Made by a program: the position numbers and the translations under genes | The notes under the pieces: model-generated | The model's input: only the letters and a program-made list of their open reading frames with translations | Told to the model about the DNA's origin: nothing | Databases searched by the model: none | Assembly: GCF_900128995.1 (NCBI RefSeq) | Contig: NZ_FQUE01000001.1 | Span: forward strand, 806,001-870,000 | Direction: 5' to 3' | From: Loktanella atrilutea | GTDB lineage: Bacteria > Pseudomonadota > Alphaproteobacteria > Rhodobacterales > Rhodobacteraceae | Length of the DNA stretch: 64,000 bases | In this document: positions 1 through 64,000 of the stretch, piece by piece | Position numbering within the stretch: position 1 is the stretch's first letter | Layout of the letters: every line of letters begins with the position of its first letter

Positions 1-121
1 GGCCGAGGGCGTCGAAGAGCGCCGCCCCCTTTTCCGCATCGACGGCCTGCGCTGTGGCGCCATTCAGCGTGGCGACGAGTGCCAGGGGGGCCAGGAACAG
101 GGAACGGGCGGCGTGCAGCAT
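1..121 (-). CDS. Exported protein of unknown function (N-terminal fragment)
   Basis: The ATG at 119-121 is preceded by GAGGA about 7 nt upstream on the minus strand, and the frame stays open to the window edge (40 codons visible). The visible N-terminus is a Sec-type signal peptide: a short basic stretch (HAAR), a hydrophobic core (SLFLAPLALVATL) and an AQA cleavage motif around residue 26. The mature part begins VDAEKGAALFDALG. The protein is therefore probably periplasmic. Too little is present to name a family. The rest of the gene lies off the left edge. Confidence 0.6.
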   Translation of the reverse strand, partial: MLHAARSLFLAPLALVATLNGATAQAVDAEKGAALFDALG

Positions 122-281
122 GGGGCATCCTCGGGGAACGGGGTAGCGACTTGATAGGGGCGAATGATGAATAATCCAAGCGCCGCCTTGGCTGCGCACG
201 ACAAAGTCAGCTTGTCGCGATGCAGGGGGTTGCGGTTTGCCCGGCCGCGTTCTAAATCCCCTGCCAAGACGGCCCCCGCGC

Positions 282-371
282 GGAGAGGTGACGGAGTGGT
301 CGAACGTGGCGGTCTCGAAAACCGTTGAGCCTGCAAGGGTTCCCAGGGTTCGAATCCCTGTCTCTCCGCCA
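282..371 (+). tRNA. tRNA-Ser (anticodon CGA)
   Basis: This is a 90-nt class II tRNA. The acceptor stem GGAGAGG (282-288) pairs with TCTCTCC (361-367, one G-U pair), followed by discriminator G368 and an encoded CCA at 369-371. The anticodon loop CTCGAAA gives anticodon CGA, reading UCG serine codons. A long variable arm and the T-loop GTTCGAAT are visible. The length and the G discriminator are typical of tRNA-Ser. Confidence 0.95.
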
Positions 372-399
372 TTTTCCTGATGACCGGTTCAAGATACCC

Positions 400-420
400 G
401 CCACCGCCCCTGCGGGTGGC
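400..420 (-). terminator. Hairpin downstream of the copolymerase gene
   Basis: GCCACC (400-405) pairs with GGTGGC (415-420), and further G+C pairs are possible in the loop. It sits about 40 nt beyond the stop codon of the leftward copolymerase gene and just beyond the tRNA-Ser 3' end, between the two converging genes. There is no U tract, so it is only a candidate terminator. Confidence 0.4.
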
Positions 421-460
421 AGGATCGCATTGCAGCCCTTCTGGCGAGAGGCTTTAGCCC

Positions 461-2611
461 TTACCACGAATTGCTGCGCTTTGGTCCGGTCAGGAGCGCG
501 GGTGTGTGGACGTTGTAGAGAGCGTAGCGCCGGGGCTTGACCCGGTTGATCACGGTCAGGATGCGGCCGATGTGCTGTTCGCGCAGTTCGTCGAGGGTCT
601 GTGCGACCAGATCGCGGGGGGTCCTGCCCCAACGGGTCACCAGCAACACCTGCGATACGGCACCGGCGATCCGGTCGACCGACACGCTGTCGCGCGGCGG
701 CGTGCCGATGATGACGACGCAAAGGCCCCGCGCGGCGGCGGCGGCGATCAGCGCCTTGATCGGGGCGTCGTCGTAGAGCGGCGGCAGCGGGCCGGTGCCG
801 CGCGACATCTTCATCTGTCCGGTCGCCGGATCGCGGCGCATCGCGGCATCGATGTTGACCTGACCCCGCAAATATTCGGCAAAGCCCGCACGCTTGTCCT
901 TCGCTTGGGACAGGCCGAACCGGCGGCGCTGCGGCAGGGTATCGACGATCAGGATCTGGCGCCCGTTGGCGGAGAGCGCCTGCCCGATCGCGGCGGCGAC
1001 GAAGCGGCAGCCGTCGCCCCTGCGCGTGGCGGTGATCAGCAGGCTGCTCGGGAATTCACCGCCGGAGGACGCGGCGATGCCGCGCACGAGCCTGTCCGCC
1101 GCATGGGTGAGCCGCGTGTCCGTGGCGGGACGCGTCCGGGCCCGCCCCGTCCGGCGCGACTGCGGTAGCAGGCCGACCGGCAGGACCGAGGGATCAGCCG
1201 CCAGCTGTCGGGGGCTGCGCACCGCCCGGTCGGTCAGGTCGAGGATACCGGCGCAGGTCAGTCCCAGCACCGCGCCGCCCAGAATGGCAATCAGAAGGTA
1301 GACCTTGCGCCCCCGTCCTTCCGGCCAGAGCGGCACGGCAGCGGGCGTCAGGACGTCGACATTCACCGCGGGGCGGCGCAGCACGGTTTCAAGCAGGCGG
1401 ATCTGGTCGTTCACGGTGTCCAGCTTTGTCGCCTGATCATCCGCCCGGGCGACCAGATTGGCCATGTCCAGTTCGCCGGCCGACAGTTGCGTCAGCTGAC
1501 CCTGTGCGGTGCCGCGTTTGGCCTGAAGGGCCGCTTCCTCCTGATCGATATGGACAAGTTGCGCGCGCATCGAAGCGGCCCAGTTCGACAGTTCCCGCCG
1601 GATCGCGTCCTTGAGGTCCGCGACCTGCGCGCGCTGGGTCTGCACGCCGCCGTAGCCGTCGCCGAAGAGGCTGGTCAGATGGGCCAGATCGCGTTCCTGC
1701 CGGTCGAGGGACTGGCGCAGCTGAGTCACCGCCGCGGTTTCGTTCAGGGGTGCGGGGCCGTTGTCGTTCAAGTTGGCCTCGACCGTGGCGACAGTGGCCG
1801 CAAGATCGGCGCGGCGGGCCTGCAGGTCCGCAAGCTGCTGGTTGAGCATGGTCAGCTGGGTCTCGTCCGCCGCGGCGTCCGAGCCGCCGGCCACGCCGGC
1901 CTGTGCGGTCCGCAGGGCCGCGATATCGGCGCGGGCCTGCGCGGTCCGGGCGGCCTGATCCTGTGCGCGCAGCCGCAACTGGTCGAGCGCCTCGGTCACG
2001 CGGGCGTCGCGATGCGCCGTCACCTCGTCCACGTAGGACGCGATGATCGCATTGGGCACCGCCGCCGCGACCTCCGGATCGGTCGAGCGGAAGGTCAGCT
2101 GGAGGATGTTCTCGGTCTGCCGCCAGACCGAGAGGCGGCCGTAGACGGCGGCGACGGCGCGGCTTGTCGCATCGCCCGGCGGCGTGGGTCCCGCATCGGC
2201 GGGGCTGATCCGCTGATGCAGCCGGGAAAGCCCGGTGACGGGCGCGAGCGCGGGATTGAATTCCGGCTTCCCGGTCAGGTTCAGGCGGTCCACGACCCGC
2301 TCCACCACGGTGCGTGCGCGCAGACGCTCGACTTCGTCGGACATGACGAAGACCTCGGCCGGCTGACCGTCCTCGACGCTGAGGACCGGGGTGACCAGAA
2401 AGCGCGCCTCAGCCTGATAAACCGGCACTATGGACAGGATGTAGGGCAGTGAAAGCAGTGTCACGAGGGCCGTGACCCCGAGGATGACGCCAAGCCTGCG
2501 CCGGACGAGCCGCACGAGAACCATCAGGTCGAGGTCATTCGCGGTCGGCGTGATCGCATCGGGCTCTGTCGTCTTGAGCCATGCGATACTGTTGCCGGAA
2601 ATCTGGTTCAT
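461..2611 (-). CDS. Exopolysaccharide chain-length/copolymerase protein with degenerate BY-kinase domain (ExoP/GumC-like)
   Basis: 716 residues. This is an inner-membrane polysaccharide copolymerase that controls chain length and links polymerisation to export. Residues about 40-60 are TM1, followed by a Wzz-type N-terminal domain (motif YQAEARFLVTP). A long Ala/Gln-rich coiled coil spans about 200-400, TM2 is at 437-457, and a cytosolic Rossmann domain follows from about 520. In active BY-kinases that domain has a Walker A GxxxxGKS/T, Walker A' and Walker B. Here the Walker A position reads ATRRGDGCRF (no Lys or Ser/Thr) and the Walker B position reads VVIIGTPP (Asp replaced by Gly). The C-terminus has only two nearby tyrosines (RRYALYN) instead of a Tyr cluster. 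I infer it cannot phosphorylate. The start overlaps the upstream glycosyltransferase stop (ATGA), so it is the last gene of the leftward export operon. Confidence 0.9.
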   Translation of the reverse strand: MNQISGNSIAWLKTTEPDAITPTANDLDLMVLVRLVRRRLGVILGVTALVTLLSLPYILSIVPVYQAEARFLVTPVLSVEDGQPAEVFVMSDEVERLRARTVVERVVDRLNLTGKPEFNPALAPVTGLSRLHQRISPADAGPTPPGDATSRAVAAVYGRLSVWRQTENILQLTFRSTDPEVAAAVPNAIIASYVDEVTAHRDARVTEALDQLRLRAQDQAARTAQARADIAALRTAQAGVAGGSDAAADETQLTMLNQQLADLQARRADLAATVATVEANLNDNGPAPLNETAAVTQLRQSLDRQERDLAHLTSLFGDGYGGVQTQRAQVADLKDAIRRELSNWAASMRAQLVHIDQEEAALQAKRGTAQGQLTQLSAGELDMANLVARADDQATKLDTVNDQIRLLETVLRRPAVNVDVLTPAAVPLWPEGRGRKVYLLIAILGGAVLGLTCAGILDLTDRAVRSPRQLAADPSVLPVGLLPQSRRTGRARTRPATDTRLTHAADRLVRGIAASSGGEFPSSLLITATRRGDGCRFVAAAIGQALSANGRQILIVDTLPQRRRFGLSQAKDKRAGFAEYLRGQVNIDAAMRRDPATGQMKMSRGTGPLPPLYDDAPIKALIAAAAARGLCVVIIGTPPRDSVSVDRIAGAVSQVLLVTRWGRTPRDLVAQTLDELREQHIGRILTVINRVKPRRYALYNVHTPALLTGPKRSNSW

Positions 2612-3747
2612 GCCGCACCTCTTTGCAAGTCTCGGGTCGTGCAGGCCTGTTCGGCGGTCGCGCGGTAGATCTGGTCCAGATGCGCGGTATAGGCCGCGAT
2701 ACTGAAATATTGCAGGTAATGGGCCCGTCCCGCGCGCGACAGCGCGGCGCGTTCCGTCCCGTCCGCGATCAGACGCGCCAGCGTCGCGGCCAGCGCCGTC
2801 ACGTCGCCGACGGGCACGAAGACACCGGTGATGCCGTTGGTCAGCACCTCGCCATGGGCGCCGACGGGCGTTGTCACGACGGCGAGCCCGTGCGCCAGAC
2901 CTTCAAGGACGGCCATCGCCATTCCCTCGCCGTGGGAGGGCAGCACGAGGATGTCGAAGCGGCGGCACAAGGCGTCGACCTGCGCGGCGTTCAGCCAGCC
3001 GGTCAGCGTCACCCGGTCCGACAGCCCTAGGGCCGCGGCCTCTGCGCGGTAGGTCGCGACCGGGCCGTCGCCAGCCAGCACCGCCTGCCAGGGCAACGCG
3101 GCGAGCGCGGGATCGGCCAGCGCGCGAAGAAGTTCGGGCACACCCTTGCGGGGGCCGAGTTGACCGAGGAAGAGCAGGCGCACCGGGGCAGCCCCGGTCT
3201 GCGGTACGGCCACCGCCGGGCCGGGGTCGGGCACCGCGTTGTGCAGCACCGTGACCTTGTCCGTGCCATGCCCCAGCAGGTTGAAGACCGTACGCCGGTC
3301 CCGCTGACCGAGGACCAGCACGCCGTCGGCACCGGCGAACATGCGCCGGATTGCCCGCAACTGCCGCGGGGACCGCGCCGCCAGATCGGTCGCGTAGTCG
3401 TAGTCGTGCAGGTGCAGCAGATGGGTGCAGCCCAGCGCCCGGGCCCAGGCGGTCAGGATCAGCTTGCGGCGGGTACTGCCGCGCCCGGCGACATGGATGT
3501 GGTGGACGGTCTGCGGCGCGGTGACGCGGCTGACGGCCATGGCGCACAGGGCATGGGCCAACCGCAGGGCGGAGGTTGCCGGGCTGAACCGTGTGCCGCG
3601 CGTGTCGATGACGCGGTGGTCGGCCTGGCCGTCGGCGAACTTGATGTATCCGACGAGCCGGCCGATCCCGCCACCGGACTCTGTCCCGCCGGGCAGGTAG
3701 TGACAGATGTTCAGGGCTTTGCGGGTCGTTGTGGGTGCCACATTCAT
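2608..3747 (-). CDS. Glycosyltransferase family 4
   Basis: 379 residues from ATG 3747, chosen because AAAGGA lies 9 nt upstream; an in-frame upstream extension lacks family similarity. It has the GT-B fold. The N-terminal domain begins ALNICHYLPGG with a glycine-rich loop (GTESGGGIGR). The C-terminal GT4 nucleotide-sugar domain starts near LLFLGQLGPRKGVPELL and carries the E-x7-E motif HGEGMAMAVLEGLAHG. It should act at the cytosolic face, adding one sugar to the lipid-linked repeat unit. It overlaps the copolymerase gene by 4 nt and lies 80 nt after another GT4 gene. Sugar specificity cannot be read from the sequence. Confidence 0.88.
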   Translation of the reverse strand: MNVAPTTTRKALNICHYLPGGTESGGGIGRLVGYIKFADGQADHRVIDTRGTRFSPATSALRLAHALCAMAVSRVTAPQTVHHIHVAGRGSTRRKLILTAWARALGCTHLLHLHDYDYATDLAARSPRQLRAIRRMFAGADGVLVLGQRDRRTVFNLLGHGTDKVTVLHNAVPDPGPAVAVPQTGAAPVRLLFLGQLGPRKGVPELLRALADPALAALPWQAVLAGDGPVATYRAEAAALGLSDRVTLTGWLNAAQVDALCRRFDILVLPSHGEGMAMAVLEGLAHGLAVVTTPVGAHGEVLTNGITGVFVPVGDVTALAATLARLIADGTERAALSRAGRAHYLQYFSIAAYTAHLDQIYRATAEQACTTRDLQRGAA

Positions 3748-3827
3748 ACAGGATATCCTTTCGGACGGCTGAACGTCCGGGGCAGTGTCGGACAGGACCC
3801 GCGGCCCGGCAATCGGGCCGACCGATA

Positions 3828-4955
3828 TCAGGCCCATCCCTTTGATCCGGCGCGCTTGGCCTTTTGGTGGACGTCGGCGTAGAGGTTTTCAGCCAGTGTG
3901 CCGACCCGGTCCGCCCCGATCGCCCCTGCGGCCCATGCCCTTGCGGCATCGCCATGGCGGCCGCGCAGGGCCGGGTCCTGGGCCAGCCGCGCGATCGCTT
4001 CTGCCAGCGCCGCCGGATCGTTCGGCGGTACCACGAGGCCCAGGTGGTGCGGCAGCACCGTGGCGCGCAACTCGCCGACGTCCGTAACCACAGCGGGGAC
4101 GCCGAAGGTCGCGGCGACCGGCAACACACCGCTTTGCGAGGCCTCGGTATAGGGCAGGACCACCAGATCGGTGGCCCGGAAGAGGGCGGCGACCTCGGCG
4201 TCCGGGATGAAGCGATTGTGGATCACGTAGCGGCCGGGGTCGCCCATCAGGGCGCGCAAGGCGTGCGGATCGTCGCCGCGCCCGGCGATCGTGATGCGCA
4301 GACCCGGGATGCGGTCGCCCAGCAGGTGCTCTGCCCGGATCAGCTGGTCCAGCCCCTTGTAGGCGAAGATGCGTCCGAACAGCAGGACGTCGAAGGCGTC
4401 GGAGCGGTCGGTCTGGTCGGGTTGCGTGGCGACGGCAAGGTCCGCGTAGCGGCGGATCGCCGGGTGCGGCAGGATGTGGATCCGGTCCCCCGGAATGTCG
4501 AAGACCCTTTGCGCGGCGCGGGCCAGCGTCGGGCCATGGACCACGACATGGCGGGACAGGCGCGCCATCAGCCGCGGCGCCCAGCCGGGCAGGACGGCGG
4601 TGTCGCGGTCGCCGGGATGCAGGCTGACATCGTGGACCGTCGTGATCACCGGCACCGGTCTCCACAGCGGCACCGCGAGGTTGAGCCAGAGGTGCGTATT
4701 GCTGAGGACGTGGATCAGGTCCGGCGCCTCTGCCCGGATCAGGCGGGTCAGCTGCCAGAGGAACGCGAGATTCGCGAGACTGCGGTGCCGGGGCCAGTCG
4801 ATCAGGCGGACCGTCACCTGCGGGTCGAAGAACGGCAGGGCCGCGGCGAATCGGTCGCGCGGCACGATCAGCGTCACCGGCATCCGGCTTGCGACGGCAT
4901 TCGCAAAGGCGATGGTGTAGTCGAAGGGCTCTCCTCCGATCAGAAGCACCCTCAC
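3828..4955 (-). CDS. Glycosyltransferase family 4
   Basis: 375 residues from GTG 4955, which gives the N-terminus VRVLLIGGEPFDYTIAFANA with AGGG about 9 nt upstream. A GTG at 4985 is an alternative. The acceptor domain is followed by a donor domain starting near DVLLFGRIFAYKGLDQLIRA. The donor-site motif is TEASQSGVLPVAATFGVPAV, where the second Glu of E-x7-E is replaced, as in a subset of GT4 enzymes. It probably adds a sugar to the growing repeat unit. It is the middle gene of the leftward operon, 114 nt after the export-protein gene. Confidence 0.86.
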   Translation of the reverse strand: MRVLLIGGEPFDYTIAFANAVASRMPVTLIVPRDRFAAALPFFDPQVTVRLIDWPRHRSLANLAFLWQLTRLIRAEAPDLIHVLSNTHLWLNLAVPLWRPVPVITTVHDVSLHPGDRDTAVLPGWAPRLMARLSRHVVVHGPTLARAAQRVFDIPGDRIHILPHPAIRRYADLAVATQPDQTDRSDAFDVLLFGRIFAYKGLDQLIRAEHLLGDRIPGLRITIAGRGDDPHALRALMGDPGRYVIHNRFIPDAEVAALFRATDLVVLPYTEASQSGVLPVAATFGVPAVVTDVGELRATVLPHHLGLVVPPNDPAALAEAIARLAQDPALRGRHGDAARAWAAGAIGADRVGTLAENLYADVHQKAKRAGSKGWA

Positions 4956-5069
4956 GATGCGGGGCCCTGCACGAGGATGTCGCACCCGCGGCCCCTGCCC
5001 TTGCGGGCCCGCAGGCGCGGATCGTGTCCGGCGAAGATGACGCGGGGTTTCATCGCGGGTCTGCCCCTG

Positions 5070-6308
5070 TCAGCCGCGCGGCCCGGACAGGGGCAGGCTG
5101 ACGTCGACGACGTCGCCGGGGTTGATCTCTGTATCCATCGTCGCGGGCAGCGCCTGTGGTTCCGCCCCGGCGGCCCGGAAGATCTGCACGACCGGCACGA
5201 TCCGGTCGGCGGGCGCATCCTCGGGTGCGCGACCGGCGGCGAGGAGACGACCCTGCAGCGCCTCGAGGGCCGCGACCTGTTCGGTGCGCGCGCCCAGCGC
5301 CTTTCGCAGCGCCTCGCGGGTGGCGATCCTGCGGGCGGTCAGGTCGGCCTCGGTCTGGTGGCGGATGGTTTCCTGATTCTGGCGGGCCCGGGCGGCAAAG
5401 GTCTGGTTCTCCAGCAGGTCACGGGCCAGACGGCTTTCCTCGCGCTCCAGTTCCTGCAGGCGCGGACGAGGCGCGACACCACGCGCCACCAAATCGCGCA
5501 TCGCCTCGACCTCGGCGTGCTGGTCGGCCTGCGCATCGGTCTGGTGCTTTGCCAGCTGGTCCAGCACGTCGAGTTCCACCGCCGTCAGCGTCAGCGCCGT
5601 GTCGGCGTAGGCGCGGTCGTTGGCGCGGCCCGCGATCACGTCATGCAGCTGCGCTGAATCGAGGTCCTCGATCCGAGGGAGGCCGTCGTCATCACCGGCG
5701 GGCGTCGCATTGACCGGCGCCGGTGGCGGCGCCGCGTCCGAGAGTTCCGCACGCAGGCGGGCGATCTCGCTGTCAGTCGCCATCAGCTCTGCGGTGCTGG
5801 CCCGTTGCCTTGCAAGCAATTCGATGATGTCGCCAAGCCCGGTCGACGCCGCCTCTTCGGAGGTCGCGATTCCGCCGGCGGCGATGATCGCCTGCCGGAC
5901 GGTCAGGCCGGGCCGGAACGGCACCTCGCCGCTCGTCTTGACCAGTCCGCCGACATAGACCGCGCGGTATTGCGACACTTCCACCAGCACCACGGGATCG
6001 CGGAGGATATCGCGCGCCACGAGGGTTTCCGCCACGCGGGTCTGGATCGCGTCCAGCGACAGGCCCGCGACACTGATGCCGCCGACCAGCGGCAGGCGGA
6101 TGCGGCCGTCCACGTCGACGGGGCAATCTCGGGTCATTTCGGGCGCACCCGTGACGGCGACATAGAGCACATCGCCACGCGCCACGGGGGTTTCGGCCAA
6201 GGCCGGCAGCGTGGCAAGGCAGAGGGCGACCAACGTGCCGCCAAGCTGGCGGCAGAAGGTGGGGATGGGCGGAACGATCACCGGTCGCGGACCTTTCGGC
6301 TGGATCAT
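5070..6308 (-). CDS. Periplasmic/outer-membrane polysaccharide export protein (ExoF-like)
   Basis: 412 residues from ATG 6308. The longer open frame upstream would run into the divergent polymerase gene and is non-homologous. A signal peptide covers about residues 20-38 (LVALCLATLPALA-ETP) and has no lipobox cysteine. The Poly_export domain follows (ARGDVLYVAV, DVDGRIRLPLVGGISVAG), then an SLBB-like segment (YRAVYVGGLVKTSGEVPFRPG). The second half, about residues 190-350, is a charged coiled coil rich in Glu, Ala and Gln, as in the rhizobial ExoF class of similar length. It should form or line the periplasmic export path with the copolymerase. It is the first gene of the leftward operon. Confidence 0.88.
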   Translation of the reverse strand: MIQPKGPRPVIVPPIPTFCRQLGGTLVALCLATLPALAETPVARGDVLYVAVTGAPEMTRDCPVDVDGRIRLPLVGGISVAGLSLDAIQTRVAETLVARDILRDPVVLVEVSQYRAVYVGGLVKTSGEVPFRPGLTVRQAIIAAGGIATSEEAASTGLGDIIELLARQRASTAELMATDSEIARLRAELSDAAPPPAPVNATPAGDDDGLPRIEDLDSAQLHDVIAGRANDRAYADTALTLTAVELDVLDQLAKHQTDAQADQHAEVEAMRDLVARGVAPRPRLQELEREESRLARDLLENQTFAARARQNQETIRHQTEADLTARRIATREALRKALGARTEQVAALEALQGRLLAAGRAPEDAPADRIVPVVQIFRAAGAEPQALPATMDTEINPGDVVDVSLPLSGPRG

Positions 6309-6552
6309 CGGCTGCGCGGCGGCAGTCGGGTCGGGTCGATCGTAGCGCCGTCGCGTCGCACACCGAACCTGACCATCCGTTGCAAACGCGGCCCGTCGAT
6401 TATCCGATCTGGGGAGGCCGGGGGGGCCGCCACCACCGGATGGCGGGCCGTCGCACCGAAGGGCCACGTTTGCACGGCAAGGCGATCCCGGTCTGATGAT
6501 CGCAACGGGTCGTCCGGCGTCGCACCCGTCCACCCGCGCGAAAGGGCCCACG
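6309..6552. promoter_or_regulatory. Divergent promoter region between the two exopolysaccharide operons
   Basis: 244 nt separates the start of the leftward export operon from the start of the rightward polymerase operon, so promoters for both must lie here. The stretch is G+C-rich with no clear -35/-10 pair. I see no obvious palindromic operator. Frames open across it lack any recognisable domain. Confidence 0.5.
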
Positions 6553-7833
6553 ATGAACCGACCGGCAGAGGGTCTGACACCCGCCCTGACCGCCCCGGAC
6601 GGGCTGCGGCTCGGCTGGCGCAGGCTGGAATGGTGGGGTGCGTCGATCGCCCTGTTCCTGCAGACGGGCGCCGTCTTTCCCTTGTTGCTGATGGTGCAGA
6701 ACGGCGAGCTTGGCGATGCAGAGCGGGCGCGTCTGCGCCTGCTGCAACTGCCCGTCATCGCCATCGTCGGTCTTTTGCTGCCGCGCCATGCGACCGCCCT
6801 GATCGTCGCGCTGCGCCGGTCGCTGCCGCTGGTCCTGCTGATCGGACTGACCGTCGTGTCCGTCCTGTGGTCGATCGAGGCGCCGCTGACCCTGCGCCGC
6901 GCCATCTCTCTGGTTGTGACCTGCCTGCTGGCTGCGCTGCTGGCGATCCGCTTTTCCCCGCGGCAGCTGCTGCTGCTGACCTCGGGCGTCATCGGCGCCT
7001 GCCTTTGGCTGAGCCTTGCCGCCGCCGTGCTTGCGCCCGGTGCCGCGTGGAGCCCCGATGGCGAGGGGTTGCGTGGCGTCTATACCCACAAGAACGTGCT
7101 GGGCTGGGCGGCTGCCATCGGCTTTGTCTGCGGTCTGGCGCTTTGGCGGGATGCGCAGCGCGCGCTGCACCGGCGCGGGTTCTGCCTGACGGGCGCGGCG
7201 CTGGGCTGCCTGATCCTGTCCGGGTCGGGCACCGGGGTCATCTGTGCCGCGGTGGCGGTCGTGCTTTTCCTCTTTCACGCCGGTCTGGCGCGCACGCGGG
7301 GGCTGATGCGCCTCGTCTGGCTGCAGAGCGCGGCGCTGTTGGTCGGTGGCGTGGTTCTTGGCGGCCGTTCGCTGCTGGTCCATGTGCTGGACGCGCTGGG
7401 CAAGGACGCGACCTTGACCGGCCGCCTGCCCCTGTGGGATCTGGTCGATGCCCGCATCGCGGTGAAGCCCTGGCTGGGCTACGGCTACCAGTCGTTCTGG
7501 ACGCCCGGCACCTTCGGCAACGACCTGATCGCCGCGGCTTTGCAATGGAACCCGCCCCATGCCCACAACGGTTTCCGCGACACGCTGCTGAGCGTCGGTC
7601 TGCTGGGACTGGCGCTGCTGATCTGGGTCCTGCTGCGGGCGATCCGGCAGGGGGCCGCGCTGCAGGCGCGCGCGCCGCAGGACGGCTGGATCTGGCTGAA
7701 CGTCCTGATCGGCGTCATGATCGCGATGAACCTGACGGAAAGCAACCTGCTGGCGCAGAATGACGTCCAGTGGCTGCTGCTGGCCACGGCGATCGTCATG
7801 CTGGGACTGCGTGCGCCACAGCCTGCCGACTGA
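6553..7833 (+). CDS. O-antigen ligase/ExoQ-like polysaccharide polymerase (Wzy_C)
   Basis: 426 residues from ATG 6553, with AAAGGG about 10 nt upstream. This is a polytopic inner-membrane protein with about ten hydrophobic segments. The Wzy_C signature region is present: SVLWSIEAPLTLRRA, then GVYTHKNVLG, and later a periplasmic loop with GRLPLWDLVDARIAVKPWLG followed by GYGYQSFW. Proteins of this family join lipid-linked repeat units (polymerases such as ExoQ) or transfer polymer to an acceptor. Next to an ExoF/ExoP-type system, polymerase is the better guess. It opens the rightward operon, 244 nt from the divergent export operon. Confidence 0.88.
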   Translation: MNRPAEGLTPALTAPDGLRLGWRRLEWWGASIALFLQTGAVFPLLLMVQNGELGDAERARLRLLQLPVIAIVGLLLPRHATALIVALRRSLPLVLLIGLTVVSVLWSIEAPLTLRRAISLVVTCLLAALLAIRFSPRQLLLLTSGVIGACLWLSLAAAVLAPGAAWSPDGEGLRGVYTHKNVLGWAAAIGFVCGLALWRDAQRALHRRGFCLTGAALGCLILSGSGTGVICAAVAVVLFLFHAGLARTRGLMRLVWLQSAALLVGGVVLGGRSLLVHVLDALGKDATLTGRLPLWDLVDARIAVKPWLGYGYQSFWTPGTFGNDLIAAALQWNPPHAHNGFRDTLLSVGLLGLALLIWVLLRAIRQGAALQARAPQDGWIWLNVLIGVMIAMNLTESNLLAQNDVQWLLLATAIVMLGLRAPQPAD

Positions 7834-8091
7834 CGCCCCGGCCTGTCCCATCACGTCCTGCACGTCATCCGCTTGCGGACCTGCATCCGACGGAGCGCGG
7901 TGGGCAACGGCACCTCTGGCAGACGGGATCATCCGATTGGCGGACGCCGCCCTCCTTCCACTGCGGACGGTGGATGCAGGAGGAGGACAGGATCAGCGAT
8001 AGGGCTGCGCGCATCGCCGATCTATCGACTTCCCAACTTTCGGGTCGCGCTCCTAGGGTCTCGTATCGTCCGGCCACTCAGGAGGACTCCG

Positions 8092-8958
8092 ATGATCCCC
8101 GGCACTGCCCTCACCACAGACCCCGCAATCGACCGACTGGACAGCATCAACGTGCTGGGCGTCGCCGTCTCGGACCTCGACATGGCGCGGGCGGTCCGGC
8201 TGGTGGGCGCGGCGGTGCGCATGCGGACCCGCGGCTATATCTGCATCTGCGGCGCGCATGGCGTCGTGGAATGTCAGGCGGACCCGGCGCTGCAGCGCGT
8301 CTTCAACGGTGCGATGGCGGTCACGCCCGACGGGATGCCGCTGGTCTGGGCCTTGCGTGGGGCGGGACATGCGCAGGCCGGCCGCGTCTATGGACCCGAC
8401 CTGATGCGCAACATGCTGGACACCGGCCGCACGGCGGGCCTGCGGCATTTCCTTTACGGCACTACCCCCGCCACGCTGGCGAAACTGACAGCGCAGATCG
8501 GGCGGCGCTATCCCGGTGCAATCATCGCCGGCAGCTATGCGCCGCCGTTCCGGCCCCTGACGCCCGACGAGGAACGTCACTTCGCGGATGTGATCAACGG
8601 CGCGGCAGCCGACATCGTCTGGGTCGGGCTGAGCACGCCCAAGCAGGACCGCTGGATGGCCGCGATGCGCGACCGGCTGGAGGCGCCGGTGCTGATCGGC
8701 GTCGGCGCCGCCTTCGATTTCCTCGCCGGCAACACACGGTCCGCGCCCCCCGTCCTGCAACGTGCGGGGCTGGAATGGGCGTTCCGGCTGGCGACCGAAC
8801 CGCGTCGCCTGTGGCGGCGCTATGTCCGGATCGTGCCGCTTTACCTGATGCTGCGCGGATTGCAGCGCGCCGGACTGCGGCACTTTCCGATCGAGTGGCC
8901 GACCCCGTCCACGCCGCCGCAGGGCGTCAGTGGCGCCGACCCCGCCGCCACGACGTAA
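8092..8958 (+). CDS. WecG/TagA/CpsF family glycosyltransferase
   Basis: 288 residues from ATG 8092, supported by AGGAGG 8 nt upstream. In-frame sequence 5' of this lacks a family match. Family motifs are clear: VAVSDLDMARAV near the N-terminus, the donor-binding TPDGMPLVW, YGPDLM, and the conserved GLSTPKQDRWMA. The C-terminal LATEPRRLWRRY is typical of GT26 enzymes, which transfer a sugar such as ManNAc(A), glucuronate or a related residue to a polyprenyl-PP-linked acceptor at the membrane. 258 nt separates it from the polymerase gene, so it may have its own promoter. The initiating sugar transferase follows after 27 nt, consistent with transfer of the second sugar. Confidence 0.9.
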   Translation: MIPGTALTTDPAIDRLDSINVLGVAVSDLDMARAVRLVGAAVRMRTRGYICICGAHGVVECQADPALQRVFNGAMAVTPDGMPLVWALRGAGHAQAGRVYGPDLMRNMLDTGRTAGLRHFLYGTTPATLAKLTAQIGRRYPGAIIAGSYAPPFRPLTPDEERHFADVINGAAADIVWVGLSTPKQDRWMAAMRDRLEAPVLIGVGAAFDFLAGNTRSAPPVLQRAGLEWAFRLATEPRRLWRRYVRIVPLYLMLRGLQRAGLRHFPIEWPTPSTPPQGVSGADPAATT

Positions 8959-8985
8959 TGCGTCCCTGCATAAAAGGTTGCCAAG

Positions 8986-10353
8986 ATGAAGCCGATGCGA
9001 CTGACCTTCCCCCTGCCCGCCGAGATGTCCGACAGCCTTGCGCCGGTCCGCGCGATCGCGCCGCGAAGGTCGCACAGGCGCATGCTCTGCCGCGTGGCCA
9101 TTCTGGCGGCCGATACGCTGGGCCTGCTGATTCCGCTGGCGCTGCTGTCCTCTGGCGCGGTCGGCGACACGGCACCTGCGGCGGTCCCGTCGCTGGCCAT
9201 GGTGGGCGGCATCACATTGGTGCTGAACGCGCTGCAGGGGCTTTATCCCGGCGACCGCCTGCACCCGCAGGAGACTTTGCGCCGCCGCACCCGGACCCTG
9301 CTTCTGGCCTTGATCCTGCTGCCGGCCGTGAGCATGTCCGCAGCGCCGGGTGACTTGTGGACGGTGGCCGTGACGACGCTTGCGCTGCTGGCGGGGCTGC
9401 TGTTGCAGATGCCACTGCGCCGGGGGATCCGCGGCCAGCTTTATCGTTCCGGTGTCTGGGGCACGGCGGCGGTTTTCGTCGGACCGCGCCAGATGAGAGA
9501 GACGCTGGCGGCGTTCTTTACGACGCACTGGCGCTATGGCCTGCGCCCGGTGCAGACGGGGGCGCAGATCGCGGTGCTGGTCCGCAGGCCCGACACCGCC
9601 AGCGCGGCCATGCTGCGGCAGGACTACCCCGAAGTCATCGTGCTGGCAGATATGCCGGATCTGCGGGTATCCGGCCTTCATCCGGCTGATATCGGTGGCC
9701 GTATCGGTTACCCGGTCGGTCATGCGGGTGCACCGGGGTGCGTCACGGCGAAGCGCGTCATGGATGTCGCCATCGCGCTGGCTGCGCTGGTCCTGACCGC
9801 GCCGGTCATGCTGCTGGCCATCATCTGCATCCGGATCGCCGACGCGGGGCCGGTCTTCTACATCCAGCGCCGCGAGGGGCTTGGCGGCCGGACTTTCGGT
9901 GTGCTGAAGTTGCGGACGATGTACCAGGACGCCGACGTGCGGCTGGCAACGCTGCTGGAGACCGATCCGCAGGCCCGGGCCGAGTGGGCGCATCACTTCA
10001 AGCTGCGCCGCGACCCGCGTCTGCTGCCGCGCATCGGGTCCTTCCTGCGTGCGTGCAGCATCGACGAGCTGCCGCAGCTGATCAACGTCCTGCGCGGCGA
10101 GATGAGCATCGTCGGACCGCGGCCCTTTCCCGACTACCATCTTGCGGCACTGCCGCAGGCATTCCGCGTCAAGCGCGCCAGCGTCGCCCCGGGCATCACC
10201 GGACTGTGGCAGATCAGCGGTCGCAGCGACGCCGACCTGAGCCAGCAGCAGCAACTGGACGCGTATTACATCGACAACCGGTCGCTGTGGTTCGACCTGC
10301 AGATCATCCTCGGCACCGTGCCCGCCCTTTTGCTGCGCAAGGGCGCCTACTGA
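8986..10353 (+). CDS. Undecaprenyl-phosphate sugar phosphotransferase (ExoY/WbaP type)
   Basis: 455 residues; AAAAGG lies 8 nt before the ATG. It starts repeat-unit synthesis by moving a sugar-1-phosphate from UDP-sugar to undecaprenyl phosphate. The N-terminal part (about 35-145) holds hydrophobic segments like the WcaJ/WbaP membrane domain. A short cytosolic linker leads to the catalytic domain from about residue 245. There a re-entrant hydrophobic helix ([20 protein letters not shown]) is followed by [34 protein letters not shown] and [13 protein letters not shown]. All conserved residues of the bacterial sugar transferase family are present. It overlaps a possible upstream start of the next gene. 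Confidence 0.93.
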
Positions 10354-10394
10354 TGCCGGGGCACCCAAACCTGTCCATAAAGGGAACGTTCGAC

Positions 10395-11435
10395 ATGCAT
10401 TCCGACAAGACGATCCTCGTGACCGGCGGCGCCGGGTTCCTTGGATCCCATCTGTGCGATCGCTTGATCGCGGACGGCCATCACGTCATCTGCCTCGACA
10501 ATTTTCACACCGGGCGGCGGTCCAACATCGCCCACCTGCTGCATCACGACCGGTTCGAGGTCGTGCGTCAGGACGTGACCGACCCGGTCCGCGCCGAGGT
10601 GCAGGAAATCTACAACCTCGCCTGCCCCGCGTCGCCGGTCCACTATCAGGCGGACCCGGTGCGGACGGTACAAACCAATGTCATCGGCGCGATCAACATG
10701 CTGGACCTTGCGCGGCGCACCGGCGCGCGGCTTTTCCACGCTTCCACCAGCGAGGTCTACGGCGATCCGCTGGTGCATCCGCAGACCGAGGACTACCTCG
10801 GCAACGTGAACCCGACCGGCCCGCGCGCCTGTTACGACGAAGGCAAGCGCTGCGCCGAGACGCTGCTGAGCGACGGTCGGCGCCAGCATGGCTTACGGTT
10901 GCGGATGGCGCGGATCTTCAACACCTACGGGCCCCGGATGCGGCCAGACGACGGACGCGTCGTGTCGAACTTCATCGTGCAGGCCCTGCGCGGCGAGCCC
11001 CTGACCGTCTACGGCAGCGGCGAACAGACCCGGTCCTTCTGCTACGTCGATGACCTGATCGCGGGTGTCGTGGCGCTGATGGCGGCGCCCGATGACGTGC
11101 CGCAGCCCGTCAACCTGGGCAACCCGGTCGAATTCACCATGTTGCAACTGGCCCGGCTGGTGCTGGACCTGACGGGATCGCGTGCCCGGCTGGACATGCG
11201 TCCCCTGCCGCAGGACGACCCGGTCCAGCGGCGCCCGGACATCACGCGCGCGACCACCCATCTGGACTGGCAGCCCGCGGTGCCCCTGCGCGAGGGGCTG
11301 ATCCGGACCATTGCGCATTTCGACTCGGTGCTGGGCCAGCGGCCTGCCTCGCCGTTGCCGGCGCGGTCCTTCGATTTCCCGACGCTCCTGAACGGCGCGA
11401 TGCCGGCATTTGCTCCGGAGGGGCAGGTCATTTGA
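10395..11435 (+). CDS. UDP-glucuronate decarboxylase (UDP-xylose synthase), extended SDR
   Basis: 346 residues from ATG 10395 (AGGGAA 8 nt upstream). An in-frame ATG at 10353, overlapping the previous stop, would add 14 residues. The N-terminus has the NAD+-binding [15 protein letters not shown]. The catalytic triad is STSEVYG with the diagnostic YDEGKR (Tyr-x3-Lys), then [11 protein letters not shown] and SFCYVDDLI. The YDEGKR box and these flanks distinguish UXS enzymes from 4,6-dehydratases and 4-epimerases. It converts UDP-GlcA to UDP-xylose, suggesting a pentose in the polymer. The gene stop overlaps the next start (TTGA). Confidence 0.88.
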
Positions 11436-12628
11436 AACTCCTCGTCTTCGCACAGCGTCTGGATCCGGACGAAAGCCAGATGAACGCCATCGCCCTGGCG
11501 GACCGGCTGCGCGAGACGCATGGCTACGACATCGTCCTTCACGCCACGGACGGACCCGCCGCGCAGATGGTGCGCGACCGCGGGTTCCGGTTCGTGCCCG
11601 CACCGGACGTGACCTATCACCCTGCCCCGCAACGCATGGCCGCCCTGCGGCGTCTTGTGCGCGGCGAGGGTCCCGACGTGATCCATGCCTGGGACGGATG
11701 GCAGGGGCTGGAGGCCTATTATGCCGTTCACCTGAGGCTGGGGGTGCCGCTGCTGATTTCAGACCTGAACGCCGATGTGACCCGCTATCTGCCACGGAAC
11801 GTGCCGACGACCTTTGGCTGCGCCGCGTTGGCCGAAGCCGCGGCGGAACTGGGTTGGCGGTTTCCGATGACCTTGCCGATGCCGGTGGACACGCGCACCA
11901 ATGCGGCAGAGGCGGTTAACGGCGCGGGGTTTCGCAGCCGATACGGGATGAAGGATGGCGATGTGATGATCGCGGCGGTGGCGGAACGGCCAGATGCATC
12001 CGCGTCGGGCGGAACGATCCGCGCGATCGAGGCGATCCGGACCCTTGGGCAGAACCTGCCGTTGAAGCTGGTCCTTCTGGGCGAAAGCGACACCGATGTG
12101 AACCTGCGGGCCCGCGTGGATGCCGCCAATCGCCATCTGTATCGCGAAGCGGTGATCCTGACCGGCGCCATGCCCGACCCGCGCGAGGCCTATGCCGCCG
12201 CCGACATCGTCGTCGGGACGGGCGGATCGGCCCTGCGGGGGCTGGCATTCGGCAAGCCGCTGGTCGTGGTCGGCGCGGCGGGCTTTGCAGCGACCTTTAC
12301 CCCGCAGACAGCGCCCGGTTTCCTGCGGTCGGGGATGAGGGGCACCGGAGAGGGCCGGTTCGGCGGCTCTGCGATGCTGGACGCGCTGCGCCCGCTGGCG
12401 CAACGCCCGCAGCTGCGCGCGCAACTGGGCGCCTTCGGACGCGATTTCGTGGTAGAGAACCATGACTTCGGCCGCGTCGCCGCCCAGCTTGCCGCTTGCT
12501 GCAATGCCGCCAAGAGCGGCGCCGCATCCCGGATGGGCGACCTTGTCGATGCGGCGCGTACGGCGTTTTATGTCTTGCGCGAACGCCGGTTCCGCGTCGC
12601 GGCGCGGACGACCGTGCCCGGGCGCTGA
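11432..12628 (+). CDS. Glycosyltransferase-like protein (GT-B fold, family 4-like)
   Basis: 398 residues from a TTG start at 11432, chosen because GGAGGGG lies 8-14 nt upstream and the start overlaps the previous stop (TTGA). The N-terminal domain ([20 protein letters not shown], then [10 protein letters not shown]) and the C-terminal donor domain ([20 protein letters not shown], then [20 protein letters not shown]) fit GT-B enzymes. In place of the GT4 E-x7-E glutamates it has Gly/Ser and Arg (GTGGSALRG), so donor chemistry may differ or activity be lost. It is the last gene of the rightward operon, before a strong hairpin. Confidence 0.75.
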
Positions 12629-12716
12629 CCGAGATCCTTATGCAGTGTTGCGAGGCAGCGGCGCAGCCGTTGAAAAGCCCTTGCCGGCAGTCGGGCGATT
12701 GCGACCGCGTGCAATA

Positions 12717-12743
12717 GGAAGGGACCGCGCCGCGGTCCCTTCC
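12717..12743. terminator. Bidirectional hairpin between convergent genes
   Basis: GGAAGGGACCGCG (12717-12729) is the reverse complement of CGCGGTCCCTTCC (12731-12743), a near-perfect inverted repeat. It lies between the end of the rightward operon (12628) and the end of the leftward LuxR-type gene (12763). Its position and stem strength fit a two-way terminator. There is only a weak T run on either side. Confidence 0.75.
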
Positions 12744-12762
12744 TTGCGTGCATGGCCGGGCG

Positions 12763-13572
12763 TCAGTGGCTGCGGGGGTCGGCGGGCCAGCCGGTCATCT
12801 GGTTCAGCAGAAAGGCGGCTTCCGTGCGGTTGGTCGCCTTGAGCTTGTGAAAGATGTGGCGGATGTGCACCTTGACGGTGCTTTCCCGCAGATCGAGTTC
12901 ATAGGCGATCGTCTTGTTCGCGGCACCGCGGCGCAGAGCCTGCGCAACCGAGAATTGCCGGTCCGTGAACATCTCCGGCATGACGCTGTTCGTCTCTGCC
13001 TGCGAGAGGGAATTGCGAAGGGCCATCAGGCTGGCCCGGGACAGGAAAGATGCGCCCGCCACGGTCATCCGCGTCGCCTCGACGATATCGGGGAAATGGA
13101 CGCAGGGCGGGATATAGCCGTCCGCGCCGCATTCAAGCGCCGCGATCATCGCGTCGACGTCGTCGGTGGCGCCCAGGATAACGACGGGCACCAGTTGCGC
13201 CTGTGCCACCAGTCCGCGCAATTCGGCGCGGACGCTTTCATCGGCCAGTGATTTCGAGCCGATGTTGTGCAATATGACCTGACGCTCTTCTGCGTTGCAG
13301 GAGCTGGCGCGCCAGTCGGCGATGGATCCGAAACCGATCACCCGTGCCGAGGTGCATTGCTGCTGAAGGCAGGCGACGAAGCACTCCCGCTCCAGCGAGC
13401 GATCGTCGATGACGGCGAACACCTCGAAGGCGAGGTCGTCATGGGACTTCGGCTTTTTGGTTCCGGCCTGTGCGCCGGGACTGATTTCGGCGAGGTGCCC
13501 TCGGCTGGGCCCCGGAACCGGATTCCTTGCGATAGTTGCATCGGTAGTTCTGTGATAGTGTGCGTCGTTCAC
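12763..13572 (-). CDS. LuxR-type transcriptional regulator with degenerate receiver domain
   Basis: 269 residues from GTG 13572; AGGAG lies 8 nt upstream. The C-terminal third (about 200-260) is a LuxR/NarL helix-turn-helix: FTDRQFSVAQALRRGAANKT, IAYELDLRESTVKVHIRHIF, HKLKATNRTEA. The N-terminal half has receiver-like order (VFAVIDDRSLERE, VVILGATDDVDAM, ALECGADGYIP). At the phospho-acceptor strand the sequence is VILHNIG, with no Asp, so it is probably not controlled by phosphorylation in the usual way. It lies between exopolysaccharide operons and faces away from an A+T-rich regulatory region, so control of polymer synthesis or biofilm is a reasonable inference. Confidence 0.85.
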   Translation of the reverse strand: MNDAHYHRTTDATIARNPVPGPSRGHLAEISPGAQAGTKKPKSHDDLAFEVFAVIDDRSLERECFVACLQQQCTSARVIGFGSIADWRASSCNAEERQVILHNIGSKSLADESVRAELRGLVAQAQLVPVVILGATDDVDAMIAALECGADGYIPPCVHFPDIVEATRMTVAGASFLSRASLMALRNSLSQAETNSVMPEMFTDRQFSVAQALRRGAANKTIAYELDLRESTVKVHIRHIFHKLKATNRTEAAFLLNQMTGWPADPRSH

Positions 13573-14014
13573 GATGAACTCCTAGAGCGGTTTAAAATTC
13601 ATAAATTGGGCTGCCTTCAATGCGGCAACGGTAGATAAATGCAGAAAATCTTGCAGCTTCAGACACGCTGAGCTGCAGCGCTTCGTTTTCTGAAAAACAA
13701 CTTCTGCGCGAAACAGACGATGCTTTGCATAAACGTTAATTTTGTCTTAATCAGACAACTTAATATTAGCATTTTTTGCGGCTGAGCGACATTATTTTCG
13801 CTAAAATGGCTGCCACGGTGCTAACTTTGTGGTGAAATTCGGGCGGCCAAAAGGCGAATCTCTGGCATCATGCAACCGAAAGACGAACAACGAAATCGTG
13901 TGAATACCTTCTGTTGTCGGTCGGTCCCGACCCCTGTCTTGCGCTGCGAATCAGGGGCGATTTTCCGGACGCCGTGACAGGGACGTAGACTGTATCTCTT
14001 TTATTCAGGTGGCC
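13573..14014. promoter_or_regulatory. A+T-rich divergent regulatory region
   Basis: 442 nt without a gene, between the LuxR-type regulator (leftward) and the acyltransferase gene (rightward). About 13600-13830 is far more A+T-rich than the surroundings. It contains an inverted repeat, TTGTCT (13742-13747), TAATC, AGACAA (13753-13758), the kind of dyad a LuxR/NarL dimer could bind. No coding sequence with recognisable features lies here. Confidence 0.55.
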
Positions 14015-14662
14015 ATGACACGCCTCGTTCTCGTCGGGTTAGGCGGAAATACCCTCGAACTTCTGGACCTTGCCGCCGCGACGTTCGACGTTGCGGCAAT
14101 CCTGTCGGAAAATCAGGACCATACCCCTGATTTTGAAGGCATTCCCGTCGTCCCTTTTGCAGACGCAAAATTGTTCACCGATTGCCAGTTCGTCTTTCTG
14201 ATCGGGTCCGAGAAGTCCTATACCCGGCGGTCGGCCATGATCGCTCGCCTCGGGATTCCGGACGACAAGTTTGCCACATTGACAGACCCCCGGGCGATCA
14301 TTTCTCACCGGGCGACGATCGGTCGGGGGGCGGTGTGTTCGGCGGGGGTGGCGGTCATGGCCCGGGCCGTGGTCAAGGATCACGTGATGATCATGCCCTA
14401 CAGCATCGTGCACCATGACAGCCGGATCGGACGCTGCAGCATCGTCGGGTCGCATGTGACCATCGCGGGCCGCGTCACGGTCGGTTCAAATTGTTATATC
14501 GGCAGCGCCAGCGCGATCCGGAACGGTGTCACGATCGGTGATGGGGCGCTGATCGGCATGGGGGCCAACGTCGTCGCCGACGTGGCCCCCGGTGCGATCA
14601 TGGTCGGAAATCCCGCGCGGCCCCTGACCCCGCGGGACGGGGATGGGTCAGGACGCCCGTGA
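14015..14662 (+). CDS. Sugar O/N-acyltransferase (NeuD/PglD-like, left-handed beta-helix)
   Basis: 215 residues from ATG 14015; a GTG two codons upstream (14009) is an alternative. The N-terminal Rossmann-like PglD_N domain (TRLVLVGLGGNTLELLDLA) precedes hexapeptide repeats from about residue 95 (ISHRATIGRGAVCSAGVAVM through GALIGMGANVVADVAPG). The ending GNPARPL is the usual terminus of these transferases. It should acylate an amino group or hydroxyl of a nucleotide sugar using acyl-CoA. Its 3' end overlaps the 3' end of the convergent aminotransferase gene by 15 nt, so the two transcripts are antisense there. Confidence 0.88.
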   Translation: MTRLVLVGLGGNTLELLDLAAATFDVAAILSENQDHTPDFEGIPVVPFADAKLFTDCQFVFLIGSEKSYTRRSAMIARLGIPDDKFATLTDPRAIISHRATIGRGAVCSAGVAVMARAVVKDHVMIMPYSIVHHDSRIGRCSIVGSHVTIAGRVTVGSNCYIGSASAIRNGVTIGDGALIGMGANVVADVAPGAIMVGNPARPLTPRDGDGSGRP

Positions 14663-15835
14663 CAGGGGCTGCGGCCGGATAGCGGTCCGGCCGGCCAGCC
14701 CGCGCAAGGCGGTGACCAGAACGTCGGCGACGGTGTCGACCTCGGCGTCCGTCATCTGGGCGAAGAGCGGCAGAAGCACGCTGTAGTCCCTGGCGGTTTC
14801 CGACCGCGACAGCGGATGACGACGGGGGACATCGTGCAGGGCCTGTTCCAGATGCATGCACATGATGCCGCGTCGGGTCGCGACACCGGCGTCCAGCAGA
14901 ACCTGCATCAGCGCGCGCTGATCGATGGCGGGATCGAGCGCTATTGCGAAGCTTTGCCAGTTCGACCGGGCCCATGCAGGCTCTGTCGGCAGGGTGATGC
15001 CGTCGATGGCCTGCAGCACGGTCCGGTAGCGGTCGGCGATCGCGCGGCGGCGCGCGACGATATCCGGCAGGCGGGTCAGCTGAACCCGGCCCACTGCGGC
15101 CTGAATGTCCGTCATGCGGTAGTTGTAGCCGGGCACGGGATAATCCTCGAACACGACCTGCGCCGCGGCGTGTCGCTGGGTGTCGGACACCGACATGCCA
15201 TGCTGACGCCACAGGCGGAATCTTGCGTCGAGCGTGGCGTCGCGGGTCGTCAGCATCCCGCCCTCGCCCGTGGTGATCACCTTGCGGGGATGGAACGAAA
15301 AGCAGACGACGTCGCCATGCGCGCGCCCGATCCTTTGCCATTCGCCCCGCATCCGGATTTCCGATCCCACCGCGCAGGCTGCATCCTCGATCAGCGCAAG
15401 ACCGTGGGTGCGGGCGATCAGCAGAAGGGCGGTCAGGTCGCAGGGCATCCCGATCTGGTGCACGCAGAGGATCGCGCGGGTCCGGGACGTGATCGCCTCG
15501 GTCACGCGGTCGGGATCGATATTGTAGCCGCCCGGTTCGATATCCACGAAGACCGGGACCGCGCCGCACTGACGGATCGCATTCGCGCCGGCGATGAATG
15601 AATGGGAGACGGTGATGACCTCGTCACCCGAACCGACCCCCATGCCCATCAGCGCCAGATGCAGCGCCGTCGTGCAGTTGGACACGGCGCAGGCATGGGG
15701 TGCGCCGACGAAAGCCGCGAAATCGGCCTCGAAGGCCGCGACCTGCGGGCCTTGCGACACCCATCCCGACAGGACCGCGGCGCGGGCGGCCTCTGCCTCG
15801 GCCTCGCCCAGCAGGGGTTTCGCGATCGGGATCAT
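14648..15835 (-). CDS. DegT/DnrJ/EryC1/StrS family sugar aminotransferase
   Basis: 395 residues from ATG 15835; the start overlaps the upstream epimerase stop (ATGA). This is a PLP-dependent aminotransferase of nucleotide-linked keto sugars. It opens MIPIAKPLLGEAEAEAAR, then has SNCTTALHLAL, VITVSHSFIAGANAI, the cofactor Asp region LALIEDAACAVGSE, and the PLP lysine in FSFHPRKVITTGEGGM. GYNYRMTDIQAAVGRVQL is the conserved later motif. With the neighbouring acyltransferases it would make an N-acylated amino sugar. It is the last gene of the leftward amino-sugar operon and the second DegT enzyme in it, so two amino positions or two sugars are likely. Confidence 0.9.
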   Translation of the reverse strand: MIPIAKPLLGEAEAEAARAAVLSGWVSQGPQVAAFEADFAAFVGAPHACAVSNCTTALHLALMGMGVGSGDEVITVSHSFIAGANAIRQCGAVPVFVDIEPGGYNIDPDRVTEAITSRTRAILCVHQIGMPCDLTALLLIARTHGLALIEDAACAVGSEIRMRGEWQRIGRAHGDVVCFSFHPRKVITTGEGGMLTTRDATLDARFRLWRQHGMSVSDTQRHAAAQVVFEDYPVPGYNYRMTDIQAAVGRVQLTRLPDIVARRRAIADRYRTVLQAIDGITLPTEPAWARSNWQSFAIALDPAIDQRALMQVLLDAGVATRRGIMCMHLEQALHDVPRRHPLSRSETARDYSVLLPLFAQMTDAEVDTVADVLVTALRGLAGRTAIRPQPLSRAS

Positions 15836-16833
15836 GCGGTCACCTCTGGCGTGCGGGACGGGGCCCGTTCGGATTGCCACCAGTCGACAAGCTCCCTCAG
15901 GCCCGTGGCCAGCGGAATCTGGGGTCTGAACCCCAGTTGTGCGCGCGCGGCGCGGGCAGAGGAGAGCCTGCGCGGGACCGGATTGATCGCACGTTCCTCT
16001 GCATGGACGGGGACCAGATCGTTGCGGCCCATCGCCTGCGACAGCAGCGACGCGATGCCCAGAAGCGAGGTCTCGGTCTCGCTGCCCACGTTGAAGACGG
16101 TGTCGGTGACGTCGGCCTTGGCGGACAGGATGTTCGCGCGTGCCACGTCGCGGACGTTGATCATATCCATCGTCTGCAGTCCGTCGCCGAAGACGATGGG
16201 CGGCTGGCCCGAGGCGATGCGTTCCATCCATCGCACCATCACCTCTGTATAGCGGCCGCGCAGGTCCATGCGCGGGCCGTAGACGTTGAAGTATCGCAGG
16301 GCGACGTAATCCATGCCGTACATGTCATTGAACGACCGCAGCAGACCCTCGCCGAAGGCCTTTGCCGCGCCGTAGAGGGTGCGGTTGGGATAGGCCGGTT
16401 CGTCCTCCGTCGTGGGGAAATGCGCGGCCATGCCGTAGACAGAGGCGGATGACGCCATGACGACCTTGCGGGTGCCGGCGGCGCGGCATTGCTGCAGCAG
16501 GTCATAGGTCGCCTGCACCATGACGGCCATCGGCTCGTCCGGTTCGGCCGCGCAATGGGTGATGCGCAGCGCCGCCTGGTGAAAGACGGTGTCAGTGCCC
16601 TCGACCAGATCGGCCATCAAGGCGCCGTCGCGGATGTCCCCCTCGACCAGACGGACGCGGCCGGAGGCCATGGCGGCGTCCAGATTGGACCGCCGCCCCC
16701 GGATCATGTTGTCGATGACGATGATCTCGCCGCACTTTTCCTGCACGAGCAGATCGACGATATGCGACCCGATGAAGCCGCTTCCGCCGGTAACCAGAAC
16801 GCGTTTGCCCCGCAGGACGTCGGGATGTTTCAT
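15832..16833 (-). CDS. NAD-dependent nucleotide-sugar epimerase/dehydratase
   Basis: 333 residues from ATG 16833 with AAGGAG about 12 nt upstream. This extended SDR has TGGSGFIGSHIVDLL at the NAD site, the catalytic SSASVYG and YGAAK (Tyr-x3-Lys), and RYFNVYGPRMDLRGRYTEVM. The overall layout resembles UDP-hexose(NAc) 4-epimerases of the WbpP/GalE type more than 4,6-dehydratases. The substrate cannot be fixed from sequence. It sits between two DegT aminotransferase genes, 14 nt after the first and overlapping the second by 4 nt, so all are probably co-translated. Confidence 0.85.
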   Translation of the reverse strand: MKHPDVLRGKRVLVTGGSGFIGSHIVDLLVQEKCGEIIVIDNMIRGRRSNLDAAMASGRVRLVEGDIRDGALMADLVEGTDTVFHQAALRITHCAAEPDEPMAVMVQATYDLLQQCRAAGTRKVVMASSASVYGMAAHFPTTEDEPAYPNRTLYGAAKAFGEGLLRSFNDMYGMDYVALRYFNVYGPRMDLRGRYTEVMVRWMERIASGQPPIVFGDGLQTMDMINVRDVARANILSAKADVTDTVFNVGSETETSLLGIASLLSQAMGRNDLVPVHAEERAINPVPRRLSSARAARAQLGFRPQIPLATGLRELVDWWQSERAPSRTPEVTA

Positions 16834-16847
16834 GTGCTCAGTCTCCT

Positions 16848-17963
16848 TCAGGCGGTCAGACGCGACGGCGCAAGCGCCAGACGGTTCACGGTGTCGATGA
16901 CGAAATCGATGTCGGCGGGGGCCATGTCCGGATGGATCGGCAGGGACAGGGTGCTGTCGGCATAGGCTTCTGCCACCGGAAGGCTGCCGCGGGCGTAGCC
17001 CAGATCGCTGTGTGCGGGCTGCAGGTGGACCGGCACGGGGTAGTGCGTATTGGTCGGCACCCCTGCCGCGTTCAGCCGGGCGGACAACCCTGCCGGGTTC
17101 GCGTTGCGGATCGCGTAGACGTGGCCGACGTGGTCGGGGCCGAAGGGTCCGGCGGCGCGCATGATTTGCGGCGACAGGCCCGCGTGATAGGCATTGGCCA
17201 CGGCTCTGCGCCGGTCGGTCCAGTCTTCCAGATGGCGCAACTTCACGTCCAGCACCGCACCCTGCAGCGCGTCCATGCGGGTGTTGTAGCCGTCCATGAC
17301 ATGGTTGTGCCGCCCCTGCTGACCCCAGTCGCGCAGGCATCGCAGGGTGTCGGCGAAGACCGGGTTGCTGGTGACGACCGCACCGCCCTCGCCGCAGGCA
17401 CCAAGGTTCTTGCCCGGGTAGAAGCTGAAGCAGCCGATATCGCCGAAGGCGCCGGCGCGCAGGCCGTCACGCTCTGCCCCGTGCGCCTGCGCCGCATCCT
17501 CGATCACCAGCAGATCGTAGTCGCGCGCGATCTTCAGGATGGCGGCTATGTCGGCCAGACGTCCGTGCAGGTGGACCGGCAGGATCGCCCTGGTCCGGTC
17601 GGTGATCGCATCGGGGATCAGGGCGGGATCGATGCACCACGTCACCGGATCGATATCGACGAAGACCGGCGTGGCCCCGGTATAGCGGATCGCGGCCGTG
17701 GTCGCGACGAAGGTGGTGGGCGTGGTGATGACCTCGTCCCCCGGGCCTATGCCGGCCGCCAGAAGCGCCATGTGCAGCGCCGAGGTGCCGGTGTTCACCG
17801 CCACCGCCGCTGAGGTGCCGCAGTATCGGGCGAAGTTCACCTCGAACCGTTCGACCGGTTCACCGAGGATGTAGGAGCAGCTGCGCAAGACCGACAGGAC
17901 GGCGTCTTCCAGCTCGGGGCCGATGGCGCGGTACTGGGCCTTGAGGTCGAGAAAGGGGATCAT
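16848..17963 (-). CDS. DegT family sugar aminotransferase (WbpE-like)
   Basis: 371 residues; the start overlaps the upstream oxidoreductase stop (TGATG). PLP enzyme motifs are in order: IPFLDLKAQYRAIGPELEDA, NTGTSALHMALLAAGIGPGD, EVITTPTTFVATTAA, LLVIEDAAQAHGAE, and the PLP lysine in FSFYPGKNLGACGEGG. The N-terminus and GKNLGA region match the subgroup that aminates 3-keto nucleotide sugars (WbpE type). The gene order acyltransferase, Gfo/Idh, DegT supports oxidation at C3, transamination and acetylation, as in UDP-2,3-diacetamido-uronic acid synthesis. Confidence 0.9.
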   Translation of the reverse strand: MIPFLDLKAQYRAIGPELEDAVLSVLRSCSYILGEPVERFEVNFARYCGTSAAVAVNTGTSALHMALLAAGIGPGDEVITTPTTFVATTAAIRYTGATPVFVDIDPVTWCIDPALIPDAITDRTRAILPVHLHGRLADIAAILKIARDYDLLVIEDAAQAHGAERDGLRAGAFGDIGCFSFYPGKNLGACGEGGAVVTSNPVFADTLRCLRDWGQQGRHNHVMDGYNTRMDALQGAVLDVKLRHLEDWTDRRRAVANAYHAGLSPQIMRAAGPFGPDHVGHVYAIRNANPAGLSARLNAAGVPTNTHYPVPVHLQPAHSDLGYARGSLPVAEAYADSTLSLPIHPDMAPADIDFVIDTVNRLALAPSRLTA

Positions 17964-18979
17964 CAGGCGACTTTCTTCTGGACAAGATCGACGGGGAAAC
18001 CCCGGCTTTGCGTGGACAGGGTGGCTGCGGCGAGAATCTCGACCACCCGCAGGCCGCTGATGCCGTCGGTCAGGGGGGTGGCATTCTCTTCGACGCAGCG
18101 GGTGAATTCCTGCACTTCGGTCAGCAGGGCCTCTTTCGTGGACAAGGCCGGGGCGTGCATGTCACCCATGCGGTAGGACACCATCGGCTCGTACGGGTCG
18201 GTGCCGGCGGTGGCCCCGCTGTCGTAGATCTTGACCTTCTCGCTGGTCTGCATGTCGTCGTAGATGACCATCTGCCTGCTGCCGCCGATCACGGTCTGGC
18301 GGATCTTGACCGGCGACAGCCAGTTCACGTTCAGATAGGCCATCGCACCGTCGTCGTAGTAGACCGACAGATGCGCCATGTTCGCCGGGCTGCCCGCGAT
18401 GCAGGTGGCCGCACTGGCGGACACGGCGACGGGCTGCGATGGCATCAGCCGGTCGAGGATGGCGAAATCATGCACCGCAAGGTCCCAGATCACGTCGACG
18501 TCCCGCTGAAAGATCCCGAGGTTCACACGGGTGGAGTCGTAGTAGTAGAGATCGCCCAGATCGCCGTTCCCGATCAGGGCGGCGATCTTCTGCACCGCAC
18601 CCGTGTAGACGAAGGTGTGATCCACCATCAGGACGAGATTCCGGCGCGCCGCCTCGTCCACAAGCTGAGCCGCGCGGGCGGGCGTATCTGCCATCGGCTT
18701 CTCGACCAGCACATGCTTGCCCGCCCTGAGTGCTGCCATCGCCATGTCGAAGTGGGTGCTGACCGGCGTCGCGATCATCACCGCGTCGACCGCAGGGTCC
18801 GCGATCATGGCGTAGATGTCCTCGGTCAGCCGGGCCGCGGGGTGATGCAGGGCGGCACGTCCGCAGGCCGATTCCATCCGGTCGGCGATCATCTCGACCC
18901 GGGCGCAGCCCGAAGCCGCGACGGCCCGGGCGAGGTTCGGCCCCCAGTATCCATATCCGGCGATGCCGATGGCGATCAT
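17963..18979 (-). CDS. Gfo/Idh/MocA family nucleotide-sugar oxidoreductase (WbpB-like)
   Basis: 338 residues from ATG 18979, overlapping the upstream acyltransferase stop (ATGA). The N-terminal Rossmann domain (IAIGIAGYGYWGPNLARAVA) precedes the family EKP motif (KHVLVEKPMADTP), the DHTFVYTGAVQK segment, and DVIWDLAVHDFAILDRLMP, which holds the catalytic-face Asp and His. Within the operon the likely role is NAD(P)-dependent oxidation of a UDP-N-acetylhexosaminuronate at C3, giving the substrate for the adjacent aminotransferase. This is inferred from the B-D-E gene trio rather than from substrate residues. Confidence 0.86.
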   Translation of the reverse strand: MIAIGIAGYGYWGPNLARAVAASGCARVEMIADRMESACGRAALHHPAARLTEDIYAMIADPAVDAVMIATPVSTHFDMAMAALRAGKHVLVEKPMADTPARAAQLVDEAARRNLVLMVDHTFVYTGAVQKIAALIGNGDLGDLYYYDSTRVNLGIFQRDVDVIWDLAVHDFAILDRLMPSQPVAVSASAATCIAGSPANMAHLSVYYDDGAMAYLNVNWLSPVKIRQTVIGGSRQMVIYDDMQTSEKVKIYDSGATAGTDPYEPMVSYRMGDMHAPALSTKEALLTEVQEFTRCVEENATPLTDGISGLRVVEILAAATLSTQSRGFPVDLVQKKVA

Positions 18980-19482
18980 GATGCGTCCCTTCCGGCTGCG
19001 ATGCGAATCTTTGCGGTCCCGCGCGATGCGATACGGCGGGCGGGATTGCCCGCGACGGTGGTGCCGGGGGCCACGTCCTGCGTCACGACGGCCCCTGCCC
19101 CGACGGTCGCCCCGGCGCCGATCGTAATGCCGCAAAGGATGGTGGCGTTCGATCCGATCGCCGCCCCCCGCTGCACCAAGGTCGGCAGGCAGTCCCAGTC
19201 GTCACCGCCCTTCAGGCGGCCATCGGCGTTCGTGCTGGCCGGATACATATCATTGGTGAACATGACTCCGTGCCCGACGAAGACCTCGTCCTCCAGCGTG
19301 ACGCCGGTGCAGATGAAGGCATGAGAGGAGATCTTGCAGCGCGCACCCACGGTGGCGCCTGACTGGATTTCGACAAAGGGTCCGATGCGGCTGTCGGCGC
19401 CGATGCGGCACCCGTAAAGGTTGACGAGATCCCCAAGCGGTATCGCTACATCGGGTCCAAGTTCGCAATTCGTGATCGGCAT
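18976..19482 (-). CDS. Left-handed beta-helix N-acetyltransferase (WbpD-like)
   Basis: 168 residues from ATG 19482, with AAGGAG upstream. Almost the whole chain is hexapeptide repeats (IGPFVEIQSGATVGARCKIS through IGAGATVGAGAVV), and it ends in VAGNPARRIASRG. The loop VGHGVMFTNDMYP is conserved in transferases that acetylate the C3 amino group of UDP-2-acetamido-3-amino uronic acids (WbpD/WlbB family). Upstream in-frame sequence has no family match. It is the first gene of the five-gene leftward amino-sugar operon and faces a 687-nt regulatory region. Confidence 0.87.
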   Translation of the reverse strand: MPITNCELGPDVAIPLGDLVNLYGCRIGADSRIGPFVEIQSGATVGARCKISSHAFICTGVTLEDEVFVGHGVMFTNDMYPASTNADGRLKGGDDWDCLPTLVQRGAAIGSNATILCGITIGAGATVGAGAVVTQDVAPGTTVAGNPARRIASRGTAKIRIAAGRDAS

Positions 19483-20169
19483 TCCTGACGCTCCTTGAAA
19501 CGGCGGCCGCGCGGGCCGTGAAAACCCGGTCGTATTGCGGCGATCCTGTGCGTGAAGGCGCAGAGCGGGAACTGCATTTTCCGGTGCAGCGGCTATGCAG
19601 AATGGCGCATCGCGGGATCGCGCCGTGCCGTCCTTCGGCCGAGGGGGGTTCACCCTTCGGTGGAGGCGATCTGACATCGCAGTCCGGAACCGCGTCCGCA
19701 TCCACCGATCTGATGCTGCGCGGTCGATCTTCGGATCGCGCGGCGCGGGTCTGGACCGCGACATCTCGCCGAAAGGCGTATCGGTCAGCGAGATGCCGCC
19801 GCTTTAGGTCTGCAGCCGTCCTTGCGTGCCGTCAGGAGCGGATTTCCGCGCGCAGAATTAAAGCGCCGGCAAATTGCAAGCGTTCTCAATCCGATAGATC
19901 GCTCGGCAATGTATATTGCCTGATTTGCCTTGATTTAGGGCCTTTTGGGCAGGCGGATTGCCGCATATTGGTATTGGGCGGACAATACCTTGAATCAGAT
20001 ATGCTTTCCTCATCATGTCACATTGGCATGTCAATGGTTTGGTGAAGCGGCGGGCAATCGATCGCCCATGACATGGGTCTTGGCCCGGGTGCCGTTTTCA
20101 ACAGGGTGACCCTCTGCCAATAACACCGTCGGACAGTTGACCCATTCAAAAAACAAAAGGGCAAGACGC
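19483..20169. promoter_or_regulatory. Divergent intergenic region with several dyad repeats
   Basis: 687 nt between the amino-sugar operon (leftward) and the beta-helix gene (rightward). The first half is G+C-rich and carries short frames with no recognisable product. About 19850-20050 is A+T-rich and holds GGCAAT-GTAT-ATTGCC (19905-19920), GGTATTG (19970-19976) paired with CAATACC (19983-19989), and the direct repeat CATGTCA at 20014-20020 and 20027-20033. These are candidate promoter and operator elements for the beta-helix gene. Confidence 0.55.
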
Positions 20170-22827
20170 ATGACATCTTACTACGTTTCGACGACGGGAA
20201 GCGATTCTGGAAACGGCACATCGGAAAATCCGTGGGGATCTATCAATCAGGCGATGAATTCGAATTTGCAGCCGGGCGATGAAGTCATCGTTCGCCCGGG
20301 CACATATGCGGAGTCGGTATCCATCAATCACAGCGGCACCAGCAGCGATTACATCACCCTGCGGTCCGAAGTCCCGGGCGGTGCGGTGATTGCGGCACCG
20401 TCGGGCGGGCCCAACGGCATCACGATCCGCGCCAATTACGTGACCGTGGACGGGTTCGAAATCTACGGCAGCGATACCCACGGAATTGCCGGATTCGATT
20501 CACACCATGTCGTTGTTTCGAATAACATCTCTCATGACAACGCCCAGTCGGGCGTATCCTTTGCCTGGTCCGATTTCATCACGATCGAAGGAAACGAAAC
20601 ATACGGCAACGCCAGTTCGGGCTGGTTTTCGGGCATTTCGCTGTATCAGAACCGGAATATCACCGGCGATATGTCGACCGATGGATTCCGCAACATCATC
20701 AGAAACAACGTGTCCCACGACAACGTCACCGAATCCGGGGCCCATACGGACGGCAACGGCATCATCATCGACGATTTCCAAAGCACGCAGACCTCGGGCT
20801 TTCCCGCCTACGACTTTCCGACGCTGGTCGAAGGCAACATCACCCATGGCAATGGCGGCAAGGGCATTCAGGTGACGTGGAGCGATCATGTCACCGTGGC
20901 GGGCAATACGGCCTACCACAACAACGTCGACCTCGCGAACACCGGAACGTGGCGCGGCGAGATCTCGAACGCGCAGTCCAGCAACAACACCTTCGTCAAC
21001 AACATCGCCGTGGCCGACCCGTCGGTGAACGGCAACAACACGGCGATCGACAACAATTCCTACGGCGGTTACGTCAACGAGAATGTCGTGTGGCAGGACA
21101 ACCTCGTGACCGACGGCCGGCCCGGCGTTCTGTCGGCCAGCAACGACGGCGGCAACTCCGTTCCCACGGCAGCCGACGGCAACCTGATCGGGGTGGACCC
21201 GCAATTCGTGGACCCCGCCCGGGGCAACTTCGACCTGTCGGACGGGTCGCCGGCGATCGACGAAGGCCACAACGGCGCGGCGATATCGCACACGGACAAC
21301 GATGGGGACGCGCGCATCGTCGGTCAGATCGACATGGGCGCGCAGGAAAGTGGCGCCGCGCCGGTCGAAAGTCCCGATCCGACACCGGCACCGGCACCGA
21401 AGCCGCCCGTCGACGTTGCGCCCACACCGGACACGACCCCGGACCCCACCTCGGCCCCTGGGACCGATACCTTCCGTCTGTTCGACGCGGCTGACAGGCC
21501 GCAGACCGCGGCGGACCACGACACGCATTCCGTCGAACTTGGTATGAGGTTCACGGCCGACACGACCAGCAGCGTCAGCGCGCTGCGGCTTTTCCGCGGC
21601 GAGGGCAATCACGACAACCTGCCCGCGACCCTGTGGGATTCGTCCGGCCACAAGATCGCGACCGCGACCTTCGCGGATACGGGCCATGCCGGTTGGCAGG
21701 AGGTTGCGTTAGACACGCCGGTCACGCTGGCCGCGGGTGAGACCTATACCGTGTCCTATCATGCGCCGAACGGGGGCTATGCAGTGACGACCGGCTATTT
21801 CGACACCGCAGAGGATGCCGGTCCGGTGTCCACCGCCCGTGGTGCCGGGGTCTATCAGTATGGCGAAACGGCGGCCCTGCCGACCCAGACCTACCAGAAC
21901 AGCAACTACTGGATCGATGTCGTCCTGTCCGACACGACAGCAGAAGCATCGCCCGAGACCCCCTCGCCAGCCACGCCCCCGGTGACGGAGACGCCGCCCA
22001 CGACAGGCGGCATCCACGCCGATCCCTTCGGGGCGGCAGGCACCGTGACGGTGGAGCAGACAGAGGTCAATGGCTGGCACCGGGTCGATTTCGGCGCCAC
22101 ACTGGACAATGCTTCGGTCGTCATGGGGCCATTGACGCTGAACGACGGCGCGCCCGCGACGGTTCTGGTCGATCATGTCACCGACACCGGATTCGATTTC
22201 CGCATCGCGGAGTGGAACTATCAGGACGGTTTTCACGGCGCCGAGAAGATCAGCTGGATGGCGGTCGAGGCAGGCACCCATACGCTGGACAGCGGACAGG
22301 TGATCAGCGCGGGCAACGTCACGACAGGCCGGGCGGCGACGGTGAAGTTCGATGCCGGCGATTTCTCTGCGGCGCCCGTGGTGCTGACGCAGGTCGCATC
22401 CAGCAAGGGCGACGTGGTCACGGCAGAACAGGTCAGGCACGTCAGCGAGGACGGCTTCAAGGTCGCGCTCGTCGCACAGGAAAGCCTGCGGGGCCAGCAC
22501 GACGCTGGCACGGTGAACTGGATCGCCCTGTCGCAGCACGGCGACGGCATCCACAGCGGCACGATCGGCGGCGTCACCCACAGGGGAAGCTCTGCCGATC
22601 TGTCGGGACAAGGGTTCGCCGACGATTTCGTCTTCCTTGCGGATGCGCAGACGACGAACGGCGGCAATACCTCCGTCATTCGGTCGACAGAGGTCGCGTC
22701 GGATCACGTGAACTTTTTCGTACATGAAGAAACGTCGCAGGATGCCGAGGTGCAGCATGTCGCGGAAACCATTGGCTTCGCTGCGCTGGATGCCGGTCTG
22801 ATCTACCACGATACCGTCTTCGGCTGA
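20170..22827 (+). CDS. Parallel beta-helix (pectate-lyase-like) protein with DUF4082 and lectin-like C-terminal domains, probably secreted
   Basis: 885 residues from ATG 20170 (AAGGG about 10 nt upstream). There is no N-terminal signal peptide: the chain starts directly with the fold motif YYVSTTGSDSGNGTSENPWG. Residues about 1-400 form a right-handed beta-helix with Asn-rich rungs (VVVSNNISHDNAQSGVSF, ITIEGNETYGNAS, IIRNNVSHDNV), as in polysaccharide lyases and epimerases. A Pro/Thr-rich linker (about 405-435) leads to a DUF4082-like beta-sandwich (FRLFDAADRP to about 590). A second Pro/Thr linker leads to a C-terminal domain resembling H-type lectin repeats. Large modular beta proteins without Sec signals in this group are often type I secretion substrates. 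Its place in the locus suggests it binds or trims the exopolysaccharide. No catalytic residues could be assigned. Confidence 0.8.
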   Translation: MTSYYVSTTGSDSGNGTSENPWGSINQAMNSNLQPGDEVIVRPGTYAESVSINHSGTSSDYITLRSEVPGGAVIAAPSGGPNGITIRANYVTVDGFEIYGSDTHGIAGFDSHHVVVSNNISHDNAQSGVSFAWSDFITIEGNETYGNASSGWFSGISLYQNRNITGDMSTDGFRNIIRNNVSHDNVTESGAHTDGNGIIIDDFQSTQTSGFPAYDFPTLVEGNITHGNGGKGIQVTWSDHVTVAGNTAYHNNVDLANTGTWRGEISNAQSSNNTFVNNIAVADPSVNGNNTAIDNNSYGGYVNENVVWQDNLVTDGRPGVLSASNDGGNSVPTAADGNLIGVDPQFVDPARGNFDLSDGSPAIDEGHNGAAISHTDNDGDARIVGQIDMGAQESGAAPVESPDPTPAPAPKPPVDVAPTPDTTPDPTSAPGTDTFRLFDAADRPQTAADHDTHSVELGMRFTADTTSSVSALRLFRGEGNHDNLPATLWDSSGHKIATATFADTGHAGWQEVALDTPVTLAAGETYTVSYHAPNGGYAVTTGYFDTAEDAGPVSTARGAGVYQYGETAALPTQTYQNSNYWIDVVLSDTTAEASPETPSPATPPVTETPPTTGGIHADPFGAAGTVTVEQTEVNGWHRVDFGATLDNASVVMGPLTLNDGAPATVLVDHVTDTGFDFRIAEWNYQDGFHGAEKISWMAVEAGTHTLDSGQVISAGNVTTGRAATVKFDAGDFSAAPVVLTQVASSKGDVVTAEQVRHVSEDGFKVALVAQESLRGQHDAGTVNWIALSQHGDGIHSGTIGGVTHRGSSADLSGQGFADDFVFLADAQTTNGGNTSVIRSTEVASDHVNFFVHEETSQDAEVQHVAETIGFAALDAGLIYHDTVFG

Positions 22828-22850
22828 TCCTGCGGGACCGACGATCTGAC

Positions 22851-22880
22851 GACGCCCGGCACCATGGTGCCGGGCGTCTT
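22851..22880 (+). terminator. Rho-independent-like terminator of the beta-helix gene
   Basis: GACGCCCGGCACC (22851-22863) and GGTGCCGGGCGTC (22866-22878) form an almost perfect palindromic stem beginning 24 nt after the stop codon, followed by TTGCGTTG. The strong stem with only a short T run suggests a terminator. Confidence 0.75.
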
Positions 22881-23093
22881 GCGTTGTGCGGTGTCGGGCG
22901 AAAGTGACCGTTCCCGCTGCTGCGATCCATCGGTGCGGCCTTGGTCCAGCGGTCTACGCCCTATGGTCAAGTTCCGCGTTTCCGCTCCTGCATGGTAACG
23001 TCTTGCGGCGTGATCGCACGCTCTTGCGCCCCTTTCGGCGGCTGACCCGCGGCGCGCCGCCGGGGGTGATGTGATGCGAAAGGGACCGGGCCG

Positions 23094-24572
23094 ATGAAGC
23101 TGGACACGATCGAGCCGGCCACCCGGGTCGCACCCACGCCGCCATCGCAGCGCTTCGACGCCAGTGCCGGGACGGCGCTGCAGGCCGTCAGCATTCACGA
23201 CGGGCCGGTGCTGCTGGACCTCGACGAAACGCTCTATCTGCGCAGTTCGACCGAGGATTTCATCGATACGGCACGACCTGCACTGATCGCGTGCGGGCTG
23301 CTGAAACTGCTCGACCTGCTGCGCCCCTGGCGGTGGACCGGGCCCGAGACGCGGGATGTGTTCCGCGTTCGCCTGATCCTGCTTTGTTTTCCCTGGACGG
23401 CCCTGGTGTGGCGCAGGCGGGTCAAGGCGCTTTCCGACGACTTCGCGAACGCGCCGCTTCTGCAGGCAGTCCGCACCATGCGCGGGACACCCGTTGTCGC
23501 CACGCTGGGATTTCTGCCGGTGGTCAGGCCGTTGCTGCGCGCCATGGGTCTGGCGCAGGTGAATGTGGTCGCGACGCGGGTCTGGACCATGGCCGACCGC
23601 CGCGACGGCAAGCTGGCGCGGCTGGACGCGACGCTGGGTCGTGACGTCATAGAACAAAGCCTCTGCCTCACCGATTCGGTGCAGGACATGCGCCTTCTGG
23701 AGGTCTGCGCCCGGCCGTTGCGCACGGTCTGGCCGGGCGCGCGGTATCGTCCGGCGTTCACCGGCCTTTACCTGCCCGGTCTCTACCTGACCCGGATCAA
23801 GCGGCCCGGTGCCCGGTACATCCGACGCAGCATCCTGCAGGACGACTTTGCGCTCTGGGTGCTCGCATCTGTCTGGCTCGCGCCGTTTCCGATCCTGCAC
23901 GTGATGGGCCTTCTGGGTCTGCTGGTGTCGTTCTGGGCGGTCTACGAGCTGGGCTACGTGGACAACGACCGCATCGGCGCGCGCTTCGAGGCTTGTCCGC
24001 AGCTGTCCGCCGCCTTCGGCAGGGTCGAGGTCGCGACGCCGCTGCTGGCCCCGTGGGCCTGGGCGGCGGTGACGGGGGCCTTGGGCCTTGCCGCCTGCCG
24101 CTGGCCCGGCCCGGTCCGCCTGTCGGATGCCATCCTGTGGGGCGGCGTGCTGGTCGCGACGGTCCTGCTGTTCCGCCTGTTCAACCGGTTGGACAAGGCG
24201 ACCCGCATCTGGCCCTATGCCGGCCTGCAGCTGGCGCGCTGCGCGGCCTTCGCGGCGGTCGTGCCGGTGGTGCCGATCGCGCCCGCGGCCCTCGGCGCGC
24301 TGGTGATCGAGAAGTGGATTCCCTACCTCGTCTACCGCCTGCGGGGCGGCGGCTGGGAACTGCCGCTGCCTCTGCTGCGGTTGCACCTTTTCGCCGGGCT
24401 TGCGGTGCTGATCGCGCTCGAACGGGGGGCCGGCGTCCTTGTCAGTTGGCCGACGCTGACCCTGACCGGGTTCATGGTGTTCAAGGCCCGGCACGACCTG
24501 CGCAGGGTTCTGTCCGCCGCTACCCGGATCGACCGTGCGGCCCCCCCTGCGCCGCAGGGCACGCGGCCGTGA
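23094..24572 (+). CDS. HAD-like phosphatase domain fused to a polytopic membrane domain (UbiA-like?)
   Basis: 492 residues; AAAGGG precedes the ATG by about 10 nt. Residues about 35-215 look like a HAD hydrolase: motif I is LLDLDETLYLRSS (nucleophile Asp and D+2 Asp), and a later CLTDSVQDMRLLEVC resembles motif IV. From about residue 255 the chain is strongly hydrophobic with 7-8 membrane segments. It includes VYELGYVDNDRIGARFE, an Asp/Asn-rich loop reminiscent of the prenyl-diphosphate-binding loop of UbiA-family prenyltransferases. HAD-UbiA two-domain proteins are known in cell-envelope polyprenyl metabolism. I infer a membrane enzyme acting on a polyprenyl-linked or phosphorylated envelope precursor. 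The function is not established. Confidence 0.7.
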   Translation: MKLDTIEPATRVAPTPPSQRFDASAGTALQAVSIHDGPVLLDLDETLYLRSSTEDFIDTARPALIACGLLKLLDLLRPWRWTGPETRDVFRVRLILLCFPWTALVWRRRVKALSDDFANAPLLQAVRTMRGTPVVATLGFLPVVRPLLRAMGLAQVNVVATRVWTMADRRDGKLARLDATLGRDVIEQSLCLTDSVQDMRLLEVCARPLRTVWPGARYRPAFTGLYLPGLYLTRIKRPGARYIRRSILQDDFALWVLASVWLAPFPILHVMGLLGLLVSFWAVYELGYVDNDRIGARFEACPQLSAAFGRVEVATPLLAPWAWAAVTGALGLAACRWPGPVRLSDAILWGGVLVATVLLFRLFNRLDKATRIWPYAGLQLARCAAFAAVVPVVPIAPAALGALVIEKWIPYLVYRLRGGGWELPLPLLRLHLFAGLAVLIALERGAGVLVSWPTLTLTGFMVFKARHDLRRVLSAATRIDRAAPPAPQGTRP

Positions 24573-24840
24573 CGGTCAGTTGCCACCCGTCACCGATGCG
24601 GGCGGCAGGATCGTCAATTCGGACAGGTCTTATCCCTTTTGCCGACGCACGCCGTCGAATGGTCGTCCTGTCGGCCAGCGCGCGGCATGGCACAGTCGTC
24701 ACGACATCGCCGCCACGGGCACCGACGCGGTGCCAACGGTGCGGCTGCAGGAAAGGAACGTGCATCTTGCGCAGGACCAGCCCCACGACCGACCCGGCAT
24801 CTTCCTGCCGTTCGATTCCTGCCGGAGCGGAGAGCCGCAG

Positions 24841-26652
24841 ATGATCGCCGCCCCTGCCCCGACCGCTGCGCACAAGCCGAAGCTGGTCTATTTCCAGTGG
24901 GATCACACACCCTACGCCCGCTATGCCAGCTACATGCTGAAGCACACGCAGGAACACGTGCAATGCCTGCGGCAATTCTTCGACGTGGTGGTCATCAATG
25001 CCGACTGCGATTTCGGCAAGGTCTGCGACCTTCACCAGCCAGACCTCGCGCTGTTCGAGGTCGGCTACCAGTCGCACGTGTCCCATCGGATCGAGGTCCG
25101 GAATACCTCGGCCCATCCGCATGTCCCCAAGGCCGCGCTCCTCAACGGCGATTCCTGGTCGTGGACGCGCACGGGGGCGATGTCGGACATGGACCGGTGG
25201 GGCATCGGCGTCGGCTTCTCGGTCTGCACGACGGTGCACGATTACATGCCGGACGGGCTTGACGCGCTTTACTGCTGGCCGAACTTCATCGATCCCGCGG
25301 TCTTTCGCGATTACGGCATGGACAAGTCCATTCCGGTCATGCTGACGGGCATGCAAGCCCCGCTCTATCCCTGGCGGCAGCGGGTCCATCCGGTTCTGAC
25401 ACAGGCCTATCCCTGCCTTGTCAGTCCGCCGCACGGCTATCTTGATGCCAACGCGGCGCGGGCGCTGCAGGGCGAGCGATATGCCCGGACGCTGAATGCC
25501 AGCCTCTTTGCACCCACCTGCGGCACCATGGCGAAGGAGGTCGTGCGCAAGCATCTGGAGATACCCGGCGCGGGGGCCTGCCTCGTGACCGAAGGCACGC
25601 CGATGGTCGAGGCCGCAGGCTTCGTCCACATGGAAAACTGCGTTTTCGCCGATGATGGCGATATCCTCGACAGTCTGGACAGCCTGATGGCCGACCCGGC
25701 GCGGTTGCAGCGGATCACCCGGGCGGGCCACGACCTTGTCCACGCGCGGCATACGATGGCGCAGCGGGCGCAGATCCTGCAGTGGTACCGGTTGCAGAAG
25801 GCGATGTCCCCCGGCAGCATGATCGTGCAGCACGGTCCCTTCGCCGATCTGGAAGCGGTCGACCGGACCGCGTCGCGGGTGCCGCACCGCCGGGCCGGGG
25901 GCCTTGATCGCGGGTATCTCGCCCAGGGATATGCGCGCCTGCTACAACGTGACATTCCGACAGCCCGGCAGCAGTTCGACGCCTGCCTCGCGCTGACACC
26001 GATCATCGCCGAGGCGCGTCTGGGGCGCGCCCTGTGCGACCTGAGGACTGGCGATCCGGCAGCGGCTGCCGCCACCACCGGCGCGTTGATTCAGGAAACG
26101 ACGGTGCAATATGGCGCCCGCGACCCCGATCCCGTCGCATGGGCGGTCTATCTGGCGGCACTTCAGCGGCTGGGTCGCGACGGCGAGGCCCGCCGCATCG
26201 CCCACAGCTATCCGCGGCTGCGCCACCCGGCGCTCGACGCGGTGTGGCAGCGCCTTGCCGTGGCCTCTTTGCCGCCCCGTGCTGCCGGACCGGGGATGCG
26301 GCAGAGTCTGAGCATTCACGACGCATTCTTGCCGAGTCCGGACGGATGGGCGGCACTGTTCGACACCCACGCACCTGTCCCGGTGGCTGCCGCAAGGGTG
26401 GCCGGCCGGACCGCGCCCCTGTCGCGCGGCGCTGCGCGGGCCCTTGACCTTGCCCTGTCGATCGGCCCCGCCGTCGTGCGCCCCAACGTGCCCCCGGCGG
26501 CGGAATTCGGGTATTTCCGATCCGTCGGCCTGCAGCTGCGGTCCATCCTGCGCAAGAGCCCGCTGGGCGGCCCGCTTGCCGATCTGCGCCGGAATCTGAG
26601 AACCCTGCGCAGGCGGCCCTTGATATCTTTTGCGCTGCGGCACCGGTCATGA
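24841..26652 (+). CDS. CgeB-like glycosyltransferase with TPR-like C-terminal region
   Basis: 603 residues from ATG 24841, with GGAGAG about 11 nt upstream. The first about 330 residues resemble the spore-coat CgeB/Glyco_trans_1_2 group. The N-terminal half includes KLVYFQWDHTPYARYASYML and AALLNGDSWSW, and the donor-domain end is VTEGTPMVEAAGFVHMENCV followed by DILDSLDSLMADPARLQRI. Residues about 375-480 are Ala/Leu-rich repeats (YLAQGYARLLQRDIPTARQQ) that look like TPR helices and may bind a partner. The C-terminus is basic. It should act in the cytosol on a surface polymer. It overlaps the following GT8 gene by 4 nt (ATGA). Confidence 0.8.
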   Translation: MIAAPAPTAAHKPKLVYFQWDHTPYARYASYMLKHTQEHVQCLRQFFDVVVINADCDFGKVCDLHQPDLALFEVGYQSHVSHRIEVRNTSAHPHVPKAALLNGDSWSWTRTGAMSDMDRWGIGVGFSVCTTVHDYMPDGLDALYCWPNFIDPAVFRDYGMDKSIPVMLTGMQAPLYPWRQRVHPVLTQAYPCLVSPPHGYLDANAARALQGERYARTLNASLFAPTCGTMAKEVVRKHLEIPGAGACLVTEGTPMVEAAGFVHMENCVFADDGDILDSLDSLMADPARLQRITRAGHDLVHARHTMAQRAQILQWYRLQKAMSPGSMIVQHGPFADLEAVDRTASRVPHRRAGGLDRGYLAQGYARLLQRDIPTARQQFDACLALTPIIAEARLGRALCDLRTGDPAAAAATTGALIQETTVQYGARDPDPVAWAVYLAALQRLGRDGEARRIAHSYPRLRHPALDAVWQRLAVASLPPRAAGPGMRQSLSIHDAFLPSPDGWAALFDTHAPVPVAAARVAGRTAPLSRGAARALDLALSIGPAVVRPNVPPAAEFGYFRSVGLQLRSILRKSPLGGPLADLRRNLRTLRRRPLISFALRHRS

Positions 26653-27737
26653 CACGGATCGGAAAGGACCACATGCAGGGCGTGTCCTGCGGCGGGGTGA
26701 CGGCGGGAGCGGCAGAGCCGATGGCAATCCTGTTCTGCGCCGAGCCGAAATATTTCGAGCCGCTGGCGGTCGCGGCGACATCCGTCGTGGCGAACGCCCC
26801 GGGGGCGGCGATCGATTTCCACGTGCTGACCTGCGACCATGACGATGCCGCCGAGCGCGCATTGGCGCGATGCCTTGCGCATGGCCCGCGCGTGTCCCTG
26901 ACTGTCCATCACGTCGATCCGGGTCTGGTGAACGGGTTCTTCGTGGACCGCTACCTGAAGAAAGAATGCTACCTGCGGCTTCTGGCTGCGCAGGTTCTGC
27001 CGGATGCCGTCAAGAAGGTGATCTACCTCGATTGCGACGTCGTGGCCGTGGCGGACCTGCGGTCCCTCTGGTCTGACGGCCTGAACGGCAGACTTCTGGC
27101 GGCTGCACCGGATTTTCCGCTCATACCGCAGGTCCGGTCGCGCGAGCGACTGGCCGCCTTGGGGATACCGGCGGCCTTCACCTATGTGAATTCCGGCGTC
27201 CTTGTCATGGACCTCGACCGCTGGCGCCGCGAGGCCGTCGCGGAGCGGCTGGCCGCCTTCATCGACCGCATGGGGTCCCGCCTTGACCTGCATGACCAGG
27301 ACGCGATCAACGCCGTTCTGTGGGACGATATCAACCTGCTGGACTATCGCTGGAACGTGCAGGCCCGGATCTATCGGTGTTCCCGCAGGTCGGACCCGGC
27401 TGAATTCAGGGCCACACGTGATGCGCGGCGCGCGCCTGCGATCATCCACTATACCGGATCAGAAAAGCCGTGGCTGTTCCGATCGCGCATACCGTGCAAG
27501 AGGGCATTTCGGCGGTATCAGGCCATGACGCCCTGGCCCGACGCGGGACCGCGTCTTGCGAGCGGGTGGCAGCGCGCCGAATACCGGTGCGACCGGGCGC
27601 TGTCGTCCATCGGCATCGATTACCTGCAGGTACTGTATTACGCCAGACGCCTTCCGGCGAAGCTGCGGCTGGCGGGCAGCACAGGCGCTTCCACGACACA
27701 ACCTGGCATCCACATGAGCGAGACGATCGATGGATGA
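26649..27737 (+). CDS. Family 8 glycosyltransferase (first of a tandem pair)
   Basis: 362 residues; ATG 26649 overlaps the upstream stop. GT8 enzymes are retaining GT-A transferases using UDP-glucose, UDP-galactose or UDP-GalA (LgtC, WaaJ class). Visible motifs are the nucleotide-binding N-terminus ILFCAEPKYFEPLAVAATS, KKECYLRLLAAQ, the metal-binding DxD in KVIYLDCDVVAV, FTYVNSGVLVMDLDRWR, LHDQDAINAVLW, and IIHYTGSEKPW with the second metal ligand His. The C-terminal extension of about 80 residues (AEYRCDRALSSIGIDYLQVL) is shared with the next gene. Both genes overlap by 8 nt and clearly arose by duplication. Confidence 0.92.
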   Translation: MTRIGKDHMQGVSCGGVTAGAAEPMAILFCAEPKYFEPLAVAATSVVANAPGAAIDFHVLTCDHDDAAERALARCLAHGPRVSLTVHHVDPGLVNGFFVDRYLKKECYLRLLAAQVLPDAVKKVIYLDCDVVAVADLRSLWSDGLNGRLLAAAPDFPLIPQVRSRERLAALGIPAAFTYVNSGVLVMDLDRWRREAVAERLAAFIDRMGSRLDLHDQDAINAVLWDDINLLDYRWNVQARIYRCSRRSDPAEFRATRDARRAPAIIHYTGSEKPWLFRSRIPCKRAFRRYQAMTPWPDAGPRLASGWQRAEYRCDRALSSIGIDYLQVLYYARRLPAKLRLAGSTGASTTQPGIHMSETIDG

Positions 27738-28776
27738 CGCATTGGCCCGCGGCAGGACGAAGAGCGCAGGCGCGCCAATCCGCGTCCTGTTCTGTGCGGA
27801 ACCGAAATTCTTTCAACCGCTGGCGGTTGCCGCGACCTCCGTCATCGCGAACGCGCCGGGTGCCACGCTCGATTTTCACGTCATGACCTGCGACCGGGAC
27901 ACGGCAGCGGAAGACAAGCTGCGGCAGTGCTTTGCCGGCCATGCCAACGCGACGCTGTCGATCCATCACGTTGATCCGGGTCGCGTCGGTGACTTCTTTG
28001 TCGATCAGCACATCACGAAGGAAACATACCTGCGTCTGCTGGCGCCGGATGTCTTGCCACGGGATTTCGAAAGGATCATCTATCTGGATTGCGATTTGAT
28101 CGTTCTGGATGACCTGCGTGACCTGTGGCGGCACGATCTGGGTGGCAGGACACTCGCGGCGGCGCCGGACTACCCGCGCATCGCCTCTGTCATCTCGCCG
28201 GAGCGTTTCGACCTTCTCGGGATGCCCGCCGGGTCGACCTACGTCAATGCCGGCGTGCTGGTCATGGACCTGATCCGTTGGCGCCGCGAAGACGTGACCC
28301 GCCGTCTGGCCGACTACATCGCGCGCATGGGTTCGCGACTGGCCCTGCACGATCAGGACGCGATCAACGCGGTGCTGTGCGACGACATCAGCCTTCTTGA
28401 CTGTCGCTGGAACGTGCAGACGAAGCTTTACCTGTGCCGCCGCGCATCCTGGCCGCAGGATCACGCGGCGACGCTGACCGCGCGCCGCGATCCGGCGATC
28501 CTTCATTTCACCGGACCGCAGAAGCCGTGGCTGTTCCGGTCGCGGACACCGCGGAAACGCGACTATCTGAGGTATCAGCGCATGACGCCCTGGCGCGATG
28601 CGACGCCGCCGCTTGCGGGCCCTTTGCAGCGGGCCGAGTATCGTCTCGACCGGGCCCTGTCATCTGTCGGCGTGGATTACCTGCAGCCAATCTATTATGC
28701 GACACGGCTGCCGGCGAAACTGGGACTTGTCCACGATCCCTATGCGGCGACATCGCAGGCGGCGGCGCGGCCATGA
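27730..28776 (+). CDS. Family 8 glycosyltransferase (second of a tandem pair)
   Basis: 348 residues, starting 8 nt inside the previous gene. It repeats every motif of its neighbour: VLFCAEPKFFQPLAVAATS, TKETYLRLLAPD, the DxD in RIIYLDCDLIVL, STYVNAGVLVMDL, LHDQDAINAVLC, ILHFTGPQKPW, and the C-terminal AEYRLDRALSSVGVDYLQPI. Both copies keep all catalytic motifs, so both should be active. Two GT8 copies suggest two successive hexose additions or distinct acceptors. The likely site of action is the cytosolic face of the membrane, before the flippase encoded next. Confidence 0.92.
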   Translation: MDDALARGRTKSAGAPIRVLFCAEPKFFQPLAVAATSVIANAPGATLDFHVMTCDRDTAAEDKLRQCFAGHANATLSIHHVDPGRVGDFFVDQHITKETYLRLLAPDVLPRDFERIIYLDCDLIVLDDLRDLWRHDLGGRTLAAAPDYPRIASVISPERFDLLGMPAGSTYVNAGVLVMDLIRWRREDVTRRLADYIARMGSRLALHDQDAINAVLCDDISLLDCRWNVQTKLYLCRRASWPQDHAATLTARRDPAILHFTGPQKPWLFRSRTPRKRDYLRYQRMTPWRDATPPLAGPLQRAEYRLDRALSSVGVDYLQPIYYATRLPAKLGLVHDPYAATSQAAARP

Positions 28777-28810
28777 GCGGACTGCGCCGCTTGACGATCA
28801 TGGGTGTGCG

Positions 28811-30292
28811 ATGACCTCTCTTCGGCTCTCACTCCTGTTTTCGGCGATCGATCGCTACATCAACCAGATCCTGCTGGTCGTGACGACGGCGATCATGGCG
28901 CGTATCCTGACCCCGGCCGAGACGGGTCTGTTCCTGATGGCCAACACGCTGATCATGCTGGCCGACAGCCTGCGGTCCTTCGGGATCGGGCCCTTCATCG
29001 TGCAGCACCACACCTTAAGCCGCACTGCCCTGCGGTCTGCCTTCACGCTGACGATGCTCATTTCCCTCGGGATGTGCGCGCTGATCCTCGGGACGGCAGA
29101 GGCCGTCGGCCGTTACTACGACCAGCCCGCGCTGGCGGGTCTGCTGCGGATCGCGGCCGTCGGGTTTCTGGCCGGTCCGTTCGGTGGGCCCAGCATCGCC
29201 CTACTGCAGCGCGATCTGGCCTTCGGCCGGCTTGCCGTCGTGAATACCGCCGCCGTCGTCGCCAGCGCAGTGGTCACCATCTGGCTTGGCCTGTCCGGTA
29301 TCGGCGCCGCAAGCTACGTCTGGGGCTATGTCGCGCTCGGCGTGGTCAGCGCGACATTTGCCTTCGCCATGCGACCGGAGCCCTGGGTCTTTCGCCCGTC
29401 GCTGCGCGAGGTGGGTGGCTTCTTCTCCTTCGGTGCCGTGTCGTCCTTCGTCGCCTTCATCAATCTGGCGTCGGAGTTCCTGCCGCGCCTCGTCTTCGGC
29501 AAGCTCCTCGGGTTCGACGCCGTCGGTCTTTACGCCCGGGCCGTGACGATCTGCCAGTTGCCGAACCGGGCGATCGTGCAGGCCCTGCAGCCGGTCGTGC
29601 TTCCGGCGATGGCGGCGCACCGGCGCAACGGCGGCCATCTGGGAGAGGTCTATCTGCGCAGTCATGCGATCATGTCGGCGATCCAGTGGCCCGCGCTTCT
29701 GATGCTGGCGTTGCTGGCGGGACCGGCGGTGCGCGTTCTTCTTGGACCGCAGTGGGACGCGGTGCCGCCCCTCGTGCGGGTGATCGCGCTGGGGACCATG
29801 GCGCTGGCGCCGGATTTCATGAGCTACCCGGTGCTGGTCGCGACAGGCCGCATCCGCGATACGCTGCTGACCGCGCTGATCAGCCTGCCGCCGTCCGTCG
29901 CGATCACGATCACGGCGGCGCATTTCGGGTTGTGGGCCGTCGCCGCAAGCCTGCTGGTCGTGGCACCGTGGCAGATGCTGGTCAGCCTCGTCGTCGTGCG
30001 GCGTGCCATCGACCTGCGCTGGCGAGACCTCGTAAAGGCGTCTCGCGCCAGTGTCGTGCTTGCACTCGGCACCGGGGTCGGGCCGCTGGGGCTCCTTCTT
30101 CTGTTTTCTCCGGACGGATACAGCCTTGGCGTCTATCCGACCCTTGCGGCCCTTGCGCTGGGGGCGGCGGGGTGGCTGACGGCCCTGCGCCTTGTGCGGC
30201 ACCCGATCGGGACAGAGATCGTGGACACGGGCCGGGCGATCACGGCGATGGTGGCCCGCACGGCAGGCAGGCGCGCCTTTGGGCGCGGTTGA
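28811..30292 (+). CDS. Wzx-type lipid-linked repeat-unit flippase (MOP superfamily)
   Basis: 493 residues from ATG 28811. A polytopic inner-membrane protein with about 12 hydrophobic segments. It begins SLLFSAIDRYINQILLVVTT and continues IMARILTPAETGLFLMANTL, the typical polysaccharide-synthesis/flippase start. Later motifs are LQRDLAFGRLAVV and RLVFGKLLGFDAVGLYARAV. It would move the completed undecaprenyl-PP-linked oligosaccharide to the periplasm for the Wzy/ExoQ-like polymerase at the other end of the locus. It is the last gene of the rightward glycosyltransferase operon and converges with the prepilin-peptidase-like gene 10 nt away. Confidence 0.9.
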   Translation: MTSLRLSLLFSAIDRYINQILLVVTTAIMARILTPAETGLFLMANTLIMLADSLRSFGIGPFIVQHHTLSRTALRSAFTLTMLISLGMCALILGTAEAVGRYYDQPALAGLLRIAAVGFLAGPFGGPSIALLQRDLAFGRLAVVNTAAVVASAVVTIWLGLSGIGAASYVWGYVALGVVSATFAFAMRPEPWVFRPSLREVGGFFSFGAVSSFVAFINLASEFLPRLVFGKLLGFDAVGLYARAVTICQLPNRAIVQALQPVVLPAMAAHRRNGGHLGEVYLRSHAIMSAIQWPALLMLALLAGPAVRVLLGPQWDAVPPLVRVIALGTMALAPDFMSYPVLVATGRIRDTLLTALISLPPSVAITITAAHFGLWAVAASLLVVAPWQMLVSLVVVRRAIDLRWRDLVKASRASVVLALGTGVGPLGLLLLFSPDGYSLGVYPTLAALALGAAGWLTALRLVRHPIGTEIVDTGRAITAMVARTAGRRAFGRG

Positions 30293-30302
30293 GGCGGCGG
30301 CG

Positions 30303-30938
30303 TCAAAGCTGGCCCATCCGGATCGCGAAGACGATGTAGATGGCAAAGGCGAGGAAGGGGCCGAAGGGAATGCCGGCGGGCGCCGCGGGGCGGCGGGCCC
30401 GGTGGATGAGGGCGGCGGCGATGCCGCCGAGGGCCGCGATCAGGATCACCCACCAGATCGCGAAGGGACCGACGCACAGCACCCCTGCCCCCAGCAGCTT
30501 TGCGTCACCGATGCCAAGCCCCTCTCGCCCGCGCAGGCGGTAGTGCAGCGCGCCGGCCCCCCAGAAGACCGCCGTGACGGTTATGGCGGCGGCAATGGAC
30601 ATGATGAGCATCGCCTCGTGAAACAGCCACTGACTGACAAGACCGAGCACCGCGACGCTGAGGCTGGCCGCGTCGGGGATGGTGAAAGCCGCCAGATCCC
30701 GCAGGCTGAGCCAGACGCAGGGCAGCGCCAGCAATGCCGCGAGGGTCAGCGCCGCGCCGCCGGTGTCGGAAACGGCCAGCAGCCCGGTCCAGACGGCGGC
30801 GTAGCAAAGCGACAGGGCCGCCCCGACGGGCATCATGTTCGGCAGGTCGGCCTTTGTCCTGCGGTCACGCCAGCCCAGACCGCGGCGCACGGCGCTGACG
30901 ATGCGCGGGATGGGCCCCTCAGCCCCCGGTCCAGACAA
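30303..30938 (-). CDS. A24 prepilin peptidase-like membrane protease (CpaA/TadV type)
   Basis: 211 residues from TTG 30938, supported by GGAAGG 6 nt upstream and a 20-nt overlap with the LysR gene. ATG 30836 (177 residues) is the alternative. An inner-membrane aspartic protease of about six hydrophobic segments. The catalytic Asp pair is visible in FTIPDAASL and in the GxGD motif GLGIGDAKLLGAG. There is no N-terminal methylase domain, as in the short TadV/CpaA enzymes that process Flp pilin. No pilin or tad genes occur in the window, so it is an orphan here. Confidence 0.8.
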   Translation of the reverse strand: MSGPGAEGPIPRIVSAVRRGLGWRDRRTKADLPNMMPVGAALSLCYAAVWTGLLAVSDTGGAALTLAALLALPCVWLSLRDLAAFTIPDAASLSVAVLGLVSQWLFHEAMLIMSIAAAITVTAVFWGAGALHYRLRGREGLGIGDAKLLGAGVLCVGPFAIWWVILIAALGGIAAALIHRARRPAAPAGIPFGPFLAFAIYIVFAIRMGQL

Positions 30939-31863
30939 GATCGCCTTCCCAGATATCGCGGCGCACCATCTCGGCGGCGACTTTCAGCGTGACGGCGGCG
31001 ACGGCGCTGCAGGCGCGGCTTTGCCCGGCGCTGCGGTTGCGGACAAGGTAGACGGGGCGTGAGATGACGGGATCGATGATCGGCGTCTTGATCATCCGTC
31101 CGGCCTGCACGACGTCGTGGCAGGCTGCCGGCGCGAAGATCGAGCACCCCGACCCGCGCGCCACCAGTTCCTTGATCTGGGTCATCGCGTCCAATTCGGT
31201 CACGACGTTGAGCCGCACGTCAGCCTCTGCCGCCGCCGCCTCGACAATACGGCGCAGACCGTGGGGTTCCCCGGGCAGGACCAGTTCGATGCCGGCTAGA
31301 TCGCGCAACGGAACGGGCGTGCCCGGAGGCGTCTGCAGCGGCCAGTTGTCAGGAGCCGAAAAGAAGAACAGCCGTTCGTTCAGCACATGGGTGATCTCGA
31401 AATGGGCGACGCCGGTCAGGTCGTAGAGGAACCCGATCTCGACCGTGCCGTCATCCACCCATGTCTTGATGAAGCCACTCATCGCCTCGCTGACGCGCAG
31501 GCGGATGTCGGGCAGTTCCAGGCGCACCGTCTCGGCCAGAGGCACGGACATGACCATCGAGACGGAAGGCGGCATGCCGAAGCGGACGCCGCCCGCGACC
31601 GCGTCCGACAGGTCCCGCATCTCGCGCAGGCAGTCGTCGAGGCTAGCGCAGATGGTTCTGGCGTGGCGCAGCAGCACCTGCCCCTCTGCCGTGGTGGTGG
31701 ATCCGCGGGGCGAGCGGGTCAGCAGCCTGACACCCAGTTCGCGTTCCATGTTCGCCAGATGCTGCGACAGCGACGGTTGCGCGATGCGCAACTGTCGCGC
31801 GGCAAGCGAGAGCGAACCCGCCTCGACGATGGCGATGAAATACTTCAGCTGACGGATGTCCAA
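30919..31863 (-). CDS. LysR-family transcriptional regulator
   Basis: 314 residues from TTG 31863, which gives the normal LysR start (M)DIRQLKYFIAIVEAGSLSLA, with GGGGAG 9 nt upstream. Longer in-frame starts add residues unlike the family. The winged HTH occupies about 1-60 (ARQLRIAQPSLSQHLANMER, ELGVRLLTRSPRGSTTT), followed by a linker helix and a two-lobed effector domain (VRFGMPPSVSMVMSVPLAET). It lies 77 nt downstream of, and on the same strand as, the acid-catabolism genes, so it probably controls that block in response to a carboxylic acid. The gene end overlaps the prepilin-peptidase gene. Confidence 0.88.
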   Translation of the reverse strand: MDIRQLKYFIAIVEAGSLSLAARQLRIAQPSLSQHLANMERELGVRLLTRSPRGSTTTAEGQVLLRHARTICASLDDCLREMRDLSDAVAGGVRFGMPPSVSMVMSVPLAETVRLELPDIRLRVSEAMSGFIKTWVDDGTVEIGFLYDLTGVAHFEITHVLNERLFFFSAPDNWPLQTPPGTPVPLRDLAGIELVLPGEPHGLRRIVEAAAAEADVRLNVVTELDAMTQIKELVARGSGCSIFAPAACHDVVQAGRMIKTPIIDPVISRPVYLVRNRSAGQSRACSAVAAVTLKVAAEMVRRDIWEGDLVWTGG

Positions 31864-31940
31864 TCGCCGCTCTCCCCATGCGCCGCCCGACGCCAGCATA
31901 GGGCGGTTTCGCGATGACTGCATCCAAAAGCCGCTGTCGG

Positions 31941-33239
31941 TCAGGCGAAGATCAGTCCTGTCAGCGCCGCGGAATCCGGGGCGGCGCCCAAGCCCTCTAC
32001 CGCTTGCCAGAGAGGTTCCGCGACCGCAGACCCCAGCAGAGAGGCGGACTTGTCCTGCAGGCGTTGGCGAAGGGCCGCGGCGGAGCCTGTGGCCATCAGA
32101 TCGTGGAAGGCGTCCTGCGTGCCGTCCCGCGTCGTGACGCTGACCCGCGCCTGCATGTCGGTCAGCGCAGTGTCGGCAACGACCGTGACACGGTCGCGCA
32201 GGGCGACGAGGTCGGGCCTTTGGGTCATCGCGTCGGTATAGGTGTCGAGCGCTGCGGTATCGACGCCGGCAAGGGCCATGGCGGCGGTCAGGCGATAGCT
32301 GAATTTAGCCCCCAAACCGGTGTCCGGCGACGGCTGGTTGCAGACCGCCAGCCAGCGGGGATGGGTGTGGATGGTGATCGCCTCGATCGCATCGGCGCTG
32401 ACGGCGTTGCGCAGGCGACCCGCCGCCTCCAGCATCGCGTGCAACCCGTGACAGCAGGCGTGGAACTTGTAGGAGACATCGGGAAAGACCCACACCTGCC
32501 CCAGTCCATCGAACGCCTGATCCCGCGCCATGCCGGCGTGGGTCGGGCCGAAGCCCTGCGAACCGGCGATGGCGTCGTGGGTGGATGTGACGCCCTGGGC
32601 CGCGAGCATGGCGCAGGTCACGCCGACCTCTGCCGCGAAGCCGGCGTTCAGGGGCTTGCCCATGGTGCCGAACTGGCTTTTCAGGCCGGCCGCCCGGGTG
32701 GCGGTCAGGGCAAGGGCGTGCGTCATCCGGTCGGCATCCAGCCCGAGCAGGCGGCCCGCCGCGACGGTGGCGCCGAAGGCCCCGGCGGTGCCGGTCTGGT
32801 GAAATCCGGCCTCGTAATGGGCGCGGCCCAGCCAGTCGCCGATCCGGCAGGACGCCTCCAGCCCCAGTGCCAGCGCGTCGAGGAAGGCGGCACCGGTCGC
32901 ACCCTTCCACTGCGCCACGGCGAGCGCCGCGGGGGTCACGGCGACAGAGGGGTGGCCGATGTGCAGGAAATGCGTGTCGTCGTAGTCGAGCGCGTGGCTG
33001 GTCGCGCCGTTCACCAGCGCCGCCGCCCGTGCGGTCGCGGTGCCGCCACCGAAGAGCCCCGCCTGCGTGCCGCCCTCCTCCAGCGCGGCGGCGCGGCTGC
33101 GTTGCGCCACCGGCTCTGACCGGCCTGCAAGCCCGACGCTGGCCCAGTCGAAGAGCGATGCGCCGACGGAGGCGCGCATCGTGTCCGGCAGGTCGACCGG
33201 TGCGGCGGCCCAGCGGGCGAGGGTTTCGGTGACGGTCAT
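31941..33239 (-). CDS. MmgE/PrpD family protein
   Basis: 432 residues; the ATG directly follows the stop of the acyl-CoA dehydrogenase gene (TGAATG). The family includes 2-methylcitrate dehydratase, cis-aconitate decarboxylase and other lyases acting on tri- or dicarboxylic acids. Motifs seen are NGATSHALDYDDTHFLHIGH, HPSVAVTPAALAVAQ, HQTGTAGAFGATVAAGRLLG, and KPLNAGFAAEVGVTCAMLA. FHACCHGLHAMLEA is a conserved substrate-site segment. Substrate is not deducible. The neighbouring CoA-transferase, dehydrogenase and hydratase suggest a branched or unsaturated dicarboxylate. Confidence 0.88.
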   Translation of the reverse strand: MTVTETLARWAAAPVDLPDTMRASVGASLFDWASVGLAGRSEPVAQRSRAAALEEGGTQAGLFGGGTATARAAALVNGATSHALDYDDTHFLHIGHPSVAVTPAALAVAQWKGATGAAFLDALALGLEASCRIGDWLGRAHYEAGFHQTGTAGAFGATVAAGRLLGLDADRMTHALALTATRAAGLKSQFGTMGKPLNAGFAAEVGVTCAMLAAQGVTSTHDAIAGSQGFGPTHAGMARDQAFDGLGQVWVFPDVSYKFHACCHGLHAMLEAAGRLRNAVSADAIEAITIHTHPRWLAVCNQPSPDTGLGAKFSYRLTAAMALAGVDTAALDTYTDAMTQRPDLVALRDRVTVVADTALTDMQARVSVTTRDGTQDAFHDLMATGSAAALRQRLQDKSASLLGSAVAEPLWQAVEGLGAAPDSAALTGLIFA

Positions 33240-34397
33240 TCAGTAGCTCCGCGGCATGCCGAGGACGTGTTCGGCGAGGTAGGACAGGATGAGGTTGGTC
33301 GAGATCGGTGCCACCTGATAAAGCCGCGTCTCGCGGAACTTGCGCTCCACGTCGTATTCCTCGGCAAAGCCGAAGCCGCCGTGGGTCTGAACGCAGGCCT
33401 CCGCGGCTTCCCAGCTCGCCTCTGCCGCCAGCATCTTGGCCATGTTCGCCTCTGCCCCCGGGTTCTTGTCGGCCTGATACATGGCGATCGCCTCGTGCAG
33501 CATCAGTTCTGCCGCGCGCATCCGGGCATAGGCCTTGGCGATCGGGAACTGGATGCCCTGGTTCTGACCGATGGGGCGGCCAAAGACGACGCGGTCGTTG
33601 GCATAGGCCGTCGCGCGCTGGATGAACCACTTGGCGTCGCCGATGCACTCCGCCGCGATCAGGATGCGTTCGGCGTTCATTCCCGACAGGATGTAGCGAA
33701 AGCCCTTGCCCTCTTCGCCGATCAGGTTTTTCGCCGGCACCCGGACGTTGTCGAAGAAGAGCTCTGTCGTCGCGTGGTTCATCATGGTGCGGATCGGGCG
33801 GATCGTCAGGCCGTTTTCCTTCGCCTCGCGCATGTCGACCAGCAGGACGGACAGGCCCTGAGTGCGTTTTTCGACCTTGTCGAGCGGCGTGGTGCGGCAC
33901 AGCAGGATCATCAGGTCGGAGTGTTCGGAACGCGAGATCCAGATCTTCTGGCCGTTGACCACAAAGTCGTCGCCGTCGCGCACCGCCGTCGTGCGCAGGG
34001 CGCTGGTGTCGGTGCCGCTTGTCGGTTCGGTCACGCCGAAGGACTGCAGCCGCAGGCTGCCGTCGGCGATCTGCGGCAGATATTGCTGCTTCTGCGCCTC
34101 GGACCCGTGCCGCAGCAGGGTGCCCATCGTATACATCTGCGCGTGACAGGCCCCGGCGTTGCCGCCTTGACGATGAATCTCCTCCAGGATCACGGCCGCG
34201 GCGGAGAGCGGCAGGCCCGAGCCGCCGTATTCCTCCGGGATCAGGGCAGAGAGGTAGCCCGCCTCGGTCAGGGCCTTGACGAAGGCGGTCGGATAGGCGC
34301 GTTCGGCGTCGAGCTCGCGCCAGTAGCTGTCGGGGAATTCGGCGCAGAGGCGGGCGACGCCATCGCGGATGTCGTCGTGGTTTTCAAGGTCTGGCAT
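33240..34397 (-). CDS. Acyl-CoA dehydrogenase family protein
   Basis: 385 residues. This flavoprotein should oxidise an acyl-CoA at C2-C3. The usual order is present: GYLSALIPEEYGGSGLPLSA, the FAD-binding FGVTEPTSGTDTSALRTTAV, WISRSEHSDLMILL, FGRPIGQNQGIQFPIAKAYA, and QTHGGFGFAEEYDVERKFRE. At the position where many family members carry the catalytic Glu (YEGT), this protein has LYQVAPISTNLIL, so the base must come from elsewhere or chemistry differs. It is translationally adjacent to the MmgE/PrpD gene and separated from the CoA-transferase gene by a hairpin. Confidence 0.9.
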   Translation of the reverse strand: MPDLENHDDIRDGVARLCAEFPDSYWRELDAERAYPTAFVKALTEAGYLSALIPEEYGGSGLPLSAAAVILEEIHRQGGNAGACHAQMYTMGTLLRHGSEAQKQQYLPQIADGSLRLQSFGVTEPTSGTDTSALRTTAVRDGDDFVVNGQKIWISRSEHSDLMILLCRTTPLDKVEKRTQGLSVLLVDMREAKENGLTIRPIRTMMNHATTELFFDNVRVPAKNLIGEEGKGFRYILSGMNAERILIAAECIGDAKWFIQRATAYANDRVVFGRPIGQNQGIQFPIAKAYARMRAAELMLHEAIAMYQADKNPGAEANMAKMLAAEASWEAAEACVQTHGGFGFAEEYDVERKFRETRLYQVAPISTNLILSYLAEHVLGMPRSY

Positions 34398-34429
34398 GTC
34401 GGTCGGTCCTGTCGTTGGGTCGTTGAAGT

Positions 34430-34462
34430 GCCGCGGCGGCGGATCGGACCGACCGCCGCGGC
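34430..34462 (-). terminator. Hairpin between CoA-transferase and acyl-CoA dehydrogenase genes
   Basis: GCCGCGGCGG (34430-34439) pairs with CCGCCGCGGC (34453-34462) across a 13-nt loop. It begins 39 nt after the CoA-transferase stop (34501) in the direction of transcription. There is no U tract, so it may be a terminator, an attenuator or an mRNA-stabilising stem that splits the block into two units. Confidence 0.55.
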
Positions 34463-34500
34463 GTCATGGGAATGTCAGCGGCACGGGCCGCCGGATCGGG

Positions 34501-35628
34501 TCAGCCCTGTCCGAATTCCGCGCGCACCCGGTCGCCGTGGGCGTCGAGGGCGGGGACCGGACCGAAGTCGGGGGTCTGGCCATCGACCACGGCGCCCGGC
34601 GCCAGCAGGCGCACGGGGCCGGTCGGGGTCTCGACCTCGACGAAACGGTTCTGGGGATGGCGCGCCAGATCGTCCATGCTGTTGACGCGCCCGTTGGCGA
34701 TGCCCGCCGCCTCCAGCCGGTCGGCGATGGTATCGCGGTCGTCGGACTGGAAAGCCTGTTCGATCAGCGCATCCAGCGCCGGGCGATTGGCGACCCGGTG
34801 GGAGTTGCTGTCGAAACGCGGATCGGTGGCGAGGTCCGCATTCCCCAGCAGGGCGGCGCAGAACCGCGCCCATTCCCGCTCGTTCTGGATCGAGAACAGC
34901 ACCTGCTTGCCGTCCCGGCAGGCGAAGGCGCCGTAGGGCGCGATGGTCGGATGGCTGAGGCCGTTGCGGTCGGGCGCCTTGCCGCCATAGGCGAACTGCA
35001 GGTAGGGCACGTTCATCCAGTCGGTCAGCGCGTGAAACAGGCTGACCGCGATGTGCCGCCCCTTGCCGGTGGTGTGGCGGGCGTAAAGCGCCTGCAGCAC
35101 CGCCTGATGCGCGGTCATCCCGCAGGCGATGTCGCAGACCGACACGCCGACGCGGGCGGAGCCTTCGGCGTTACCGGTGATCGCGGACAGCCCGCTTTCC
35201 GCCTGCACCAGCAGGTCATAGGCCTTGCGGTCGGCAAAGGCCCCCTCCTCGCCGTAGCCGGAGATCGAGACGGTGATCAGCCGGTCGTTCATCGCGCGCA
35301 GGCGGGCGGGATCGAAGCCAAGGCGGGTGATCGCACCGGGGGCGAGGTTCTGGATGAAGATGTCGGCCTCGGCCAGCATCGCCTCCATCACCGCCTTGTC
35401 AGCCTCTTGCCGCAAGTCCAGCACCACGGATTCCTTGCCCCGGTTCAGCCAGACGAAATAGGCGCTTTCGCCGTGCACGAGGTGGTCATAGCCGCGGGCG
35501 AAATCGCCCTCGGCCCGCTCGATCTTGATGACGCGGGCGCCGGCCTCGGCCAGACGCCCGGACAGATAGGGCGCGGCGACCGCCTGCTCCAGCGAGACGA
35601 CGAGCAGCCCCTTCAGATCATCGCTCAT
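34501..35628 (-). CDS. CaiB/BaiF family III CoA-transferase
   Basis: 375 residues from ATG 35628; AGGAGG 8 nt upstream fixes the start. Family III CoA-transferases move CoA between carboxylic acids through an aspartyl-CoA thioester. Motifs are LLVVSLEQAVAAPYLSGRLA, ARVIKIERAEGDFARGYD, LDLRQEADKAVMEAML, ISGYGEEGAFADRKAYDLLV (the Asp of AYDLL corresponds to the catalytic residue) and GKGRHIAVSLFHALTDW. Mesaconate, itaconate, citramalate and methylsuccinate CoA-transferases belong to this family. It would activate the acid imported by the nearby transporter. Confidence 0.9.
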   Translation of the reverse strand: MSDDLKGLLVVSLEQAVAAPYLSGRLAEAGARVIKIERAEGDFARGYDHLVHGESAYFVWLNRGKESVVLDLRQEADKAVMEAMLAEADIFIQNLAPGAITRLGFDPARLRAMNDRLITVSISGYGEEGAFADRKAYDLLVQAESGLSAITGNAEGSARVGVSVCDIACGMTAHQAVLQALYARHTTGKGRHIAVSLFHALTDWMNVPYLQFAYGGKAPDRNGLSHPTIAPYGAFACRDGKQVLFSIQNEREWARFCAALLGNADLATDPRFDSNSHRVANRPALDALIEQAFQSDDRDTIADRLEAAGIANGRVNSMDDLARHPQNRFVEVETPTGPVRLLAPGAVVDGQTPDFGPVPALDAHGDRVRAEFGQG

Positions 35629-35737
35629 CGGCGTCCTCCTGTGGTCGGTGTGCGCGGAAACTGGCACGGGTGGGTGCGGCTGCCAAATAGGGATTGCCTT
35701 TGACGGCCATCAAGAAATGATATGGCACGTCGCGGCA

Positions 35738-36568
35738 TCAGCCCCGCTCGGCGCTGGCCTGCATGGTGACGACACCGTCCGCATCCCGCCGGACCCGCAG
35801 GTCGAGGCCGGTCTCGCTGTCGATCGCCTCGACCGTGACGGGCTGGCCCGCGATCAGGGGCGCGAGGCCGCGGTAGCGGAAGACGGCGGCAGGGGCGCCG
35901 AAGATGCTGGCGGCGAGGTTCTGCATCCACGTCGCCTGCATCGGCCCATGGACGACGAGGCCGCCATAGCCCTCGACCTGCTGCGCATAGGGCCGGTCGT
36001 AGTGGATGCGGTGGCCGTTGAAGGTGATGGCGGAATAGCGGAACAGCATGACCGGATCCGGCGTCACGTGCCAGGCGTGAAGTGCCGCCCAGGGGTCGCC
36101 CGCGGCGGGCACGGGCGCCGGGCGTTCGGGGTCGGGGTCGGCGCGATAGACGATGTCGTGGCGTTCGGTCACGCAGGGGCCCCGCGGGCTGTCGTAGGCG
36201 TGATCGACGGTCACGAAACCCAGATCGCCGCTGCGCCCGCGCTTGAATTCCACGCCCGATATGGTCGAGGTCCGCGTGACCTCGTCATGCAGGGCGAAGG
36301 GCGCGAGGGTGCGCACCTCTCCTCCTGCCCACATGCGGCGCGGCAAGGGCAGCTTCGGCAGGAAGAGGCCGGTGCGCGGATGCCCGTCGCGGCCGAGGTC
36401 GGCCACGTCGTGAATGTCCGGCGACAGGCACCATATGAAACCGGCGGGCACTTCCCCCGGCCCGCAGCGGTCGCCCAGCATCACGCGGAATTCCGCCAGC
36501 AGCCGTGGGGTGATGATGTCGGTCATCACCCGTGTCCGGCCGATCCAGTCGTCGTATGCCTCTGCCAT
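35738..36568 (-). CDS. HTD2/MaoC-type hot-dog hydratase (mesaconyl-CoA hydratase-like)
   Basis: 276 residues; AAGGAG 8 nt before ATG 36568. The N-terminal FAS1-like dehydratase half (IGRTRVMTDIITPRLLAEFR) precedes a second hot-dog domain with the hydratase motif ITFNGHRIHYDRPYAQQVEG, containing the Asp/His pair, then GGLVVHGPMQATWMQ. Proteins of this type hydrate mesaconyl-C4-CoA, itaconyl-CoA or similar unsaturated acyl-CoAs. It is 109 nt upstream of the CoA-transferase on the same strand, and the two probably form one transcript. A 15-nt palindrome lies just upstream of the gene. Confidence 0.85.
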   Translation of the reverse strand: MAEAYDDWIGRTRVMTDIITPRLLAEFRVMLGDRCGPGEVPAGFIWCLSPDIHDVADLGRDGHPRTGLFLPKLPLPRRMWAGGEVRTLAPFALHDEVTRTSTISGVEFKRGRSGDLGFVTVDHAYDSPRGPCVTERHDIVYRADPDPERPAPVPAAGDPWAALHAWHVTPDPVMLFRYSAITFNGHRIHYDRPYAQQVEGYGGLVVHGPMQATWMQNLAASIFGAPAAVFRYRGLAPLIAGQPVTVEAIDSETGLDLRVRRDADGVVTMQASAERG

Positions 36569-36638
36569 GACCGCTCCTTGGTGCTTGTCGATGCCACCGG
36601 TTTACCCGTCGCCGGAATTGAAGGGCAACAGGATTATC

Positions 36639-36653
36639 CTATGGCGCCCATAG
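36639..36653. promoter_or_regulatory. Palindrome upstream of the hydratase gene
   Basis: CTATGG-CGC-CCATAG at 36639-36653 is a perfect 6-bp dyad with a 3-nt spacer, about 70 nt upstream of the hydratase start and next to A+T-rich GGATTATCC. It could be the operator of the catabolic unit, for instance for the LysR-type regulator encoded downstream. Confidence 0.4.
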
Positions 36654-36665
36654 CCCTGCACGAGG

Positions 36666-37694
36666 TCAGTCCGATCCGCGGCGCCCGTATTGCAGCAGGA
36701 TCGGGACCATGATGACGAGAATGACGATGCGGGCGAAGTGGTGGATGGCTACAAAGGCGGGATCGTAGCCAAGGGCGAGGCCGATCGCCGCCATCGCCTC
36801 GACCCCGCCGGGGGCATAGGCGATCCAGATTTGCCCCCAGGGCAGGCCGGTCAGCAGCGCGGCGGCACTGGCGAAGGCCAGCGAGACGCCGAGCGTCGTG
36901 CCGATCAGCACCGTCCCTGCCCCCGCCATGCCAAGAAGCTGGCGCGGCGTGATGGCAGTCAGCCGCGTGCCCGCGGCGGTCCCGGTCACGACGAAGGCGG
37001 CGAAGATCGCCCAAGCGGGCGCCGGACCGTGGGCGAGGTCGGCGACATGGGCGCTGGCGCTGAGGATCATGCCGATCAGCAGGCAGGCGGCCGGCACCTT
37101 CCACCGGGCGGCGAGTGTTCCGGCGCCCAGCGTCAGCGCCAGCAGCAGCACAAGAGCCACCGCTCCCATCGGATGCACGACACGCAAAGCCGCCGGCTGC
37201 GCGTCAAGTGCGGTGGCGAGCGGCGGGACGACGGCGACCAGCACCAGAAGCCGCATCACCTGCAGGATGGTGATCGTCGTCACGTTGCCGTGGCCGTCCA
37301 GCGCGATCGCGATGGCGTTCGACATGGTGCCGGGAGAGCTGGACAGATAGGCGGTTTCCACGTCCATGCCGAAGACCCGGCGCAGCAGGGTGGCCCCGCC
37401 CATCAGTGTCGCGACAAGCGACAGCGCCAGCAGCAGCAGACTGACGGACCAGGACCCCACCTGCGACAGCGCGTCTGCCTGCACCCCGGCGCCGAGCGAG
37501 ATGCCGATGATGGCGAAGGCCACGTCGCGCAGCCGCTGCGGGACGGCCATCGCGACGCCCAGCGTGGCGGCGACGGCGACCGCGATGCTGGACCCGATCA
37601 GACCCGCCGCCGGCAGGCCGATCAGCGCGGCGCAGGTCGCACCGGCAAGGCCGATTACGGCCGCCGTTGCCGCCTTTCTGAAACCCGAGATCAT
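36666..37694 (-). CDS. AbrB-family membrane protein (putative transporter)
   Basis: 342 residues from ATG 37694, with AAGGGCG about 8 nt upstream. It is almost entirely hydrophobic, with 9-10 predicted membrane segments. Two related halves are typical of the AbrB/ammonia-monooxygenase-like family: LRDVAFAIIGISLGAGVQAD with YLSSSPGTMSNAIAIALDGH in the first, and WIAYAPGGVEAMAAIGLALG in the second. The family is often linked to tricarboxylate transport loci but its substrate is not established. It may be a second permease or exporter for the same acid. The hairpin at 37861-37886 separates it from tctA. Confidence 0.82.
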   Translation of the reverse strand: MISGFRKAATAAVIGLAGATCAALIGLPAAGLIGSSIAVAVAATLGVAMAVPQRLRDVAFAIIGISLGAGVQADALSQVGSWSVSLLLLALSLVATLMGGATLLRRVFGMDVETAYLSSSPGTMSNAIAIALDGHGNVTTITILQVMRLLVLVAVVPPLATALDAQPAALRVVHPMGAVALVLLLALTLGAGTLAARWKVPAACLLIGMILSASAHVADLAHGPAPAWAIFAAFVVTGTAAGTRLTAITPRQLLGMAGAGTVLIGTTLGVSLAFASAAALLTGLPWGQIWIAYAPGGVEAMAAIGLALGYDPAFVAIHHFARIVILVIMVPILLQYGRRGSD

Positions 37695-37860
37695 CGCGTC
37701 GCCCTTGCTTGACTTGGATACGGAACGGCGGCGCATGTCCGTGCCGTTCGGTGCGGGGCCGCGCCGTGCGGCAGGTCCCTGCCCCGCGGTGCGGCCTGCG
37801 CCATCGGCGTGGCGCGAAGGGTGGTGCGTGTCATCGGTCTTCTTTTGATCAGTGCGTGTG

Positions 37861-37886
37861 GCCGGCCGAGGCAGCCCCCGGCCGGC
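37861..37886 (-). terminator. Hairpin downstream of tctA
   Basis: GCCGGCCG (37861-37868) pairs with CGGCCGGC (37879-37886) around a 10-nt loop, starting 7 nt after the tctA stop. There is no U tract. It may end or attenuate the transporter transcript before the AbrB gene. Confidence 0.55.
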
Positions 37887-37892
37887 GCAGGG

Positions 37893-39407
37893 TCATGCGT
37901 CGCCTTCGGCCATGTTGCGGGCGCGGCGTCCCATCCAGATCGGCAGGACCACGACCAGCAGGGCCAGACCGTACAGCAGGAGGCTCTTCCAGTTGTCGAT
38001 CAGGATGTACCAGTCCCCGCCAGAGATCGACAGGGCGCGACGCAGGTTGTTCTCGAACAGTCCGCCCAGCACGAAGCCGAGGATCACGGGGGCAAGCGAG
38101 AAATCGAGCTTGCGCAGGAACCACCCGAAGATGCCGAGCCATGTGATCATGAACAGGTCGAACGGATTGCCGACGATGGAGTAGATGCCGACGAAGGCAA
38201 GGATCGCGATCAGCGGCGTAAGGTAGTGCTGCGGGATCGTCAGCATCCGGGCGAAGAGGCCCACAAGCGGCAGGTTGATGACCAGCAGCGCGACGTTGCC
38301 GATGTACATCGAGGCGATCAGACCCCATGCGATCTCTGGTCGCTGGGCGAACATCAGCGGGCCGGGCTGGATGTTGAACATCAGCAGCGCGCCCAGCAGG
38401 ATCGCCGTGGTGCCGGATCCGGGGATGCCCAGCGTCAGCATCGGCACCATGGCGCCACCCGCTGCCGCGTTGTTGGCGGCCTCCGGCGCCGCAAGGCCCC
38501 GCACGTCGCCGGTGCCGAAGGTGCGCTGCCCCTCTGCCCCCGCCATCCGCTTTTCGGTGCCGTAGGCCACGGCAGATGCGACGGATGCCCCCGTCCCCGG
38601 CAACACGCCGATGAAGAAGCCGATCAGCGAACAGCGCAGGATCGTCCACTTGGTCTTGGCGAGGTCGGCCCAGCGGACGAAGCTCTTGTCGACCGGCAGG
38701 GTCTTGAGCTTGCCGGTGACCTGCTGCTCGACAAGGTGCAGCAGCTCGGCCATGCCGAAGAGGCCGACGACGACGATCAGGAAGTCGATACCCGCCAGGA
38801 TGTCTGGCAGCCCGAAGGTGTAGCGCGCGACGCCGGTGTTGCTGTCGATGCCGATGGTGGCCAGCATCAGGCCGATCAGGGCGCCCAGCAGTGTCTTGAC
38901 CGTGCTCTTGCCCACAAGAGAGGCGAGCGAGGCGAAGGCGAAGACCATCAGCGCCACGTAGTTGGCGGGAGAGAAGGTCACGGCGAACTGCGCCAGCAGC
39001 GGCCCGAAAAGCGACATCAGCACGACGGCGATGGTGCCGCCGACGAAGCTGGCGACGGCAGACAGGGACAGGGCGCGTCCCGCCTCGCCGTTCAGGGCCA
39101 TGGGGTGGCCGTCGAGGGTGGTCATCACGGCGCCGGAGTCGCCCGGCACGTTCAGCAGGATCGAGGAGATGCGGCCGCCGTATTCGGCGCCGTAGTAGAT
39201 GCCCGCCAGCAGGATCAGCGCGCTTTCGGGCGGAAAGCCGAGGCCGTAGGCGATGGGCAGCAGGATCGCCACGCCGTTGATCGGGCCAAGCCCCGGCAGC
39301 GCGCCGATCAGCGTGCCGGCAAAGCAGCCCAGCAGCACCAGCATCAGGTTGAAGGGCATGAGTGCGACACCGAAACCGGTCGCCAGCCCCGAGAGGACGT
39401 CGCCCAT
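37893..39407 (-). CDS. tctA: Tripartite tricarboxylate transporter, large membrane subunit TctA
   Basis: 504 residues. It is the channel-forming inner-membrane subunit of a secondary, binding-protein-dependent carboxylate transporter. Twelve hydrophobic segments are expected. Family signatures are GALPGLGPINGVAILLPIAY, YYGAEYGGRISSILLNVPGD, GSGTTAILLGALLMF and GIPGSGTTAI near the second repeat, and FFIGVLPGTGASVASAVAYG. The start overlaps the tctB stop (TGATG). Hairpins on both sides of the membrane-subunit genes suggest differential expression relative to tctC. Confidence 0.95.
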   Translation of the reverse strand: MGDVLSGLATGFGVALMPFNLMLVLLGCFAGTLIGALPGLGPINGVAILLPIAYGLGFPPESALILLAGIYYGAEYGGRISSILLNVPGDSGAVMTTLDGHPMALNGEAGRALSLSAVASFVGGTIAVVLMSLFGPLLAQFAVTFSPANYVALMVFAFASLASLVGKSTVKTLLGALIGLMLATIGIDSNTGVARYTFGLPDILAGIDFLIVVVGLFGMAELLHLVEQQVTGKLKTLPVDKSFVRWADLAKTKWTILRCSLIGFFIGVLPGTGASVASAVAYGTEKRMAGAEGQRTFGTGDVRGLAAPEAANNAAAGGAMVPMLTLGIPGSGTTAILLGALLMFNIQPGPLMFAQRPEIAWGLIASMYIGNVALLVINLPLVGLFARMLTIPQHYLTPLIAILAFVGIYSIVGNPFDLFMITWLGIFGWFLRKLDFSLAPVILGFVLGGLFENNLRRALSISGGDWYILIDNWKSLLLYGLALLVVVLPIWMGRRARNMAEGDA

Positions 39408-39871
39408 CAGTTCGTTCCTTCAGTGTTGGAGTATGGCTTCGCCAGAAGCTCTGCGTCCGGCAGGTTCAGGTCGAGGATCTCGACGCACAGTACCCAGCCA
39501 AGCACGCCGGCGCACAGGCCGAAAAGTCCCGCGCGGAGCCATGCGGCCCCCAGCATCCGGGCCACGATGGCGCCGAAGAGGATGGTGGAGACGATGAAGC
39601 CCAGCGGCTCGTAAAGTTCCGCGTAGGCAAAGAGCAGGACCACCATCGCGCCAAGGCGGAACCATGTCCGGCCGGCGACGTGCAGATGCTCTGTATCGGG
39701 TTTCCACAGGATGCCCAGTATGCACAGCACCGCCACGACCGACAGGATCTGCGGCCAGCTTTCGGGGCCGAGAGGGTCGTATTGGAACGGGGCCTTGATG
39801 ATCGTGAACGCGATGAACCCGTAGGCCAGCGTGACGAGCAACAGCAGCCCGGCGAAGATCCGGTCGGCCAT
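39407..39871 (-). CDS. tctB: Tripartite tricarboxylate transporter, small membrane subunit TctB
   Basis: 154 residues, the usual size for TctB. It has four hydrophobic segments (about residues 5-25, 40-58, 72-100, 108-132). It starts ADRIFAGLLLLVTLAYGFIA and contains PLGPESWPQILSVVAVLCIL, the conserved TctB segment before the second helix. It partners TctA in the inner membrane. It overlaps tctA by 1 nt in TGATG form and follows tctC after a strong hairpin. Confidence 0.9.
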   Translation of the reverse strand: MADRIFAGLLLLVTLAYGFIAFTIIKAPFQYDPLGPESWPQILSVVAVLCILGILWKPDTEHLHVAGRTWFRLGAMVVLLFAYAELYEPLGFIVSTILFGAIVARMLGAAWLRAGLFGLCAGVLGWVLCVEILDLNLPDAELLAKPYSNTEGTN

Positions 39872-39902
39872 GACAGCACCTTTGATTGCAGGAAATGGAT
39901 CA

Positions 39903-39932
39903 GGGACGGCACCCGGGTATGGGTGCCGTCCC
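39903..39932 (-). terminator. Strong hairpin between tctC and tctB
   Basis: GGGACGGCACCC (39903-39914) pairs perfectly with GGGTGCCGTCCC (39921-39932) around the loop GGGTAT. It begins 12 nt after the tctC stop and lies before tctB. It has no U tract, so partial termination or 3'-end stabilisation of the tctC message is more likely than full termination. This would favour excess binding protein over membrane subunits. Confidence 0.75.
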
Positions 39933-39943
39933 GATTTGGTGGC

Positions 39944-40918
39944 TTACTGCTGGATCAGACCGGCTTCGGTCGCGATTTCGCGCAGGGTGGCCATGTTCTC
40001 GTCGACGCGGGCCTTCAGCTCGTCACCGGCGAGGTTCAGGGGCAGCAGGCCCTTGTCGGCCTGGACCTGCTCGAACTCCGGCGTGGCGTAGGCCGCCTTG
40101 AAGGCGTCGACCCAGGTGTTGTAGTCCGCGTCGGACACGCCCTTGCCCATGTAGAAGCCGCGCATGATCGTCCATTCGACGTCGAAGCCCTGCTCCTTGG
40201 CGGTCGGGATCTCGGCGAAGGCGCCGTCGAGGCGTTCGTCGGACATCACCGCCAGCACGCGCATGTCGCCGGCTTCCATGTGGGACGCCATTTCACCCAC
40301 GTCGCCGGTATAGACTTCGATCGACCCGCCGAGCAGTGCGGCAATCGCGTCGCCGCCGCCGTCGAAGGCCACGTAGCGCATGTCCATCGGGGACGCGCCG
40401 GTCTCACGGACCAGCAGCGCCGCCTTCATCCAGTCCTGCGATCCGACGGAGCCGCCTGCGCCCACGACGATGGAGGACGGATCGTTGCCCAGATCGGTCA
40501 TCAGCTGCTCCAGCGAGGTGTATTCGCTGTCGGCCTTGACGATGACGGCACCGAAGTCGGCACCCGCCGTGCCCAGCCAGCGCACGTCGTTTTCATCGAA
40601 ATCGCCGTACTTGCCTGTCGCGATGTTCAGCAGCGACCCGGTCGAGAAGGCGACGATGGCGTTGGGATCGTCGGTGCGGGTGGTGTTGAACAGGTTGTAG
40701 GCCACGGCGCCGATGCCGCCGGGCATGAAGGTCACCTGCATCGGGCCGCCGAAGGCATCGGCAAGGCCGGTCTGCGCGACGCGGCAGGTCACGTCGAAAC
40801 CGCCGCCCGGCTGGGCCGGGGCGATGCATTCGGGGCTGGTGACTTCGGCAGAGGCAAGGGTCGGCAAGGCCAGTGTCGCGGCCAGCAGTGCAGCGCCGGT
40901 CATACGGTTCAGGGTCAT
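39944..40918 (-). CDS. tctC: Tripartite tricarboxylate transporter substrate-binding protein TctC
   Basis: 324 residues from ATG 40918; GGAGGAG lies about 9 nt upstream. A Sec signal peptide (TGAALLAATLALPTLASAE) ends around residue 24. The mature periplasmic protein has the Bug/TctC layout: CIAPAQPGGGFDVTCRVAQT (first ligand loop), VTFMPGGIGAVAYNLFN, VVGAGGSVGSQDWMKA, and MRYVAFDGGGDAIAALLGGS (second ligand loop). It captures a carboxylic acid and delivers it to TctAB. The PGGGFD loop and Gly-rich ligand sites fit a carboxylate but do not identify it. Confidence 0.93.
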   Translation of the reverse strand: MTLNRMTGAALLAATLALPTLASAEVTSPECIAPAQPGGGFDVTCRVAQTGLADAFGGPMQVTFMPGGIGAVAYNLFNTTRTDDPNAIVAFSTGSLLNIATGKYGDFDENDVRWLGTAGADFGAVIVKADSEYTSLEQLMTDLGNDPSSIVVGAGGSVGSQDWMKAALLVRETGASPMDMRYVAFDGGGDAIAALLGGSIEVYTGDVGEMASHMEAGDMRVLAVMSDERLDGAFAEIPTAKEQGFDVEWTIMRGFYMGKGVSDADYNTWVDAFKAAYATPEFEQVQADKGLLPLNLAGDELKARVDENMATLREIATEAGLIQQ

Positions 40919-41016
40919 CGGGGTCTCCTCCCATTGAGACAAGATTCAAGGGACGCGGTGCGCCCGGTCCCCACCTAGCGGGCCAGTCTGTCGCCTTGCT
41001 GAGGCGTGGCTTTCGC

Positions 41017-41046
41017 GGACCTGACGCGGACCTGACCCGAAGCTGA
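41017..41046. promoter_or_regulatory. Three 11-bp-spaced repeats: candidate response-regulator site between tctC and tctD
   Basis: GGACCTGA at 41017-41024, GGACCTGA at 41028-41035 and GAAGCTGA at 41039-41046 are direct repeats at exactly 11-bp spacing. OmpR/PhoB-type regulators bind tandem half-sites about 10-11 bp apart. The site lies between divergent tctC (start 40918) and tctD (start 41098), where it could activate the transporter operon and autoregulate tctDE. Confidence 0.65.
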
Positions 41047-41097
41047 CACGCGCCGCCACGGCTATGCCGGGGCGGCGCGACGCGATAGGTTGGTCCC

Positions 41098-41769
41098 ATG
41101 CGGATGCTGCTTGTGGAAGACAACGACGATCTGGCCGAGACGATACTGGATCGTCTGCGGGCCGAAGGCCATTCCATCGACCGCGAGTCCGACGGCGATC
41201 AGGCCAACAGCCTGCTGCGCCACGCGCGGTTCGACATCGTGCTGCTGGATATCAACCTGCCCGGGCGCAGCGGCTACGAGGTGCTGCGGTCCTTGCGGGC
41301 GCGCGGAGACGAAACACCGGTCATCATCCTGACCGCCCGCAGCCGGATCGACGACCGGGTGCTGGGACTGGACGCGGGTGCCGACGATTACATGGTCAAG
41401 CCGGTGGATTTCCGCGAACTCTCGGCCCGCTGCCGGGTGCTGGCGCGGCGCCGCGCGGGCAGCGCCAGCAACGTCTTCGCCGCCGGCGACCTCGTCTTCG
41501 ACCGGGCCGCCAAGCGTGCCACCGTGCGCGGACAGGACGCCGACCTGCGCGCGCGCGAGATCCAGTTGCTGGAGATCCTGATCGACAACCTCGGCCGGAT
41601 GCTGACCAAGGAAGAGGTCGCCGACAAGCTTTACAGCTTCGACGAGGCGCCAAGCCTGAACGCGGTCGAGCAGATCGTCGCGCGTCTGCGCAAGCGGCTG
41701 GAGGGCACGCCGCTGGTGGTCAAGACGGCCCGGGGCTTGGGATACATGGCCTATGTGGCCGAAGACTGA
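41098..41769 (+). CDS. tctD: OmpR-family response regulator (TctD-like)
   Basis: 223 residues. The receiver (1-115) has all active-site residues: acidic pair in LLVEDNDDLA, phospho-acceptor Asp in IVLLDINLPGRSG, Thr in VIILTARS, and Lys in DDYMVKPVDFRE. The winged helix (about 125-220) has LRAREIQLLEILIDNLGRML, then SLNAVEQIVARLRKRLEG and TARGLGYMAYV. Together with the overlapping kinase it should sense a carboxylate and induce the divergent tctCBA operon. The candidate operator lies 52-81 nt upstream. It overlaps the kinase gene by 17 nt. Confidence 0.92.
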   Translation: MRMLLVEDNDDLAETILDRLRAEGHSIDRESDGDQANSLLRHARFDIVLLDINLPGRSGYEVLRSLRARGDETPVIILTARSRIDDRVLGLDAGADDYMVKPVDFRELSARCRVLARRRAGSASNVFAAGDLVFDRAAKRATVRGQDADLRAREIQLLEILIDNLGRMLTKEEVADKLYSFDEAPSLNAVEQIVARLRKRLEGTPLVVKTARGLGYMAYVAED

Positions 41770-44197
41770 CCGGACCTACTCGCTGCAGCGCCGCCTGCTG
41801 GCGTCGATGGCGCTGGGCTTCGTGGCGTTGCTGCTGATCATCTCGGTCCTGCTGTGGAGCTATGCCCGCGACGCGTCCAACCGCACCTACGACCTGTTGC
41901 TGGCCGGGGCGGCGCTGGCGGTGCTGGACCGGGTGTCGTCGGGGCCGTCGGGCATTTCCGTCGACCTGCCCTATTCGGCGATGGAGATCCTCGCCCTCGC
42001 GCCGCAGGACCGGATCGCCTACCGCGTCTTTTCAGACCGGGACGGAGAACTGACAGGCACCCCCGGCCTGCCCGCGCCGCGCGATGCGACGCTGGGCAGC
42101 GTGCCCGTCTTCTATGACGCGTACCTCGACGCGCCGTTCCGCTTCGTCCAGCAGGGCCGGCAGCTGACGACGCCGACGGGGCGGGTCTGGGTCGGGGTGC
42201 AGATCGGCCAGACCCGCGCGGGGCGCGCCGCACAGCAGCGGGCGCTGTTCCTCAGCGGCATGGGCGGCCTTGCGGTCGTGTCCCTGATCGGGCTGGGGTT
42301 CGTCTGGCTGGCGATCCGGGTGGCGCTGGCCCCGCTGCGGCAACTGGCAGAGACCCTGCGCGTGCGCGATCCCGGGGATCTGTCGCAGATCGAGGGGGCC
42401 CCGCCGCGCGAGATCCGGGGGCTCTTCGACGCGATCAACGGCTTCATCCGCAGGCTGCATGCCAACCGGCAGCTGACGGAAACCTTCATCGCCGATGTCG
42501 CCCACCAGACCCGCACGTCTCTGTCGGCGTTGCAGGGGCAGCTGTCACTGGCGGCGGATGCGGCCAGCTTCGACGAGATGACGACACGGATGCACAAGGC
42601 CGACAGTCAGGCGCGGCGCACGGTGCGACTGACCAACCAGCTGCTGGCCCATGCGATGGTCACGCACCGGGCCGATACCGGCACCCTGCGCCCCGTCGCG
42701 CTGAAACCGGTCGTGACGGAGGTCCTGACCGATCTGCTGCGCGACAGCGACATGCGCGGGATTACCCTGACCCTGTCCGCCGACGACATCGCGGCGGGCG
42801 AAGATCTGGTGCGCGGCGATGCTATTTCCCTGCGCGAGGCGCTGTCGAACCTGCTGGAGAACGCACGCCGCCACGGTCCTGCCGACAACACGATCGACGT
42901 CACGCTGGAACCCGGCGGCACCGACACCGTATCGCTGATCGTCGAGGACGCTGGCCCCGGCATCGCGCCGGCGGACCGGGCCCGCGCGACGGAGCGCTTC
43001 ACCTCGATTTCCCGCACCACGGCGGGATCGGGGCTGGGCCTGTCGATCGTGCGCGCGGTGGCGGAAAGCCATGACGCACGCCTGATGCTCGGCACGTCGG
43101 CCCGCGGCGGGCTGCGCGTGGAACTGCAGTTCAAACGACTTCTGTCGCAGGCTGCCGGGCGGGCGGTGACGGCACTGATCGTGCCCGTGGTGGCGCTGCT
43201 GCTGACCATTGCGCCGGGTGCGGCGCAGGCCATGACCCAGATCACCATCGCCAGCGCGACGGACACCGATGTGATGACGGCGTTGATCGACCGCTTCGAG
43301 ACGCTGAACCCCGACGTCGCCATCGCCTACCGCGAATACCAGACCGTCGACCTGCACCGGCTGATCCTGAACGCGGCACCCGAGGACATGCCCGACGTGG
43401 TCATCAGCCCCGCGATGGACATGCAGGTCGATCTGGTGAACCGCGGGCTGGCCCTGCCGCTCGCGATCCCAGAGGCGCTGCGCCTGCCGGACTGGGCGGT
43501 CTGGCGGTCGGAACTCTTCGGTTTCACCTTCGAACCGGCGGTCATCATCTACAACACCGACCTGATCGCTCCTGGCACGCTGCCGCAGGAACACCGCGAA
43601 CTGACCAACTACATCCGCAGCAACGAAGTCCGGCTGAACCGGCGGATCGGCATCTACGACCTGCGCCGATCCGGGATCGGATACCTTTTCGCGACGCAGG
43701 ACGTGGTGCAGGGTCTGCAGGCGTCCCGCATGACGGAAGTGCTGGCGCGCGCCAACGTGCGCCGCTTCTGCTGCACCTTCGAGATGATCGCCGCGACGGC
43801 GCGGGGCGATCTGGCGCTGTCGATGAACGCGATCGGGTCCTACGCGCTGGCGGCCGCGGCCAAGGACCCCCGGCTGGGCGTCCATTTCATGAGCGACTAC
43901 AACCTCGTCATGGCGCGCACCGCCTTCGTGCCGCGCGACGCGCCGCACGCGGATATCGCCGAACGGTTCATCGCCTTCCTGCTGACCGAAGGCCAGCGCG
44001 TCCTGTCCACCGAATCCGACCTGATCCCGATCCTGCCCTATGCGGACGTGCCCGTCGGCGGCCATATCGACCTGCGCGATTTCGCGGGCAGCTTCCTGCC
44101 CATCAAGCTCGGCCCCGGCCTGCTGACCTACCTCGACGCCCGCAAGAAGGCGGAATTTCTGGAAACATGGGATACCTCGGTCAGCTTCGGTCCCTGA
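41753..44197 (+). CDS. TctE-like sensor histidine kinase fused to a periplasmic solute-binding-protein-like domain
   Basis: 814 residues, whereas TctE kinases are usually about 460-480. Residues 10-35 form TM1, followed by a periplasmic 2CSK_N sensor domain, TM2 (about 165-190) and HAMP. The H-box FIADVAHQTRTSLSAL keeps the phospho-His but has Ser in place of the usual Pro. N-box ALSNLLENARRHGPADN and G-boxes EDAGPGIAP and GSGLGLSIVRAV are intact. After the ATPase domain comes a third hydrophobic segment (about 470-492, VTALIVPVVALLLTIAPG, ending AAQA), then about 320 residues with ABC solute-binding-protein character (ITIASATDTDVMTALIDRFE, MPDVVISPAMDMQVDLVNRG). No stop codon separates them. 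The order recalls the PgtB kinase and PgtC binding-type regulator of phosphoglycerate transport, here as one polypeptide. Confidence 0.88.
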   Translation: MWPKTDRTYSLQRRLLASMALGFVALLLIISVLLWSYARDASNRTYDLLLAGAALAVLDRVSSGPSGISVDLPYSAMEILALAPQDRIAYRVFSDRDGELTGTPGLPAPRDATLGSVPVFYDAYLDAPFRFVQQGRQLTTPTGRVWVGVQIGQTRAGRAAQQRALFLSGMGGLAVVSLIGLGFVWLAIRVALAPLRQLAETLRVRDPGDLSQIEGAPPREIRGLFDAINGFIRRLHANRQLTETFIADVAHQTRTSLSALQGQLSLAADAASFDEMTTRMHKADSQARRTVRLTNQLLAHAMVTHRADTGTLRPVALKPVVTEVLTDLLRDSDMRGITLTLSADDIAAGEDLVRGDAISLREALSNLLENARRHGPADNTIDVTLEPGGTDTVSLIVEDAGPGIAPADRARATERFTSISRTTAGSGLGLSIVRAVAESHDARLMLGTSARGGLRVELQFKRLLSQAAGRAVTALIVPVVALLLTIAPGAAQAMTQITIASATDTDVMTALIDRFETLNPDVAIAYREYQTVDLHRLILNAAPEDMPDVVISPAMDMQVDLVNRGLALPLAIPEALRLPDWAVWRSELFGFTFEPAVIIYNTDLIAPGTLPQEHRELTNYIRSNEVRLNRRIGIYDLRRSGIGYLFATQDVVQGLQASRMTEVLARANVRRFCCTFEMIAATARGDLALSMNAIGSYALAAAAKDPRLGVHFMSDYNLVMARTAFVPRDAPHADIAERFIAFLLTEGQRVLSTESDLIPILPYADVPVGGHIDLRDFAGSFLPIKLGPGLLTYLDARKKAEFLETWDTSVSFGP

Positions 44198-44218
44198 GGG
44201 CGCCGCCCTGCCCGCGCG

Positions 44219-45001
44219 TCAGACCGTGAAGGCGCCCCGAAACGCCTCCAGCGCCGCAACCGGGTCGCCCGCGGCGTAGGCTTCCATCGCCACCGGCCCG
44301 GCATAGCCCATGTCCCGCAGCGCCCGCGCGACGGCGGCATAGTTGATCTCGCCGGTCCCCGGCTCGCAGCGGCCGGGGTTGTCGGCGACCTGCACCTCGC
44401 CGATCCAGGGCAGGCATTTTTCGCACCAGCGGATCAGGTCGCCCTCTCCGATCTGGGTGTGATAGAGGTCGAGGTTGATGCGCAGCTGCGGGCGGTCGAC
44501 GGATGACACCAGCGCCAGCACGTCCGCGGTCGACCCGAAGGGGCAGCCGGGATGGTCCAGCGGGTTGAGGTTCTCGAGGCAGAAGGTCACGCCCTCCGCC
44601 TCGGCCATGTCGCAGATGCGGTGCAGGGTATCGCGGGCCTTCAGCCACATCGGCCCCGTCACGACCTCTTGCTGCCGAATCGGGATGCCGCCCTCGCCAA
44701 GGCCCGTGCCGTGCAGGTTCAGCCGGTCGACGCCCAGCCGCTTGCCGACCTGCGCCGTCTCGCGCGCGGAGGCGAGCAGCATGTCGGCGCCTTCGTCGTC
44801 GGCCAGACGGCCCCGCAGGTAACCGTTCATGATCGTGTAATCCGCGCCGACAGCCTCCAGTTTCGCAAGGTCATGATCCGGCCAGTTCCAAAGGCCGACG
44901 CCGAATCCCATCTCTTTCAGGCGCGCAGCGCGCCAGTCGATCGGCCGGTCGCGCCAGAGCATCTCGGCGCAGGCAGCGAACCGGAAGGGCTGAGTCGTCA
45001 C
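44219..45001 (-). CDS. TIM-barrel sugar isomerase/epimerase (hydroxypyruvate isomerase- or IolI-like)
   Basis: 260 residues from GTG 45001, overlapping the iolB stop (GTGA). This is an AP-endonuclease-2-type TIM barrel. Metal-ligand segments are VTFCLENLNPLDHPGCP (Glu), LRINLDLYHTQIGEGDL (Asp and His), IGEVQVADNPGRCEPGTG (Asp and His-like loop) and a terminal VAMEAYAAGDP (Glu). The family includes hydroxypyruvate isomerase and the inosose isomerase IolI. As the last gene of the inositol operon it likely interconverts an inosose or a downstream keto sugar. HPRs-type hydroxypyruvate isomerase remains an alternative. Confidence 0.8.
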   Translation of the reverse strand: MTTQPFRFAACAEMLWRDRPIDWRAARLKEMGFGVGLWNWPDHDLAKLEAVGADYTIMNGYLRGRLADDEGADMLLASARETAQVGKRLGVDRLNLHGTGLGEGGIPIRQQEVVTGPMWLKARDTLHRICDMAEAEGVTFCLENLNPLDHPGCPFGSTADVLALVSSVDRPQLRINLDLYHTQIGEGDLIRWCEKCLPWIGEVQVADNPGRCEPGTGEINYAAVARALRDMGYAGPVAMEAYAAGDPVAALEAFRGAFTV

Positions 45002-45807
45002 GGCGCGTCGCGGTCCATGATCCACTGCACCTCTGGCGCCGCGACAAAGCGCCAGTTGCGGCGGGGACCGGCCATGACATTCAGGTAATACATCTCGAAC
45101 CCGTAGGGCGCGCCGCAGGGGTGGTGGCCGCGGGGGACCAGCACCACGTCGCCATCCTTGACCGCCATCGTCTCGTCGAGTGACCCGTCGTCCGTATAGA
45201 CCCGCTGGACGCCAAAGCCCGTGGCGGGGTTGAGGCGGTGGTAATAGGTTTCCTCCAGATAGGTGATCCGGGGGAAATCGTCTTCGTCGTGGCGGTGACT
45301 GGGAAAGGACGACCAGTGGCCGGCGGGGGTGAAGACCTCCGTCACCAGCAGGCTGTCGCAATAATCCTCGGCCTCCATCGCGATGTTGTTGATATAGCGC
45401 GTATTTGTGCCCTTGCCGCGTTCCGTCAGAGTGATTCCGTCGGGCCCGATGCGGCGCGCCTCGTGCCCGCCTTTGCCGGGGGCGCTGCACACGGCGATCA
45501 CGCAGTCGGTCTCGGCTCTTGCCTCCCAATCGGTGCCGTCCGGCAGGTAGAGGCAATGGGGCGGCGCCTTCTCGAAGACGTCCATCCGGTCGCCCAGCGT
45601 GCCCCAGTCCTGCCCGGCACCGGTGATCTGCGCCTTGCCCTCGACCATCACGATGATGACCTCTCGGTCGCCAGTCGCCTTGGCGACAGTATCGCCGGCC
45701 CTCAGGCGGTGCAGCGCGAATCCGACGTAGCGCCAGCCGGCGCTTTCGGGGGTGATGGCATGCACTTCGCCACGGGTGCCGAAGGGTTTTCTCAGAAGGT
45801 CCGGCAT
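44998..45807 (-). CDS. iolB: 5-deoxy-glucuronate isomerase
   Basis: 269 residues from ATG 45807, with AAAGG upstream. IolB converts 5-deoxy-D-glucuronate to 2-deoxy-5-keto-D-gluconate in inositol catabolism. It is a two-domain cupin. Motifs are GWRYVGFALHRLRAGD, the metal-binding cluster HWSSFPSHRHDEDDFPRITY with its His and Glu ligands, LEETYYHRLNPATGFGVQRV, and DVVLVPRGHHPCGAPYGF. The position between iolE and the TIM-barrel gene, with tight spacing on both sides, fits the pathway. Confidence 0.96.
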   Translation of the reverse strand: MPDLLRKPFGTRGEVHAITPESAGWRYVGFALHRLRAGDTVAKATGDREVIIVMVEGKAQITGAGQDWGTLGDRMDVFEKAPPHCLYLPDGTDWEARAETDCVIAVCSAPGKGGHEARRIGPDGITLTERGKGTNTRYINNIAMEAEDYCDSLLVTEVFTPAGHWSSFPSHRHDEDDFPRITYLEETYYHRLNPATGFGVQRVYTDDGSLDETMAVKDGDVVLVPRGHHPCGAPYGFEMYYLNVMAGPRRNWRFVAAPEVQWIMDRDAP

Positions 45808-45811
45808 GGGC

Positions 45812-46735
45812 TTACCTTTCGATGCGCAGGCCGGAGCGGCCGCAGATCTGCGTGATGTGCTCAAACCCGAGCTTGGAGTAGTCATAGGGCGGGGACTTGG
45901 CGGGGTCCTGTTCGGCCTCCACCACGATCCAGCCGGCGTAGTCCATCGCCGCCAGCCGGTCGGTGATCGCCTGGAAGTCGGTGCAGCCCTCGGGATCGCC
46001 CGGCACGGTGTAGACCCCCGCCCGCACCCCGTCGAGGAAGCTGCGGTCGCCGTCGCGGACCCTCGTCAGCACGTCGGGCCGCACGTCCTTGAAGTGGACG
46101 TGATGCACCCGGTCGCCCCATTTATCCAGGACCGCCAGCGGGTCGGCCCCGGCAAAGACCAGATGCCCAGTGTCGTAGAGCAGCGTGACCTCCGGTCCGG
46201 AGCCGTCCATCAGCCAATCGATGTCATGGGAGTCCTCGATCATCGCGCCCATGTGGTGGTGGTAGGACAGGGTCATGCCGGCGTCCCGCACGCGCTTCGC
46301 CAGCTCTGTGAGCTTCTTCGCGTAGCCCGTCACCTCGTCGCGGCTCAGCTTCGGGCGCTGGCTGACGGGGGTGTTCACCATGCCCTGCACAGTGTTGGAA
46401 CATTCCGCGTAGACGATGCAGGGCGCGTTCAGGGTGGTGAACTGGTCGACCTGCTGGCGGATCGCGGCAAATTCCTCCTCGACCGTGGCGACATGCAGGT
46501 TGCCCGAACACCAGCCGCCGCAGAGGCTGACGCCGTAGCGGTCGAGGTAGGCGCGCAGGCCGTCGGTGTCGGCAGGCATCCGGCGACCGCGTTCGACACC
46601 GGCGTATCCGATGCGGGCCGCGTCCTCCATCGCGCCTTCGGTGGTGAATGCCGCCGTCAGGTCCGGAAGGTCGTCGTTCTGCCAGGCGATCAGGGAGATG
46701 CCGATCTTGACGGTCTTCGCGGTGTCGGCGGGCAT
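45812..46735 (-). CDS. iolE: myo-inosose-2 dehydratase
   Basis: 307 residues; ATG 46735 overlaps the iolD stop (TGATG). IolE dehydrates scyllo-inosose (2-keto-myo-inositol) to the diketone THcHDO. It has a TIM-barrel fold. Family motifs are IGISLIAWQNDDLPDLT at the N-terminus, GYAGVERGRRMPAD, MTLSYHHHMGAMIEDSHDID (metal His cluster), TLLYDTGHLVFAGADPLAVL and VHHVHFKDVRPDVL, with a terminal WIVVEAEQDPAKSPPYDYSK. All conserved ligands are present and the length is normal. Confidence 0.97.
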   Translation of the reverse strand: MPADTAKTVKIGISLIAWQNDDLPDLTAAFTTEGAMEDAARIGYAGVERGRRMPADTDGLRAYLDRYGVSLCGGWCSGNLHVATVEEEFAAIRQQVDQFTTLNAPCIVYAECSNTVQGMVNTPVSQRPKLSRDEVTGYAKKLTELAKRVRDAGMTLSYHHHMGAMIEDSHDIDWLMDGSGPEVTLLYDTGHLVFAGADPLAVLDKWGDRVHHVHFKDVRPDVLTRVRDGDRSFLDGVRAGVYTVPGDPEGCTDFQAITDRLAAMDYAGWIVVEAEQDPAKSPPYDYSKLGFEHITQICGRSGLRIER

Positions 46736-48567
46736 CAGGTGGTCCTCTGGGTTTGCTTGTTGGTCTCGTAGGTCTCGCGCGCCTGCGCCACGGCGTCGCG
46801 GTCCGACACCTCTGGCACGGTCACGTCCCACCATGTCCCGCCCGGTTCCGAACTGGGATAGGGGTCGGTGTCGATGACGATGACGTAGGGCTCGGTGGCC
46901 TCGTGGCGGCGGGTGAGCGCGTCCTCGAGTTCCGCGATGGAGCCGACCTTGACCGACGTGGCCCCCATGGCGGCGGCATGGGCGGCGAAGTCGATGGCCG
47001 AGGGTTGGACGTGGATCGTGTGGTCCAACAGGTTGTTGAACTCCGCCCCGCCGGTCGCCATCTGCAGGCGGTTGATGCAGCCGTAGCCCCGGTTGTCGGT
47101 CACGACCACGGTGAAGGCGATGCCCATCATCGCCGCCGTCGCCAGTTCGGAGTTGGCCATCATGTAGGTGCCGTCGCCGGTGAAGCAGATCACGTCACGC
47201 TCCGGCTCCGCCATCTTGATGCCCATGGCCCCCGCGATCTCGTAGCCCATGCAGGAGAAGCCGTATTCCATGTGGTAGCTGCCGGGACGGCCCGCCTTCC
47301 ACAGCTTGTGCAGCTCGCCCGGCATGGTCCCGGCGGCGCACATGACGACCGTGTCGGGGGTGGCCGCGCGCTGGACGGCACCGATCACCTGCATGTCGGT
47401 GGGCAGGGCATTTCCCTCGCCCGGGGGTGCGGTCAACGGATCGACGACGGCGAACCAGTCGTCCTTCAACCCGTCGATGCTGCCCTGCGCGCAGTGGTGG
47501 CCGAGAGCCTCCGTCAGCTCCTCCAGCCCCACGCGGGCATCGGCGACCAGCGGCAGGGCGTCGTGCTTTGCCGCGTCGTAGGCCGCGACGTTCAGGCAGG
47601 CGATCCGGCGGGAGGGGTTGGCGAAGAGGCCCCATGACCCGGTCGTGAAGTCCTGGAACCGGGTGCCGATGCCCAGCACGAGGTCGGCCTCGGCGCAGAC
47701 CGTGTTCGCGGCGGTGCCCCCGGTGACGCCCACGGGGCCGAGGTTCAGAGGATGATCCCAGCCCAGCGCCGATTTGCCGGCCTGGGTTTCCACGACGGGG
47801 ATGTGGAAGGCTTCCGCGAAGGCGCGCAACGCCTCCGTCGCGCCGGAATAATGCACGCCGCCGCCCGCCACGATCACCGGGCGCGTCGCAGCCCGGATCG
47901 CATCGGCCATCGCCGCCAGTTCACCTTCGTCGGGCCGGATGCGACGCTGCCGCCAGACCTTCGGCGCAAAGAAGCTCTCCGGCCAGTCGAAGGCCTCGGC
48001 CTGCACGTCCTGGCAGAAGGCGAGGCACACCGGGCCGCAGTCGGCGGGGTCGGTCATGGTGCGGAAGGCGCGTGGCAGGGCGGTCAGCAGCTGTTCGGGC
48101 CGGGTGATCCGGTCGAAGTAGCGCACGACGGGGCGGAAGCAGTCGTTGGCGCTGACCGTGCCGTCGCCGAAATCCTCGATCTGCTGCAGCACCGGGTCGG
48201 GGCCGCGGTCGGCGAAGACGTCGCCCGGCACCAGCAGGACCGGCAGGCGGTTCACATGGGCGAGTGCCGCCGCCGTCACCATGTTCAGCGCCCCCGGCCC
48301 GATGGAGGATGTCACCATCATCGCACGCCTGCGCCCGAGTTGCTTGGCATAGGCGATGGCGGCATGGGCCATGGTCTGCTCGTTGTGACCGCGCCAGGTG
48401 GCGAAGGTCTCGCGGTGGGCGTGCAGCGCCTCGCCGATGCCCGCCACGTTGCCGTGGCCGAAGATCGCCCAGCAGCCTGCGATGAAGGGCGCGCCATCGT
48501 CGTTCTGCTGCGCCGCGACGTAGCGGATCATGGCCTGCGCCGCCGTCAGTCGGATCGTTCCGGTCAT
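46735..48567 (-). CDS. iolD: 3D-(3,5/4)-trihydroxycyclohexane-1,2-dione hydrolase (THcHDO hydrolase)
   Basis: 610 residues from ATG 48567 (GGGAGGAG upstream), overlapping the iolC stop (ATGA). This ThDP-dependent enzyme opens the ring of the diketone to 5-deoxyglucuronate. The PYR domain has the activating Glu region WRGHNEQTMAHAAIAYAKQL, the central domain IVAGGGVHYSGATEALR, and the PP domain the ThDP motif ICFTGDGTYMMANSELATAA with TDNRGYGCINRLQM closing the GDG-N motif. Length and motifs agree with the family. Confidence 0.96.
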   Translation of the reverse strand: MTGTIRLTAAQAMIRYVAAQQNDDGAPFIAGCWAIFGHGNVAGIGEALHAHRETFATWRGHNEQTMAHAAIAYAKQLGRRRAMMVTSSIGPGALNMVTAAALAHVNRLPVLLVPGDVFADRGPDPVLQQIEDFGDGTVSANDCFRPVVRYFDRITRPEQLLTALPRAFRTMTDPADCGPVCLAFCQDVQAEAFDWPESFFAPKVWRQRRIRPDEGELAAMADAIRAATRPVIVAGGGVHYSGATEALRAFAEAFHIPVVETQAGKSALGWDHPLNLGPVGVTGGTAANTVCAEADLVLGIGTRFQDFTTGSWGLFANPSRRIACLNVAAYDAAKHDALPLVADARVGLEELTEALGHHCAQGSIDGLKDDWFAVVDPLTAPPGEGNALPTDMQVIGAVQRAATPDTVVMCAAGTMPGELHKLWKAGRPGSYHMEYGFSCMGYEIAGAMGIKMAEPERDVICFTGDGTYMMANSELATAAMMGIAFTVVVTDNRGYGCINRLQMATGGAEFNNLLDHTIHVQPSAIDFAAHAAAMGATSVKVGSIAELEDALTRRHEATEPYVIVIDTDPYPSSEPGGTWWDVTVPEVSDRDAVAQARETYETNKQTQRTT

Positions 48568-50474
48568 CTCGTCTCCTCCCGCACGGCGTCCCGCGCCCTG
48601 TCCCAGGTGTCGCACAGCCGGGCGTAATTCTCTGCCATCATGTCGACGGCCTCTCCATCGGTGATCTGGCCGTCGAGCCAGGCCCGCGCCGCGTCGCCGA
48701 AGATCGTGCGTCCCACGGCGAAGCCCTTGACCAGCGGCTGCCGTGCGGCCAGCGCGAAGCTTTCCGCCAGCCCCGCCTGCGGCGCGTCGAGGCCCAGCAC
48801 GACGATGCCGCGGGTGCGGGGATCATTGCGCTCGATGGCGGCTGTGGCATTGGCCCAGGCGGCTTCCGTCTTGAACGGCTCCAGCTTCCACCAGTCGGGG
48901 AAGACGCCGGCGTCGTAGAAGGTCTGGATCAGTGCGGCCGAGGTCATGTCGTCCACCGGGCCGACCTTCGACGGGATGATCTCGAGCAGGAATTCCAGCC
49001 CGTTGCGCCGCGCGGCGGTGAAGAGGCGCTTGACGCGGGCGACCTGCATCTTGGCGGTCTTGTCGTCGTCGTCCGGGTGGCAGAAGACCAGCAGCTTGAC
49101 CACGTTCTCGCGCGCCCATTCGCGAAGCTGGCCCAGATCCTCGCCCAGCTCCGGCTCGAAGTCGACGGGGCGTGAGCCGGGCAATTCGGTGGGCCGCCCG
49201 ATCCAGAGGCCCGATCCGCTGGCACGGTGCAGCGCCGACCGCCCGATCCGGTTGTCACAGAGGATGCCGTAGCCCGGCCGCCCGTCCTGCACCCGCAGGG
49301 CGGCGTCGAGGCAGAGCTCCTTGAACCGCCCGCCCTTGGCCGGGGTATAGCCCGCCATCTCCTCCAGCTGGCTGCGGTGGTCGAAGGCGAAGGTCTTGAC
49401 CGACGACCAGTCGCCGGAGCGGTTCGTCGCCCAATGCACCTGCTCAAGCTCCGCGTCGTGCCGCAGATCGGGGCGTTCGATGCCGCGGTCGAAAAAGAAC
49501 TGCAGCTCCTCCCAGCTCGGATAGGCCGGGGTGCAGCCGTGGCGGCTGACGGCGAAGGCGCCGCAGGCGTTGGCGTATTTCAGGGCCGTAGGCCAGTCCG
49601 CGCCGTCCAGCCAGCCCTTCAGCAGGCCGGACATGAAGCCATCGCCGGCGCCGAGCACGTTGAAGACCTCGATGAGAAAACCGGGGCCTGCCTCGCCCTC
49701 GTCCAGCGAGTCGGGGATCGCGCCGGTAAAGGCCACCGCCCCCGCCGCCCCGCGCTTGCACACCAGCGTGGCACCCGACACGGCCCGCACGGCCCGCAGT
49801 GCGGCAATCGTGTCGGTGGTGCCGCCGGCGATGTGGAATTCCTCCTCCGTCCCCACGATCAGGTCAAAAAGGTGCAGCGTGCCCTGCAGCTTCGCCGTCA
49901 CGGCGGCGCTTTCGACGAAGCGGCTCTCGCCGTCGCCATGCCCCGCCACGCCCCAGAGGTTCGGGCGGTAGTCGATGTCGAGGGCCGTCAGCATCCCGTC
50001 GGCGCGCGCGATCTTCAACGCCTTCAGCGTCGCCGCCTCCACCCGGGGGTGGCTCAGGTGCGTGCCCGTCGCCACCACCGCACGGGCGGACCGGATGAAG
50101 CCTTCGTCGATGTCATCCACCGTCAGTCCCATGTCGGCGCAGTTCTCGCGGTAGAAGATCAGGGGAAAGCTGTCCGCGTCGCGGATCCCCAGCAGCACCA
50201 GCGCCGTCAGCCGGTCGGGGTCGGTCTTGACGCCGCGCGTGTCCACCCCCTCGCACTGCAACTGCTCGCGGATGAAGCGCCCCATGTGTTCATCGCCCAC
50301 ACCGGTAATCAGCCCCGACTTCAGCCCCAGCCGCGCGGTGCCGCAGGCAATGTTCGTCGGGCTGCCGCCGATGTATTTGTCGAAGGACCCCATGTCCTCC
50401 AGCCGCCCGCCCACCTGCGCGCCGTACAGGTCCACGGAACTGCGGCCGATGGTGATGAGGTCGAGGGTCTTCAT
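48564..50474 (-). CDS. iolC: 5-dehydro-2-deoxygluconokinase fused to DUF2090 aldolase-like domain
   Basis: 636 residues. Residues 1-325 are a PfkB kinase: [20 protein letters not shown], the substrate-side [16 protein letters not shown], and the catalytic Asp and anion hole [20 protein letters not shown]. It phosphorylates 2-deoxy-5-ketogluconate. Residues about 345-630 are a DUF2090 domain ([65 protein letters not shown]), which is aldolase-like and may carry the next step. This two-domain form occurs in many proteobacteria. The operon contains no separate iolJ-type aldolase gene, consistent with the fused domain doing that job. Confidence 0.93.
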
Positions 50475-51598
50475 GGTGTCTCCTCCAGCGTGACGGAGCG
50501 GCCTTCGGAGGTCGCGACGGCGTGGATCACGCGCTCGATCTTCAGGCCTTCGGCGAAATCGGGCCAGCAGGGGGCGCCGCCACGAATCGCGCGGATCAGG
50601 TCGCGCGCCTCGATCACCTTTTGCTCGTTGAAGCCGAAATTGTGCCCCGGTCCGGGGCAGAAGGCGGCGAAGTCGGGCTGGTCTGGGCCGGTCAGGTGAC
50701 GAGTGAACCCGGCCTCTCCGCGCCGGTGGAGCCAGAGTTCGTTCATGTTCTCCTGGTCGAAGACCAGCGTGCCGTCACTGCCGTGCAATTCCCACTGCAG
50801 GCGGCATTTGCGGCCCGATGCCACGCGGGAGGTGGCGAAGGACCCCTGCGCGCCGGAGGCGAAGCGGATCAGCGCCAGCGCGGAATCGTCGTTCTCGACC
50901 GCGCGCGGGCCGTCGGGGGAGGGGCGCATCGGGACGGAGGTCTGGGTGATTCCCGTCACCTCGGACACGTCGCCCATCAGGCCGACCATCTGGCTGACGA
51001 GGTGGCAGCCCAGATCGCCGAGCGCGCCAAGACCGCCCTTTTCCCGCGTCATGCGCCAGGTCCACGGCAGGTCGGGATTGGCAGCGTAATCCTCGTCATA
51101 GACGCCGCGAAAGGCGTGGGGCAAGCCTATCACGCCATCGCGCACCATCCGCACGGCCGCCTGATAGGCGGGGCTGCGGGTGTAATTGTAGCCCAGGATC
51201 GTGACCTGCCCGGGGTGTGCTGCGGCAAGGTCGGCCATGGCCTGCGCATCCGCCAGCGTCACCGCCATCGGCTTTTCCAGCCAGACATGCTTGCCCGCGC
51301 GCAATGCCGCCTCTGCCATCGGGCGGTGCAGCCCGTTGGGGGTGGTGATGGACACCACGTCGACGGCGGGATCGGCGACCGCCGCCTGCCAGTCCGTCGT
51401 GCCACGGGCAAAGCCGAACTGCCGGGCGAAGGCGTCCGACGCCTCCTCCGTCGCGTCGCAGAGCACCTCGCGCCGAGGGTGCGCGCCGCCGAAGACGGTG
51501 GCGACCGATCCCCAGGCCATCGCGTGGCACTTGCCCATGAAGCCGGTGCCGATCAAGGCGATGCCGAGGGGCTTATCGGGCATGTCGGTGCTATTCAT
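50471..51598 (-). CDS. Gfo/Idh/MocA oxidoreductase (inositol-operon paralogue of iolG)
   Basis: 375 residues from ATG 51598 (GAGGGA upstream), overlapping iolC by 4 nt (ATGA). The Rossmann part has [40 protein letters not shown], then the EKP motif [13 protein letters not shown]. The dimerisation domain has [19 protein letters not shown] and [18 protein letters not shown], which supplies the catalytic His. It is distinct from IolG of this operon and probably oxidises another inositol stereoisomer or an inositol-derived sugar. It could also reduce an inosose. Confidence 0.88.
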
Positions 51599-51620
51599 CA
51601 ATCTTCCCTCACCCCGCGGA

Positions 51621-52439
51621 CTAGACGGTCCCGCCGAGCGATCCTTCAAGCTGCGCCATTTCCTGTCCGCCGGCCATCAGGTCCTGCAGCTCTTCGGGGC
51701 TGATCTCGCCTCGCGTGGCGGTGCCGAGGGTCTTGCCCCGGTTCAGCACCGTAAAGCGGTCGCCCACGGCCAGCGCGTGCCGCACGTTATGGCTGATGAA
51801 GACGACGCCGATGCCCTGATTGCGGACCTTGTCGATGGTCGCCAGCACGTTCGAGGTCTGGCGCACGCCAAGGGCCGAGGTCGGCTCGTCGAGGATCAGC
51901 ACCTTGGCACCGAAATGAACGGCCCGCGCAATCGCGACCGTCTGGCGTTCGCCGCCCGACAGCGTACCGACCGCCTGATCGGGCCCGCGCAGGTTGATGC
52001 CCATCTTGCGCATCTCGGTCATCGTGATCTCGTTCGCACGGTCGACGTCGAACCGCTTGAAGAGTCCCCTGCCCTTCGTCGGCTCGCGCCCCATGAAGAA
52101 GTTGCGCGCCACGCTCATCAGCGGGATCATGGCGAGGTCCTGAAACACCGTGGCGATCCCCGCCTCCATCGCGTCGCGGGGGGTGTCGAACTTCATGGGC
52201 GTGCCTTCGAACAGGATCTCTCCCTTCGTGGGCTTGTGGACGCCGGACATCGTCTTGATGAAAGTCGACTTGCCCGCGCCGTTGTCGCCCAGCAGGCAGT
52301 GGCATTCGCCGGGCCGCACGTCGAAGCTGACACCGGCCAGTGCGATGATGTTGCCGAAGTGCTTTTCGATGTTCCTCATCTCGACGATGGGCGCCTGCGC
52401 GGTGGCGGCCTCGCCGTGGTGGAAGGTGCTGTCGGTCAT
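51621..52439 (-). CDS. Sugar/inositol ABC transporter ATP-binding protein
   Basis: 272 residues with one ATPase domain, unlike the roughly 500-residue double-domain RbsA/XylG type; the same arrangement is known for FrcA. Walker A is GDNGAGKS, Q-loop [12 protein letters not shown], signature LSGGE, Walker [13 protein letters not shown] and the switch His in [11 protein letters not shown]. It powers import with the adjacent permease and binding protein, most likely of myo-inositol. It ends 22 nt before the second Gfo/Idh gene and starts 1 nt after the permease stop. Confidence 0.92.
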
Positions 52440-52440
52440 C

Positions 52441-53547
52441 TCAACGCTCTCCCGTCACGCGCTTGCGGATGGCGTTATTGAACAGAACGGCGATCAGCAG
52501 CATCGCGCCAAGGAACACCTGAAACCAGTCCTGATCGAAGTTCGTATAGGTCAAACCGATCACCACCATGCCGAAGATGATCGCGCCGAAGAAGGCCCCG
52601 ATGGCGGACCCGTAGCCGCCTGTCAGCAGGCAGCCGCCGATGACGGCGGCGATGATCGCCTCGAATTCCTTCTGAAAGCCGCGGCGGGCATCGGTGGAGC
52701 CTGCGTCGATCACGGTGATGATTGCGACCAGCGCAGCGCAAGCTGCCGTCAGCATGAACAGCGACACCTTCACGCGCGCGACCGGCACGCCCGAGTTGCT
52801 GGCGGCGTTGGTGTCGCCGCCCGCGGCAAAGATCCAGTTGCCCGCAGGCGTGCGCAGCAGGACGTAGGTTGCCAGTGCGGCGATGACGACGAACCACAGG
52901 ATCTCGACCGGGATGCCGGGGACCTTGGGCGCGCCGTTGCCGAAGGTCTCGACCAGACCCATCTCGGCCAGCCGGGCAAAAAGGCCCGGGAATGCGTCAC
53001 CCGAGAAGAAGGGCGTCAGGATATCGCCCTCCGTCGCCTCGCGCACGCCGCGCAGTTGGGTCGATCCGCCGGTGGCCCATTTCAGACCGACCAGCGACAG
53101 GCCCCGCAGGATGAACAGGAACGCCAGCGTCACGATGAAGGACGGCAGGCCGGACCGGATCACGATGGTGCCGTTGACCGCCCCGACGCAGGCGGCGAAG
53201 ACGAAGGTCAGCGGGATGGTGACGACCAGCGGCAGGCCCCAGTTCACCGCGCAGATCGCGAAAAAAAGTCCGGCGAAGGCGACCATCGATCCGATGGACA
53301 GGTCGAACTCTCCGCCGATCATCAGCATGGCCGCGCCGATGGCGAGAATGCCCAGTTGCGACGCGGGTGACATGAAGTTCATGAAGCCGGACAGGGTGAA
53401 CATCGACCCGTCAGCGGTGATCGCGAAGAAGATCACCACGAGGATCACGCCGGCGATGGCCCCCAGTTCCGGCCGCCGCATCAGGCGCGACAGAAAGGAT
53501 TCGGCCTTCACGCGTTCGTCTTCAAGGGCGCCGTCGGATGCGTTCAT
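52441..53547 (-). CDS. Sugar/inositol ABC transporter permease
   Basis: 368 residues with about ten hydrophobic segments, of the BPD_transp_2 (RbsC-like) family. Motifs are [20 protein letters not shown] followed by [13 protein letters not shown], the conserved cytosolic ATPase-contacting region, and later [20 protein letters not shown] with [15 protein letters not shown]. It is the transmembrane component of the putative myo-inositol importer. It probably works as a homodimer because only one permease gene is present. A hairpin separates it from the binding-protein gene. Confidence 0.92.
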
Positions 53548-53570
53548 GATGTGATCTCCTCCCCCGTCTG

Positions 53571-53603
53571 AAAGAGGCGGCGCATCCCCCGCGCCGCCCC
53601 TTT
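53571..53603 (-). terminator. Hairpin between binding-protein and permease genes
   Basis: AAAGAGGCGGCGC (53571-53583) pairs with GCGCCGCCCCTTT (53591-53603) with one mismatch, around a 7-nt loop. It starts 22 nt after the binding-protein stop. It probably acts as a partial terminator or 3' stabiliser, giving more binding protein than permease. Confidence 0.7.
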
Positions 53604-53625
53604 GCTTTGTGGTGTCAGTCCGGTC

Positions 53626-54546
53626 CTAGCGGATACCCTTCGACGACAGGTCGATGACCTGCGCCGCCTTGTCAGCGGTGATCAGGTTCGGACCCGACGG
53701 CACGTTGCCACCGGGCATCAGGCCGTATTTAGCGTTGAGCGCGAGGAAATCGACGGCGAGGTAGCCCTGCAGGAACTGCTGCTGGTCGATCGCGAAAGCC
53801 GCGTCGCCGTCGACGACGGACTGCAGAAAGCTGGCGGACAGATCAAAGGTTGCCACCTTGATGTCACGGCCCGATGCCTTGGCGGCGGCGACGGAGGGCT
53901 CTCCGGCGGTGCCGGCCCCCAGTGCCATAATGGTGTCGATGCCCTCGTCCGAGGACAGGGCGGCGGCGACCTTGGACTGGATTTCGGTCGGGTCGTTGGA
54001 CGTCGGCAGGACGGTCACGGTGCCGCCGAAGCCTTCGGCGAAGCCCTCGCAGCGCAGGTCGAGAGAGACGTTGCCGACCTCCTGGTTCACGCAGATCGCA
54101 TTGGTGCCGCCCATCTCGGCCAGTTTCTCGCCCGCCGCGACGCCCGCGTCACGCTCGTCCTGACCGACGTGCAGCAGCGCGCCCAGCTCATTCGACACGT
54201 CAGAGCCGGAGTTGATCGAGATCACGGGGATGCCGGCGGCCACCGCACGCTCGATCGACGGCCCGAGCGCGTCCGCATCGGGGATCGAGACCACGAGGCC
54301 ATCGGGTTCCTGGTTCACGGCGGCGTCGATCAGCTGCGCCATGGCGACCATGTCGAAGGTCTCGGGCGAGCGGTAGTCGACATTGACGCCGGTGTCCTTG
54401 CCCGCTTCCTCGACGCCGTTCTTGACCACGGACCAGAACGGATCGTTGGCCTGACCGTGCGCCACGACGACGATGTCCTGCGCCAGAACCGGCGAGGCCA
54501 GCGTCACGGCACCGGCGGCCAGTGCGCCCTTGAGAAATGTCTGCAT
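53626..54546 (-). CDS. Inositol/sugar ABC transporter substrate-binding protein
   Basis: 306 residues from ATG 54546; GGGAGG lies 8 nt upstream. A signal peptide (FLKGALAAGAVTLASPVLAQD) is cleaved near residue 22. The mature protein is a Peripla_BP_4 (RbsB-like) fold: VVVAHGQANDPFWSVVKNGV, DGLVVSIPDADALGPSIERA, GIPVISINSGSDVS, ATFDLSASFLQSVVDGDAAF and AIDQQQFLQGYLAVDFLAL. It captures the sugar in the periplasm. Location inside the iol operon makes myo-inositol the most likely ligand. Confidence 0.93.
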   Translation of the reverse strand: MQTFLKGALAAGAVTLASPVLAQDIVVVAHGQANDPFWSVVKNGVEEAGKDTGVNVDYRSPETFDMVAMAQLIDAAVNQEPDGLVVSIPDADALGPSIERAVAAGIPVISINSGSDVSNELGALLHVGQDERDAGVAAGEKLAEMGGTNAICVNQEVGNVSLDLRCEGFAEGFGGTVTVLPTSNDPTEIQSKVAAALSSDEGIDTIMALGAGTAGEPSVAAAKASGRDIKVATFDLSASFLQSVVDGDAAFAIDQQQFLQGYLAVDFLALNAKYGLMPGGNVPSGPNLITADKAAQVIDLSSKGIR

Positions 54547-54572
54547 TGTGTTCCTCCCTTTCGATGTCATCA

Positions 54573-54619
54573 GGTGCCGGGCGGCGCCCGGTCACCGCAT
54601 CATCCGGCGTGAACCGGAT
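54573..54619 (-). terminator. Two small hairpins between iolG and the binding-protein gene
   Basis: CCGGGC-GGC-GCCCGG lies within 54573-54596, with flanking GGTG/CACC pairing. ATCCGG (54602-54607) pairs with CCGGAT (54614-54619). They sit in the 139-nt gap after iolG and may limit read-through or shape the binding-protein leader. Neither has a U tract. Confidence 0.45.
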
Positions 54620-54685
54620 GGCGTCTTGCCAGCCTCCTCAGTCTGGCATCGCAGCGTGGGGCCGCGGGACGCGCGGCCCGAAACC

Positions 54686-55684
54686 TTACATCACGTCGGC
54701 CAGCCTGACCGCGGCACCGGACTGGCGCGACAGCGTCGCGGCCTCTGCCATGGCCAGTGCCGCGACGCCGTCGTCGAGCGTCACCGGCACAGGCGTCCCA
54801 TCGGTCACCGCGGCCACGAAGGCCGCCCATTCGGCGCGGTAGGCGGGCATGTAGCGTTCGAGGAAGAAGTAGGTGGGCTTCGCCCCCGTCACGCCCGCGG
54901 TCGTCGATTTCACGAGTGTGTTTTCCGGCACGTTCTGGGCCTGCAACAGGCCTTCGGACCCCAGAAGTTCGACGCGCTGGTCGTAGCCATAGACGGCACG
55001 GCGCGAGTTCTTGATCACAGCGATCCGCCCGTCGGCATAGGTCAGCGTGACCACGGCGGTATCGACATCGCCCGCCGCCCCGATCGCCGGATCGACGATG
55101 GACGACCCCACCGCCATGACGGTTTCGGGCGCGTCGCCCATGATGAAGTTCGCCATGTCGAAATCGTGGATCATCATATCCCGGAACAGCCCGCCGGAGA
55201 CCTTGACGTAGCTGACCGGCGGCGGCGCCGGATCGAAGGACGTGATCGACAGCAGCTCTGCACGGCCGATGTCGCCCGCATCGAGTGCCGCCTTGAGCGC
55301 GCCGAAGCTGGGATCGAAGCGGCGGTTGAAGCCGATCATCACCGGGTGGCCGGAGCCGGCGACCGCTTTCTGACAGGCCCGCGCGCGTGCAAGGCTCAGG
55401 TCCACGGGCTTTTCGCACAGCACCGCCTTGCCCGCCGCGATCGCGGCCTCGATCAGGTCGGAATGGGTGTCGGTCGATGTGGCGATCAGCACGGCGTCGA
55501 TCAAGGGATCGGCGATGATCTCGGCCGACGGGCGCGCCGTGGCGCCATGTTCCGCGGCCAGCTTCTGCGCGGCCTCTGACATAACATCGGACACGGCGGT
55601 CAGCTGGCTGCCGGGATGGGACGTAATCGCCTGCGCATGGACCGTGCCGATGCGCCCCGCGCCCAGTAGACCGACATGAAGCAT
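54686..55684 (-). CDS. iolG: Inositol 2-dehydrogenase
   Basis: 332 residues; GGGGGGA precedes the ATG by about 6 nt. IolG oxidises myo-inositol to scyllo-inosose using NAD+. The N-terminal motif is VGLLGAGRIGTVHAQAI, the conserved Lys-Pro is in KAVLCEKPVDLSL, and substrate and catalytic residues lie in VMIGFNRRFDPSFGALKAAL and GGLFRDMMIHDFDMANFIMG (catalytic Asp and His). It is the first gene of the leftward iol operon. Two palindromes 45-81 nt upstream of its start are the probable LacI-family operators. Confidence 0.92.
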   Translation of the reverse strand: MLHVGLLGAGRIGTVHAQAITSHPGSQLTAVSDVMSEAAQKLAAEHGATARPSAEIIADPLIDAVLIATSTDTHSDLIEAAIAAGKAVLCEKPVDLSLARARACQKAVAGSGHPVMIGFNRRFDPSFGALKAALDAGDIGRAELLSITSFDPAPPPVSYVKVSGGLFRDMMIHDFDMANFIMGDAPETVMAVGSSIVDPAIGAAGDVDTAVVTLTYADGRIAVIKNSRRAVYGYDQRVELLGSEGLLQAQNVPENTLVKSTTAGVTGAKPTYFFLERYMPAYRAEWAAFVAAVTDGTPVPVTLDDGVAALAMAEAATLSRQSGAAVRLADVM

Positions 55685-55728
55685 GATTCCCCCCGAATCC
55701 CGTTACTGAACCGACGCTACTCCCGCCC

Positions 55729-55765
55729 TGCACGCGCGTGCAAGAAAATTATGCACCCGCGTGCA
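55729..55765. promoter_or_regulatory. Twin 14-bp palindromic operators for the LacI-family repressor
   Basis: TGCACGCGCGTGCA (55729-55742) is a perfect palindrome with a central CG, typical of LacI-family operators. TGCACCCGCGTGCA (55752-55765) is a second copy with one mismatch. The centres are 23 bp apart, about two helical turns, and separated by the A+T-rich AAGAAAATTA. They lie between divergent iolG and lacI-type genes, so one repressor could shut both promoters. Confidence 0.85.
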
Positions 55766-55819
55766 AGCGGACTGGTCTGTCCCCGGTTTTCCGATATGCT
55801 CGCACACCGGAGGGCCACG

Positions 55820-56830
55820 ATGGCGGATCGCGCGAACGACAACATCACCGCCGACGACGTCGCGCGTGTCGCTGGCGTCTCGCGCTGGACAGTCAATCGT
55901 GCCTTCAAGAAGGATGCCTCGATCTCTGCCGCCACCCGTGCGCGGGTGATGGAGGCCGCGGGCCAGCTGGGCTATGCCCCCGACCTGCTGGCGGCAAGCC
56001 TTGCGTCGGACCGCAGCAACCTCGTCGCGCTGCTGGTCGATGATTTCGCCAACCCGCACAAGCTGGTGATGATGGAACGCCTGACCCGCATCCTGCGGCA
56101 ACACGGGTGGGATACGCTTCTGGTCAACACGCTGGACCGGAACGACGCCACGGTGGCCCTGATGAACGCCAGCCAGCGCAGGGTCGACGCCGCCGTGCTG
56201 ATCGGCGTCAACTTCGACGATCAAGAGCTGGAAACCGCCCTGGGCGCCCGCCGGATCCGCAAGCTGATCGTCTTCGCGCGTTTCTCGGCCAATCCGAACA
56301 CGATCTCGATCTGTTGCGATGACCGGGCGGCGATGCTGCAGATGACGGATCATGTCATTGGCAAGGGCTACCGCCGGCCCCTCTTCCTGGCCGGTCCGCA
56401 GACCCTGTCCGCGCATCTGATGCGCAAGGAAACGTTTCTGGCCCGCTGGCAGGCGGCAACGGGCACCATCGCTGCATTCACCTCTGTCGCACGCTACGAC
56501 CCGACGCTGGCCTATGCGACCGTGACGACCCATCTGACAGGGCTGTCGGCGGACAGGCGGCCCGATGTCATCGTCTGCGAGAACGACGCGCTGGCGATGG
56601 GCGCCATCGATGCGATCCGCTATGAATTCGGTCTGCGCACGCCGGACGACATCGCCGTCACCGGCTTTGACGACGTGCCGCAGACGACCAGCCCGAACTA
56701 CCGGCTGACGACCTACCGGCAGCCGCTGACCGCGATGGTCGAAGGGCTTGTCAGCGTGCTGAAGGGCGAAACGGAGTCTGCCGACCTGAGCCTGTTTCAG
56801 GGCAGGATGGTGATCCGCGACAGCGCGTGA
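55820..56830 (+). CDS. LacI-family transcriptional repressor of the inositol operon
   Basis: 336 residues from ATG 55820 with GGAGGG 7 nt upstream; an upstream in-frame extension would cover the operators and is not used. The HTH is ITADDVARVAGVSRWTVNRA and the hinge helix is GYAPDLLAASLAS. The periplasmic-binding-type effector domain has NLVALLVDDFANPHKLVMME, VIVCENDALAMGAIDAIRYE and DIAVTGFDDVPQTTSPNYRL. It is divergent from iolG across two operators, so derepression by an inositol-derived inducer is the likely control. This is inferred from position. Confidence 0.9.
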   Translation: MADRANDNITADDVARVAGVSRWTVNRAFKKDASISAATRARVMEAAGQLGYAPDLLAASLASDRSNLVALLVDDFANPHKLVMMERLTRILRQHGWDTLLVNTLDRNDATVALMNASQRRVDAAVLIGVNFDDQELETALGARRIRKLIVFARFSANPNTISICCDDRAAMLQMTDHVIGKGYRRPLFLAGPQTLSAHLMRKETFLARWQAATGTIAAFTSVARYDPTLAYATVTTHLTGLSADRRPDVIVCENDALAMGAIDAIRYEFGLRTPDDIAVTGFDDVPQTTSPNYRLTTYRQPLTAMVEGLVSVLKGETESADLSLFQGRMVIRDSA

Positions 56831-56977
56831 CGGCACGGCGCACGGTAAAACCTCAGGCAGAGCAACGAAAACCGATTCAGTGGTCCCCCGCGGGAACGGA
56901 CTGCCGGGCCGTCGGTTGTCATGCGAGCCCGCACTGCGCAGGACAGGTGTCCTGCCGGGCCAGCAAGGACGACCCCC

Positions 56978-57490
56978 ATGGCCAAGATGAAGACCCTCGA
57001 CGACCTGTTCCTCGACACGCTGAAGGACGTCTACTACGCCGAGCGCAAGATCCTGAAGGCCCTGCCGAAGATGAAGCGCGCTGCTCAGAACGAAACGCTG
57101 GTCGCCGCCTTCGACAAGCACCACGCCGAGACGGAAGAGCAGATCGAGCGCCTGCAGAAGGTGTTCGAGATTCTGGGCAAGCCCGCCCGCGGCAAGACCT
57201 GCGACGCGATCGAGGGCATCCTTGCGGAAGCCGAGGACATCATCGACGAGTTCAAGGACAGCCCGGCGCTGGATGCCGGCCTGATCTCGTCGGCGCAGGC
57301 CGTAGAGCATTACGAGATCACCCGCTACGGCACCCTGCACCGCTGGGCCAACGAACTCGGCATGACCGATGCCGCCAAGCTTCTGGACGAGACGCTGCAG
57401 CAGGAGTGGAAGACCGACGCCGACCTGACAGACCTTGCCGACAAGACGGTCAACGACGCCGCCAAATCGTCTTCGGCAGACAAGGCGTGA
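56978..57490 (+). CDS. DUF892 (YciE/YciF) ferritin-like stress protein
   Basis: 170 residues from ATG 56978 (AAGGA 9 nt upstream). Four-helix ferritin-like bundle. Motifs are TLDDLFLDTLKDVYYAERKI, LKALPKMKRAAQNETLVAAF, HHAETEEQIERLQKVFEILG, and AVEHYEITRYGTLHRWANEL. The Glu/His pairs at these helices match the di-metal ligands of the family. The biochemical role is not settled; members are linked to osmotic and oxidative stress. It forms a single-gene unit with its own terminator. Confidence 0.92.
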   Translation: MAKMKTLDDLFLDTLKDVYYAERKILKALPKMKRAAQNETLVAAFDKHHAETEEQIERLQKVFEILGKPARGKTCDAIEGILAEAEDIIDEFKDSPALDAGLISSAQAVEHYEITRYGTLHRWANELGMTDAAKLLDETLQQEWKTDADLTDLADKTVNDAAKSSSADKA

Positions 57491-57520
57491 GATCGGTTCC
57501 TCGCCAGACATGAGACCGAG

Positions 57521-57549
57521 AAATGGCACCTGCGGGTGCCATTTTTTTT
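57521..57549 (+). terminator. Rho-independent terminator of the DUF892 gene
   Basis: AAATGGCACC (57521-57530), loop TGCG, and GGTGCCATTT (57535-57544) form a 10-bp stem followed by five more T residues (57545-57549). This is the clearest intrinsic terminator in the window, 31 nt after the stop codon. Confidence 0.93.
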
Positions 57550-57877
57550 AGCATGATCCCCAGCCCCGGAGCGGGCTCTGGGCATCATGCAGCCTTAAAG
57601 CGCCAACACCTGAGGGTGGGGAAGAAGTGCAAGCGTGCCAGCCCTTCGCGATTCGTGGCCTTGACGCTTCTCATCATGCGACACGCGAATACGACCAGCT
57701 TGGGTGGATGATCAATGGTGGCCTGTAGCAAGGAGAATCGAACCTCCCGGCCGCCTTCATTCAGAGGGTTGGTATCTGGTGACCGCCCCTCTGACCACGA
57801 ACATTCCCGCTTCATCAGTCAGCGCGGCGGGCCTGTCCAATGTCCATGGCCCGCCACACCACCCGTCGCTTCGTCCC
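57550..57877. other. Intergenic region with two imperfect hairpins, no supported gene
   Basis: About 330 nt between the DUF892 terminator and the end of nrdJ. GCATGAT (57551-57557) pairs with ATCATGC (57584-57590), with partly matched CCCAG/CTGGG inside. TCAGAGGG (57761-57768) pairs with CCCTCTGA (57787-57794). A T-arm-like piece lies at 57730-57750 on the minus strand. Short frames here have no recognisable product. Confidence 0.5.
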
Positions 57878-60800
57878 TCAGCTGCAGCCGCTGGTGCCGC
57901 CGCAGGTGTTGCACTTCATGCAGGTGCCGTTGCGGACCAGCGTGTAGTTCTGGCATTCGCCGCAGGGGTCGCCTTCGTAGCCCTGCATCTTGGCCTTGTC
58001 GCGGGCAGTCAGGCCGCCTGTGGCAGCCATGGTGCCGGACGACAGGGACGTCGCCGTCCCCTGCCCCATCGCGACCTGCGGGGCAATGGCCTGCAGCGCC
58101 TCCATCGTGTCGGTCAGGGTGTTCAGGCCGCCCTGCAGCACGACCAGATCCTGCGGCATCCGCTTGCGCAGATACCCGGTGGAGCTGATCTGCTTGAGCA
58201 CCTCCAGCGAGCGCGACGCTGCTGCTTCCGACGGGGTCGCGACATTCGCGACGCCTTCCTCCACCCCGCGACCGATGTCGTCGAAGGCGTGGCCTTCGGG
58301 CTTTACATGGGCCAGATCGGTGCGGTCGAGGTAAGAGACCGCCAGTTCGCGGAAGATGTAGTCGAGGATCGAGGTCGCGTTCTTGATGCTGTCGTTGCCC
58401 TGCACACCGCCCGCCGGTTCGAACTTGGTGAAGGTGAAGGCGTCGACGAACTCCTCCAGCGGGACGCCGTACTGCAGGCCGACGGACACCGCGATGGCGA
58501 AGTTGTTCATCATGGCACGAAAGCCCGCGCCTTCCTTGTGCATGTCGATGAAGATCTCGCCCAGCTTGCCGTCCTGGTATTCGCCGGTCCTCAGGTAGAC
58601 CTTGTGACCGCCGACGATGGCCTTCTGGGTGTAACCCTTGCGCCGTTCGGGAAGCTTGTCGCGCTGGGACTTGGCGATCTCCTTGATGATGATCTTCTCG
58701 ACGATCTTCTCGGCCAACACGGCGGCCTTTTCGTGCTGCGACCCGGTCGACAGGATCTCTGCCGCCTCCTCGTCATCCTCGACCAAAGCGCTTGCCAGCG
58801 GTTGTGACAGCTTGGACCCGTCGCGGTAGAGCGCGTTGGCCTTGATGCCCAGCGACCACGACAGCTCATAGGCCTTCTGGCAATCCTCGATCGTCGCATC
58901 GTTGGGCATGTTGATCGTCTTGGAGATCGCGCCCGAAATGAACGACTGCGCAGCTGCCATCATGTGAATGTGGCTGTCGACGGAGAGATACCGCTTGCCG
59001 ATCTTGCCGCAGGGGTTGGCGCAGTCGAAGACGTTGTAGTGCGCGGCCTTCAGGTGCGGCGCGCCTTCCAGCGTCATCGTCCCGCAGACGTGCATGTTGG
59101 CGGCGTCGATCTCGGCCTTGGTGTAGCCGAGATGGCGCAGCAGGTCGAAGGACGGATCTGACAGCTTTTCCGACGGGATGCCCAGCGACTTGCGGCAGAA
59201 ATCCTCGCCCAGCGTCCACTGGTTGAAGACGAAGCGGATGTCGAAGGCGGCCTTCAGCGCGGCCTCGACCTTGGCGATCTCCTCTGACCCGAATCCGTGG
59301 CCGATCAGCGAGGTGTGATTGATGCCGGGTGCCTGCCCGAGAGAGCCGTGACCCACGGCGTAGGCGATGATCTCCTCGATCTGGGCAGAGCCGTAGCCCA
59401 GTTTCGCAAGCGCCGCCGGCACCGACTGGTTGATGATCTTGAAGTAGCCGCCCCCGGCCAGCTTCTTGAACTTCACCAGCGCGAAGTCGGGCTCGATTCC
59501 GGTGGTGTCGCAGTCCATGACCAGACCGATGGTGCCGGTGGGCGCGATGACACTGACCTGCGCGTTGCGGAAGCCGTGGATTCCGCCCAACGCCAGCGCC
59601 TCTTCCCACGCCTTCGTGGCAAGGGCGATCAGGCGCTGGTCCGGGCAGTTGTTGTGATCGAGCGGGACCGGCTTGATGTCCAGGTCTTCGTAGCCTTCGG
59701 ACAGGCCTTCGGCGGCAAGGCGATGGTTGCGGATCACACGCATCATGTGCGCGGCATTGCGGGCGTGCCCCGGAAATGCCCCCAACTCTCCGGCCATCTC
59801 TGCCGAGGTGGCATAGGCGGTGCCGGTCAGGATCGCGGTCAGCGCGGCACAGAGGCTGCGGCCCTCGTCGCTGTCGTAGCCCAGACCCATGTTCATCAGC
59901 AGACCGCCGATGTTGGCATAGCCCAGACCCAGCGTGCGGAAGTCGTAGGACCGCTGCGCGATCTCCTTGCTGGGAAACTGCGCCATCATCACGCTGATCT
60001 CCAGCGTCACGGTCCAGAGGCGGCAGGCGTGGATGTAGTCCTCGGCCTGAAAGGTGCCGTCGGTGTAGAAGGTCAACAGGTTCAGCGAGGCCAGGTTGCA
60101 GGCCGTGTCGTCGAGGAACATGTATTCCGAGCAGGGGTTCGACCCGCGGATCGCGCCGTCTTCGGGGCAGGTGTGCCAGGCGTTGACGGTGTCGTGGTAC
60201 TGGATGCCCGGATCGGCGCAGGCCCAGGCGGCGTGACCCACCTGATCCCACAGGTCGCGGGCCTTGATGATGCGCGCAACCTCGCCGTTCTTGCGGTTGA
60301 TCAGCTTCCAGTCGCCATCGGCCTCTACCGCCTTCAGGAAGGCGTCAGTGACCCGAATGGAGTTGTTGGAGTTCTGGCCGGAGACGGAGGAGTAGGCCTC
60401 CGAATCCCAGTCGGTGTCGTAGGTCGGGAATTCGATGCCCGTGTGACCCTGCTTGGCATAGTCCAGCACGCGCTTGATGTAGGTTTCCGGAATGGCAGAG
60501 CGCTTAGCTTCCTTGATCGCCGTCGCGAGAGTGGCGTTCGCCTTGGGATCACAGGCGTCCTCGGCGGTGCCGTCCCAGGCCTTGATCGCGGCAAAGATGG
60601 CGTTGAGGTAACGCTCATGCATCTTCGATCCGGCGACGATGGAGGCGACCTTCTGTTCCTCGATGACCTTCCAGTTGATGAACTGCTCGATATCCGGGTG
60701 GTCGGCGTCGACGATGACCATCTTGGCCGCGCGGCGGGTGGTGCCGCCGGACTTGATGGCCCCTGCGGCACGATCGCCGATCTTCAGGAAACCCATCAAG

Positions 60801-61534
60801 CCCGACGACTTGCCGCCGCCCGACAGCTTCTCGCCCTCTCCGCGGAGCGATGAAAAGTTGGTGCCCGTGCCCGAGCCATACTTGAACAGCCGCGCCTCGC
60901 GGACCCAGAGGTCCATGATGCCGCCGTCGTTCACCAGATCGTCCTGCACGGACTGGATGAAGCAGGCGTGCGGCTGGGGATGCTCGTAGCTGCTGGTCGA
61001 TTTCGTCAGCTCGCCCGTCTTGTAGTCGACATAGTAGTGGCCCTGCGCCGGGCCATCGATGCCGTAGGCCCAATGCAGGCCAGTGTTGAACCACTGCGGG
61101 CTGTTCGGGGCCGCGCGCTGGGTCGCCAGCATGTAGCGCATCTCGTCGAAATAGGCGCGGGCGTCGGCCTCGGTCGTGAAGTAGCCGCCCTTCCAGCCCC
61201 AGTAGGTCCATGCGCCTGCCAGCCGGTCGAAGACCTGCCGCGCGCTGGTCTCGCCGCCAAAGGTGGCACCCTCTGCCGGTTCGGCCCGCCACAGGAAGGA
61301 CGGCACGCCCTTCTCCTTGATCCGCTTCACCGCCGAAGGCACACCCGCCTTGCGGAAGTATTTCTGCGCGATGACGTCGGATGCGACCTGGCTCCACTCC
61401 GCGGGAATCTCGCAATCCTCGAGCTTGAAGACGACCGTGCCATCCGGGTTGCGAATCTCGGATGTGGCGCTGCGAAAGGCGATGTCGGCGTAGGCATCGG
61501 CCCCCTCGCGCGTGAACGTGCGGTCGAATTTCAT
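57878..61534 (-). CDS. nrdJ: Adenosylcobalamin-dependent class II ribonucleotide reductase
   Basis: 1218 residues, the expected size for the long NrdJ form. It reduces ribonucleotides to deoxyribonucleotides using an adenosylcobalamin radical. Visible parts are the N-terminal [13 protein letters not shown] and [16 protein letters not shown], the substrate-site Cys of [20 protein letters not shown], and the radical-site loop [20 protein letters not shown], which carries the Asn, Cys and Glu residues. Phosphate-binding [19 protein letters not shown] follows, and a C-terminal Cys cluster ([22 protein letters not shown]) probably exchanges electrons or binds zinc. It implies that the cell makes or imports B12. 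Two NrdR-like boxes lie about 90-135 nt upstream. Confidence 0.97.
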
Positions 61535-61623
61535 CTCTGTCCCCTGTCATATGCCGTCTGCGCGGCCGGTTGATCGGTGCGAGCACGATCAGGACCTGTC
61601 GCGATCAGCAATCACGTTCGGCC

Positions 61624-61670
61624 ACACTACATCTTGTATCGGTTTGCTCGACCTCCACAAACTGACGTAT
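61624..61670 (-). promoter_or_regulatory. Two candidate NrdR boxes upstream of nrdJ
   Basis: ACACTACATCTTGTAT (61624-61639) matches 13 of 16 positions of the NrdR-box consensus ACACWATATATWGTGT. A weaker copy, CCACAAACTGACGTAT (61655-61670), matches about 9 of 16. The start-to-start spacing is exactly 31 bp, the in-phase spacing known for paired NrdR sites. They lie 90-136 nt upstream of the nrdJ start, so ATP/dATP-sensing repression of nrdJ by NrdR is likely. Confidence 0.7.
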
Positions 61671-62409
61671 CTGGGCCGAGGGGGTCAACTCGATTTTGCA
61701 GGGTTGAGGCAGGTAATTGCGCTTGACTGACACGCTGCTACGGGTGCGGGTGATTCATCCCGGTGGTTGTCCACAGTCTGCAACCGCCCCTGATCGACGG
61801 AAAATCACGGCGGGTCGCCGACTTAGGGTGCATCCGTCCCTGACGGCCCTTCCGATCAGGTCGGCTATCTTGTGGTGTGCGCCGGCTGCATCACTTCTGC
61901 ACAGGTGACGGGCATTCGATCGCACCTGCCGCTTCTGAAGGCAGAACGATTCTCGAGCAGCGCGAATCGAGGAATATGAATGTCCCGGCTTTTCGTATTG
62001 GGTGGCGCGCGTCAGGATTTGTTCGTGTCGTTGAAACGGTCCTGCCATACGATACGCATCACGGCTTCCTCGACAGTCGGATCGGGGTCATCGCGTGTAT
62101 CGCGGGTCGCATGAAACCTCACGCAGGAACAGTCAGAGGCTGGAATGGTGCGGCCGCATGTGCAGCCCCTGTTCGGTATCTCGCGCGCTGCAATCCGTCG
62201 TGCCATCTGCAAAACCCTCATCAACCTCGGGACGTCCAGGATGGGGGCAAACCGTGAACATGCCCCTAAGATTACCGTATCCGCCCGCACATCCGGACCG
62301 ATGATACCTCTGGCAAGGGCTGCGTCAATTCTGGAGAAGGGCCTTTACCGGGTGCCACAGACTGGTCAGCCGATATCGAGGGGTTGGTAGCTCATAAAGC
62401 GAGAGGAAA
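61671..62409. other. Long intergenic region between nrdJ and tRNA-Val, no supported gene
   Basis: About 740 nt. Short open frames exist on both strands, such as 62012-62290 on the minus strand (92 codons, four Cys) and 61877-62257 on the plus strand, but neither has a convincing ribosome site or family. Base composition is less G+C-rich than the flanking genes. I see no strong hairpin with a U tract. It may hold the distal nrdJ promoter, a decayed gene or an unrecognised small RNA. Confidence 0.5.
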
Positions 62410-62484
62410 TGGTGGGTGATAAGAGATTTGAACTCCTGACATCTTCGATGTGAACGAAGCGCTCTACCACTGAGCTAATCACCC
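62410..62484 (-). tRNA. tRNA-Val (anticodon CAC)
   Basis: 75 nt including an encoded CCA. The acceptor stem GGGTGAT (62478-62484 on the complement) pairs fully with ATCACCC (62414-62420), with discriminator A. The anticodon arm is CTTCG-TTCACAT-CGAAG, giving anticodon CAC for GUG codons. The D-arm has AGCTCAGTGGTAGAGC, and the T-loop TTCAAAT closes a five-pair stem. Confidence 0.95.
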
Positions 62485-62496
62485 TTGGGCGGTGAT

Positions 62497-62937
62497 TTAG
62501 CTGTCGTCGGCGTCCTCTGCAACCCCGGATTTCGTATTTCCCATGGCCGCAGGCGTCGCCGGGTCCTTGGTCGTGCGCAGTTTCAACGTCAGCATCTGCG
62601 CCCCCTCGCCCACATCCTTGACCTTCACGGTCTTCAGCTTTCCGACCGGCGGCAGGATCAGCTCTCCGCCGTCCGCCATGATCGCCGCGATCTCTGCCAG
62701 CGTGGCCTCGATCGCGGGCTTGGCGTCTTTCTTTTTCACACCGGATCGCGCCACGACGCGGTCGATGAAGTCGGCCTTCTTCACCGTCCCACCACCGGGC
62801 GCATCAGCGGCGGGGGCGACGACGCGCGGTGCCGGCGCCTTGGTCGCGGCAGCAGGCGCGGGTTTCACCTTGACCCGGGGGGTGGCCGGGGTGAGGCGGA
62901 CAGTGCCATCGGCGTCGGGTGCGGGCTTGTCGGTCAT
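62497..62937 (-). CDS. HU/IHF-like DNA-binding protein with disordered N-terminal extension
   Basis: 146 residues from ATG 62937 (AGGA 9 nt upstream). Residues 1-50 are a Pro/Ala/Lys-rich, probably disordered tail (VKVKPAPAAATKAPAPRVVA). Residues about 52-125 follow the HU fold: KKADFIDRVVARSGVKKKDA, KPAIEATLAEIAAIMADGGE, LILPPVGKLKTVKVKDVGEG. The DNA-intercalating beta-arm with its Pro (RNP motif) of normal HU/IHF is missing; the chain passes directly to LTLKLRTTKD. It probably binds DNA or nucleoid partners in a different manner. It lies between tRNA-Val and the lon terminator and is likely monocistronic. Confidence 0.8.
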   Translation of the reverse strand: MTDKPAPDADGTVRLTPATPRVKVKPAPAAATKAPAPRVVAPAADAPGGGTVKKADFIDRVVARSGVKKKDAKPAIEATLAEIAAIMADGGELILPPVGKLKTVKVKDVGEGAQMLTLKLRTTKDPATPAAMGNTKSGVAEDADDS

Positions 62938-63024
62938 GGAAGATTCCTGAGGGATGGGGGGCAAGATACAGGTCGCTACGGCGCGGTATCGGAGGGGATC
63001 GGGGCCGCAAGATGACGTCATTCC

Positions 63025-63055
63025 GAAAAAAGGGGCGCACCCTGCGGTGCGCCCC
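63025..63055 (-). terminator. Rho-independent terminator of lon
   Basis: GGGGCGCACC (63032-63041), loop CTGC, GGTGCGCCCC (63046-63055). On the minus strand the stem is followed by TTTTTT (complement of 63026-63031). It starts 19 nt after the lon stop codon. Confidence 0.92.
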
Positions 63056-63073
63056 CTGTCGTCATAGGGCCGG

Positions 63074-64000
63074 TCAGTGGACCCCGGCACCGCCTGTCAG
63101 CCGGGCCCGCTGTTCGGCCAGCGTCGCGGCGGCGGCAGCCTCCTCGGCGGCCTCGTCCCATTCGACGGGATCGGGCTGCCGGATCAGCGCGTGTTCCAGC
63201 ACCTCCGACACGTGGGTGACGGGAATGATCGTCAGACCTTCCTTCACGTTGTCCGGAATGTCCGCGAGGTCCTTCTCGTTCTCCTCGGGGATCAGCACCG
63301 TCTTGATACCGCCGCGCAGGGCGGCCAGCAGTTTCTCTTTCAACCCGCCGATCGGCATGGCGTTGCCGCGCAAGCTGACCTCGCCGGTCATGGCGATGTC
63401 CTTGCGGACGGGAATCTGCGTCAGGACCGAGACGATGGAGGTCACCATCGCCAGACCCGCGCTCGGACCGTCCTTCGGCGTCGCCCCGTCAGGGACGTGG
63501 ACGTGGATGTCGATCGTGTCGAACTTCGGCGGTTTCACACCGATCTTCGGGCTGATCGACCGGACATAGCTGGAGGCCGCGTCGATGGATTCCTTCATCA
63601 CGTCGCCCAGCTTGCCAGTGGTCTTCATCCGGCCCTTGCCCGGCAGCCGCAGCGCCTCGATCGACAGGAGTTCGCCGCCGACGGAGGTCCACGCCAGTCC
63701 GGTCACGACACCGACCTGGTCGTCCTTCTCCGCCAACCCGTAGCGATGCTTGCGCACGCCGAGGAAGTCGTCGAGGTTGTCCGCCGTCACCGTGACGTGG
63801 TCGTAGGTCTTCTTGGCGATCTGGGTCACCGCCTTGCGGGCGATCTTGGCCAGCTCACGCTCGAAGTTCCGTACGCCGGCCTCGCGGGTGTAATACCGCG
63901 CGATGTCCGTCAGGGCGCTGTCCTCGACCGAAAATTCCTTCGGCTTCAGGCCATGGTTCTTCATGACCTTGGGCAGCAGGTGACCCTTCGCGATCTCGCG
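63074..64000 (-). CDS. lon: ATP-dependent Lon protease (C-terminal fragment)
   Basis: The last 308 codons are in the window; the 5' part continues past the right edge, the frame being open through REIAKGHLLPKVMKNHG at the boundary. It degrades misfolded and regulatory proteins in the cytosol. The end of the AAA+ module (ARYYTREAGVRNFERELAKI) leads into the serine protease domain. The catalytic Ser is in PKDGPSAGLAM and the catalytic Lys in PIGGLKEKLLAALRGG, the Ser-Lys dyad of Lon. The C-terminus has a short Ala/Glu-rich tail (EEAAAAATLAEQRARLTG). Confidence 0.97.
   Translation of the reverse strand, partial: REIAKGHLLPKVMKNHGLKPKEFSVEDSALTDIARYYTREAGVRNFERELAKIARKAVTQIAKKTYDHVTVTADNLDDFLGVRKHRYGLAEKDDQVGVVTGLAWTSVGGELLSIEALRLPGKGRMKTTGKLGDVMKESIDAASSYVRSISPKIGVKPPKFDTIDIHVHVPDGATPKDGPSAGLAMVTSIVSVLTQIPVRKDIAMTGEVSLRGNAMPIGGLKEKLLAALRGGIKTVLIPEENEKDLADIPDNVKEGLTIIPVTHVSEVLEHALIRQPDPVEWDEAAEEAAAAATLAEQRARLTGGAGVH

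Follow-up and report, generated by a model that had tools for sequence, protein, structure and literature searches.

A sensor histidine kinase of Loktanella atrilutea fused to a solute-binding protein through an internal signal-peptide-like segment

A gene of Loktanella atrilutea specifies, in one uninterrupted frame, a TctE-type sensor histidine kinase, a signal-peptide-like hydrophobic segment and a complete solute-binding protein (SBP). It is located in the 64,000-nucleotide stretch of DNA analyzed here (the window), beside the genes of a tripartite tricarboxylate transporter. With a probability of roughly 0.55 we regard its product as a citrate-type three-component sensor, the kinase and binding protein of which would be made as one precursor and then cut apart. 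No description of a kinase with a C-terminal SBP was found in the titles and abstracts of the open-access literature searched.

The locus and the fused gene

The features of the locus, in window positions, are:

36666..37736, reverse strand: AbrB-family membrane protein (PF05145) gene, behind tctA (Pfam 4.4e-59)
37893..39407, reverse strand: tctA (Pfam TctA 1.4e-154)
39407..39871, reverse strand: tctB (Pfam TctB 5.7e-15)
39944..40942, reverse strand: tctC, a separate tripartite tricarboxylate transporter binding protein (Pfam TctC 1.6e-17)
41098..41769, forward strand: OmpR-type response regulator gene, overlapping the kinase start by 17 nt
41753..44197, forward strand: fused gene, TctE-type sensor histidine kinase, internal signal peptide/third hydrophobic segment and solute-binding protein (814 aa)
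41825..42241, forward strand: sensor domain 2CSK_N (residues 25-163, Pfam 2.8e-26)
42482..42649, forward strand: HisKA domain (Pfam residues 244-299, 6.9e-8)
42815..43135, forward strand: HATPase_c domain (Pfam residues 355-461, 7.2e-22)
43142..43231, forward strand: signal-peptide-like segment inside the fusion (K464-A493), with a signal peptidase I site predicted after AAQA (A493^M494)
43232..44194, forward strand: solute-binding protein domain of the MctA/3c9h type (residues 494-814; Pfam, PDB profile search, structure model)

An OmpR-type regulator, a kinase and tctCBA occur together, as in TctD/TctE-TctCBA loci, and the assignment of the region to a tricarboxylate-transporter locus in the first-pass annotation holds, the divergent tctCBA adjoining the regulator and the fused gene. 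The best NCBIfam match of the regulator is TctD, which scores 178.9 bits where the cut-off is 337, and the true start of tctC is probably an ATG 24 nt inside ORF 39944..40942. Behind abrB the window contains a dehydratase-like gene and genes for a CoA-transferase, an acyl-CoA dehydrogenase and MmgE/PrpD, with no citrate lyase among them. The three tct genes are divergent from the regulator gene in 15/15 full-length relatives (see below), the broken L019 included, and abrB follows tctA in several fused relatives (L010 and, by annotation, L175, L176 and L181).

As was originally proposed from the sequence, the frame from 41753 to 44197 runs for 814 codons without an internal stop; its GC content is that of the flanking DNA. 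Pfam reveals the 2CSK_N, HisKA and HATPase_c domains of a TctE-type kinase, the first of these matches beginning within the first hydrophobic segment, and a HAMP match (residues 188-237, 1.2e-4) which at 22.7 bits falls under the Pfam cut-off of 25. The H, N and G boxes are indeed intact: an alignment of 19 fusions shows no variation at the phospho-acceptor His251 (H-box, motif AHQTRTSL), at Asn366 and Asn370 (N-box region), or in G401-P402-G403 and G425-S426-G427-L428-G429. A Pro-to-Ser change in the H-box was considered as a consequence of fusion and rejected, since the split sisters L028, L056 and L130-L132 have the same change. While split kinases stop soon after GGLxVxL, the fused protein continues for some 350 residues beyond HATPase_c, first as the third hydrophobic segment (19-residue Kyte-Doolittle mean of 2.27), which ends AAQA^MTQ as had been described, and then as the SBP.

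Fused and split relatives

A genome scan yielded 16 loci, 15 of which align nearly full length with 52-72% best-segment identity to the window protein, the remaining one (L024) aligning over the kinase core only. The same HATPase-to-SBP architecture, in a single uninterrupted frame, is present in 14 of these 15 full-length relatives; in the other, L019 of Roseisalinus antarcticus, the frame is broken within the SBP. It is also a single annotated CDS, with the product name 'extracellular solute-binding protein', in all eight plasmid loci studied closely (Palleronia, Sulfitobacter, Salipiger, Azospirillum and Peteryoungia).

The commoner state among the sampled relatives is two genes, the SBP gene starting within the end of the kinase gene. 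In 83 of 84 split rows this start precedes the kinase stop codon by 1 to 37 nt, counted to its first base; in this set the SBP gene follows the kinase gene, a few loci are present twice and starts were picked favouring a Shine-Dalgarno match. The prevalence of two genes might be taken to mean that an assembly or sequencing error merged them in the window, but the identical single frame is carried by independent assemblies of many species, for which reason we reject such an artefact as vanishingly improbable; the kinase-SBP fusion is confirmed as real. With overlapping gene pairs in most relatives, it looks more like a natural precursor of two proteins than the product of faulty sequencing. The first-pass annotation had named two findings that would overturn it, an error near the junction and homologues always encoded as two genes. 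The first is contradicted by the frame of the full-length relatives and the second is false, the fusion being conserved in more than one group, though two genes are common.

Loci entered the trees with a kinase match of at least 380 query residues, an SBP of at least 280 residues and no internal stop. Ten named rows, duplicates or near-duplicates, were omitted from one tree, and L019 was counted as split in one tree set and as fused in another. In a tree of 50 hand-chosen rows (15 of 28 fused and 35 of 82 split) the fused state needs three changes, two of them forced by starred branches, and 0% of 200 bootstrap trees needed only one change. A single fused clade was rejected by AU (p 3.8e-53). 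The clade containing the window protein nests among split rows, and gene pairs that overlap seem to have given rise to the fused state more than once, gains and losses of fusion not being strictly separable because the root of the tree was not inferred.

The junction

The junction in the window possesses a basic n-region, an h-region, a small residue at -3 and Ala at -1, a combination which is unspecific alone. These proteins are rich in Ala, and small-x-Ala motifs abound in them. Of the fused junctions 15/20 satisfy a strict A-x-A rule, versus 30/101 TM1 and 42/101 TM2 segments, and a relaxed rule is satisfied by 14/20 versus 71/101 and 70/101, respectively, and by 67/79 split signal peptides, one of the 20 junctions (that of L019) having been read out of frame. 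Counts of either motif were rejected as proof of cleavage, TM1 and TM2 matching as well, and because these rules are unspecific the case for cleavage rests on column conservation.

A small-x-Ala site follows the hydrophobic core in 28/28 fused rows, and K or R precedes the core in 27 of them (the exception is L180). Among the 21 fused rows from the Rhodobacterales, 20 retain the Arg right after the last ATPase strand, and 20 have Ala in the MAFFT alignment column at the predicted signal peptidase I site; between the basic residue that follows the kinase and the first strand of the SBP, no further residue column attains 17/21. When anchored at the first SBP strand the Ala column stands at 17/21, a value matched by 0/2000 within-row shuffles, the rows being related and hence not independent. 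Positions -2, -4 and -5 vary freely. The automatically placed cleavage site was wrong for L099 and for L101, and for L021 it was one of two possible ones; L099 is also out of register in the MAFFT alignment of the junction. Export by the Tat route was rejected: twin arginines occur in some junctions, their place being taken by KR in the window and by PR, AR or QR elsewhere.

The protein could also stay whole, as a three-segment membrane kinase with its SBP tethered outside and with intramolecular ligand capture and control. The junction is hydrophobic enough for retention in the membrane (best 19-residue means of 1.5-2.4, some of these windows extending back into the ATPase strand), the fused state has been retained across relatives of 52-72% best-segment identity, and the relaxed rule fails to separate the junction from TM1 and TM2. 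A tethered protein would, however, have no need of a signal peptidase site, and a possible one is kept in every fused row, these coming from separate tree groups, with the small residue at -3 and Ala at -1 retained in an otherwise variable junction. Only two to three residues lie between this Ala and the first SBP strand in most window-clade rows, and a longer linker is usual for a permanently tethered SBP. The conserved -3 and -1 residues thus favour cleavage over permanent tethering, which we consider a possible but rather unlikely arrangement, and they uphold AAQA as the candidate site that it was first suggested to be.

In the AF2 model a helix (466-483) begins three residues past the last ATPase strand (454-462), though confidence in the junction helix is low (10-residue pLDDT means of 61, 52 and 45). 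Window-clade junctions have almost no linker, which would pin the ATPase domain to the membrane whether or not the chain is cleaved.

A further alternative is that translation of the SBP precursor also initiates independently, close to where the kinase ends. Split relatives begin their SBP in the junction region, position 6 after GGL is TTG in 6/17 and ATG in 3/17 window-clade genes, and in 4/19 fusions (L016, L020, L021 and L095) a start-like codon near the junction has a Shine-Dalgarno match of 5 nt. In the window, by contrast, position 6 is CTG and no start-like codon within 40 codons of the last ATPase strand showed a Shine-Dalgarno match, so that the SBP is probably made only within the fusion; in addition, 14/19 fused genes lack a start-like codon with such a match of 4 nt or more. 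The signals for an internal start being weak and not conserved among the fusions, we set this explanation aside as improbable.

The solute-binding half and its ligand

In a PDB profile search the SBP half matched 3c9h_A of Agrobacterium (8.9e-108) and MctA (PDB 7f6e series; about 1e-76). Its model (pLDDT 94.1) gave Foldseek TM values of 0.90-0.91 to both, and of 0.91 to Mg-citrate-bound MctA, such that it shares their family in sequence and fold over the whole domain. Neither chain includes a kinase, their lengths (342 residues for MctA, 355 for 3c9h) being those of an SBP, whereas the window SBP is fused behind one. MctA is titled an ABC transporter protein and 3c9h a substrate-binding protein of an ABC transporter; papers on either were absent from the matches listed for the open-access literature (judged for MctA partly by title). 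With Pfam the whole protein matches SBP_bac_11 (residues 497-751, 2.2e-9), SBP_bac_1 and SBP_bac_8, and TctC not at E<=0.001. The earlier recognition of ABC solute-binding-protein features in the C-terminal part is borne out by a complete SBP, and can be refined in that this SBP groups with 3c9h and MctA (metal-citrate), TctC being a separate gene.

Six MctA residues were probed (S26, D28, S79, S164, T199 and Y221), these being mutated in PDB entries from the titles of which a role in the citrate site was taken. Four are identical in the window protein (D504, S640, T675 and Y697), while A502 and P553 differ, and the ligand may for that reason not be citrate. The SBP half probably captures a citrate-like nutrient for the kinase. 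A fused Azospirillum gene adjoins citC/citD and a malic enzyme gene, and a split Bosea pair adjoins acnA.

The SBP half might instead serve transport, delivering substrate to TctAB or to an ABC transporter. The title of MctA is consistent with this, as are the ABC transporter genes near relatives L177, L178, L182 and L183 and three loci in which an SBP gene of the family adjoins tctC while the stretch examined showed no kinase (L172, which has tctC and tctA, L151 and L152); the SBP family is therefore not tied to kinases everywhere. On the other side, TctC, the usual TTT binding protein, has its own gene here, no ABC permease gene was identified beside the fused gene in the window, and in most loci examined the SBP gene is directly behind a kinase gene or beside a regulator-kinase pair. 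A role in transport rather than sensing has, in our opinion, little chance of being correct.

Comparison with known systems and proposed mechanism

In the PgtABC and HptARS-type systems a kinase works with a separate binding protein, the SBP-type sensor partnering a kinase and regulator which control an uptake system; their components are separate proteins, probably of families other than those of the window. The Bradyrhizobium FbcH protein is a cytochrome b/c1 precursor whose processing takes place at an internal signal peptide. As proposed for the window, one frame combines a membrane protein and an exported protein with an internal signal peptidase site between them, but FbcH belongs to a respiratory complex and the window fusion to signalling. 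In Bordetella, citrate-loaded BctC binds the kinase BctE, activates it and induces bctCBA (PMC5812351, PMC9602780). The BctCBA-BctDE and TctCBA-TctDE systems have the same types of transporter and regulator/kinase genes side by side as the window locus. There the sensing SBP is BctC or TctC, from a separate gene, while the window has a second SBP, of another family than TctC, on the C-terminus of the kinase.

We propose that the response regulator is followed by a fused protein whose N-terminal half would be a TctE-type kinase with two membrane segments. The signal peptide right behind the ATPase domain would form a third segment, oriented N-in/C-out, and export the complete MctA-like SBP. Signal peptidase I would cut, most likely after Ala493, freeing a periplasmic binding protein in a 1:1 ratio with the kinase. 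That one chain is threaded by this signal peptide and cut by signal peptidase I, as a two-component polyprotein, we hold to be about an even bet. A short membrane tail would remain at the C-terminus of the kinase; this tail may have to be trimmed, for instance by a protease of the RseP type, or may itself contribute to regulation. Once it carries a citrate-like carboxylate, possibly in complex with a metal, the SBP would bind the 2CSK_N domain of the kinase, and we infer that the phosphorylated regulator would turn on the divergent tctCBA(-abrB) operon.

Significance

Kinases activated by binding proteins are believed to occur widely, but no more than about ten have been characterised (PMC9602780). 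A kinase-SBP gene names the partners without guesswork, sets their ratio and allows a direct test of the dialogue between SBP and kinase. Since the fusion is annotated solely as a solute-binding protein in the eight plasmid loci, its kinase half can escape two-component surveys. If the proposed reading is true, signal peptidase would here mature a signalling polyprotein.

Fused gene and locus organization

The first-pass annotation described a TctE-type sensor kinase joined to a solute-binding protein (SBP) in one frame. The main features are as follows, residues being those of the fused protein:

41753-44197, + strand, kinase::SBP fused gene, single open frame of 814 codons
residues 25-163, 2CSK_N (Pfam)
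residues 188-237, HAMP (Pfam, under the model's cut-off)
residues 244-299, HisKA (Pfam)
residues 355-461, HATPase_c (Pfam)
residue 497 onward, solute-binding-protein models (Pfam)
41098-41769, response regulator gene, overlapping the start of the fused gene by 17 nt

The genome contains one copy of the fusion; its 19 other matches (E≤0.001) all fall inside query residues 10-477, the kinase part. Divergent from the regulator and fused genes are tctC, tctB and tctA, then an AbrB-family membrane protein gene (PF05145; 36666-37736), beyond which lie genes for dehydratase-like, CoA-transferase III, acyl-CoA dehydrogenase and MmgE/PrpD proteins and a LysR regulator. The AbrB-family gene stands behind tctA in several fused loci of relatives (L010, L175, L176 and L181) and adjoins the regulator gene in Azospirillum thermophilum (L177), a neighbourhood which suggests that its function is tied to the tricarboxylate transporter. 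An inositol-type-looking catabolic cluster on the minus strand (44219-50474), including KduI/IolB family, xylose-isomerase-like and PfkB with DUF2090 genes, converges on the fused gene; downstream genes vary among the relatives viewed, Salipiger profundus (L181) likewise having kduI/kduD nearby. The kinase H-box (42503-42523) is HQTRTSL, with Ser in place of the usual Pro, a change common to the window's clade and its split sisters L028, L056 and L130-L132; it reads HQVRNPL in L094 and HQMRTPL in L101.

Fused relatives

A scan of genome contigs gave 16 loci, 15 of which align over almost the whole protein (best-segment identity 52-72%), the match of the sixteenth (L024) being limited to the kinase core. 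The frame runs uninterrupted from kinase to SBP in 14 of these 15, and in all 15 tctA, tctB and tctC are divergent from the regulator gene. The exception, L019 from Roseisalinus antarcticus, has its frame interrupted within the SBP and its tctC match likewise split in two; the breaks, at about 6656-6674 and 3331, reflect either locus decay or assembly errors. In 14 of 28 matching plasmid records the match covers just one annotated SBP or kinase feature, an "extracellular solute-binding protein"; eight of these 14 loci were examined (Palleronia, Sulfitobacter, Salipiger profundus, Peteryoungia and four Azospirillum species), and in each one CDS spans both halves. Reading the fused frame as an artefact is ruled out by the same single frame in assemblies of other species.

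Split relatives and distribution

The SBP half matched 157/295 family genomes (mostly one per genus), 25/385 class genomes and 60/398 phylum genomes. Rows on the list with open frames of at least 640 codons were all retrieved, along with a selection of the others, as the fusion would not fit into anything shorter. Among the matches listed, kinase::SBP fusions occurred in genomes G000, G107, G088, G150 and G026 of the family sample, in G000, G618 and G539 of the class sample, and in G000 only of the phylum sample. A search of the 195 closest relatives left all eight other genus members among them without a match at E≤1e-60; the fusion is therefore patchy.

Elsewhere, at most of the loci checked, the SBP gene lies directly behind the kinase gene, and at some it is divergent from a regulator-kinase pair; no kinase turned up within the stretch examined at L172, L151 and L152, all three beside tctC, nor at L077, L078, L082 and L174. 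In a set of 84 split rows, which includes a few loci twice, the SBP start that was chosen lies ahead of the kinase stop codon, counted from the codon's first base, by 1 nt in 43 rows, by 28 nt in 24, and by 25 (8), 19 (4), 37 (2), 4 (1) or 31 nt (1), with no such start found in one. Relative to the kinase, each of these offsets shifts the SBP into one and the same other frame, and an indel is therefore required for fusion. Ahead of the SBP start, 65/84 rows have a Shine-Dalgarno match of ≥4 nt, an upper figure because starts were chosen to favour such matches. Maritalea has a gap between the two genes, not an overlap. In a large group of the window's family (L032-L054, L085 and L102 among them) the kinase stop codon lies 28 nt (or 19-25 nt) downstream of the SBP start, an overlap longer than the ATGA type.

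Phylogeny of the fused and split states

A tree of 110 concatenated kinase and SBP rows (28 fused, L019 included, and 82 split) needs at least four changes of state, two of them forced by starred branches. A more careful tree of 50 chosen rows needs three, two forced, and none of its 200 bootstrap trees could be explained by one change. Placing all fused rows in one group was rejected on this 50-row tree (AU p 3.8e-53). Fused rows make up the Rhodobacterales clade of the window, which sits among split rows; a second group with Azospirillum, Peteryoungia and G026; and G539 (L101). In Peteryoungia and G026 the tct genes lie behind the fused gene, on its strand. As the root was not inferred, gains and losses of the fusion are not strictly told apart.

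Junction and predicted signal peptide

Rows of the window's clade show, almost directly behind the final ATPase strand (GGLxVxLxF), a basic residue, then a short hydrophobic stretch and small-x-Ala, the last mostly 2-3 residues ahead of the first SBP strand. The MAFFT alignment of 21 clade rows has Arg behind the ATPase strand in 20 and Ala at the -1 column (Ala493 in the window) of the putative signal peptidase I site in 20, that of L099 being out of register; between this Arg and the first SBP strand no further residue column attains 17/21. With rows anchored at the first SBP strand the best column is Ala (17/21), matched by none of 2000 within-row shuffles. Entropy is low at -1 and -3 and high at -2, -4 and -5, a profile leaning towards the motif as the cleavage column was picked by rule; -6 is Pro or Gly in 12/18 rows.

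A possible small-x-Ala site follows the hydrophobic core in each of the 28 fused rows, and K/R precedes that core in all except L180 (27/28). Strict A-x-A occurs in 15/20 fused junctions, 44/79 split signal peptides, 30/101 TM1 and 42/101 TM2 segments; with Pro/Gly before the site the counts are 14, 55, 31 and 28, and the relaxed rule (14/20, 67/79, 71/101 and 70/101) gives no separation. As evidence of cleavage the motif by itself is thus weak, and the case depends on how the columns are conserved. The window lacks any start-like codon paired with a Shine-Dalgarno match up to 40 codons from GGL. Position 6 after GGL is TTG in 6/17 genes of the clade, above expectation from TTG usage among Leu codons, possibly as relic start codons or through shared descent.

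Structure and possible ligand of the SBP half

The full-length AF2 model (19 rows; mean pLDDT 75.4) ends the ATPase strand at residue 462, with a low-confidence helix at 466-483; the SBP model (52 rows) reached pLDDT 94.1. A PDB profile search ranked the Agrobacterium SBP 3c9h_A best (8.9e-108), then the metal-citrate-binding MctA series (about 1e-76) and ferric-binding proteins from 4.7e-11. The top Foldseek hits were likewise 3c9h, with TM 0.90, and the MctA structures containing citrate or Mg-citrate, with TM up to 0.91. The six residues mutated in MctA entries, which to judge from the entry titles would be citrate-site residues, correspond to A502, D504, P553, S640, T675 and Y697, four of the six being identical. 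In the 52 rows Tyr stands at the Y221 position throughout; Asp occupies the D28 position in 51, Ser the S79 and S164 positions in 49 each, and Thr or Ser the T199 position in 50, and at S26 the residue is Ala (27), Thr (18) or Ser (6). Neighbouring genes in relatives point the same way, towards a citrate-type ligand: citC, citD and malic enzyme genes adjoin the fused gene in A. thermophilum, and an aconitase gene the split pair in Bosea.

Proposed mechanism

The kinase::SBP fusion is real, conserved and present in several separate groups, and encodes a putative precursor. Its frame, conservation, relatives, junction pattern and fold family come directly from the analysis, and we infer export, cleavage, ligand and signalling. 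In Bordetella, BctC carrying citrate switches on BctE, a TctE-like kinase, and through it the transporter operon (PMC5812351, PMC9602780). The window locus would follow the same logic of an SBP activating a kinase, but with a dedicated second SBP. Almost no linker joins the ATPase domain to the membrane segment in the window's clade, so the ATPase C-terminus would stay at the membrane even after cleavage, unless the remnant is trimmed. Among the open-access papers searched, judged by titles, abstracts and some passages, none describing a kinase::SBP precursor was found. The fusion represents a novel variation on the binding-protein-activated two-component systems already known.
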